Of a stretch of 33,713 nucleotides of DNA, positions 1-33,713 are shown one piece after another. The stretch's first letter is position 1. Each line of letters starts with the position of its first letter. Position numbers and translations under genes: made by a program. The stretch is taken from contig VGYR01000009.1 in assembly GCA_016872925.1 (NCBI GenBank), forward strand, positions 1-33,713, in the 5' to 3' direction. The notes under the pieces were generated by a model. That model was given only the letters and a program-made list of their open reading frames with translations, searched no databases and was not told where the DNA came from. Source of the DNA: Planctomycetota bacterium (lineage in GTDB: Bacteria > Planctomycetota > Planctomycetia > Pirellulales > UBA1268).

Positions 1-357
1 AACCTCAAGAGCGTGCGGGCTCACCTGCTGCGGGAGTTGTTTCAGCAGTTCTGGGACTACGTGAGGCCGGCGTGGGCCGGAAAGTTCCTCGATGCCTGGT
101 GCACCAAGGCCATGCGGAGCAAGCTCAGGCCGATGAAGAAGGTCGCCAAGAGCCTGCGGCGTCATCGGCACCTGATCCTCAACTGGTTCCGGGCCAAAGG
201 CACCATTTCGGCGGGAGTTGTCGAGGGTTTGAACGGCGTCGTAAAACTGACCACCAGAAAAGCGTTCGGCTTTCGGACCGCGAAAGGCATTGAAATCGCG
301 TTGTTTCATGTCCTTGGCAAACTACCGGAGCCAGAATCAACCCACAGATTCTGCTGA
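1..357 (+). CDS. ISL3-type transposase, C-terminal part (5' end outside window)
   Basis: The frame is open from the first base, so this is the 3' end of a longer gene. The visible ~118 residues resemble the C-terminus of ISL3-family DDE transposases: a basic helical stretch followed by a segment like GTISAGVVEGLNGVVKLTTR and a GFRT...EIALFHVLGKLPEPE tail ending in THRFC. In this family the last acidic catalytic residue lies in a VEGLNG-like context, here at about residue 77. The protein would bind the ends of the element and catalyse its excision and insertion in the cytoplasm. It points toward rsmH but is separated from it by about 200 bp. Family assignment is by eye; another DDE family with a similar C-terminus is possible. 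Confidence 0.72.
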   Translation, partial: NLKSVRAHLLRELFQQFWDYVRPAWAGKFLDAWCTKAMRSKLRPMKKVAKSLRRHRHLILNWFRAKGTISAGVVEGLNGVVKLTTRKAFGFRTAKGIEIALFHVLGKLPEPESTHRFC

Positions 358-364
358 GGAGGCC
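1..364 (+). mobile_element. Right part of an ISL3-like insertion sequence
   Basis: The transposase fragment runs to 357. In ISL3 elements the terminal inverted repeat commonly overlaps or closely follows the transposase stop. The stretch CCACAGATTCTGCTGAGGAG around 342-361 is a plausible right terminal repeat, but the left end lies outside the window, so the repeat and target duplication cannot be verified. The right border is approximate. Confidence 0.45.
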
Positions 365-485
365 GAAAAATGGGCCGATCGGAGGTGATCGCGACGGCCG
401 CATGCCCCAACGGCATCGCCATCGACGTCGCAGTGAAGGCTCCGCGTGTGAGCGTTTCGTGACGACACGATGAGAAACTGGTGAA

Positions 486-523
486 TGGGACGAATCGGGC
501 GCCAGCTGGGACGAATCGGGCGC
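486..523. repeat. Two direct copies of a 17-bp sequence upstream of rsmH
   Basis: TGGGACGAATCGGGCGC occurs at 486-502 and again at 507-523, a 21-bp period. It lies between the insertion-sequence end and the rsmH start, in the 207-bp stretch (358-564) that holds no convincing gene. It could be a binding site for a regulator of rsmH or a slippage product; nothing in the sequence decides this. Confidence 0.5.
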
Positions 524-564
524 GCTGGCACCCAGGCCCCTCCCACCCACGGCGCCTCGATAGG

Positions 565-1476
565 ATGAAGGCAGTCATGCCCGCCAGCATCCACACCGCC
601 GTTCTGCCCGCCGAGGTGCTCGCGCTGCTTGCCGTCGAGCCGGGCATGACGGTCGTCGACGGCACACTCGGCGGCGGTGGCCACACGCGGTTGCTCCTCG
701 ATGCCGTGGGGCCTGGGGGACGGGTGATCGCCCTCGACCGCGACCCGGCTGCGATCGAACGCGGGGCGCGCGAGTTGGCCGGACGGCCCATCCGCTTCGC
801 CCAGGCCAACTTCTGCGACCTGCCCGAAGCCCTCGATGCCCTGGGGATCGACCGCGTCGACCGCGTGCTGCTCGACGTCGGCCTGTCGAGCGACCAGCTC
901 GCTGACGACACCCGCGGGTTCTCGTTCGACTCCGACGGCCCGCTCGACCTGCGCTTCGACCCCACCGAGGGCGAGCCCGCCTGGCGGATGGTGAATCGGC
1001 TCCGGCCCGAGACGCTCGCCGACATCATCTACGAGTTCGGCGAGGAGCGGTTCAGCCGACGGATCGCCCGGCGGATCGCCGACGTGCGCGAGCGGGAGCC
1101 GATCCGCACCTCACGCGACCTGGCCCGCGTGGTCGCGGCCGCGGTGCCCCGGCAGAAGCCGCCGCCGCGGATCCACCCCGCCACCCGGACGTTCCAGGCC
1201 CTGCGGATCGCCGTCAACCAGGAACTCAAGAGCCTGCGGATCGCCCTCGAGCGGATCCCCACGCGACTCGCCCCGGGCGGCCGGCTGGCGGTGATCTCGT
1301 TTCACTCGCTCGAAGACCGGCTCGTGAAGGAGGCCTTTCGCAACCGCCAGGTCTGGGAGAGCCTGACGCGATCCCCGCTCGAAGCCACGCCGGAGGAGGT
1401 CGCGCGAAATCCCCGCAGCCGCTCGGCAAAACTCCGCGGCGCACGGCTCGCGGCCCCCACCGTGGCGGCAGACTAG
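565..1476 (+). CDS. rsmH: 16S rRNA (cytosine(1402)-N(4))-methyltransferase RsmH
   Basis: RsmH (MraW) transfers a methyl group from S-adenosylmethionine to N4 of C1402 in the decoding centre of 16S rRNA. The protein has the expected order: an H-x-x-V-L-P-x-E-V-L start, the SAM-binding GTLGGGGHT loop with an acidic LDRDP strand end, DVGLSSDQLAD, GFSFDSDGPLDLRFDP, a helical insertion with HPATRTFQALRIAVNQEL, and ISFHSLEDRLVK near the end. Length (303 aa) is normal. The ATG at 565 was chosen; an ATG at 577 preceded by AAGG would remove four residues and also fits the family. Upstream in-frame codons to 481 look non-coding. In most bacteria rsmH sits in the dcw division/wall cluster; here mraZ, ftsI and mur genes are absent on both sides. 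Confidence 0.96.
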   Translation: MKAVMPASIHTAVLPAEVLALLAVEPGMTVVDGTLGGGGHTRLLLDAVGPGGRVIALDRDPAAIERGARELAGRPIRFAQANFCDLPEALDALGIDRVDRVLLDVGLSSDQLADDTRGFSFDSDGPLDLRFDPTEGEPAWRMVNRLRPETLADIIYEFGEERFSRRIARRIADVREREPIRTSRDLARVVAAAVPRQKPPPRIHPATRTFQALRIAVNQELKSLRIALERIPTRLAPGGRLAVISFHSLEDRLVKEAFRNRQVWESLTRSPLEATPEEVARNPRSRSAKLRGARLAAPTVAAD

Positions 1477-1574
1477 GCAGTCTCGGCAAGCGGCCGGCGG
1501 CCGGCGGCGATCTGGCGACGGAGCCCGGCATTCACGACACTCCCGCCCTTCCACCGGGCTCCCGAAGCGCGCGC

Positions 1575-2189
1575 ATGGGACGTGAAGCGAAACTCCTCCT
1601 CGGCCTGCTGGCCACGCTGATGGGCGTGTTCGTCGGCGTGCTGTCGATGAAACTGCTCGTCCCCCGCCCTCCGGCCGGTGCCGGCCCCGACATCCACGCG
1701 GATGTCGCCGAGACGGACTCACGGGATCTGGTGGAGCCTCCGCACCTCGCCGTCGACCCGGTTTCGCCATCCGAACCGCCACCGCCGGCCGTCCTCCGCG
1801 CACCCGACGGCGTCCGGGTGGTGCAGGCGTCGGCCGCCGGGCCTGCCCGCGATCCGTTTGTTTCGCGAACCGCATTCGCGCAGCCTGCGGTCGATGAACT
1901 GCCGACCGAAGCAGCAGGTGCCTCGCCTCCCCCGGCCTTCCGCACCGCGCTGCCTGAGCCCGTGGCCATCCCCGCCCCGGTGCCGGGGTCGGCCTATGTG
2001 GCCGCCGCCGGCGACTCGTGGTGGTCGCTCGCGGAACGCGTGTACGGCGACGGCCGCATGTACCGGGCGCTCTTCGCCTGGAACCGGGGCCTCGACCCGC
2101 GGGTATCGTTGGTGCCGGGCACGCCGATCGATCTTCCCACCCGGGACCGGCTCGACGCCGCGTGGCCGGCCCTCCTTCCCCGGCCGTGA
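1575..2189 (+). CDS. Bitopic membrane protein with C-terminal LysM domain
   Basis: 204 aa. A short positively charged N-terminus precedes one hydrophobic helix at about residues 6-29. A long Pro/Ala-rich linker (about 30-138) follows, then a LysM-like domain at about 139-190 with the pattern YVAAAGDSWWSLAERVYGDG, an N-R-G-L loop and a LVPGTPIDLP ending. LysM domains bind N-acetylglucosamine-containing polymers such as peptidoglycan, so the expected location is the inner membrane with the LysM in the periplasm. It follows rsmH by 98 bp on the same strand, the slot that ftsL (also short and bitopic) occupies in dcw clusters. There is no sequence similarity to FtsL, so a division role is only a positional inference. 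Function otherwise unknown. Confidence 0.8.
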   Translation: MGREAKLLLGLLATLMGVFVGVLSMKLLVPRPPAGAGPDIHADVAETDSRDLVEPPHLAVDPVSPSEPPPPAVLRAPDGVRVVQASAAGPARDPFVSRTAFAQPAVDELPTEAAGASPPPAFRTALPEPVAIPAPVPGSAYVAAAGDSWWSLAERVYGDGRMYRALFAWNRGLDPRVSLVPGTPIDLPTRDRLDAAWPALLPRP

Positions 2190-2207
2190 CGTGCCCGCAC
2201 CACCCCC

Positions 2208-2993
2208 ATGAAGCACAAAGCCGACATCGTCCGCGACTGGCTGCCCCGGTACACCGGCCGGGAGATCCGGGACTTCGGGTCGTACGTGCTGCTCGTCAAC
2301 TTCTCACAGTACGTCGAGGCCTTCGCCGAGCGGTTCGGCGTTCCCGTCGATGGCGACGGCTTCGCGATCCAGTCGGCCACGTTCGACAACGTCACGATCC
2401 TCAACTTCGGCATGGGAAGCGCGATGGCGGCCACCGTCATGGACCTGCTGTCCGCGGTGAACCCGCAGGCCGTGCTGTTTCTCGGCAAGTGCGGGGGTCT
2501 CAAGAAGACGAAGGTCGGCGACTTCATCCTCCCGATCGCCGCCATCCGCGGCGAGGGGACGAGCAACGAGTATTTTCCGCCGGAGATCCCCGCGCTGCCG
2601 TCGTTTCGGCTGCAGGCCGCCGTGTCGACGGCGATCGCCCGTCACGGCTACGACTACTGGACCGGCACGGTCTACACCACCAACCGCCGCGTCTGGGAGC
2701 ACGACGAGACCTTCAAGGACTACCTCGTGAGGACGCGGGCGATCGGCATCGACATGGAGACGGCCACCCTGTTCGTGGTCGGGTTCGCGAACCACATCCC
2801 CAAGGGCGCCCTGCTGCTCGTCTCCGACAATCCGATGAGCCCCGAGGGAGTGAAGACGTCGGCGAGCGACCGCGACGTCAGCCGCCGGTTCGTCGAGAAG
2901 CATCTCGCGATCGGCATCGACGCGCTGCTGGAGCTCCGCGACTCGGGGGAGTCGGTGAAGCACATGCGGTTCGAGGACCGCCCGCGGAGCTGA
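2208..2993 (+). CDS. amn: AMP nucleosidase, short form
   Basis: A purine/uridine phosphorylase-fold enzyme of 261 aa expected to hydrolyse AMP to adenine and ribose 5-phosphate, a purine-salvage and adenylate-balance step in the cytoplasm. Visible family features are NFGMGSAMAATVMDLL, the FLGKCGGLK phosphate/ribose loop, a Y-T-T-N-R-R-V-W-E segment, IDMETATLFVVGF (the Glu/Met/Glu nucleoside-binding signature) and LLLVSDNP with the catalytic Asp. The long E. coli Amn has an extra N-terminal domain of about 200 aa; this is the single-domain version known from Bacteroidetes and others. The gene begins 18 bp after the LysM gene. A nucleoside phosphorylase acting on another purine is the main alternative. 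Confidence 0.9.
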   Translation: MKHKADIVRDWLPRYTGREIRDFGSYVLLVNFSQYVEAFAERFGVPVDGDGFAIQSATFDNVTILNFGMGSAMAATVMDLLSAVNPQAVLFLGKCGGLKKTKVGDFILPIAAIRGEGTSNEYFPPEIPALPSFRLQAAVSTAIARHGYDYWTGTVYTTNRRVWEHDETFKDYLVRTRAIGIDMETATLFVVGFANHIPKGALLLVSDNPMSPEGVKTSASDRDVSRRFVEKHLAIGIDALLELRDSGESVKHMRFEDRPRS

Positions 2994-3044
2994 TTCGTCC
3001 GGCCGCGAGGCTGATTCGCCGGCACCGTGGGCCCGCGGCTCGGG

Positions 3045-3935
3045 TCACTTCGTCGCGGTGAACTTGTACGACGTGTTCTTGGTGTCGAAGTCCGCGTCGG
3101 TGAAGCCGTTGTTGACCTTCACGTTCATGTAGGTGTACTCCTCCATGAGCAGCGGCTGCCCTCCCGGCTCCTGCGGCCAGTCGTAGGCCTCGTAACGGAT
3201 CGGGATCAGGTATTCGTCGTCGATGAACACCCGGGCCAGGTGGAAGCGGAAGTTCCGCCGCGGCACGGGGTGCACGACCTGCACGCACGTGCAGATCCGC
3301 CCGTTGACCTTCGCGGCGGGGAAGAAGTTGACCTCGCATTCGCCGAACTGCTTGTCGTGCTCGGCGACCTCGACGAGCCGCTTGGCCAGGTTCTCGACGC
3401 CGATCTCGGTGACCGGATAGCGGTTGCCCTGCATCGCCAGGGCCCCGTCGGGCTTGAGCGTGACCGTGCCCACCATCGCCCGCACGCCGCTGCCGGCGTG
3501 GGCGAGCATGTTGCCCTCGTTCTGGCCGTCGACCCAGATCACCTCCTGCCCCTTCACGTCGTCCGGGGCCAGGAAGTACAGGTACACGCTGAAGGGCTCG
3601 TGCCGGATCTTGGCGAACACGTACTCGGCATCCTTGAGCTTGCCGTCGATCCGCTCGCGCTTGACCATCGTGCACGAGTAGTCGCGGATCGTGGAGCGGA
3701 GCTGCGAGAGCCCCTTCTGTGCGAGCTCCAGGGCCGGCTGCAGCGGGTGTGCGCCGGGGGTCGCAACCGCCTGCGCCTCGGCGGCGGTGGCATTGCCCTT
3801 GGCGACGTCGCCGTTGGGGACGAGACCGGGCCCCTGCCCGGGTGCCGCGGCCGCGGCGAGAACGACGACGGCCACGCCGGCGGCGCCGCGAAACCCCGCC
3901 GAGAGAAACCTTCCGCCCCACGGGCTGCGAGCCAT
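3045..3935 (-). CDS. DUF1571-family exported protein
   Basis: 296 aa with a signal peptide (ARSPWGGRF, then a hydrophobic run with Ala-rich AAAAAPGQGP cleavage region). The mature part starts with a helical L-A-Q-K-G-L segment and then DYSCTMVKRERIDGKL, a hallmark of planctomycete DUF1571 proteins, followed by beta-strand-rich sequence (VYLYFLAPDDVKGQEVIWVDG; an Arg-rich FRFHLARVFID strand; PIRYEAYDWP). The fold class resembles outer-membrane lipoprotein carriers (LolA-like), but substrate and role are unknown. The start at 3935 was chosen because GGAGGG lies five bases upstream; an in-frame ATG at 3947 overlaps that site. It converges on amn and is divergent from the MBL gene. Confidence 0.85.
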   Translation of the reverse strand: MARSPWGGRFLSAGFRGAAGVAVVVLAAAAAPGQGPGLVPNGDVAKGNATAAEAQAVATPGAHPLQPALELAQKGLSQLRSTIRDYSCTMVKRERIDGKLKDAEYVFAKIRHEPFSVYLYFLAPDDVKGQEVIWVDGQNEGNMLAHAGSGVRAMVGTVTLKPDGALAMQGNRYPVTEIGVENLAKRLVEVAEHDKQFGECEVNFFPAAKVNGRICTCVQVVHPVPRRNFRFHLARVFIDDEYLIPIRYEAYDWPQEPGGQPLLMEEYTYMNVKVNNGFTDADFDTKNTSYKFTATK

Positions 3936-4146
3936 CGATCCCTCCATGGATCATCGGGCAAACGACCGGACCTTCCCCGGACATCGGCCGAGGGGCGGGA
4001 AGTCTAAAGATGGTTCGCCGCAGCCGCCATGCCAGTTACGACCCCGAAATGCGGTCTTTCCTGCCGGAAATCCTGCGTCCTTGTGGGCGACGGCCCCCGC
4101 AACCATGCTCGGGATCCTGCCTCGTCCCCCGCGGCTGCCTCCGCCC
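3936..4146. promoter_or_regulatory. Divergent intergenic region between DUF1571 and MBL genes
   Basis: About 210 bp with divergently oriented genes on both sides, so promoters for both are expected here. It is slightly less GC-rich around 3990-4080 (TCTAAAGATGG, CCGAAATGCGG) than the coding sequence. No convincing -35/-10 pair or operator could be defined by eye. An alternative MBL start (ATG at 4105) lies inside it. Confidence 0.35.
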
Positions 4147-4833
4147 ATGGCCTCGACGACCCTGTTTTCGCCCGCCGAACCGCTCCAGGTGGCCTGCATC
4201 GAGTCGCAGCCCTTCGGACAGAACACCTACGTGGCGTTCCGCCGGGGCGACGACCGCTGCCTCGTGGTCGATCCCGGCTTCGAGCCGGCGGCGATCCTCG
4301 CCTGGATCGACGCCCGGCGGCTGCGGCCCGAGGCGATCCTGCTCACCCACGGGCACTCCGACCACATCGCCGGCAACGCGGCCGTCCGCAACCGCTGGCT
4401 CGCGCTGCCGATCTTGATCGGCCGGCACGATGCGACCAAGCTCACGAGCCCGGCGGAGAACCTCTCCGCCGCCTTCGGGGCCAGCCTCGTCAGCCCGCCG
4501 GCCGACCGGCTGCTCGACGACGGCGACCGCGTCGACCTCGCCGGCCTCCGCCTCGGGGTCGTCGAGATCCCCGGCCACTGCCGCGGGCACGTCGTCTACG
4601 TCGTGGACGAGGTCGCGCCGGTGGTCGTGTTCGGCGGCGACGTGCTGTTCCGGGAAGGCGTGGGACGCAGCGACTTCGCCGACGGCGATGCCGCCACCCT
4701 GGCGGCGGGCATCCGCGGCCGGCTGTACACGCTGCCCGACGACACGGTCGTGTTTCCGGGCCACGGCGAACCGACAACGGTCGGCCACGAGAAGCGGCAC
4801 AACCCCTTCGTCGCCGCGGGGACCGCACGTTGA
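4147..4833 (+). CDS. MBL-fold metallo-hydrolase, glyoxalase II-like
   Basis: 228 aa. The metallo-beta-lactamase fold is shown by the zinc motif THGHSDH at residues 67-73 (H-x-H-x-D-H), a later GHCRGHVVY histidine, an FGGDVLF aspartate and a final FPGHGEPT histidine, in the usual order and spacing for hydroxyacylglutathione hydrolase-like enzymes. These hydrolyse thioesters using two metal ions; the actual substrate cannot be read from sequence. The ATG at 4147 matches the length of the family; 4105 is possible. It lies 32 bp ahead of the acyltransferase gene on the same strand, so it is probably the first gene of the MBL-plsC-cdsA operon. Confidence 0.88.
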   Translation: MASTTLFSPAEPLQVACIESQPFGQNTYVAFRRGDDRCLVVDPGFEPAAILAWIDARRLRPEAILLTHGHSDHIAGNAAVRNRWLALPILIGRHDATKLTSPAENLSAAFGASLVSPPADRLLDDGDRVDLAGLRLGVVEIPGHCRGHVVYVVDEVAPVVVFGGDVLFREGVGRSDFADGDAATLAAGIRGRLYTLPDDTVVFPGHGEPTTVGHEKRHNPFVAAGTAR

Positions 4834-4865
4834 CCGCCTCCGCTCTCCCGGTCGAAGATGACGTG

Positions 4866-5543
4866 ATGCTCTCGCCCGCCGACATCGCCGCCAAGGAGCC
4901 CGCGCCCCCGCCGCGGCCGTCGGGCAGGTCGCCGTTGTGCCGGGTGGCGGGGCTCGGACTCGCCGGGTTGGCGCGGCTGCTCGCCGGGGCGAGCGCCCGC
5001 TGGATCGCCAGCCAGCCCGACACCTGCCAGCGGGTCTACTTCGCCAACCACACCAGCCATCTCGACGCGCTGGTCGTCTGGGCTTCGCTGCCCCAGGCGG
5101 TCCGCGAGCTCACCCGCCCCGTCGCCGCCAAGGACTACTGGTCGCGGGGCTTCGTCCGCCGCTGGCTCGCCGAGGAGGTGTTCGACGCAATCCTCATCGA
5201 CCGGACCGACATCAAGGTCCACCAGAGTCCGGTCGACATGATGCTCCGCGAGGCCGGCACGACGCATTCGCTGATCGTGTTCCCCGAGGGAGGGCGGAGC
5301 GTGACGGGTGAGGTGGGGGAGTTCAAGAGCGGCCTCTATTACCTGGCGAAGAAGAGGCCCGACCTCGAGCTGATCCCCGTCCACATCGACAACCTGAACC
5401 GCGTGCTGCCCCGCGGCGAGTTCCTGCCCGTGCCGCTGCTCTCCTGCATCAGCTTCGGACCGCCGATGTGGCTGGAGCGGGGCGAGGCCAAGCTCGACTT
5501 CCTGGCCCGGGCGCGGCGTGCCCTGCTCGCCCTGAAGGAGTGA
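4866..5543 (+). CDS. PlsC-type 1-acylglycerol-3-phosphate acyltransferase
   Basis: 225 aa. The acyltransferase catalytic motif NHTSHLD is at residues 61-67 (N-H-x4-D) and the substrate-binding motif FPEGGRS at 139-145. A short amphipathic/hydrophobic segment (about 26-43) probably attaches it to the inner membrane. PlsC-type enzymes acylate lysophosphatidate to phosphatidate, the substrate of the CdsA-like enzyme encoded 7 bp downstream, which supports a phospholipid-synthesis role. The ATG at 4866 was chosen; a TTG at 4830 overlapping the MBL stop is an alternative that would add 12 residues and give a coupled start. The FPEG-G-RS variant replaces the usual Thr with Gly. Confidence 0.88.
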   Translation: MLSPADIAAKEPAPPPRPSGRSPLCRVAGLGLAGLARLLAGASARWIASQPDTCQRVYFANHTSHLDALVVWASLPQAVRELTRPVAAKDYWSRGFVRRWLAEEVFDAILIDRTDIKVHQSPVDMMLREAGTTHSLIVFPEGGRSVTGEVGEFKSGLYYLAKKRPDLELIPVHIDNLNRVLPRGEFLPVPLLSCISFGPPMWLERGEAKLDFLARARRALLALKE

Positions 5544-5550
5544 GCGGGGC

Positions 5551-6516
5551 ATGAACGACAACCGCACCGTCGCGCTGGTCGCCGGCGTGCTGGCGCTGCT
5601 CACCGCGGCCACGGCCGTGGGGCAGTTCCTCAAGCGGCATCCGGACCGGGGGCTCGACCCTGCCGCGATCCGCGCCTTCAACAACCGCCTTCGTGGCTGG
5701 TGGATCCTCTGCACCGTGCTTGCCGCCGCCTTCTGGCTGGGCACGACCGCGACCGTGGTGCTGTTCGGGTTCGTCTCCTTCTGGGCGCTCCGCGAGTTCA
5801 TCACGCTGACGCCGACGCGGAAGGGGGACCACCGGGCGCTGTTCTGGGTGTTCTTCCTGTTCACGCCGCTGCACTACGTGCTCGTGGGGCTCAACCGCTA
5901 CGACGTGTTCAGCGTGTTCCTGCCGGTCTACGCGACGCTGTTCGTGCTGGCCCGAGTCGCCTTCGCCGGCGACTACAAGCGGTTCCTGGAGCGGACCGCG
6001 AAGATCCAGGCGGGCCTCGTGGTCTGCGTCTACTGCCTGTCGTTCGCCCCGGCCCTGCTGCAGATCCCGATCGCGGGCGCGTCCGACGCCGACCGCACGG
6101 GCAACTTCCGGCTGCTGTTTTTCCTGATCCTGCTCGTGCAGTTCGCCGACTGCATGCAGTATGTCTGGAGCCGGATGCTCGGCCAGCGGCTGGTGGCCTC
6201 AGCGGTGAGCTCGAACCGCACCTGGGAGGGCCTGCTGGGCAGCGCCACCAGCACCGCCCTGCTCGCGGCCGCGCTCTGGTGGGCGGCGCCCCCCTTCCAG
6301 CTCTGGCAGGCCACGCTCGCCGGCCTCGTGATCGCGGTGATGGGCTTCGCCGGCGGGATGACGATGAGCGCGATCAAGCGCGACCGCGGGGTCAAGGACT
6401 ACGGCACGCTGGTGGTCGGCCACGGCGGCGTGCTCGACCGGATCGATTCGATGTGCTTCGCCGCGCCGGTCTTCTACCACATCACGCTGTTGGTGACGGG
6501 CGTGAGGCCGGGCTGA
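5551..6516 (+). CDS. cdsA: Phosphatidate cytidylyltransferase
   Basis: 321 aa polytopic inner-membrane protein with about eight hydrophobic helices. The C-terminal CDP-alcohol signature runs from about residue 271: S-x-x-K-R-D, then KDYG, then GHGGVLDRID, the metal-binding and catalytic core of CdsA. It makes CDP-diacylglycerol from phosphatidate and CTP. It follows the PlsC-like gene closely, so two successive steps of phospholipid synthesis are co-transcribed. The loop before GHGG reads LVVGHGG where many homologues have an LxPGHGG, a mild deviation. The stop codon lies in a palindrome shared with the convergent peptidase gene. Confidence 0.93.
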   Translation: MNDNRTVALVAGVLALLTAATAVGQFLKRHPDRGLDPAAIRAFNNRLRGWWILCTVLAAAFWLGTTATVVLFGFVSFWALREFITLTPTRKGDHRALFWVFFLFTPLHYVLVGLNRYDVFSVFLPVYATLFVLARVAFAGDYKRFLERTAKIQAGLVVCVYCLSFAPALLQIPIAGASDADRTGNFRLLFFLILLVQFADCMQYVWSRMLGQRLVASAVSSNRTWEGLLGSATSTALLAAALWWAAPPFQLWQATLAGLVIAVMGFAGGMTMSAIKRDRGVKDYGTLVVGHGGVLDRIDSMCFAAPVFYHITLLVTGVRPG

Positions 6517-6529
6517 CGGGGCCGTCAGC
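6512..6529. terminator. Palindrome carrying the stop codons of two convergent genes
   Basis: GCTGACGGGGCCGTCAGC is a perfect inverted repeat (7-8 bp stem, 2-4 nt loop). The left arm contains the cdsA stop TGA (6514-6516); the right arm contains, on the other strand, the peptidase stop TGA (6525-6527). A run of U is absent, so an intrinsic bidirectional terminator is likely but not canonical. Confidence 0.55.
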
Positions 6530-7505
6530 GGTCCGACTGGGCTGACGGTCCGGCAACGCGGGCCTGGGCGTAGACCGACGTGCGGGCGGCGCTCGTGGCC
6601 ACCGGCGCCGTGGCCGCGGGCCCGGAGCGGGCCGCTGGCGCGTCGGGACTCTGGCCGCGGGTGGTGGCCGCCCACGCGGCCGCCGGGGGCGGCGCCGCGG
6701 CGGCCAACGACGCCGGCGGCGCGGGGCAGCCCTGCTTCACCCAGTCGAGCCAGACCTGCTGCATCTGCGCGACGGTCGGCACGCCGTAGTGCGTCTCCAG
6801 GGCCCGCGACCAGTTCTCGTTCGCCAGCCCGTCGGCGACGAACGACATGTACTTGTGCCGGCCGCCCCGCTCGATGAGGTAGCGGGCCAGCGAATAGCCC
6901 TGCGAGTAGAGGGGGAGCACGTCGGCCGGGTATTCCTTCATGGCGAACATCTGCGGAAACGCGATTCCCCGCCCGGTCGTCAGGAACTCGATCAGCATCC
7001 GGTGCTGCCGGGCCCGCTCCACGGGATGCTCGACGGTCGTGCACGCGCCCTCGTCGGCCCAGCGGGGGAGCGGCCGGCGGAAGTGGCTCGCGAAGATCGT
7101 GTGCGTGATCTCGTGCGGCAGCACCGAGTCGAGGATCCGCTCCTCGCTCCCCTGGATCGTCATCGTCCAGTTGAACACCTCGCCGCGGTCGAACACGAAG
7201 CTCGTGGCGCCGCCGGCCCCCAGGTGCGGGGCGACCTGCGCCGTGATCGGGCAGGGGCGGCTCCAGCGCGGCAGGGGGCTCCCCGTCCACTCGATCGCCA
7301 GGGTGTGCCGATACTGCTCGGCCGCGTCGCCGATCTTGCGGGCCAGGGCCTCGGTCGGGGCTTCCACGAGGAAGTTCGCCGTCCGGTGGCCGGCCGCCGC
7401 CGCCATCCCGCCGGACGCCAGCCCGGGAAGGCAGGCGATCACCACCAGGATCAGCCGGCCGCAGGCGGGCAGCCGTCGGCCCGCTCGTGAGAGTCCCTTC
7501 GCCAT
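6525..7505 (-). CDS. Secreted gluzincin-type (MA-clan) metallopeptidase-like protein
   Basis: 326 aa. A signal peptide (basic start, then LILVVIACLPGLASGGMAAA) directs export. The zinc motif HEITH is at residues 131-135, and WADEGA follows with Glu152 about 20 residues later, the third ligand pattern of gluzincins such as the peptidase MA-like family. The remaining helices (QGYSLARYLIERGG, WLDWVKQGC) fit that family. The last ~70 residues are Ala/Pro-rich low complexity and probably unstructured. The start at 7505 was chosen because it gives a standard signal peptide; in-frame starts at 7559 and 7613 would bury it. It is 160 bp downstream of the 1933-aa protein gene and may be co-transcribed with it. 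Substrate unknown; sometimes annotated DUF1570 in planctomycetes. Confidence 0.8.
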   Translation of the reverse strand: MAKGLSRAGRRLPACGRLILVVIACLPGLASGGMAAAAGHRTANFLVEAPTEALARKIGDAAEQYRHTLAIEWTGSPLPRWSRPCPITAQVAPHLGAGGATSFVFDRGEVFNWTMTIQGSEERILDSVLPHEITHTIFASHFRRPLPRWADEGACTTVEHPVERARQHRMLIEFLTTGRGIAFPQMFAMKEYPADVLPLYSQGYSLARYLIERGGRHKYMSFVADGLANENWSRALETHYGVPTVAQMQQVWLDWVKQGCPAPPASLAAAAPPPAAAWAATTRGQSPDAPAARSGPAATAPVATSAARTSVYAQARVAGPSAQSDR

Positions 7506-7628
7506 GCCTGCCGTGCCTCCATGCACCAGTCGCACGCCCCGGAATCCGTTCCAGGCCATCGACGGGGGGCGGACGGTAGCGGCGGGTCGGGCAGGCGGAA
7601 ATACCGCTTTCAACCGTTGCCAGGTCAG

Positions 7629-7652
7629 CCCTGTTTGCCGCCCTGTTTGCCG
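7629..7652. repeat. Tandem duplication of a 12-bp unit
   Basis: CCCTGTTTGCCG occurs twice head to tail just downstream of the 1933-aa gene and upstream of the peptidase gene. It may be simple slippage, or part of the peptidase leader; no function can be assigned. Confidence 0.6.
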
Positions 7653-7665
7653 CCCCGGCGGCGCG

Positions 7666-10600
7666 TCAGCCGCGCAGGAGCGTGCGCGTCGAGGCTTCCG
7701 CCGCGAGCACCCCCGACGGGGGCCGCGACGGCGGCCACAGCCGCGCCATGAGGGCCACGGCCGCGACGAGGAGCATCGCGCCGCCGGGGAGCGCCGGGCG
7801 CAGCGTCGCGCACCACAGGCCTCCGGCGCACGCCAGGCCCCAGGGCCACGCGGACCGGACGGCCGCGCGACACCACTCCGGCCACCGCAGGACCGCGACG
7901 CCGGCCAGGGCCAGGCCCGCGAGCAGCGCCACGGTGGCGGCGGCCCGCGCGCCGGTCGTCGGATCGACCGCCGGCGCGGCCCGCACGGTCAGGCTGCCGT
8001 CACCGGACGTGGCGACGAACAGCCGAGCCCGCGTCGTGACGGCCGAGTTGAAGCCGCGATCCCACGACGACTCCAGCGTCGGCATCTCTCCGGCACTGCG
8101 GCGGCGGGCGAAGGCCGCGAGCCTGTCGCTCTCGGGACCCGCCACGTTCTCGAGGGCCGCGTCGAATGCCTCCGTCAGCCGCCGCCGCGCCTCGTCACGC
8201 CGCGCCGCCCACTGCGTGCCGTCGAGCGGCACGGCGGGAGCGACGGCGCGGAGCCGCATGCCGTCCGGAGCATCGATCGCCCAGAGCACCTCGCCACCGG
8301 TTGCGGCGTCGATCCGCGGCGGATCGAGCCTCACGGCGTCGCCCCGCTCCAGGCGGCCGCCGACGTCGCCGGCAAACACCACGAGCAGGGTTCGCGGCCA
8401 GCGGATGTCGTGCACCGCCACCTCCCAGGTGTCGCCGGCACCGGGAACGACCCGGGCCTCCCGGCCGTCGACGAGGATGTCGAACGGCCGGATGCCGGCC
8501 GGCATCCGCAGCGTGACCAGCGGCCGACTTGCCGCGATCTCGAACCGGGCCAGCCCCCACGCCCGGCCGCGTCCGTCGAGGGCCACCTGGATCGTGGCGT
8601 CGTCGAGGCGGCGGCCCAGCGGCGTGTCGGGGGCCGACGGCGCAGGGCCCGGCTCACGCACCTCCGCCCGCTCGTCGTTCGGCTCCCGGGCGGTCACCGT
8701 GACCAACGGACCCGCCGCTCCCGCCGACACCTGACGGGCGTCTCCATCGACGCCGGCGGCGGAGGTCACGTCGAGCCGCACGTCCCCGGTCGACCGCCAG
8801 GTCAGCGCCAGCGGTGCGGCCGGGGAGGCGCAGCGGATCAGGGGCATCGCCCCCCCCGGGCCCGGCGGCGCAGGAATGTGCGACGTGAGGCGGAGTTGGA
8901 ATCGTCCCGGCCGCGGCCGCTGCACCATCATGAGCAGCCGATCGGCCGCCGGGCGGGTGGCGACGGCATCCACCGGCCGATCCTCCTCCCCGGCCCGCTC
9001 CCACAGCGAGCACCCGTCGACGATCGCGTCTGCCGGCAGTTCGATCGCAACGGTCGTCAGCGGCCCCGCGAGCGACTCGATCTCCGCCTCGAGTTCAGCA
9101 CCCACCTGGTCGGCGGCGAACTCGAGGTCGAGCCGCTGCGACACCGCGCTGGAGACTGGCCGCCGCCGGACGGCGATCCGGGGCCGGGTGATCGGCCCGG
9201 CCACCGCGCCGGCGGGCAGCCCCTTCGCCTGGTCGCCCACCTCGCTCCTCGGCCCGGCGGTCGCATCGGAGCGCCACGTCACGGCGTCCCTCGAATCGCC
9301 CTCGCGCGGCCTCACCAGCGCGAGGCCGGCGGGAAACTCGGGCACCGCCTCGAACTCCGCGTCTGCCCGCAGCCGCACCGTCCTCGAATCGCCCGCCGTC
9401 CGCTCGAGCCACGCGAACGGCACGTCGAACAGCCCCACCGGACTTGCCAGCGGCATCTCGAAATCGACGTCGATCGCGACGCGGCCCGGCCGCGGCTCGG
9501 GAACCTCGACGAGCCACCGGTCTTCCGACAGTCGGGTCGCCGGCGCTGCGGCCGTGGGTGCCAGGCCGGGAGCGGCCTGCACGACGACCGCGCGGACGAT
9601 CGACCGGCCGCCGTCGAGGTCGAAGCGGGCCCGGAGCCGCGCCCGATCCCGGGACCAGGTCACCTCGTTGAGGCTCACCACCTCACCCGCGTCGCCGGCG
9701 AGCGCGTGCCGCGGGTCGGTGCCGCGCACGAGTCGCGCGGCGCGGGCGTGCGAGACGTCGAAGCCGTCGGGGCCGGCATTCACGGGTGTCCAGGGGCCGT
9801 CGGCTTCGGCGCGATCGCACTGGCAATCACCACCGGACACCACGGTCGCGGCCGCGGCCATCGGCAGCGTCACCCGCCGGGACTCGACCATCCCGCGCCG
9901 CTCGATCGCGGGCACGATCTCGAGCACCACGCGGCGGCGGCCCGGAGTCGACGCCACGAGGCGGGCCTCGACGCCGTCGGCACCGACCGCGACGGCGACG
10001 CCCGCAGGGAGGTCGCGGGGGGGCGACCAGCGTCCGCCGTCCTCCTGCCGCATCACGAGCACTCCCCCCTGATCGGTTTCCACGTCCAGGGAGAGCGACC
10101 AGGGCTCGTCGAACCGCGGGGCCTCCACCCGGCAGGCTCGCACCCCCACCGCCGCGGCGGCCGCCGCGTCATCGCTCGCCAGCATCCGAAACAGCGGCTC
10201 CGGCACGAGCACCGTGCCCGAGCCGCCGTCTTCCGTCACGTAGACGCGATACGGCTCCGGCTCCGCCGCGCGGCCACCGGAGCCGACGAGGCCCGCGGTC
10301 GCGACCAGCAGCGGCGCTGCCCGCCGCACGGGTCGCGCGAGCCCGAGCGCGGCGCCCGCGAGCACGCCCCACCAGGCACCACGGGCCAGCGCGAGCAACG
10401 GGGCATCCAGCCACAGCGCGGCCACGGCCGCGGCGCCGCCGGCCACCGACACGGCGAGCAGCCGCCGCGGCGCGAGCCAGGCCGCCAGCGCTGCGGTCGC
10501 GAGCCCCGCGAGGATCGCCAGCGACGCCAGCAGGTCGCGGCGCACCACGCAGACCCGCCGCCCACGCCCCCACGACGACGCCTCGACACGGCGAAAGCCG

Positions 10601-13467
10601 ACGCGCTCCTGGCGGGGGAGTTCGGCGGCCGACGCGGACGAAAAGCCCGCGTTGAACAGCCGTGTCGTCCAGCCCGGTGAGGGTCCACCGCCCGACTCCG
10701 CGTCCACGACCTCGAGTTCCGCCGGCACCATCACGGCGGCCGTTCGCCCGAGCACCGGCGCGTCGATCGCGAACGGCGCCGGGTCGACCCACCAGAAGCC
10801 GGCGCGGCCACTGGTGGCAGCCACGCCGCGGACGACGACCTCGCAGCGGACGCGATCCTGCGGCACCTCGATCCGCAGCTCGGCGGCCGACGTCGGCCCG
10901 CCGTCGAAGGCGGCCGGCTCGCCCGCCACGACCACCTCCTGCACCCGCACCCCGCGCGGCACGCTCAGGGTCAGCCCCCCGCGGCCACGATTCTCGATGT
11001 CGAACACGGTCTCCAGCTCGGTGCCCCCCGACTCGTGACACCAGGCCGTCGTCCGTTCCATCCACGCCCAGGCCCGCGCCTCTGCGGACGGCACGGGCAC
11101 GATCTCCGCCGCCGGGTCGGCGGCGAGCAGTGGGTCGGGGCCGGCGTAGCGAAACTCGGCCACCACCCCCGCGGCGTCGCGGGCATCGGCCGACTCGGGG
11201 GGCAGTTCCCAGAGCCGGCGATTGAGCACCGCGGGCCGCACGCCCCCCGCACCACGAACCAACAGCGTGCCCCGCTCCTCGGTCGCCCCCTCGACCCAGG
11301 CGAGCGTCGCGGGCACCGCATCGAGGAAGGGCAGCGTCCGGGATGCCCGGAACGTCACCGCTCCTTCCACCGCCGGCCGAAACTCGATCACCCACGACTC
11401 GGCGACCTCCGGCCGCAGCCCGGCGTCGGACGCCGCGTCGAGCCGTCGTGGCACCGCGGTCGTCGCCGTGGGCTCCAGCAGCGTCCATTCCACCGCGTCG
11501 CCCAGGGGCTCCGAAAAGTGGACCACGATCGCGTCGATCGCACCGGCAGCGGAGCGGCAGACGAAGGTCGAGGATTCGGCGAACTGCCCGTCGCGAGCCA
11601 CGACCTGAACCTGCACGTCGGCGTCGAGCGGCGGCCTCCTGCGGACCAGGCGGGCGTCGCGGGCGGCGGACCTGACGCCCCCGCGGATCCGCCCCCGCGA
11701 GCCACCGGGTTCGATCAGCCGCCCCAGCCGACCCTCGGCCGCCAGGATCCCGATCGGGTCGCCGCCGACTTCGATCACCGCCTCCGGACCCACCCGGAAG
11801 TCGACGAGTACCTCGTCGGCCGACTCGCCCGCGAACCGGACCATCTCCATGTCGGAGGTCACGAACCGCTCGCCGAGCGGAACGCCCCGCCGGTGTCCGA
11901 TGATGCGGAGGCCGAGGCCCCGATTCCGCGTCGCGGCCTCGGCGAGGTCGATCCGCAGTTCGGCCGCCTCGGGCCCGCGTTCCACGCGCCACTCGATCCG
12001 CCGCGTCGGATCGGCGACGGCTCCGCGGCCCGCGGCGGGGGATTCGCTGGCGGCCGGCGGCGGTGGGTCCGCCTCCCAGTCGACCGCTTCGACCGCATCG
12101 ATGAACCAGCCGGGGGCGATTCGCGCGGCCAGGCCGAACGTCTCCCCCGCGCGGATCCTGATGTCGCACGCCGCCCGGCCGACCACCGCGCCGGGCGAGA
12201 CGTCCACCGTGGTCACGCGGGCCACGTCGACCTCGGCCGGCCGGTGCATCAGCCGCAGCGCGACCGTGGCGCTGGCCGACTGGGATTCGACATGCAGCAG
12301 CGCGGGCCGGGCGCCATCGTCCGACAGGGAGGGCGGCGCCACGGTGTCGGCCGGGACCGGCACGGGCCACTCGGCGGCATCCGCCGGATCCACGATCCTG
12401 CCGTTCAGAAGGGTCACGTCCTCGATCGCCAGGCTCGGGTCGACGACGACCGTCGTGCCGGCCCCCGCCCAGGCGGTGGCCGCCGCCGCGAGCATCGGCA
12501 GCCGCTGCTCGCGGCCGATCTCGATCGGCGCCGAGGCGAACAGGTCGATCGGCTCCCGGGTGCCGACGACGCACGGCGGAACGGCGATCGTGACCACCTC
12601 CCCGGCGGATCGATCGCGCCGCCGCGACGCTCCCGGGGCGTCGGCTTCCGCGACCGTCAGTCCGGCACCCGCGACCAGCGCGATCGCACCGTCGAGCCAC
12701 GGCTCGTCCGGCACGAGCCGCGCCGCGACGTCGGCCCGGCGGCCGGCGATCGCCGCACGGGTCCAGACCCGAAACCGGGGCTGCCCGGCATCCTCGGGCA
12801 CCACCCGCACCAGCAGCGCGGCGGCGGGGCCGGTCCTGGCGAGCCACGCCTCGCCGGCGCGCTCGAGCGTCACCGCGCCGCCGGCGGGAAGCGTCGCGAC
12901 GACGGGCCGCATCCCGCTCGGCACGGCCAGCCTCACGGTCGATGACAGCGCCGGGACGAGGGCGAGCCGCCGGGCCGACGTGCCCGCGGCATCGGCCGGA
13001 CAGACGAACCGGCACGAGTAGCGGCCGGCGCCGGCGACCCGCAGGGCCACGTCTCCACCGGGCACGCCGAACACCTCGGCGTGCCGCGCGCCGGCGGCGG
13101 TCCGCACGGTCGCCTCGCGGACGTCGAGCCTGCCGAGCGGCACCTGCGTGAGGAGCATCGCTTCCAGCGCGTCGAGTTCGAACTCGAGCCCGCCGGCGAG
13201 CCGCCCCTGGGGGTCGATCGCCGCGTCGTAGCCGGCCAGCGCCACCACCGGCCGCGGCGCCGGCGTCCGATCGGCTCCCAGCCGGAGCACCGCGCGATCG
13301 AAGGCGGCGGCCGACATGGGCACGTGGCGGGTGCCATCGAGGGGCACTTGGTCCATCCGTCCGGCCGGCACGCGGACGCGCGTGAACTCCGCCGGCCCGC
13401 CCGCCGGAGGTGCGGCGCCGGCCGTGGCGGCCACCAGACACGCCAGGAGCCCTGGCCTGAGACTCAT
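7666..13467 (-). CDS. Giant exported membrane-anchored protein with two fused modules, function unknown
   Basis: 1933 aa. It starts with a signal peptide (SLRPGLLACLVAATAGAAPP). Module 1 (about residues 25-965) is beta-rich with a VPLDGTRHVPMSAAAFDRAV start. It ends in a hydrophobic block at about 969-1045 with three likely helices. The last of these (AAPLLVATAGLVGSGGRAAE) looks like an internal signal peptide. Module 2 (about 1047-1838) starts with YRVYVTEDGGSG and a VLVPEPLFRML motif comparable to the start of module 1 and of the neighbouring 1117-aa protein. It ends in another hydrophobic block (about 1839-1925). The start ATG overlaps the stop of the upstream gene (ATGA), so translation is coupled. 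No catalytic motif was recognised. Probably a large periplasmic/envelope protein held by C-terminal helices. The frame is open throughout; a long open frame on the opposite strand is a codon-bias shadow. Confidence 0.85.
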   Translation of the reverse strand: MSLRPGLLACLVAATAGAAPPAGGPAEFTRVRVPAGRMDQVPLDGTRHVPMSAAAFDRAVLRLGADRTPAPRPVVALAGYDAAIDPQGRLAGGLEFELDALEAMLLTQVPLGRLDVREATVRTAAGARHAEVFGVPGGDVALRVAGAGRYSCRFVCPADAAGTSARRLALVPALSSTVRLAVPSGMRPVVATLPAGGAVTLERAGEAWLARTGPAAALLVRVVPEDAGQPRFRVWTRAAIAGRRADVAARLVPDEPWLDGAIALVAGAGLTVAEADAPGASRRRDRSAGEVVTIAVPPCVVGTREPIDLFASAPIEIGREQRLPMLAAAATAWAGAGTTVVVDPSLAIEDVTLLNGRIVDPADAAEWPVPVPADTVAPPSLSDDGARPALLHVESQSASATVALRLMHRPAEVDVARVTTVDVSPGAVVGRAACDIRIRAGETFGLAARIAPGWFIDAVEAVDWEADPPPPAASESPAAGRGAVADPTRRIEWRVERGPEAAELRIDLAEAATRNRGLGLRIIGHRRGVPLGERFVTSDMEMVRFAGESADEVLVDFRVGPEAVIEVGGDPIGILAAEGRLGRLIEPGGSRGRIRGGVRSAARDARLVRRRPPLDADVQVQVVARDGQFAESSTFVCRSAAGAIDAIVVHFSEPLGDAVEWTLLEPTATTAVPRRLDAASDAGLRPEVAESWVIEFRPAVEGAVTFRASRTLPFLDAVPATLAWVEGATEERGTLLVRGAGGVRPAVLNRRLWELPPESADARDAAGVVAEFRYAGPDPLLAADPAAEIVPVPSAEARAWAWMERTTAWCHESGGTELETVFDIENRGRGGLTLSVPRGVRVQEVVVAGEPAAFDGGPTSAAELRIEVPQDRVRCEVVVRGVAATSGRAGFWWVDPAPFAIDAPVLGRTAAVMVPAELEVVDAESGGGPSPGWTTRLFNAGFSSASAAELPRQERVGFRRVEASSWGRGRRVCVVRRDLLASLAILAGLATAALAAWLAPRRLLAVSVAGGAAAVAALWLDAPLLALARGAWWGVLAGAALGLARPVRRAAPLLVATAGLVGSGGRAAEPEPYRVYVTEDGGSGTVLVPEPLFRMLASDDAAAAAAVGVRACRVEAPRFDEPWSLSLDVETDQGGVLVMRQEDGGRWSPPRDLPAGVAVAVGADGVEARLVASTPGRRRVVLEIVPAIERRGMVESRRVTLPMAAAATVVSGGDCQCDRAEADGPWTPVNAGPDGFDVSHARAARLVRGTDPRHALAGDAGEVVSLNEVTWSRDRARLRARFDLDGGRSIVRAVVVQAAPGLAPTAAAPATRLSEDRWLVEVPEPRPGRVAIDVDFEMPLASPVGLFDVPFAWLERTAGDSRTVRLRADAEFEAVPEFPAGLALVRPREGDSRDAVTWRSDATAGPRSEVGDQAKGLPAGAVAGPITRPRIAVRRRPVSSAVSQRLDLEFAADQVGAELEAEIESLAGPLTTVAIELPADAIVDGCSLWERAGEEDRPVDAVATRPAADRLLMMVQRPRPGRFQLRLTSHIPAPPGPGGAMPLIRCASPAAPLALTWRSTGDVRLDVTSAAGVDGDARQVSAGAAGPLVTVTAREPNDERAEVREPGPAPSAPDTPLGRRLDDATIQVALDGRGRAWGLARFEIAASRPLVTLRMPAGIRPFDILVDGREARVVPGAGDTWEVAVHDIRWPRTLLVVFAGDVGGRLERGDAVRLDPPRIDAATGGEVLWAIDAPDGMRLRAVAPAVPLDGTQWAARRDEARRRLTEAFDAALENVAGPESDRLAAFARRRSAGEMPTLESSWDRGFNSAVTTRARLFVATSGDGSLTVRAAPAVDPTTGARAAATVALLAGLALAGVAVLRWPEWCRAAVRSAWPWGLACAGGLWCATLRPALPGGAMLLVAAVALMARLWPPSRPPSGVLAAEASTRTLLRG

Positions 13468-16400
13468 GGCGACCTCGGTCGCGCCACGGACGAGCCGCCG
13501 ACGGCCGCCGGGTCGACGATCAGCGCCGCTCCCCCCCGGGTCCGCGCGAACGAACTGGCGGGCTGCGGCTCGGTGCCGACCATGAGCGACGGGCCACCGC
13601 GGCGCTCCGTGACGCGGCGCAGCGCCCACGCCGCGACTGCCAGGCCGACGCCCGGCACGGCGGCCTGCAGCACCAGCGGCGCGACCGCCGGCACGAGGGC
13701 CGCGAGCAGGCCGGCGGTCGCCGCGGCGAGGATCACGACGGGCAGGCGGCGGAACGCGGGCCGGTAGACCACGGCCAGGCCCAGCCCCAGCGCCGCGCCC
13801 GACGACGCGAGCAGCACGAGCCAGTCGGGAACCAGCCACGCGACGGCGGGTGCCGGCAGGCCGATGCCCGCGAAGGTGCAGCTGCGGCCCGCGAGGGGTG
13901 GATCGATCCGAGGCGGCTCACCGTCGCCGCCCAGCGCCACCGCGTCGATCCACGCCGCGAGTTCGGCGTCTCCGACGGCTGACTCCTGCGTCCAGCCGAT
14001 GGCGGCCGGCCGCCAGCGTTGCTGCGAGGTCCACGTCCGCGGGATGCCGAACACCCGCTCGTCGGACCGGGTGTGGATCGTCCAGTAGAACCGGCGCTCG
14101 ATCACCGGCGGGTCGAACGCGGCAGCGGCGAGCGGCAGCGGTTCCGGCAGTCCGAAGCGGGCGGCGAGGCCAGCCCAGCCGCGATCCCGCGGGCTCACGC
14201 GGCGGATGTCGAGCCGCCAGCGACGCCGCGGATCCGACTCCGGAGTCTCGACGACCACCCGGCCGCCAGGACGCACGGCGCCGGGCACGGGCTCGCCCCC
14301 CAGGAGCACCTCCCGCACGACGCGGGCGTCGGCGGCGTCGGGCTCGTCGGGCAGCGTGCAGGAGATCGGTCCGGTGGCGCCGGAGATCACGTACGTGGCC
14401 ACGTCCTCCCGCTGCCCCGGCAGCAGCCGCGTCCGCAGCCACGCCGCTTCCACCACGAGGCTCCGGGCGACGTCGTCGACGCGCGTGGAGAGGACGAGCG
14501 GGACGATCGGCTGCCGCTCGACCGTGGACCAGACCTGAGCCGCGGAACCTCCCGCCGAGCCGACGTCGCGCCGCCACTCGTCTCCGCGCACGCCGATCGT
14601 GAGCGGCTCGACCGCGGCCACGGTCACGGTCTGACGGCCGAGCGAGGCGTCCAGCGGCATGACGAGGGGCACGTCGAGGACGACGGTCGCCTGGGGGGGC
14701 ACCAGGGGCGCAGGCAGGCGATGACGGACCACGATTTCCCCCGTGCCGAGGAGCGGCTCCGGAAGGATCACGCGGAAGGCCTGCCCGCCGGCGTCCGGAT
14801 CGGCGCCGGAGACGGCCGCCGCATCGAGCAGTTCGTCGCCGCGCCGGACTTCGAATCCGGCATCGACGAGCGCCGCGGGGATCGCCAGATCGACGACCTC
14901 GAGCGGCACGTGCAGCACGTCGAGGCGGATCTCCTGCTCGACGGTGACCTCCGACGAGCCGATCGTCGCCTGGGCCGCCATGTCGGCCTCGACCCGGCGC
15001 GGCAGAAACCGCCTGGCCGCGACGAAGTCTCCCTCCGCCGCGTCGAGCCGGTAGACCAGCGCGTTGCGATCGGCGTCGTCGACCGCCGCGGCGGTCTGCC
15101 GCACCAGGCCGCTGATCGCATCGGCGTCCGGCACCAGTTCGATGTCGCTCCGCGAACTCACCACGACCAGCGCGGGGCCGACCACGTCGGCCCGCGGCGC
15201 CGGCAGCCGCCACGCCACCTGCTCGGCGGCCGGTGGCAACGGACGGCTCGCCCGCAGTTCGATCACGCCGTCACCCGCCAGGGCCTGCACGAAGGGGATG
15301 ATGATGCCGTCACCGCCGGCATCCACCGCGGCGACGTCGACGACGCCGGGCGGCCCCGTCCCGTCGATGCTCCAGGCGGGGTCGAGCGCGACGGTGATGC
15401 CGTTGATCGCTCCCCCCTGCACCGCCACGCGAAAGCGGGCGTCGAGGGTGACCCACGCCCCGCCCACCTCGTAGCGGTACTCGGGCTCGACCACCACGCG
15501 GCTGCGTCGCGGCCGCACCCGCATCGAGACCGCGGCGGGCACGGAGTCGTAGGCGAAGGCGGCCACGAAGCCGGGCCGCCGCGCGGCGGCCGGCGGGTCG
15601 ACGCGGCGCACGTCGGGCGTGTCGTTCCACGACACCTGCCACTCGCCCTCGACCAGCAGGCTCAGTCGGCCCCACTGCCGCCACGGCGGAATCCCGTCGA
15701 CGGTGAAGCCGATCGGCTCGAAGGTGGCCGCTCCCGTGGGATCGACCGGCCGCTCGCACGCCAGCGACACGCTGGCGTTGCCCGACGCATCGACCGGGGC
15801 GGCCACGTCGACGGTGGGCCGGTCGGCGGTGGCTCCCCGCGCGACGATGGCGGCCGGGGGCCGCACCTCGCGGAGCGTCGACCCCGGGGGCAGGGCGATC
15901 CGCAGCGGGCCCGCCTCCCCCGCGAGCTTGGTCAGCGAGATCGTCGCCTCGGTGAGGGCGTTGCGGCCGTCGATCCGCACCGCCGACTCGGTGAACGCCT
16001 CGGTCGCGGCCGCGGTGGCCCGCTCGCGATTCGGGGAGGCGATCATCACCCGCACGTTGCCGGCCAGCCCGGCCAGCGAGGCGCGGGATCCTCCCGCGAT
16101 GGACTCGACCGCGAACTCGGCGGCGGCCGGCTCCGACCGCACGTCCGGTTCGCTCCGCGCACTGGCCACTTCGACCCGCGACGCCACGGCGGGGGGCACC
16201 GCGAGCCTGAACGACTCCCACGACCCGCCGGCCTCGACGGGCAGGCGACCCTCGAGCACCACCACGTGCCGCGCGACGGCATCGGCCTCGGGACGCGCGT
16301 CGAACCAGGCGCGGTAGCCGCCGCCGGCCGCGGTGTCGATCACCATCCTGCCGGGGCCGTCGTGCCGCGGAGGCTGCCCGAGCAAGAGGCCCCGCGACTC

Positions 16401-16817
16401 CAGCGACACCAACGCCCAGCCGGGGCCGGTCTGCGCGATCGTGAACTCGACGGTCGCCGGGCAGGTCACGACCGATTGGCCGCCGGTCGCATCCGCGGGT
16501 GGTCGCAGGCCGCTGGCATCGATCCGCACCACGACCTGCTCGAGCACCGCCGCGGGGGGCTCCAGCGGGCCGGCGATGCCGTCTCGCACCCGGACGAGGT
16601 CCATGAAGTCCCGGTAGGTGAATCCCGGCACCGGCACGAGGCCGCCGCGGTCGCCCTCCATATAGAAGAGTTCGGGCTCGACCTCGCGGACGGTCGGAGC
16701 CGGGGGCGCGGCGGCGGCGCCCGCCGCGACCACGAGCATGAGCAGCGTCGCCGGCGCGCACCTCGAACCCGACCGCCGAGAACGGCTGCTTGGCACGAGC
16801 AAATCACGACTGGACAT
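13464..16817 (-). CDS. Large exported membrane-anchored protein, related to the next gene, function unknown
   Basis: 1117 aa. An Arg-rich N-terminus and hydrophobic helix (APATLLMLVVAAGAAAAPP) form a signal peptide. The mature start ELFYMEGDRGGLVPVPGF resembles the module starts in the downstream 1933-aa protein (acidic/Gly stretch, then VPV, then an aromatic). A long beta-rich region follows, and the end (about residues 985-1060) has three likely membrane helices before a short cytoplasmic or periplasmic tail. No enzyme motif, repeat count or known domain was recognised. GGCGGAG lies six bases before the ATG, supporting the start. Stop and next start overlap as ATGA. The pair probably forms one envelope complex or surface structure; that is inference from shared layout and coupling. 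Confidence 0.85.
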   Translation of the reverse strand: MSSRDLLVPSSRSRRSGSRCAPATLLMLVVAAGAAAAPPAPTVREVEPELFYMEGDRGGLVPVPGFTYRDFMDLVRVRDGIAGPLEPPAAVLEQVVVRIDASGLRPPADATGGQSVVTCPATVEFTIAQTGPGWALVSLESRGLLLGQPPRHDGPGRMVIDTAAGGGYRAWFDARPEADAVARHVVVLEGRLPVEAGGSWESFRLAVPPAVASRVEVASARSEPDVRSEPAAAEFAVESIAGGSRASLAGLAGNVRVMIASPNRERATAAATEAFTESAVRIDGRNALTEATISLTKLAGEAGPLRIALPPGSTLREVRPPAAIVARGATADRPTVDVAAPVDASGNASVSLACERPVDPTGAATFEPIGFTVDGIPPWRQWGRLSLLVEGEWQVSWNDTPDVRRVDPPAAARRPGFVAAFAYDSVPAAVSMRVRPRRSRVVVEPEYRYEVGGAWVTLDARFRVAVQGGAINGITVALDPAWSIDGTGPPGVVDVAAVDAGGDGIIIPFVQALAGDGVIELRASRPLPPAAEQVAWRLPAPRADVVGPALVVVSSRSDIELVPDADAISGLVRQTAAAVDDADRNALVYRLDAAEGDFVAARRFLPRRVEADMAAQATIGSSEVTVEQEIRLDVLHVPLEVVDLAIPAALVDAGFEVRRGDELLDAAAVSGADPDAGGQAFRVILPEPLLGTGEIVVRHRLPAPLVPPQATVVLDVPLVMPLDASLGRQTVTVAAVEPLTIGVRGDEWRRDVGSAGGSAAQVWSTVERQPIVPLVLSTRVDDVARSLVVEAAWLRTRLLPGQREDVATYVISGATGPISCTLPDEPDAADARVVREVLLGGEPVPGAVRPGGRVVVETPESDPRRRWRLDIRRVSPRDRGWAGLAARFGLPEPLPLAAAAFDPPVIERRFYWTIHTRSDERVFGIPRTWTSQQRWRPAAIGWTQESAVGDAELAAWIDAVALGGDGEPPRIDPPLAGRSCTFAGIGLPAPAVAWLVPDWLVLLASSGAALGLGLAVVYRPAFRRLPVVILAAATAGLLAALVPAVAPLVLQAAVPGVGLAVAAWALRRVTERRGGPSLMVGTEPQPASSFARTRGGAALIVDPAAVGGSSVARPRSP

Positions 16818-16901
16818 GGAGACTCCGCCGAGTCGGTCACCTCTGATGAAATCTAGCCCGAAACACGCCGCAGAGCGCGCATCTTCCGCATCCCGTGCGA
16901 C

Positions 16902-16928
16902 CGGCACGATCGGCACGATCGGCACGAT
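16902..16928. repeat. Three tandem 9-bp repeats upstream of the giant-protein operon
   Basis: CGGCACGAT is repeated three times without spacers, about 85-111 bp upstream of the start of the 1117-aa gene, within the 197-bp non-coding stretch 16818-17014. Position fits an operator or a phase-variable spacer in the promoter of that operon, but no promoter hexamers were recognised. Confidence 0.55.
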
Positions 16929-17014
16929 CGTCCGCGGATCGGGGCCCGTTGCGGACGCGAAGGCCGCCCACATTCCCGGCGTCCGGCCCCACGCCCGGGT
17001 CGGAGGCCGACCGG

Positions 17015-17821
17015 TCAGCCCATCGTGGTCCGCAGCGCGGCCAGCAGTTCCGGCGTGCTGGCCACGATGAACCCCGGCCGGTCGAGGTCGAGGGCGTCGC
17101 CGGCGCCGGCGAAGCCTCCGAGCGCGCAGCCCGCCTCGCGGGCGATGAGCGCGCCGGCCGCCACGTCCCAGCAGGCGATCCGCCGCACCCAAAACGCGTG
17201 CAGCCGGCCGCAGGCGAGGTAGGCGAGGTTGAGCGCCGTCGAACCGGTTCGCCGGATCGCCTGCACGTGGGGCAGCACCGCCAGGAAGTCCCTCACCGCC
17301 TGGCAGTCGAGCGTGACGTGCGCCGGAAAGCTCACGGCCGCCACCGCCTGATCGGGATCGGTCACCAGAGGCGGTCCGATCCGCGTGCCGTTGAGAAACG
17401 CGCCGCCGCCGCGGCGGGCCGTGAAGCACTCATCCCGCAAGGGGTCGTAGATCGTCGCCACGACGAGCTCGGCGCCATCCGCCAGCGCCACCGAAACGCA
17501 GTAGGCGGGGAAGCCGTGCACGTAGTTCGTGGTCCCGTCGAGCGGATCGACGATCCAGCGGAGGCCTGATCCCGAGTGGCCCGGCTGGCCCGGAGCCGCA
17601 GCGGGGGATCCGGCGTCGGTCTCCTCGCCCACGAAACCATGCTGCGGGAACGCCCCCAGCACGATCCCGCGGACCTCCCGCTGGGCGGCGTGGTCGGCCT
17701 CGGTCACCAGGTCCCGCGGCCCCTTCGACGTCGCGGTGAATCGACCACGCCAGTCGGCCAGCACGCGGCCCGCCGCCCGGGCGGCGATCTCGCAGATCTC
17801 GAGCGGATCGGTGTCGGGCAT
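17015..17821 (-). CDS. Inositol monophosphatase family protein
   Basis: 268 aa. All metal-binding motifs of the family are present in order: DLVTEAD (about 37-43), GEET (about 65), WIVDPLDGTTNYVHG (about 88-102) and WDVAAGALIAREAG (about 219). These enzymes use Mg2+ to remove phosphate from inositol monophosphate or related small substrates (SuhB in E. coli also has an RNA-related role); family members also act on fructose 1,6-bisphosphate, histidinol phosphate or PAP, so the substrate is open. Upstream of the ATG the sequence TAGACT-CCGGCT-ATG could be a -10 element only six bases from the start, suggesting a leaderless transcript. It is divergent from the 232-aa gene. Confidence 0.92.
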   Translation of the reverse strand: MPDTDPLEICEIAARAAGRVLADWRGRFTATSKGPRDLVTEADHAAQREVRGIVLGAFPQHGFVGEETDAGSPAAAPGQPGHSGSGLRWIVDPLDGTTNYVHGFPAYCVSVALADGAELVVATIYDPLRDECFTARRGGGAFLNGTRIGPPLVTDPDQAVAAVSFPAHVTLDCQAVRDFLAVLPHVQAIRRTGSTALNLAYLACGRLHAFWVRRIACWDVAAGALIAREAGCALGGFAGAGDALDLDRPGFIVASTPELLAALRTTMG

Positions 17822-17904
17822 AGCCGGAGTCTAGCAATCCTCCGCGGTTCGCCACGCTACAATCCCGCCCCGCGGATGATTCCGCGCCCCGCGCCGGAGC
17901 AGCC
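17822..17904. promoter_or_regulatory. Divergent promoter region
   Basis: 83 bp between the divergent inositol monophosphatase and 232-aa genes. TACAAT at 17858-17863 is a good -10 match for the rightward gene, though no clear -35 lies 16-18 bp upstream. On the other strand TAGACT sits six bases before the monophosphatase ATG. Both are assigned by eye. Confidence 0.35.
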
Positions 17905-18603
17905 ATGCCCGATCCAACCACGTCGCCGTCTCCCTTCGCAGGCTGGGGCCGCGTGCCGGATGGCCGCGCCGCCCGCATCGACGCGACGGCGCCGCTGCGT
18001 GGCATCCAACTCGACGGCCCGGGCGGCCGCGACCGGCTGCTCGCCCTCGATCTCGGGGAGCGTGGATCGGCCCCCGTCGTCGACCACTGGGTGCGCGGCC
18101 CGGATCTGACGGTCGTCTGCGAGCCCCGCGACGGCCGGCTCCTGCGGGCCACGGTGATGTGGCGGCGGTCGACGCCAACCGGCGGAATCGACGCCTGGGA
18201 GGCGATCGTCTCGGCGCAGACGGCGCTGCTCGACTGCGATGCCACGCTGTCGGTCGTGTCGGATGTCGAGGTCGGCGAGTTGCTCGTGGCCGACGCCGCG
18301 TTCTCATGGACGCATTCGGCGGGCGGCCGTCCGCTGCCGGCGGGCGTCACGGCGACGCTGGCACGCCGGCCGGCGACCAGCGTGCTGGTGGCCGTGCATC
18401 CGGTCGACCTGCGGCGGATCGACGCCGAGATCCGGGACTCGGTGGCGCGGATCGAGTGCCGTCTGTTCGCCTCGGCCGTCGAGAAGGGAGTGCTGCTCCG
18501 CAGCCGGGTCCTCGCGGCGATCGGCCCACGGAGCGGCGACGAGGCGTGGGCCGCGGCGTTGCTGGCTGCGTTCGCCGAGTCGCCGGCCCCGCTGACGACC
18601 TGA
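17905..18603 (+). CDS. Conserved-looking hypothetical protein, 232 aa
   Basis: Not recognised. The protein has no signal peptide or membrane helix. It begins with a Pro/Ser-rich tail and then alternates short hydrophobic strands (RLLALDLG; DLTVVCEP; LRATVMWRR), suggesting a beta-rich globular N-terminal half. The C-terminal half has a strand-helix pattern (SVLVAVHPVDLRRIDAEIRD, RIECRLFASAVEKGVLLRSR). GGAG lies just upstream of the ATG, and GC bias at third codon positions supports coding. It is 198 bp upstream of the YhaO-like/YhaN-like pair on the same strand, so a link with that pair is possible but unproven. Confidence 0.7.
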   Translation: MPDPTTSPSPFAGWGRVPDGRAARIDATAPLRGIQLDGPGGRDRLLALDLGERGSAPVVDHWVRGPDLTVVCEPRDGRLLRATVMWRRSTPTGGIDAWEAIVSAQTALLDCDATLSVVSDVEVGELLVADAAFSWTHSAGGRPLPAGVTATLARRPATSVLVAVHPVDLRRIDAEIRDSVARIECRLFASAVEKGVLLRSRVLAAIGPRSGDEAWAAALLAAFAESPAPLTT

Positions 18604-18801
18604 AGACGCCGGCCCGACGAGTGGTGAAAACCGCTTGTTTTTGGCGTGGCGTGAATCCGCCGCGCGACGTTACATTGCCCCCATCTTTCCTGTGTTCCCG
18701 TTCGCCAAGGACCGGCGACCGCGGCGGCGTCCGCGGATTCCCGGAGCGGCTGCCCGCAGGCGGCGGCTCCGGCGCCGGCCCGGCGTGGAGGAGGTGCGAC
18801 C
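18604..18801. promoter_or_regulatory. Upstream region of the YhaO-like/YhaN-like operon
   Basis: 198 bp without a gene, with an A/T-richer patch (GTGAAAACCGCTTGTTTTTG, 18623-18642; TTACATTG around 18670). TACATT resembles a -10 hexamer but no -35 at normal distance was found. GGAGGAGG at 18787-18794, followed by TGCGACC, is a strong ribosome-binding site that selects the GTG at 18802. Confidence 0.4.
18787..18794 (+). promoter_or_regulatory. Strong Shine-Dalgarno site fixing a GTG start
   Basis: GGAGGAGG lies seven bases upstream of GTG 18802. It is one of the best Shine-Dalgarno matches in the window and decides the start of the YhaO-like gene. Confidence 0.75.
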
Positions 18802-20082
18802 GTGGCCGACATCGTGTTCGCGTTCGATCCGGCGCTGCATCGTCCGATCCCGGCGCCCGAGGCCGCGCCGCCGGAAGTCGTCGAGGCGGTGACGACCGCC
18901 GCCGTGGCTGCCCTCGAGGACGCCGCCGACGTCGCCAGCCGCGGAGAGGCCGCGGTGCTCGCAATCTGCGGGCGACTGCTCGACCCGTCGCGGGCCAGCC
19001 CCGCGCAGGCCGCCCGCTTGAGAAAGCTGGTCGTCGCGCTGGCGGATCACGGCTGCCGCACCCTCGTGTTCATCGACGACATGGCGGCCTGCCACGAGCT
19101 GTCGCGGATGCTGGGGGAGCCCCGCGGGCTCGCCTTCGTCACGCCAGCCGCCCCGTTCACGCTCGACATCCGCGGGCTGTCGGTGGAGCTGGTCTCGGCG
19201 CACGGTCCCGCCGGCGCCGCCGGCGCCGACGCCGACGCCCTGCCCCCCGCGGCCTCGCCGCTGCACCGCCGCGTGGTGCTGGGCTGGGACAACGCGCTGT
19301 GGTCGCCCGACCGCTGGGTGGCCGACGAACCGACCTTCGGCGTCGTGCCGCAGCCCCGGCTCTCGTCCTCGGCGGCGGCGTTCGCCGCCGCCGCCACGGC
19401 TTCGGCCGCCTGGTCGCAGCCCGGCACCTTCTGGGTTTGGGCCTCGCGCCAGCCACAGACGCTGCCTCCGGGAGTGCACTTCCTGCCGCCGCTGCAGCCG
19501 CGGTCGCCCGCGGAGCCGGCCGTCGGAGCCTGCTGCACGCTCACGCTGCTGGACCGCCCCGCCTCGGAGGAGGCCCGGACCGACCTGGTTTCCGCGCCGA
19601 ATGCCGACTGGCGCGGCAGCTGGCGGGAGGTGCCGACCCGCCGCGTCGCCTGGCGCACGGTGTCGGTGGAGTCGCCCACGGGCGGCGACGAGGAGCTGGC
19701 GACCACGATCTGGTCGGCGCTCGAGAAGCTGCCGCGGGAGCGTTCTGCCGCGGTGGAACTGCTCCGCTGCTCGGTGGCCTGCGGCACCAGCGTCGCCCGC
19801 CGCGTCCGCGTCGGCGAGATCGCGGCCGAGACGCTGGCGCGGCTCCGCGGCCTCCACGATCCCCGGTCCTTCCCCTGGTGGTGCATCGATCTGGTGGCCG
19901 AGCCCACCGAGTCGCTCGCCCCGCTGGGCCACGCGCGGTCGGGGGGCCGCCCCGGCTCGACGACGTCGTTCTCCTCGGCGCTGGCCGACATCGTGACCAT
20001 GGTCGAGCAATCCCAGACGCTGCCCGCGGCCGAGGCCCGCGAGGCGGGCTGGCTGGCGCTCGAGCTCATCGAGTCGGTCTGA
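18802..20082 (+). CDS. YhaO/SbcD-like protein with degenerate metallophosphoesterase site
   Basis: 426 aa, GTG start. By eye it follows YhaO/SbcD-type DNA-repair exonucleases along the whole length, but with the active site gone. The first D-x-H motif is replaced by FAFDPALH (6-13). GDLFD becomes CGRLLD (56-61). GNHD becomes FIDDMAA (90-96). The middle LLHTN-like histidine strand becomes VVLGWDN. G-H-x-H becomes WASRQ (213-217). Framing sequence is kept: LRKLVVALADHG before motif III, PAAPFTLDIRGLSVELVSAHG after it, and a capping-domain-like tail (WREVPTRRVAWRTVSVES, then helices). It is 39 bp upstream of the YhaN-like ATPase gene, the usual partner. Likely a structural, catalytically dead subunit. 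The homology is inferred from motif order, not computed; an unrelated alpha/beta protein is the alternative. Confidence 0.68.
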   Translation: MADIVFAFDPALHRPIPAPEAAPPEVVEAVTTAAVAALEDAADVASRGEAAVLAICGRLLDPSRASPAQAARLRKLVVALADHGCRTLVFIDDMAACHELSRMLGEPRGLAFVTPAAPFTLDIRGLSVELVSAHGPAGAAGADADALPPAASPLHRRVVLGWDNALWSPDRWVADEPTFGVVPQPRLSSSAAAFAAAATASAAWSQPGTFWVWASRQPQTLPPGVHFLPPLQPRSPAEPAVGACCTLTLLDRPASEEARTDLVSAPNADWRGSWREVPTRRVAWRTVSVESPTGGDEELATTIWSALEKLPRERSAAVELLRCSVACGTSVARRVRVGEIAAETLARLRGLHDPRSFPWWCIDLVAEPTESLAPLGHARSGGRPGSTTSFSSALADIVTMVEQSQTLPAAEAREAGWLALELIESV

Positions 20083-20121
20083 GGCCATCCCTTTCGGTTC
20101 GTCACCAGCGGAGTCCGCAGG

Positions 20122-23100
20122 ATGTTCATCGAACGCATCGCCGTCGAGAAGTTCGGCGCCCTGGAAGGCACCGAGATCGACCGGCTCGGCCCGGGCGTCC
20201 AGGTGCTCTACGGCACCAACGAGACCGGCAAGACCACCCTCCTGGAGTTCGTCCGCGCGGTGTTCTTCGGCTTCGAGGGACTGTTCCGCCGGGGCGTGCT
20301 CGACGCCAGCCGCCCGTGCGCCGGCAGGCTGCTGGTCCGCATGCCGCCGGAGCAGACCCTGATCGCCATCGAGCGGCGGCACGAGGGGCCCGAACTCGCC
20401 GGAGTGACCAACGAGAGCTATGCCGACGACGTCGTCGGCCTGGGCGGAGATGCCGGCGACCTGGTCCGCATCGCCGACGTCGATCCCCGGCACGACGCCG
20501 CGGCCCGCCATCGGATCTACCTCCAGGACCTGGTGGGCGACATCGACGAGACGACCTTCACCAGCGTGATGGCCTTCGGCCTCGACGAACTTCACGAGCT
20601 CCGCACCCTCGAGCCCGAGGGCTGCGGCCGCCGGCTCTACGAACTCGCCGCCGGGCTCGACCGTTCGACGGTGGCGCGGGTGCTGAGCCACCTCCGCGAG
20701 GCGATGCGGCGGCTGGATGCCTCCGATCCCGCGGTGTCGCCGGTCGCGGCACTCGAGGCCCGGCGGGCCGACGTGCTCGAGCGGATGGCCGCGGCCGGCG
20801 CTCCCGCCGTCGCGGCGGGGGGGCTGTGGGCCGAACTGGCCCACCTCGACGCCGAGATCGCGGCCGTCGAGCCGCGGATCACGGCGGCGGAGCGGGGCGA
20901 GGGGGTGGTCCGCGGCGTGATCGCGCTGGAGCCTCTGCACGCCGAGTGGCGGCGCACCGCCGAGCGGCTCGCGGCGCTCGAGTCGGTGCCGCTGGTCCAC
21001 GCCGACCGCGATTCGTGGCGGCTGGCGAGCCGCCGGCTGCGCCGGATCGAGCGGCTGGCGGCGAAGCGGAAGAAGCTGCGCGGCAAGCTGGCCCGGCAGC
21101 TTCGCGACGTCCCCGCGGAGTCGGCCGTGTGGCGCAAGCGTGCCCTCGTGGCCGGGATCCTCGAGGACGCACCGAAGCTCGAGCGACTCTCCGCGGAAGC
21201 GGCCCGTGCCGAATCGCACGCCCGACTGGCGGCCCGCCGGTTCGGCGAGCAGGTCGGCCTGGCGGGTCTGTCCCGGGTCGTGCCGATCGCCGCGGCGCTC
21301 GACGCCTCCGGCCCGCTGACGCCCGACGTCCTCCTGCCCGAGGGGTTCGCCCTCTCGTTCGGTCCACTGCGGGCCCGGGCCCGCGACTGCTCCCGCGCCG
21401 GCCGCGAGGTCGCCGAGGCCCGGCGCGGCCTCGCCGAGGCCCGCCGATCGCTCGACGACACCCGGGGCAGCGTGAAGGGCGCCGGCTCCACGCTCGCGGG
21501 GCTCTCGATCGCCCAGGCCATCGAGCAGGCTGCGGGCCGCGTGGCCGCCATCCGCCGGCGGATCACCGCCGGCGACCAGCTGGCCGAGCTCGACCGCACG
21601 ATCGCCGGTCTCGACCGCGCCGCGGCGGAGAGCGTGGAGAATCAGCTCGTCCCGGTGCCCTGGCTGCTCGCGCTGGGCACGCTGTTCACCCTCGGCACCG
21701 GCATGCTGCTCTCCGGCCTGCTGCTGCCCCGCGAGGTGACCGGCTCGATGGCCTACGCCCTGGCGGCGCTCGGCCTGGCGGGTGCGGGCATCGCGTCGGT
21801 GACGACCTGGTCGCTCGACAAGAACACCACCGCGCGGCTCGACCGGCTGCGCCGTCAGCTCGAGCTGGCGCGAAAGCAGCGGGACGAGCTGCTCGCGCAG
21901 TGCGGCGCGCTCGACGCCGACCTCGCCGGCGATGCGGCCACCTCGCTCGACCGGCGGCTCGCCGCCGCCCAGGCCGAGCTCGACCGGCTCGAGGACCTGC
22001 TCGCCCGCGAGGGCTCGGTGCACGTGCTGACCGACCGGGTGACGCTCGCCGAGCAGGCCGTCGCCCGGGCGGTCGAGGCCCGCACGGCCGCCCGTGGCCG
22101 CTGGCGGAAGGCGCTGGCCCAGCGCGGGCTGCCCGAAGACCTCTCGCCGCGGGAGGTGCGGCAGATCGCGGCCCACCGCCACACGCTCCTCACGCTCGAC
22201 GACGATCGCCGGCGGCTCTCCGAGGAGGCGCGGCACAAGCGGGAGGAACTCGCCGCCCTGGGCCGGCGGATCGACGAGGTGCTCGTCGAATGCGAGCTCG
22301 TGCCCGAGGCCACGCCGGCGGAGCACCTGCAGCTGCTCCAGGATCGGCTCGATGTCGACCGTGGCGCGATCCGGCGCCGCGGGTCACTCACCCGCCGGCT
22401 GGAGTCGGCGCGGCGCCGGCATCGCAGCGCGGTGCGGCAGGTGCGGGTCGCCGAGCGGGCGATTCGGGAGTTGCTCGACCGCTGGGGCGTGAAGACCGCC
22501 GAGGAGTTTCTGGCGAAAGTCGATCGGCGGCCGGAGTACGAGGAGACCCGGGCCGCGGCGGCCGCCGCCGAGACCGCCTGGTCCAACGCCCGGCGGCGCA
22601 CGACGGAGCCTCCGGAGGTGGATCGCTGGCTCGCCGAGGCGACGGTCGTGCCCCTGGCGACGAGGCTCGCCGAGGCCCGCGAGGCGACGCACCGGCACCG
22701 CGCCACCCTGTCGGCGGCCCGCGAGCGGCGTGAGGCGGTGCTCCGGCGCGTCGAGGCGGCCGCCCACGACCGCACGCTCGAAGCCCTGCAGGCGGAACTC
22801 GCGACGATCGAGGATTCGCTCGTCCAGCAGCAGCACAGGCGGGACCTGCTCCACCGGGCGCACGTGCTGCTCGAGCAGACGCGGGCCGCGGTGGCCCGAG
22901 ACCACCAGCCGCCGGTGCTGCGGGAGGCGTCCCGCTGGCTGGCCCGGCTGACGGAGGGCCGCTACCCGTCGATCACGACGGCGATCGACGAGGCGCGGCT
23001 GGAGGTGCACGATCAGGAAGGGGAACTCTGGAATCCGGAGCGGCTCAGCCGCGGCACGCGGGAGCAGGTGTTCCTGGCGCTGCGGCTGGCGCTGATCAGG

Positions 23101-23538
23101 GACCTCGGGCGGCACGACGTGAGCCTGCCGGTGGTGATGGACGACGCGCTGGTCAACTTCGACGACGCCCGGGCCCGTTCGGCGGCCCGCGTGCTCGTCG
23201 AGTTCATCACCGAACTGGCGGCGGATCGCCAGATGCTCGTGCTCACCTGCCACGAACACGTGGCCCGGACCTTCGCCGCCGCCGGTGCGCACGTCAGGTC
23301 TTTCAGCGATCCGCGGCCGCTGTGGCACGAGGCTTCGCGACCGAGCCCGGCCCCGACCCCGGTTCCCGTGGCGGCACCCGCGCCGCAGCCGCTGCCCGTC
23401 GTCGATGCCACGCCGATCGCGCCGCCCGTGGTGGTGGACGCCGGCGACCTGTGGCCCGCCGAAGCCTTCTTTTTCGGGCGGGAATCGACGCCCGCGGCGG
23501 GCGAGCCGACCAAGCGCCCCCGCCGGCGCACGCGGTGA
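20122..23538 (+). CDS. YhaN/Rad50-like coiled-coil ATPase with membrane segments
   Basis: 1138 aa. Walker A GTNETGKTT is at 31-39 in the AAA_27/YhaN context (FIERIAVEKFGALEG). Long Arg/Glu/Ala-rich coiled coils follow. At about 512-570 the coil is interrupted by two hydrophobic segments (WLLALGTLFTLGTGMLLSGL and MAYALAALGLAGAGIAS) separated by a short loop, in place of a Rad50 zinc hook; no CxxC is present. A second coil leads to the ABC-type signature LSRGTREQVFLALRLAL (about 974), Walker B VVMDDALVNFDD (about 1004) and H-loop TCHEH (about 1042). The last ~68 residues are a Pro-rich linker ending in the basic KRPRRRTR. The family acts with YhaO-type nucleases on DNA ends. The two membrane segments suggest a membrane-tethered dimer. 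Confidence 0.88.
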   Translation: MFIERIAVEKFGALEGTEIDRLGPGVQVLYGTNETGKTTLLEFVRAVFFGFEGLFRRGVLDASRPCAGRLLVRMPPEQTLIAIERRHEGPELAGVTNESYADDVVGLGGDAGDLVRIADVDPRHDAAARHRIYLQDLVGDIDETTFTSVMAFGLDELHELRTLEPEGCGRRLYELAAGLDRSTVARVLSHLREAMRRLDASDPAVSPVAALEARRADVLERMAAAGAPAVAAGGLWAELAHLDAEIAAVEPRITAAERGEGVVRGVIALEPLHAEWRRTAERLAALESVPLVHADRDSWRLASRRLRRIERLAAKRKKLRGKLARQLRDVPAESAVWRKRALVAGILEDAPKLERLSAEAARAESHARLAARRFGEQVGLAGLSRVVPIAAALDASGPLTPDVLLPEGFALSFGPLRARARDCSRAGREVAEARRGLAEARRSLDDTRGSVKGAGSTLAGLSIAQAIEQAAGRVAAIRRRITAGDQLAELDRTIAGLDRAAAESVENQLVPVPWLLALGTLFTLGTGMLLSGLLLPREVTGSMAYALAALGLAGAGIASVTTWSLDKNTTARLDRLRRQLELARKQRDELLAQCGALDADLAGDAATSLDRRLAAAQAELDRLEDLLAREGSVHVLTDRVTLAEQAVARAVEARTAARGRWRKALAQRGLPEDLSPREVRQIAAHRHTLLTLDDDRRRLSEEARHKREELAALGRRIDEVLVECELVPEATPAEHLQLLQDRLDVDRGAIRRRGSLTRRLESARRRHRSAVRQVRVAERAIRELLDRWGVKTAEEFLAKVDRRPEYEETRAAAAAAETAWSNARRRTTEPPEVDRWLAEATVVPLATRLAEAREATHRHRATLSAARERREAVLRRVEAAAHDRTLEALQAELATIEDSLVQQQHRRDLLHRAHVLLEQTRAAVARDHQPPVLREASRWLARLTEGRYPSITTAIDEARLEVHDQEGELWNPERLSRGTREQVFLALRLALIRDLGRHDVSLPVVMDDALVNFDDARARSAARVLVEFITELAADRQMLVLTCHEHVARTFAAAGAHVRSFSDPRPLWHEASRPSPAPTPVPVAAPAPQPLPVVDATPIAPPVVVDAGDLWPAEAFFFGRESTPAAGEPTKRPRRRTR

Positions 23539-23573
23539 AGCCAGAGAGCGTTCCCTCGCACCCCGCGTGGCGC

Positions 23574-24044
23574 TTACACCACCACGCCCTGCTGGATGTC
23601 GCGGAGATACCGCTGCCGCATCTGGGCGAGCAGCATGCTGAGGTAGCCGTTGGCGCCCAGTGACAGAAAGAGTGCGATCAGGCTGCCGATCAGCCAGCCC
23701 CAGGGCCGCTCGGCGGCCACGCCGGCCGCGGCCAGGGCGCGGTCGCCGGCTGGAAGCCGGGCGGAGGTGAGGTCGACGAACGCCGCACGGCGCGGCTTTC
23801 GCGACGCCTCGAGCACGGCCCGCTCGACCGCCGGGGGCCATGCATCGCCGACGATGATCCTCACCCGGCGGACGTCGCGGGCGTCGACCGGCACGTCACT
23901 GGTGAACTGGTAGGGCGTCGCGGTCTTGACGAGATCGGGCTCGACCCGCACGAGGTACTCACCGCCTCCCTCGTCGGACGGGACGTACGCCGCTTCGATT
24001 CCCATCGTCAGCATCGCCGCCAGGGCCACCACGAAGTCGAGCAT
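23574..24044 (-). CDS. Small exported membrane protein, function unknown
   Basis: 156 aa. An N-terminal hydrophobic helix (LDFVVALAAMLTMGIEAAY) is followed by a soluble stretch with a YLVRVEPDL strand, an RRVRIIVGDAWP strand and a basic VLEASRKPRR segment. A C-terminal transmembrane helix (WLIGSLIALFLSLGANGYL) and a basic RQRYLRD tail complete it. Predicted topology is two helices with a periplasmic domain. Start 24044 is preceded by AAAGGA; upstream in-frame codons to 24116 look non-coding. It follows the AI-2E transporter gene by 64 bp, so the two may be co-transcribed. Not recognised beyond that; similar short proteins occur in planctomycetes. Confidence 0.7.
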   Translation of the reverse strand: MLDFVVALAAMLTMGIEAAYVPSDEGGGEYLVRVEPDLVKTATPYQFTSDVPVDARDVRRVRIIVGDAWPPAVERAVLEASRKPRRAAFVDLTSARLPAGDRALAAAGVAAERPWGWLIGSLIALFLSLGANGYLSMLLAQMRQRYLRDIQQGVVV

Positions 24045-24108
24045 CTTGGATCCTTTCCTGCGGAACCCACCGTCGCAACCGCCACGATTCCACCCTCGCG
24101 CCCCCCGC

Positions 24109-25227
24109 CTATGCAAGTCCGGTCGGGGGCGGATTTCCGGGGTGGCGGCCGCGGCGCGCCCGTCCGGCCCCGGGCGGACGGGCGGCCGGCCCGTCGCCGC
24201 CGGCGGACAGGCTGTCGAGTTCGGCCTGGAGCATGGTCAAGGCGGCCTGCAGGAAGGCGACGGCGATCGGCCCCACGAAGATTCCGATCGGCCCGACGGC
24301 CCCCACGCCCCCGAGCACGCTGAGCAGCGCCAGCAGCGGGTGCAGCTTCGACTGGCCGTGGAGCACCATCGGCTTGACCACGTTGTCGGCGGTCGACACG
24401 ACGCACAGGCCCCACAGCGCGAGGCCCGCCGCGGCCCAGGTGCTCTTCGCGAACACCAGCAGCCAGAGGCTCGCCGCACCCCACACGATCGCCGCGCCGG
24501 CCACGGGCACCAGGGCGCCGAAGAAGGTCAGGAGCGTCAGCAGGAACACCTTCTCGAGGCCGGCCACGTAGAAGCCGATGCCCGCCAGCACCGCCTGCAC
24601 GAGCGCCGCCAGGAGGAGCGAACTCACGACCGCGCGGCTGATCTCCTCGAACTCCTCGAGGAGCTGCCATTGGTAGCGGCGGTCGAGCGGCACGAGCCGC
24701 GTCACGCCCTCGAGCATCCGCACGCCGTCGGCGAAGAAGTAGAACAGGCTCACGATCGTGACGATCACACCCAGCAGCACCTTGCCGACCACCACCGGCG
24801 CCCGGGCGGCCACGGGCGCGATCCAGTCCTCGAGGAGCCGCTTGATCTCCGCGTTCACGCCGTCGGCCGTGACCTGCAGCCCGGTCGTCTCGTTGAACCG
24901 GGCGACGAGCCCGTCGAGCACGTGGGGATCGAGCCTCACGCCGTCGGGCCGGCGGAGGATGGCCGCCGCCTCGCCCCCGGCGCGAACGAGCACCAGCGAC
25001 ACCGGCGCGAGCACGATCAGCACCACCAGGAGCGTGCTCAGCGCGGCCGCCGCCCAGTCGGGCCAGCCGGTCCGGCCGCGGATCCAGCGGTGCAGCGGCC
25101 CGAAGATCACGACCAGCATCGCCGCCAGGAGCATCGGCAGCAGGAAGCTCGACAGCACCCGCAGGGACAGAAACCCGAACAGGGCCACCAGCCCCAGCAG
25201 CACGCCGAACGAGACGAGGCGGGTCAT
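24109..25227 (-). CDS. AI-2E family transporter (permease)
   Basis: 372 aa polytopic protein. The N-terminal helices (LVSFGVLLGLVALFGFLSL, then LLPMLLAAMLVVIFGPLHRW) and the C-terminal block with FFGALVPVAGAAIVWG, STADNVVKPMVLHGQ and GPIGIFVGPIAVAFLQA are typical of the AI-2E/UPF0118 family, homotrimeric inner-membrane permeases or exporters; many members are not AI-2 transporters. The D-N-x-x-K-P motif near the end is characteristic. Start 25227 follows from the hydrophobic N-terminus; upstream in-frame residues are Cys/Arg-rich and unlikely. The C-terminal 30 residues are Gly/Arg/Pro-rich and probably disordered. Divergent from the GT2 fusion gene across a 137-bp region. Confidence 0.9.
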   Translation of the reverse strand: MTRLVSFGVLLGLVALFGFLSLRVLSSFLLPMLLAAMLVVIFGPLHRWIRGRTGWPDWAAAALSTLLVVLIVLAPVSLVLVRAGGEAAAILRRPDGVRLDPHVLDGLVARFNETTGLQVTADGVNAEIKRLLEDWIAPVAARAPVVVGKVLLGVIVTIVSLFYFFADGVRMLEGVTRLVPLDRRYQWQLLEEFEEISRAVVSSLLLAALVQAVLAGIGFYVAGLEKVFLLTLLTFFGALVPVAGAAIVWGAASLWLLVFAKSTWAAAGLALWGLCVVSTADNVVKPMVLHGQSKLHPLLALLSVLGGVGAVGPIGIFVGPIAVAFLQAALTMLQAELDSLSAGGDGPAARPPGAGRARRGRHPGNPPPTGLA

Positions 25228-25364
25228 GTTCGCGGTCCGCGAGCGGACGCCACAGGGACAACGAGGGGCAATACTCCAGCGAGTGTACCTGCCCCGGAGA
25301 TTCGCCTCGTCCGCGGCCGGCGAGGTATCCTTGCGCCTCAATCCCTCCCGCCAGGAAGCCTCGC
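25228..25364. promoter_or_regulatory. Divergent intergenic region
   Basis: 137 bp between the AI-2E gene and the GT2 fusion gene, expected to hold both promoters. TATCCT at 25326-25331 is a weak -10 candidate for the rightward gene. AGGAAG at 25353-25358 is a clear Shine-Dalgarno site six bases before ATG 25365. The -35 assignment is uncertain. Confidence 0.35.
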
Positions 25365-27596
25365 ATGCGCCCGCCGGACGTGTCGCTCGTGGTCCCGGTC
25401 CGCGACGAGGCGGGCAACATCGGGCCGCTGATCGCCGAGATCCGCAGCCGGCTGGATGCCGCGGGCCTGACCTGGGAGCTGTTCGTGGTCGACGACGGGT
25501 CGACGGACGGCTCGTGGGGCGAGATCGTCGCTGCCGCGGCGGCCGACGACCGCGTGCGGGGCGAGCGGCATGACCGAGGCCTGGGCAAGTCCGCGGCCCT
25601 GATGACGGGCTTCCGGCACACCCGCGGCGAGATCGTGGTGATGCTCGACGGCGACGGGCAGGACGATCCCGCCGAGATTCCCCGGATGGCCTCGCTCTTG
25701 TCGGCCGAGCCGGGCCTGGGGCTCGTCAACGGCTGGAAAATTCCGCGGCTGGATCCCTGGCACAAGACCCTGCCCTCGCGGGTCTTCAACCTGCTCGTGG
25801 GGTGGGTCACCGGCCTGGGCCTGCACGACCACAACTGCGGGCTCAAGGCGCTGCGGGGCGACGTGGCCCGGAACCTCCGCCTGACGACCGACATGCATCG
25901 CTTCATCCCCACGCTCGTCTCCCTGGCAGGACGGCGGGTCGTGGAGGTGCCGGTGCACCATCGGCGCCGGCTGCACGGCGCCTCGAAGTATGGCATGTCG
26001 CGATTCTTCCGCGGCCTCGGCGACCTGGCGCGGATCGCGGCCCTGATCTCGGCCCGCCCCGAGGCCGACGATCCTGCCGGCGGCCGGCGGCTGCTCCGGC
26101 AGGGCGTCTACGGGCTGCTGGCCACGCTGGCGTTGGGGGGCGTGCTCGGCCGCATCGGGGCCGTCGCCAGCGTCGACCGGGCGGCGCTCGAGAGCCGGCT
26201 CGTGGACGACGCGGCGAAGCGCGAGGCGGAGGCGGGCCGGCCGGTGGACCGCGCCGCGGTCCGCGACCGCACCGTCCGGGAGAAGCGGCTCGTGAGACCG
26301 TTCCTGTCGGCCAACGACCGCAGCCGGTGGCTGACGGTCAGGGCCCTGGTGGAGCGCGGCGGATTCGCGATCGAGGATCTCGTCGTGGAGCCGGGCTGGG
26401 ACACCATCGATGCGGTGGTGCATCCCGGCGCGGACGGCAGGCTGCATCTCTATTCGAGCAAGCCGCCCCTGCTCTCGGTGCTCGCCGCCGGCCCGTACTG
26501 GCTGCTCCAGCGGCTCACCGGCTGGACGCTCGGCGACCATCCGTTCGAACTGGGACGGCTGTTGATGGTCGCCTACGGGGCCGTGCCCCTCGCGATCGTG
26601 TTCGCCTTCACCTTCCGGAGCATCGAGGAGGTCGGCACGTCCGACTGGGGGCGGCTCTGGGCGGCGGCGGTGATCACCAGCGGCACGTTCCTCACGACCT
26701 TCGCCGTGGTGTTCACCAATCACCTGCCCGCGGCGGCGGCCGTCGCCCTATCGCTCTGGTACCTGATCCGCATCCGCTGCCTCGGCGACCGCTCGGCGGC
26801 GGGATTCGCGGCCGTGGGCGCGGCGGCGGCGTTCGCGGCCGCCTGCGATCTCCCCGCGGCCGCCTGGCTGGCCGCGGCGGGCGTGGTCCTGGCGCGGTGC
26901 GACCTGCGCCGCACGCTCCTGGCCGCCGTCCCGGCGGCGGCCCTGGTGATCGCGGCCGCAGCCGCCGCCAACGTCGCCGCCCACGGGACCGTGCTGCCGC
27001 CCTACGCCCATCGTGGCGACGCCCCGCGGGCCGCCGCGGCGGTGGAGTCGTGGAACCCCGACAACTGGTACGACTTCGCGATCCGCCTGCCCGACGGCCG
27101 TCTGCTGGAGAGCTACTGGCGAGCGCCGAAGGGCCCGGATCGGGGCGAGCCGTCGCGGGCGACCTATGCGTGGCACGTGCTCGCGGGGCACCACGGCATT
27201 CTCTCGCTCACGCCCGCCTGGCTGCTCGTCGTGCCGGGCGTGGCGCTGCTGGCCGCCCGCCGGCGGCGGCGAGCCTTCGGTGAGGACCAGATCGCGCTGG
27301 CGATCGCCGCGGTGTCATTGCTGGTGGTCGCGTTCTACCTGTCGCGGCCGCAGCCCGACCGCAACTACGGCGGGATGACCAGCGGGTTTCGCTGGGTGTT
27401 TTGGCTGGCGCCGGCGTGGGCGGTCGCGGCCATGCCGGCCGCCGACATTCTGGGCCGCAGCCGCGGCGGCCGCATCCTGGCCTGCGTGCTGCTCGGGCTC
27501 TCGGTGCTCGCGGCGGCCTATCCGACGTGGAACCCGTGGACGGCGCCGTGGATCGAGCAGGCGCTTCGCCACGCGGGCTGGCTCGCGACCCCGTGA
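25365..27596 (+). CDS. GT2 glycosyltransferase fused to a polytopic membrane domain
   Basis: 743 aa. Residues 1 to about 240 are a dolichol-phosphate-mannose-synthase-like GT2 domain: SLVVPVRDEAGNI, VVDDGSTDGSW, MLDGDGQDDP (the D-x-D sugar-nucleotide site), HDHNCGLKALRG and RRRLHGASKYG. From about 245 the sequence becomes a membrane protein with about eight to ten helices and a periplasm-like loop (NDRSRWLTVRALVERGG, WDTIDAVVHPG, YSSKPPLLSVL). In planctomycetes I recall this second type as a separate protein beside GT2 genes, so this looks like a fusion; the frame is continuous across the junction. A likely role is transfer of a sugar from nucleotide to polyprenyl phosphate and onward to an envelope glycan. 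Substrate unknown. Confidence 0.82.
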   Translation: MRPPDVSLVVPVRDEAGNIGPLIAEIRSRLDAAGLTWELFVVDDGSTDGSWGEIVAAAAADDRVRGERHDRGLGKSAALMTGFRHTRGEIVVMLDGDGQDDPAEIPRMASLLSAEPGLGLVNGWKIPRLDPWHKTLPSRVFNLLVGWVTGLGLHDHNCGLKALRGDVARNLRLTTDMHRFIPTLVSLAGRRVVEVPVHHRRRLHGASKYGMSRFFRGLGDLARIAALISARPEADDPAGGRRLLRQGVYGLLATLALGGVLGRIGAVASVDRAALESRLVDDAAKREAEAGRPVDRAAVRDRTVREKRLVRPFLSANDRSRWLTVRALVERGGFAIEDLVVEPGWDTIDAVVHPGADGRLHLYSSKPPLLSVLAAGPYWLLQRLTGWTLGDHPFELGRLLMVAYGAVPLAIVFAFTFRSIEEVGTSDWGRLWAAAVITSGTFLTTFAVVFTNHLPAAAAVALSLWYLIRIRCLGDRSAAGFAAVGAAAAFAAACDLPAAAWLAAAGVVLARCDLRRTLLAAVPAAALVIAAAAAANVAAHGTVLPPYAHRGDAPRAAAAVESWNPDNWYDFAIRLPDGRLLESYWRAPKGPDRGEPSRATYAWHVLAGHHGILSLTPAWLLVVPGVALLAARRRRRAFGEDQIALAIAAVSLLVVAFYLSRPQPDRNYGGMTSGFRWVFWLAPAWAVAAMPAADILGRSRGGRILACVLLGLSVLAAAYPTWNPWTAPWIEQALRHAGWLATP

Positions 27597-27686
27597 CGGG
27601 CGCGCAGCGACGCCAAGCCCTGCCTGGTGCGGCCGTACCGCTTACGCGGTGACGCTTCCGAACGAGCCCGGTCGTGCAGTCGATCG

Positions 27687-27737
27687 CTACGAAAGCCCCA
27701 ATCGCGTAAGCGATGGGGGCCTCACTCGGCGACCTCC
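27687..27737. repeat. REP-like direct repeat copy 1 with palindromic core
   Basis: A 51-bp unit starting CTACGAAAGCCCC and ending CACTCGGCGACCTCC. It contains the hairpin CCCCAATCGC-GTAA-GCGATGGGG (27696-27718) and lies between convergent genes. A smaller inverted repeat, ACCGC-TTAC-GCGGT (27637-27650), precedes it. The same core recurs at 27773-27795 and, with changes, at 32376-32398. A dispersed planctomycete hairpin family that may act as a terminator is the best reading. Confidence 0.65.
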
Positions 27738-27763
27738 ACGCAAGCCCGCAGCGTGAGCGACCC

Positions 27764-27814
27764 CTACGAAAGCCCCAATCGCGTAAGCGATGGGGACCTC
27801 ACTCGGCGACCTCC
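27764..27814. repeat. REP-like direct repeat copy 2 with palindromic core
   Basis: A 51-bp copy of the unit at 27687-27737, differing at one position (G to A after GATGGGG). The hairpin core is 27773-27795. A degenerate version (AAGCCCGCAGCGTGAGCGAC, 27742-27761) lies between the two copies. The 232-bp stretch 27597-27828 contains no gene other than these repeats. Confidence 0.65.
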
Positions 27815-27828
27815 GCGCGTGGGGCTCG

Positions 27829-28530
27829 TCATGCCGGCCGAGCCGCGGCCGGCCAATGCGACGGCAGCGGAGCCGTCACGTCGACGCGCTCGCCCGAGTC
27901 CGGGTCGTCGTACTCGATCCGCCAGGCATGCAGCAGGATCGGCTGCCCGAGTTCAACGCCCCCTTCGAGCGGCGGCCCGCCGTAGAGTTCGTCGCCCACG
28001 ATCGGCAGCCCGCGGCTCGCGGCCTGGATTCGCAGCTGGTGCATCCGTCCCGTGAGCGGCTCGAGCCGGAGCAGCGCCCGCGCGCCGCCAGATCCGCCGG
28101 ACTCGTGCAGGTGCACGCGTGTCACGGCCTCGCGGCCGCCGGCGGCGGCCGGCTCGACGAGTTCGGTCCGCGCCTGTTCGGCAACCTTGCGGAGATGGTC
28201 GCGCCACTCCCGGGCAACGCCGTCGCGGGGGAGTTGCGACCCCGGCCGCGGCTCGACGACGGCCAGGTAGGTCTTCAGCACCTGCCGGCGCTCGAACTGT
28301 CGCGAGAGCTTTCGCGCGGCGCGGGGCGTCGCCGTCATCAGCACCACGCCCGACACCGCCCGGTCGAGCCGATGCGGCACGCCGACGTAGCCGTCGTCAC
28401 CGCGAGCCAGGTGCGTCCGCAGCCATCGCTCGACCGAGTCGAGGCCGGGCGGCGCCTGCGTCGCGAGTCCCACCGGCTTGAGGATGGCGACCACTCCGGA
28501 CTGCTCGTGCAGGATCGTGGGAAGTGGCAT
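27829..28530 (-). CDS. RluA-family rRNA/tRNA pseudouridine synthase
   Basis: 233 aa. The catalytic motif HRLDRAVSG is at 53-61, with Asp56 the invariant nucleophile of the RluA family. The family C-terminal pattern LEPLTGRMHQLRIQAASRGLPIVGDELYG follows and KTYLAVVEP occupies the usual central strand. There is no N-terminal S4 domain, so this is the short RluA/RluC-catalytic type that isomerises uridines in rRNA or tRNA; the target site cannot be predicted. It is convergent with the GT2 fusion gene and divergent from the response regulator gene. Confidence 0.92.
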   Translation of the reverse strand: MPLPTILHEQSGVVAILKPVGLATQAPPGLDSVERWLRTHLARGDDGYVGVPHRLDRAVSGVVLMTATPRAARKLSRQFERRQVLKTYLAVVEPRPGSQLPRDGVAREWRDHLRKVAEQARTELVEPAAAGGREAVTRVHLHESGGSGGARALLRLEPLTGRMHQLRIQAASRGLPIVGDELYGGPPLEGGVELGQPILLHAWRIEYDDPDSGERVDVTAPLPSHWPAAARPA

Positions 28531-28718
28531 CGCGTTCTCCGCTGATCATCTCGCCCTTTGAAGTTCCCCCCGTGAAGAAGGTATCCGTTGCTCCAACCGG
28601 AGGCACGACCGCTCCGCTGCCCCCCGGAGTGGGGATTGCTCGCGATGGACGCCGTCGCCACGCTGTTGAAATAAAGCGACTCCTCCGGCGTGAGGAAGAT
28701 GCCCCCCATGACCGTCCC
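28531..28718. promoter_or_regulatory. Divergent intergenic region upstream of the response regulator
   Basis: 188 bp between divergent genes. It is less GC-rich than the genes, with an A/T patch TTGAAATAAAG (28665-28675). Nothing clearly matches a -35/-10 pair. At 28699-28722 a tiny frame (ATG CCC CCC ATG ACC GTC CCA TGA) ends by overlapping the response regulator ATG as ATGA, preceded by GAGGAAG. Confidence 0.35.
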
Positions 28719-29351
28719 ATGATCGTCAAAGTGCTGATCGTCGACGACCACGAAGTGGTGCGGCGGGGCTTAGTAAGCCTGCTTAAGGAATCCCCGGTGC
28801 GCGTCTGCGGTGAGGCCTCGGGGGCCGACGAGGCGGTGCGGCTTGCCCGTAAGCTCAAGCCCGATGTGATCCTGCTCGACGTGCTGCTCGACGGCGGCGA
28901 CTCGCTCGATTCGCTGAAGCGGCTCCGCGCCGCGGCGGGCGACGCCCGGATCGTGATGCTCTCGGCTTTCGACAACCCCACCTACGTCGCCCGGGCCGTG
29001 TCGGGCGGGGCGCATGACTACCTGCTGAAGACCGCGACCCGATCGGAGATCATCGCCGCGATCACCGGTGCAGCCCAAGGGGCGACGCCGACCCGGTCCG
29101 GACAGCTTCGTCGCATGGCCAGCACGATGTCGCGCCGCGAGGCGGCGTCGAGCGGCGGCGTGCAGCTCACCCCCCGGGAGACCCAGGTCATCCGCTTGGT
29201 GGCGATGGGGCTCTCCAACCAGGAGATCGCCGACTCCCTCGAGATCAGCGTCGAGACCGTGAAGGAGCACGTGCAGAACCTGCTCCGCAAGATCTCGCTG
29301 GGCGACCGCACGCAGGCCGCCGTGTGGGCCCTGCGGCACGGCCTCGCCTGA
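28719..29351 (+). CDS. NarL/FixJ-type response regulator
   Basis: 210 aa. The receiver domain has acidic D9-D10, the phosphoacceptor D54 in VILLDVLLDGG, a switch Ser82 and K104 (DYLLKTATR). A linker leads to a LuxR-type helix-turn-helix at about 145-208 (LTPRETQVIRLVAMGLSNQE, then VKEHVQNLLRKI). It is expected to bind DNA upon phosphorylation. No histidine kinase is encoded in this window, so it is an orphan here and its signal is unknown. The start ATG at 28719 gives a standard N-terminus (MIVKVLIVDDHE); the upstream in-frame extension to 28524 is not receiver-like. It converges with galK, with stop codons in a shared palindrome. Confidence 0.93.
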   Translation: MIVKVLIVDDHEVVRRGLVSLLKESPVRVCGEASGADEAVRLARKLKPDVILLDVLLDGGDSLDSLKRLRAAAGDARIVMLSAFDNPTYVARAVSGGAHDYLLKTATRSEIIAAITGAAQGATPTRSGQLRRMASTMSRREAASSGGVQLTPRETQVIRLVAMGLSNQEIADSLEISVETVKEHVQNLLRKISLGDRTQAAVWALRHGLA

Positions 29352-29362
29352 CGCCCGTCAGG
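29347..29362. terminator. Palindrome carrying the stop codons of two convergent genes
   Basis: CCTGACGCCCGTCAGG is a perfect inverted repeat with a 7-bp stem and 2-nt spacer. The left arm holds the response regulator TGA (29349-29351) and the right arm holds the galactokinase TGA (29358-29360, other strand). Same design as at 6512-6529; no U-run. Confidence 0.55.
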
Positions 29363-30458
29363 TGCGATGCGCGGCGGGGCCGGGGGTCGTCGGAAACATC
29401 GTCGGCTCGTGGCCGAGCGTTGCCGAGCAGGCGGCCCGGGCCGCGGCCACCACCTCGTCGGCCGCCCGTCGCTCGAGCAGGGCCACCGCGCAGCCGCCGA
29501 AGCCGCCCCCCGTCATCCGGCAGCCGTACACGCCGGCGACGCCCCCCACGGCGGCACAGATCAGGTCGAGTTCCCGGCAGGAGACCTCGAAGTCGTCGCG
29601 GAGCGACGTGTGGCTCTCGTGCATCAGCCGGCCCGCGGCCTGCCAGTCGCCCCGCGTCGCGGCCGCGGCGAACCCGAGCACGCGGGCGTTTTCGCCGAGC
29701 ACGTGTCGGGCCCGGCGGCGCTCGACGTCGGGCAGGCCGCGGAGCGCTGCCTCCGCGTTCGCATCCGACACGTCGCGAAGCGTCGGCACACCGAGCATCC
29801 CGGCCGCCGACTGGCACTCCCGGCGCCGGGCCGCGTAGCCGCCGTCGGCCAACGCGTGCTTCACCCCGCTGTCGATCACGAGCAACGCCACGTCGTCGGC
29901 GAGCGGCACATGCTCCACCGCGTGGCTGCGGCAGTCGATCCGGAGGGCGTGGCCGCGACGGGCGAGCGTGACCGCGAACTGGTCCATGATCCCGCAGGGA
30001 ACCCCGGCGAACTCGTGCTCGGCCCGCTGGCAGAGCAGCGCCTTGGCGACGGGATCGAGCCGGCGGCCGCAGAGTTCCTCGACCACGGTCGCGATCCCCA
30101 CCTCCAGCGCGGCGCTGCTGCTCAGTCCGCCTCCCGCGGGCAGGTCGGCGGTGATCGCGGCCTCGAACGCGGGAATCGTCCAGCCGAGCCGCTGGAAGCC
30201 GGCGAGCACGCCCTCGACGTACCGTCCCCAGTCGCCGCGGCCGGCGGCGAGGGGCCGGGCCAGGTCGATCTCCACGGCCGGCCCGCCCATGGTGGAGGAG
30301 ACGACGGCCAGGGATCCGCCCCGCGGCCGCACCGCGATCCGCAGGCCGCGGTCGATCGCCAGGGGCATCACCAGACCGTCGTTGTAGTCGGTGTGCTCGC
30401 CGATCAGGTTGACCCGACCCGGCGCGAAGACCTCGAACTCGGCGCGGGTCGCGGTCAC
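29358..30458 (-). CDS. galK: Galactokinase
   Basis: 366 aa, GTG start. GHMP-kinase motifs are complete: the galactokinase signature [15 protein letters not shown] (14-28), the ATP-binding [14 protein letters not shown], and the C-terminal [16 protein letters not shown]. It phosphorylates galactose to galactose 1-phosphate in the Leloir pathway. No galT or galE is visible nearby. The GTG start overlaps the PhoH gene stop as GTGA, so translation is probably coupled to PhoH, an unusual partnership for galK. Another GHMP sugar kinase specificity cannot be excluded, but the E-H-T-D-Y signature favours galactose. Confidence 0.92.
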
Positions 30459-31786
30459 AACAGGGCGCTGGCGAGGTCGGCCAGTTCCGACCGTTCGCCC
30501 TTCTCGAGGGTCACGTGGGCGTAGAGGGGCTGGCCGGTCATCCGGTGGATCAGGGTGCTCAGGCCGTTGGAGAGGGCGTCGAGGTAGGGCTGGTCGATCT
30601 GGGCCACGTCGCCGGTGAACACGATCTTCGTGCCCTCGCCGGCCCGCGTGATGATCGTCTTCACCTCGTGGGGCGTGAGGTTCTGGGCCTCGTCGACGAT
30701 GAAGAACATCCGCTGCAGGCTGCGGCCGCGGATGTAGGCCAGCGGCGTGATCACGAGCTTCTCCGACTCCCGCATGTCGTTGATCCGCTGGGCGGCCTGG
30801 GTGTCGTCGCCGCACTGGTGGCGGATCACCGTCAGGTTGTCGTAGAGCGGCTGCATGTAGGGGTCGAGCTTGTCGGCGATGTCGCCCGGCAGGAAGCCGA
30901 GGTCGCGGTTGGACAGCGGCACCACCGGCCTGGCGAGCATGATCTGCCGGTATTTCTGGCGGCATTCCAGCGCCGCCGCCAGTGCCAGGAGCGTCTTGCC
31001 GGTGCCGGCCGAGCCGGCCAGCGTCACCAGCCGGATCGAGTCGTCCATCAGCGCCCTCAGTGCGAACGACTGCTCGGCATTGCGGGGCGTGATCCCGTAG
31101 CAGGTCAGCTTCTCCACCCGATGGAAGGCGTCGTCGCCGCGGCGGTAGGTGGCCAGCGCCGACTTGCTGCCGTTGCGGAGCACGAAGTTCTCGTTGGCCA
31201 CCGGCGGCTGCGGCAGCGGCAGCATGCCCGCCGGGAGCACGCCCCCGTGGGCGTAGAGGTGGTCGATCGTCTCCGAGGCCAGGCCCTCGATCACGCGGCG
31301 GCCGGTGTAGAGCTTGTCGAAGCCCTGCACCTTGTCGCTCTTGTAGTCCTGGGAGTTGATGCCCAGCGACTTGGCCTTCATCCGCAGGTTCGTGTCCTTC
31401 GACACGAGCACCACCTGCCGCGGCGCCTCCTCGGCCTGCAGCCCGAGCGTGGTCCGCAGGATCCGGTGATCGGGGGTGTCCTGGAGAAAGGCCTCGTCGA
31501 GCCGCGGCGCATGGCCGTGGCCGAGCACCACGCGGATCGAGCCGAGCCCCTCGCCGAGCGGGCTGCCCTCCCTGGAGAGCACGTCGCCGGTGAGCGCGTC
31601 GAGCCGGCGGAGAAACTCGCGGGCCTGGAAGTGGATGTCCTCGTTGCCCCGCTTGAACTGGTCGAGCTCTTCGAGCACGGTGATCGGCACCGCCACGTCG
31701 TGCTCGGCGAACTTCCGCAGGCATCCGCTATCGTGCAGGATCACGTTCGTGTCGAGCACGAACAGCTTCGTCCGGGTGTCGGCCAT
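30455..31786 (-). CDS. PIN-PhoH family ATPase
   Basis: 443 aa. The N-terminal PIN RNase domain has acidic residues in [19 protein letters not shown], and [15 protein letters not shown]. The C-terminal PhoH ATPase domain has Walker [12 protein letters not shown] (about 256-266) and Walker [18 protein letters not shown] followed by [11 protein letters not shown]. Such two-domain proteins (PhoH2/YlaK type) act as RNA helicase-ribonucleases or are linked to RNA metabolism; the exact target here is unknown. GGAGGTGAG immediately upstream fixes the ATG at 31786. It is the first gene of a two-gene unit with galK. Confidence 0.92.
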
Positions 31787-32005
31787 CTCACCTCCGCTGA
31801 ACGACTCGCGGCCCACCCCGCCGCTCCTCCATCCGCCGGGCCGGGATCCTACGTCCCAGCGTCCTCCGAAGGCAGTCCGGTTTTTCGGGGTTTCCGACCG
31901 GAGTTCGTGAGATTTCCGTGAGCCTCTCGCGCACATCAGATTCTCACGGGGATCGGCTGGACTCTCCTTCGTGCATCACCCCTGCCTGCCGCGAGGAATC
32001 CTCTC
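31787..32005. promoter_or_regulatory. Divergent region with two inverted repeats
   Basis: 219 bp between divergent phoH and the 93-aa gene. It contains TCCGGT...ACCGGA (31876-31881 and 31897-31902) and CCGTGAG...CTCACGG (31916-31922 and 31943-31949). These could be operator sites or leader hairpins. No reliable promoter hexamers. GAGGAA upstream of ATG 32006 is a ribosome-binding site. Confidence 0.35.
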
Positions 32006-32287
32006 ATGAGTGCATCCTGCCAGACGCTGGCGAGCGAAGCCGTGTTCACCGCCGACGCGGTCAACGAGTTGTTGGAGTTCGTGGTTCGCGACCCGCGGTT
32101 CCCCAGCCTCGGACTCCGCGGCGCCATCCGGGTGGTGGTGGCACGCCGACTGGGCTTCCCGCCCAGCGAGGAACTCATCTCGCTGATGGCCCGCGCCTTC
32201 TGGGACGCCTGGGACGACCGGCTCACGGAGTACGAGTCGGCCCCGCAGGCCGCGGACGATCTCGATGGCTCCGCCGTCGACTCCTGA
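32006..32287 (+). CDS. Small soluble hypothetical protein, 93 aa
   Basis: A mostly helical protein without signal or membrane segment: AVNELLEFVVRDPRF, RGAIRVVVARRLGFPPSEEL, ISLMARAFWDAWDDRL, then an acidic tail. GAGGAA precedes the ATG at a normal distance, and codon bias matches the core genome. Not recognised; the short helical, partly acidic design could suit a regulator or adaptor, but nothing in the sequence proves that. It is the last core-like gene before the repeat-rich, lower-GC end of the window. Confidence 0.6.
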   Translation: MSASCQTLASEAVFTADAVNELLEFVVRDPRFPSLGLRGAIRVVVARRLGFPPSEELISLMARAFWDAWDDRLTEYESAPQAADDLDGSAVDS

Positions 32288-32370
32288 CCGCCGGCCCGCC
32301 ACTCCCCAGGCCGGCACCGGGGCCTCGTGGCCCCCGCGAGCGCGCGGCGCACCTCCGCTGACCCCGCACC

Positions 32371-32400
32371 GGAAGCCCCGATCGCGTGAGCGATGGGGAC
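32371..32400. repeat. REP-like hairpin, third copy
   Basis: GGAAGCCCCGATCGCGTGAG followed by CGATGGGGAC. The stem-loop (CCCC-G-ATCGC, GTGA, GCGATGGGG; 32376-32398) matches the two copies at 27687-27814 except for A-to-G changes and loop GTGA. It abuts the left side of the long repeat that starts at 32402. Confidence 0.6.
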
Positions 32401-32401
32401 T

Positions 32402-32523
32402 GGGTCACGCGTGGCGCGGGCTCGGGGCCGCCCGTGCCCCCTCGCTGCAGCCTCGTTCCTGGGATCATGGAACCCGGCGGCGGTGCTGAAGCGAACGCGC
32501 GAGGCTCACGTGGAGTCCGTATC
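32402..32523. repeat. Long gene-associated repeat, copy 1 (left arm deleted)
   Basis: The 105 bp at 32419-32523 match 33132-33236 with a single difference (GGTGCT versus GGCGCT). The preceding GGGTCAC-CGTG part is also shared, but this copy lacks 13 bp that form the left inverted arm in copy 2. On the minus strand it starts three bases after the stop codon of the VOC gene. The 239-bp stretch 32288-32526 contains no gene, only this and the hairpin at 32371. Confidence 0.75.
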
Positions 32524-32526
32524 ACA

Positions 32527-32937
32527 TCACCGCTTGATTTTATCCGTCGTCTGATCCAGCGATGGTTCACCATCCCGCAGCGTTTCTCCGTACACAATCC
32601 GATGCCCATCTGGCGTGACGATGGCGAACTCCCGCATTCCCCACGGCTTGTCGGCTAACGGGTGCCAGATGCCAACGCCACGTGCACGGTACTCGCGGTA
32701 GAGACCTGCGGCGTCTCGAACGTGCAGGTACGCGAACCACGAGTGGTCAGGGACGTCGGTCATGGGGATCGCTTCCGGGCAGTGGCCAAGCCGTAGCCTG
32801 CATGCACCCTGGCTGAGGAATGCCCACCCCTCGACGCGGAGGTCTTCCGTGAATCCGAGCTGGTTCACATAGAAGCCAACCGAGGCATTCACGTCGGCTA
32901 CGGCGAGCACGAATGTCGACGACAGTATCTCGGGCAT
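32527..32937 (-). CDS. VOC (glyoxalase/bleomycin-resistance) superfamily protein
   Basis: 136 aa with the paired beta-alpha-beta-beta-beta layout of the VOC fold: STFVLAVADVNASVGFYVNQ, a GFTEDLRVEGWAFL strand pair, SWFAYLHVRDAAGLYREYRA, and REFAIVTPDGHRIVYGE with the usual C-terminal metal-ligand Glu. VOC proteins include small-molecule lyases, dioxygenases and antibiotic-binding proteins; the ligand is unknown. GGAGG seven bases upstream supports ATG 32937. GC content is clearly lower than the core genes, and the gene lies between two near-identical repeats, so it was probably acquired. Confidence 0.82.
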   Translation of the reverse strand: MPEILSSTFVLAVADVNASVGFYVNQLGFTEDLRVEGWAFLSQGACRLRLGHCPEAIPMTDVPDHSWFAYLHVRDAAGLYREYRARGVGIWHPLADKPWGMREFAIVTPDGHRIVYGETLRDGEPSLDQTTDKIKR

Positions 32938-33101
32938 CCGGTTGCCTCCTTCCCACACTCATTTCCTGCGAATTCCCGCGGCCGCCGCGAGGTCGACGCT
33001 CATCCTACTCATTCGGCGTTGCCTGCTACCCGCCCGCCCATCTGGCCGCCGAAGTGTCTCCCAGGCTCTGGCTCGCTGCTTTGGTGGCTGGCTACTCATA
33101 C

Positions 33102-33236
33102 GGGTCACACGTGAGCCTCGCGCGTTCGCGAGGCTCGGGGCCGCCCGTGCCCCCTCGCTGCAGCCTCGTTCCTGGGATCATGGAACCCGGCGGCGGCGCT
33201 GAAGCGAACGCGCGAGGCTCACGTGGAGTCCGTATC
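33102..33236. repeat. Long gene-associated repeat, copy 2 (complete, with inverted arms)
   Basis: Bounded by perfect 22-bp inverted arms (33108-33129 and 33204-33225). The left arm can alternatively fold locally: GAGCCTCGCG-CGTT-CGCGAGGCTC (33113-33136), a 10-bp stem. An inner GTTCC...GGAAC pair lies between. On the minus strand the repeat overlaps the end of the CYTH gene and supplies its stop codon. The gene-free stretch 32938-33218 otherwise shows nothing recognisable. Confidence 0.75.
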
Positions 33237-33617
33237 GGCCATCGATCCACTGAGCATGTCGGCATACGCGGTCGGGCACAGGTCTTCGTCGCGAATCCCG
33301 AGCCTGCCCATCAAATCGGCAACGATGGCCTCCCCCTGTGCCACGTCCTGCCCGGGTCGTAGCACCACTTCAAGTTCGAGGACGTCCCCAAGTCCGTCCA
33401 CCGTGTCGAGATGCACACGGGTCTGGCCGACGAGATAAAGCAGCCGCGTCTTCACCACGGTCTGCGTCACGCCCAGCGCTTGTTCCAGTACACCCCGAAG
33501 CAACTCGGGGTCGGCCACCGAGGTGATTTCGTAGTGACATTGTTTTGTCTTGCTTCCGTTGAATCTGGAATCTCCGCGGGCAAGGTTTAGCCTACCCTTT
33601 CCCCCGGAGGATTCCAT
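33219..33617 (-). pseudogene. CYTH (class IV adenylate cyclase-like) protein, N-terminally truncated
   Basis: The open frame gives 132 aa. Residues from about 20 on look like the C-terminal half of a CYTH protein: CHYEITSVADPELLRGVLEQ, VVKTRLLYLVGQTRVHLD, GLGDVLELEVVLRP and a final DLCPTAYADML. The N-terminal half, including the E-x-E-x-K strand that binds triphosphate and metal, is missing, and the first ~20 residues have no family character. The apparent junction lies near 33560, where an insertion sequence seems to begin. CYTH proteins hydrolyse or cyclise triphosphates; this remnant is probably inactive. The final residues and stop codon come from the repeat at 33102-33236. GC content is low for the window. 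Confidence 0.68.
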
Positions 33618-33713
33618 CCCATGACCCAGAAGCGCAAGCGGCTGTCGGGCCCCGAGAAGCTCGCCATCGTCAAGCGATACCTCGTCGAACGGGTGCCGAT
33701 CTCAGACCTGTGT
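33560..33713 (+). mobile_element. Left end of an insertion sequence (IS3-like), partial
   Basis: A transposase-like gene starts at 33621, and the CYTH family similarity on the other strand stops near 33560. TGAATCTGGAATC at 33560 starts with the TG typical of IS3-family ends, so the element's left terminus is placed there tentatively. The rest lies outside the window, so inverted repeats and target duplication cannot be tested. Confidence 0.42.
33621..33713 (+). CDS. Transposase N-terminus (IS3 orfA-like), cut by window edge
   Basis: 31 residues are visible (TQKRKRLSGPEKLAIVKRYL, then VPISDLC). The basic start and K-x-x-I-V-x-x-Y-L helix followed by ISDLC fit the helix-turn-helix of IS3-type OrfA proteins, which bind the element ends. 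GGAGG at 33606-33610 is upstream of the ATG. Family assignment is provisional because only the first helix is present. Confidence 0.55.
   Translation, partial: MTQKRKRLSGPEKLAIVKRYLVERVPISDLC

Follow-up and report, generated by a model that had tools for sequence, protein, structure and literature searches.

Mre11-Rad50, SbcCD and YhaO/YhaN are the closest described systems to the locus analysed here. The name YhaO, applied below to one nuclease-like subfamily, follows that of the Bacillus proteins. Within Mre11-Rad50 complexes, Mre11 dimerises via its nuclease domain, has a capping domain that binds DNA and terminates with a Rad50-binding domain (PMC6265447). The ATPase activity of the nuclease-deficient H84Q variant of SbcCD is lowered by only about 15% (PMC6265447), and a dead subunit need therefore not harm the motor. 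Catalytically inactive proteins with a calcineurin-like fold are encountered in eukaryotes as the B-subunits of DNA polymerases (PMC4996933). A natural nuclease-dead Mre11/YhaO lineage possessing its own Rad50-like partner was not found described in the open literature, which is weak evidence as subscription papers and preprints lie outside it.

Organization of the locus

The window, that is, the whole stretch of 33,713 nucleotides that was analysed, is located on contig C9 of a planctomycete genome of 4.5 Mb distributed over 503 contigs. The reading of open frames agrees with the first-pass annotation, which had placed an open reading frame at 18802-20082 and an ATPase 39 bp further on. The former starts with GTG, just 3' of a GGAGG ribosome-binding site, and is open over its 426 codons. 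RNA structure was looked for in the gap between the two genes and none was found. The features of the locus are as follows.

17905..18603, forward strand: conserved upstream gene, 232 aa, with a beta-supersandwich model; in 48 family loci it precedes the pair in the same orientation
18802..20082, forward strand: nuclease-dead Mre11/YhaO-like protein, 426 aa, from its open frame, fold, conserved family and dN/dS
18826..18834, forward strand: former motif I (D-x-H), in which Asp9 survives and Ala11 stands in place of the His (alignment)
18973..18984, forward strand: former motif II (GDxxD), with Arg58 at the position of the metal-bridging Asp; Asp61 survives (alignment)
19078..19083, forward strand: former motif III (GNHD), with Asp93-Met94 at the positions of the Asn and the catalytic His (alignment)
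19291..19293, forward strand: former motif IV His, replaced by Asn164 (alignment, least certain column)
19444..19452, forward strand: former motif V (GHxH), both His lost, Ser215-Arg-Gln217 (alignment)
19612..19899, forward strand: residues 271-366, which correspond to the capping domain of Mre11 (from the alignment of the model to Mre11)
19966..20079, forward strand: residues 389-426, a conserved hairpin of helices at the C-terminus and a candidate for binding the ATPase (predicted helices, invariant residues)
20122..23538, forward strand: Rad50/YhaN-like ATPase, 1138 aa, AAA_27 and AAA_23 above their cut-offs in the Pfam/NCBIfam scan
20212..20235, forward strand: Walker A, GTNETGKT (sequence reading)
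21655..21810, forward strand: hydrophobic hairpin midway along the coiled coil, without CxxC zinc hook; possible membrane anchor (hydropathy)
23044..23166, forward strand: ABC signature LSRGTRE and Walker B (LPVVMDDALVNFDD) (sequence reading)

In the first alignment, the ATPase gene follows the nuclease-like gene at every one of the 73 loci; in a larger set it does so at 149 of 166, several of the misses being due to the search pattern or to a contig end. All the full-length ATPases that were read keep Walker A, and nearly all carry an LSRGTRE-type signature and Walker B, so that the pair includes the adjacent Rad50-like ATPase, complete in its three motifs, that is expected of a Mre11-Rad50 system. 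No CxxC zinc hook was present at the coiled-coil apex of the family ATPases read, where a hydrophobic stretch is found instead. Judging from hydropathy, this hairpin may anchor the apex in the membrane; it falls below the hydropathy cut-off in several sequences. The YhaN protein of Bacillus has a similar hydrophobic feature in its coiled coil. A search with PADLOC gave a weak match of the ATPase to LmuB (E 1e-8) and matches to other AAA models, and a weak Cas11e score, with nothing else, for the pseudo-nuclease. The locus is unlikely to be a defence island, these matches being generic to AAA proteins and the pair being near-universal in the order rather than patchy.

The conserved upstream gene ends 198 bp before the pair and is also present in three loci (L185, L187, L188) from two other families of the order; the profile used did not find it near most order-level copies. 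It has no match in Pfam. Its confident structural model resembles galactose mutarotase and the periplasmic domain of YidC, and a role as replacement nuclease was discarded as the model is a beta-supersandwich, with no nuclease among the matches listed. Its membership in the functional unit formed by the pair is uncertain. An inositol monophosphatase gene (17015-17821, reverse strand) and an AI-2E family transporter gene (24109-25341, reverse strand) flank the pair in 44 and 35 named family loci respectively. The conservation of these flanking genes indicates that the locus is syntenic.

Fold of the protein and erosion of its active site

A structural model of the 426-aa protein was predicted using 21 family sequences as input (mean pLDDT 82.7, pTM 0.82). 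Its top Foldseek matches are nearly all Mre11 or SbcD. The structural aligner produced a Z score of 18.0 against human Mre11 (rmsd 4.1, 296 residues aligned) and of about 17 against E. coli SbcD, to be compared with 11-12 against other phosphoesterases. The model contains a calcineurin-like phosphoesterase fold followed by a capping domain, and aligns with Mre11 over residues 1-371. The prediction and fold search proposed by the first-pass annotation therefore rule out an unrelated fold. The C-terminal hairpin is predicted as two helices (389-404 and 409-424) and contains many residues that are invariant in the family alignment.

Scans with the single sequence returned no match in NCBIfam or in Pfam, including Metallophos (PF00149) at its curated cut-off, which gives the extent of the divergence of this protein; a single-sequence search of the PDB provided nothing useful. 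Comparison of profiles with hhalign connected the family to its order-level relatives (E 7.8e-19, 365 columns) and to the intact YhaO-like proteins (E 4.7e-8, 245 columns). The profiles of the order-level and of the intact YhaO-like proteins match the Mre11 crystal chains with E 2.4e-9 and 1.4e-16 respectively. Pfam Metallophos itself is matched by 6 of 18 order-level members, and the order-level relative L101 scores 21.9 bits for a cut-off of 21.5. By its fold and by its descent, the protein is a member of the Mre11/SbcD/YhaO superfamily, outside its active nucleases.

The metal ligands of Pyrococcus furiosus Mre11, namely D8, H10, D49, N84, H173, H206 and H208, with H85 as catalytic residue, were located by alignment against intact YhaO-like homologues, the H173 column being the least certain. 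D8 corresponds to Asp9 and is the only one of the seven ligands kept. H10 is replaced by Ala11, D49 by Arg58, N84 by Asp93, H173 by Asn164, H206 by Ser215 and H208 by Gln217, and the catalytic H85 by Met94. The protein thus lacks the full set of seven ligands and GNHD histidine that defines an active Mre11/SbcD nuclease. The alignment agrees with the five changes already read in the sequence (D-x-H to FAFDPALH, GDLFD to CGRLLD, GNHD to FIDDMAA, the LLHTN His to LGWDN and GHxH to WASRQ). The further claim that every motif had been lost is correct for the catalytic His and six of the seven ligands, and too strong for Asp9 and for Asp61, the second Asp of GDxxD, which survive.

This erosion is a property of the whole family. 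Its sequences (n=53) keep 0-2 of the seven ligands and the catalytic His in no case, and the position of Asp9 is occupied by Asn in eight of them. A di-metal site is impossible in this family. The order-level sequences (n=69) keep 0-5 ligands; N84 and the catalytic His are absent from all, and Gly replaces H206 in 69 of 69. D8, H10, D49, H173 and H208 are kept by many of these copies and, as many order-level orthologues combine several ligands (up to five of seven), their active site may bind one metal ion. All seven ligands are present in the 17 intact YhaO-like copies. It had been proposed that intact near relatives would make this a decaying gene: the catalytic His is missing from every one of the 53 family and 69 order-level sequences, each of which is also short of at least two ligands. 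Within the window's family, conservation in the former active-site loops equals that of the remaining core, and the highly conserved former motif regions contain new invariant residues in the family alignment (Gly57, Asp61-Pro62, Arg64, Ser66-Pro67 and Gln69).

Retention and evolutionary history

The dead Mre11 homologue is old and is retained order-wide under purifying selection. The dN/dS ratio in close pairs is 0.08-0.26. The first search for the window's family obtained a match in 23 of 25 genomes, with no internal stop in any match, and the 20 relatives aligned are 34-80% identical to the 426-aa protein. In a search through named genomes 54 loci were recovered, whose titles indicate Planctomycetota in nearly all cases and Pirellulales in several; titles such as Kuenenia or Planctomicrobium among them are probably naming errors. 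The order-level profile matched 239 of 248 genomes of this planctomycete order and 114 of the 117 genera sampled, these being counts of matches alone, with the motif state read in a fetched subset. Stop codons inside some of the order-level matches look like read-through past the normal C-terminal stop.

The window's protein is the extreme end of an older and wider lineage, a point that the first-pass annotation overlooked. Three states can be distinguished: the intact YhaO-like proteins, with GNHD and GHxH; the partly eroded order-level form, in which GNHD is gone, GHxH has become GG-x-x and Asp-x-His and Gly-Asp are often kept; and the window's family, with nearly nothing left. A dead and an intact copy were found together in five of the genomes checked (G038, G111, G200, G102 and G140), and they are therefore paralogues. 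In a tree computed with the motif columns masked, a branch supported at 100/98 separates all 17 intact copies from the dead ones, and a single change of state is needed. The N-terminal parts of the partner ATPases separate dead from intact likewise (SH-aLRT 93). With a root on the intact side, this topology would correspond to a single loss in a duplicated pair. The tree has no outside outgroup, neither Bacillus YhaO nor SbcD, and its branches are long; the dead copies of Planctomycetales moreover occupy two places, one of them nearest to the intact copies, so that a further independent loss is possible.

Genomes of Planctomycetales (L213, L214, L221, L223, L230, L232-L234) have dead YhaO-like copies of their own, in which the motifs have been replaced differently (for instance LGEGAER, LCKGTQR) and some of which adjoin an intact copy. 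They possibly represent a second, independent loss. Among the genomes of the window's family, G358 alone strongly matched intact YhaO, with a copy that carries GNHD and GHVH. The window's own genome encodes an SbcD-like protein with GNHD at a separate locus, on contig C12, next to an AAA ATPase. Cutting can thus happen elsewhere than in the dead pair. The SbcD-like proteins of the family (L030, L156-L158, L160-L166, L168, L169) keep GNHD, but in D-x-H the His has become Gln and GHxH reads GDWH, which suggests from the sequence a variant metal site.

Proposed function and comparison with known systems

This nuclease-dead Mre11/YhaO paralogue is probably the subunit, unable to cut, of an ATPase complex of the Rad50/YhaN type. 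Indeed, a dead homologue kept under selection beside its ATPase, and nearly order-wide, argues that the job of the pair probably requires no cutting. Complex formation, DNA binding and membrane anchoring would be organized as follows. The C-terminal hairpin would bind the base of the ATPase coiled coil, in the manner of the Rad50-binding domain of Mre11, and the pseudo-nuclease body and capping region would bind or gate DNA. ATP binding and hydrolysis would open and close the ATPase heads; in the simplest reading, the result would be an ATP-gated, non-cutting clamp or tether on DNA. The hydrophobic hairpin at the apex would hold the complex in the membrane. Any cutting required would fall to SbcCD or, in genomes that have one, to the intact YhaO-like paralogue. 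The fuller scenario, in which duplication of YhaO/YhaN, one nuclease loss and stepwise erosion produced a near-core, membrane-anchored pair of the Mre11-Rad50 type acting as a non-cutting, ATP-driven clamp or tether, is plausible and held more tentatively, somewhat short of probable.

Since the former active-site loops are conserved like the core, a serious rival is that the pocket has been repurposed for another activity or ligand (a nucleotide, one metal ion, a peptide), making the protein an enzyme or a sensor. The strong conservation and new invariant residues of the former motif regions speak for this reading, as do the five ligands retained in many order-level copies. It is nevertheless considered unlikely, as the family can form no di-metal site and even its last ligand, Asp9, is Asn in eight sequences; loop conservation as such fits a binding site and a scaffold equally well. 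Slightly less credit is given to a regulatory role, by which the dead pair would restrain end processing, either in competing for DNA ends with SbcCD or the intact paralogue, or in recruiting a nuclease. The separate SbcD-like gene of the window's own genome and the intact paralogues of the five genomes named above speak for it, but the dead copies have an ATPase lineage of their own and, G358 excepted, intact YhaO was not strongly matched in most genomes of the window's family.

An envelope function, in which a membrane-inserted ATPase would work together with the upstream beta-supersandwich protein at the membrane and not on DNA, is improbable. The retention of the upstream gene in 48 family loci and in the three loci from other families, the likeness of its model to the YidC periplasmic domain and galactose mutarotase, and the hydrophobic hairpin of the ATPase can be invoked in its support; against it, the profile used missed this gene near most order-level copies, the ATPase is of the Rad50/YhaN type and the upstream gene stands 198 bp from the pair. 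As for a decaying gene or a chance resemblance unrelated to any functional Mre11 relative, the empty single-sequence searches of Pfam, NCBIfam and the PDB might have suggested it, but the results refute it: decay is ruled out by the dN/dS values and order-wide retention, and chance by the Mre11 fold and the profile-profile comparisons. The non-cutting subunit of an ATPase complex is accordingly the reading that is retained here.

Compared with YhaO/YhaN, the pair has the same order of a nuclease-like gene followed by an ATPase, similar protein sizes, a YhaN-like ATPase (AAA_27) and sequence kinship to the intact planctomycete copies. It differs in the loss of the catalytic residues, whereas the intact copies of the phylum keep all seven ligands. 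With SbcCD and Mre11-Rad50 it shares the Mre11 fold, the capping region and an ABC ATPase with Walker A, signature and Walker B, but it has no di-metal site and a hydrophobic stretch takes the place of the CxxC zinc hook. The SbcD-like gene of the same genome belongs to the same superfamily and is also next to an AAA ATPase; unlike the window's gene, it stands at a separate locus and keeps GNHD, with GDWH for GHxH. The polymerase B-subunits offer the parallel of a calcineurin-like phosphoesterase fold kept as a dead subunit, there of a DNA machine (PMC4996933), and differ by their polymerase partner, their extra OB domain and their separate lineage. Annotation by fold or by gene neighbourhood would mislabel the dead proteins described here as exonucleases. 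Whether Mre11-Rad50 does anything besides cutting is usually approached with engineered nuclease-dead mutants. Evolution has made the same separation here and has maintained it throughout an order in which erosion has advanced to different degrees from branch to branch and some of the genomes also encode an intact paralogue, and a non-nuclease role is thus directly testable in this lineage.
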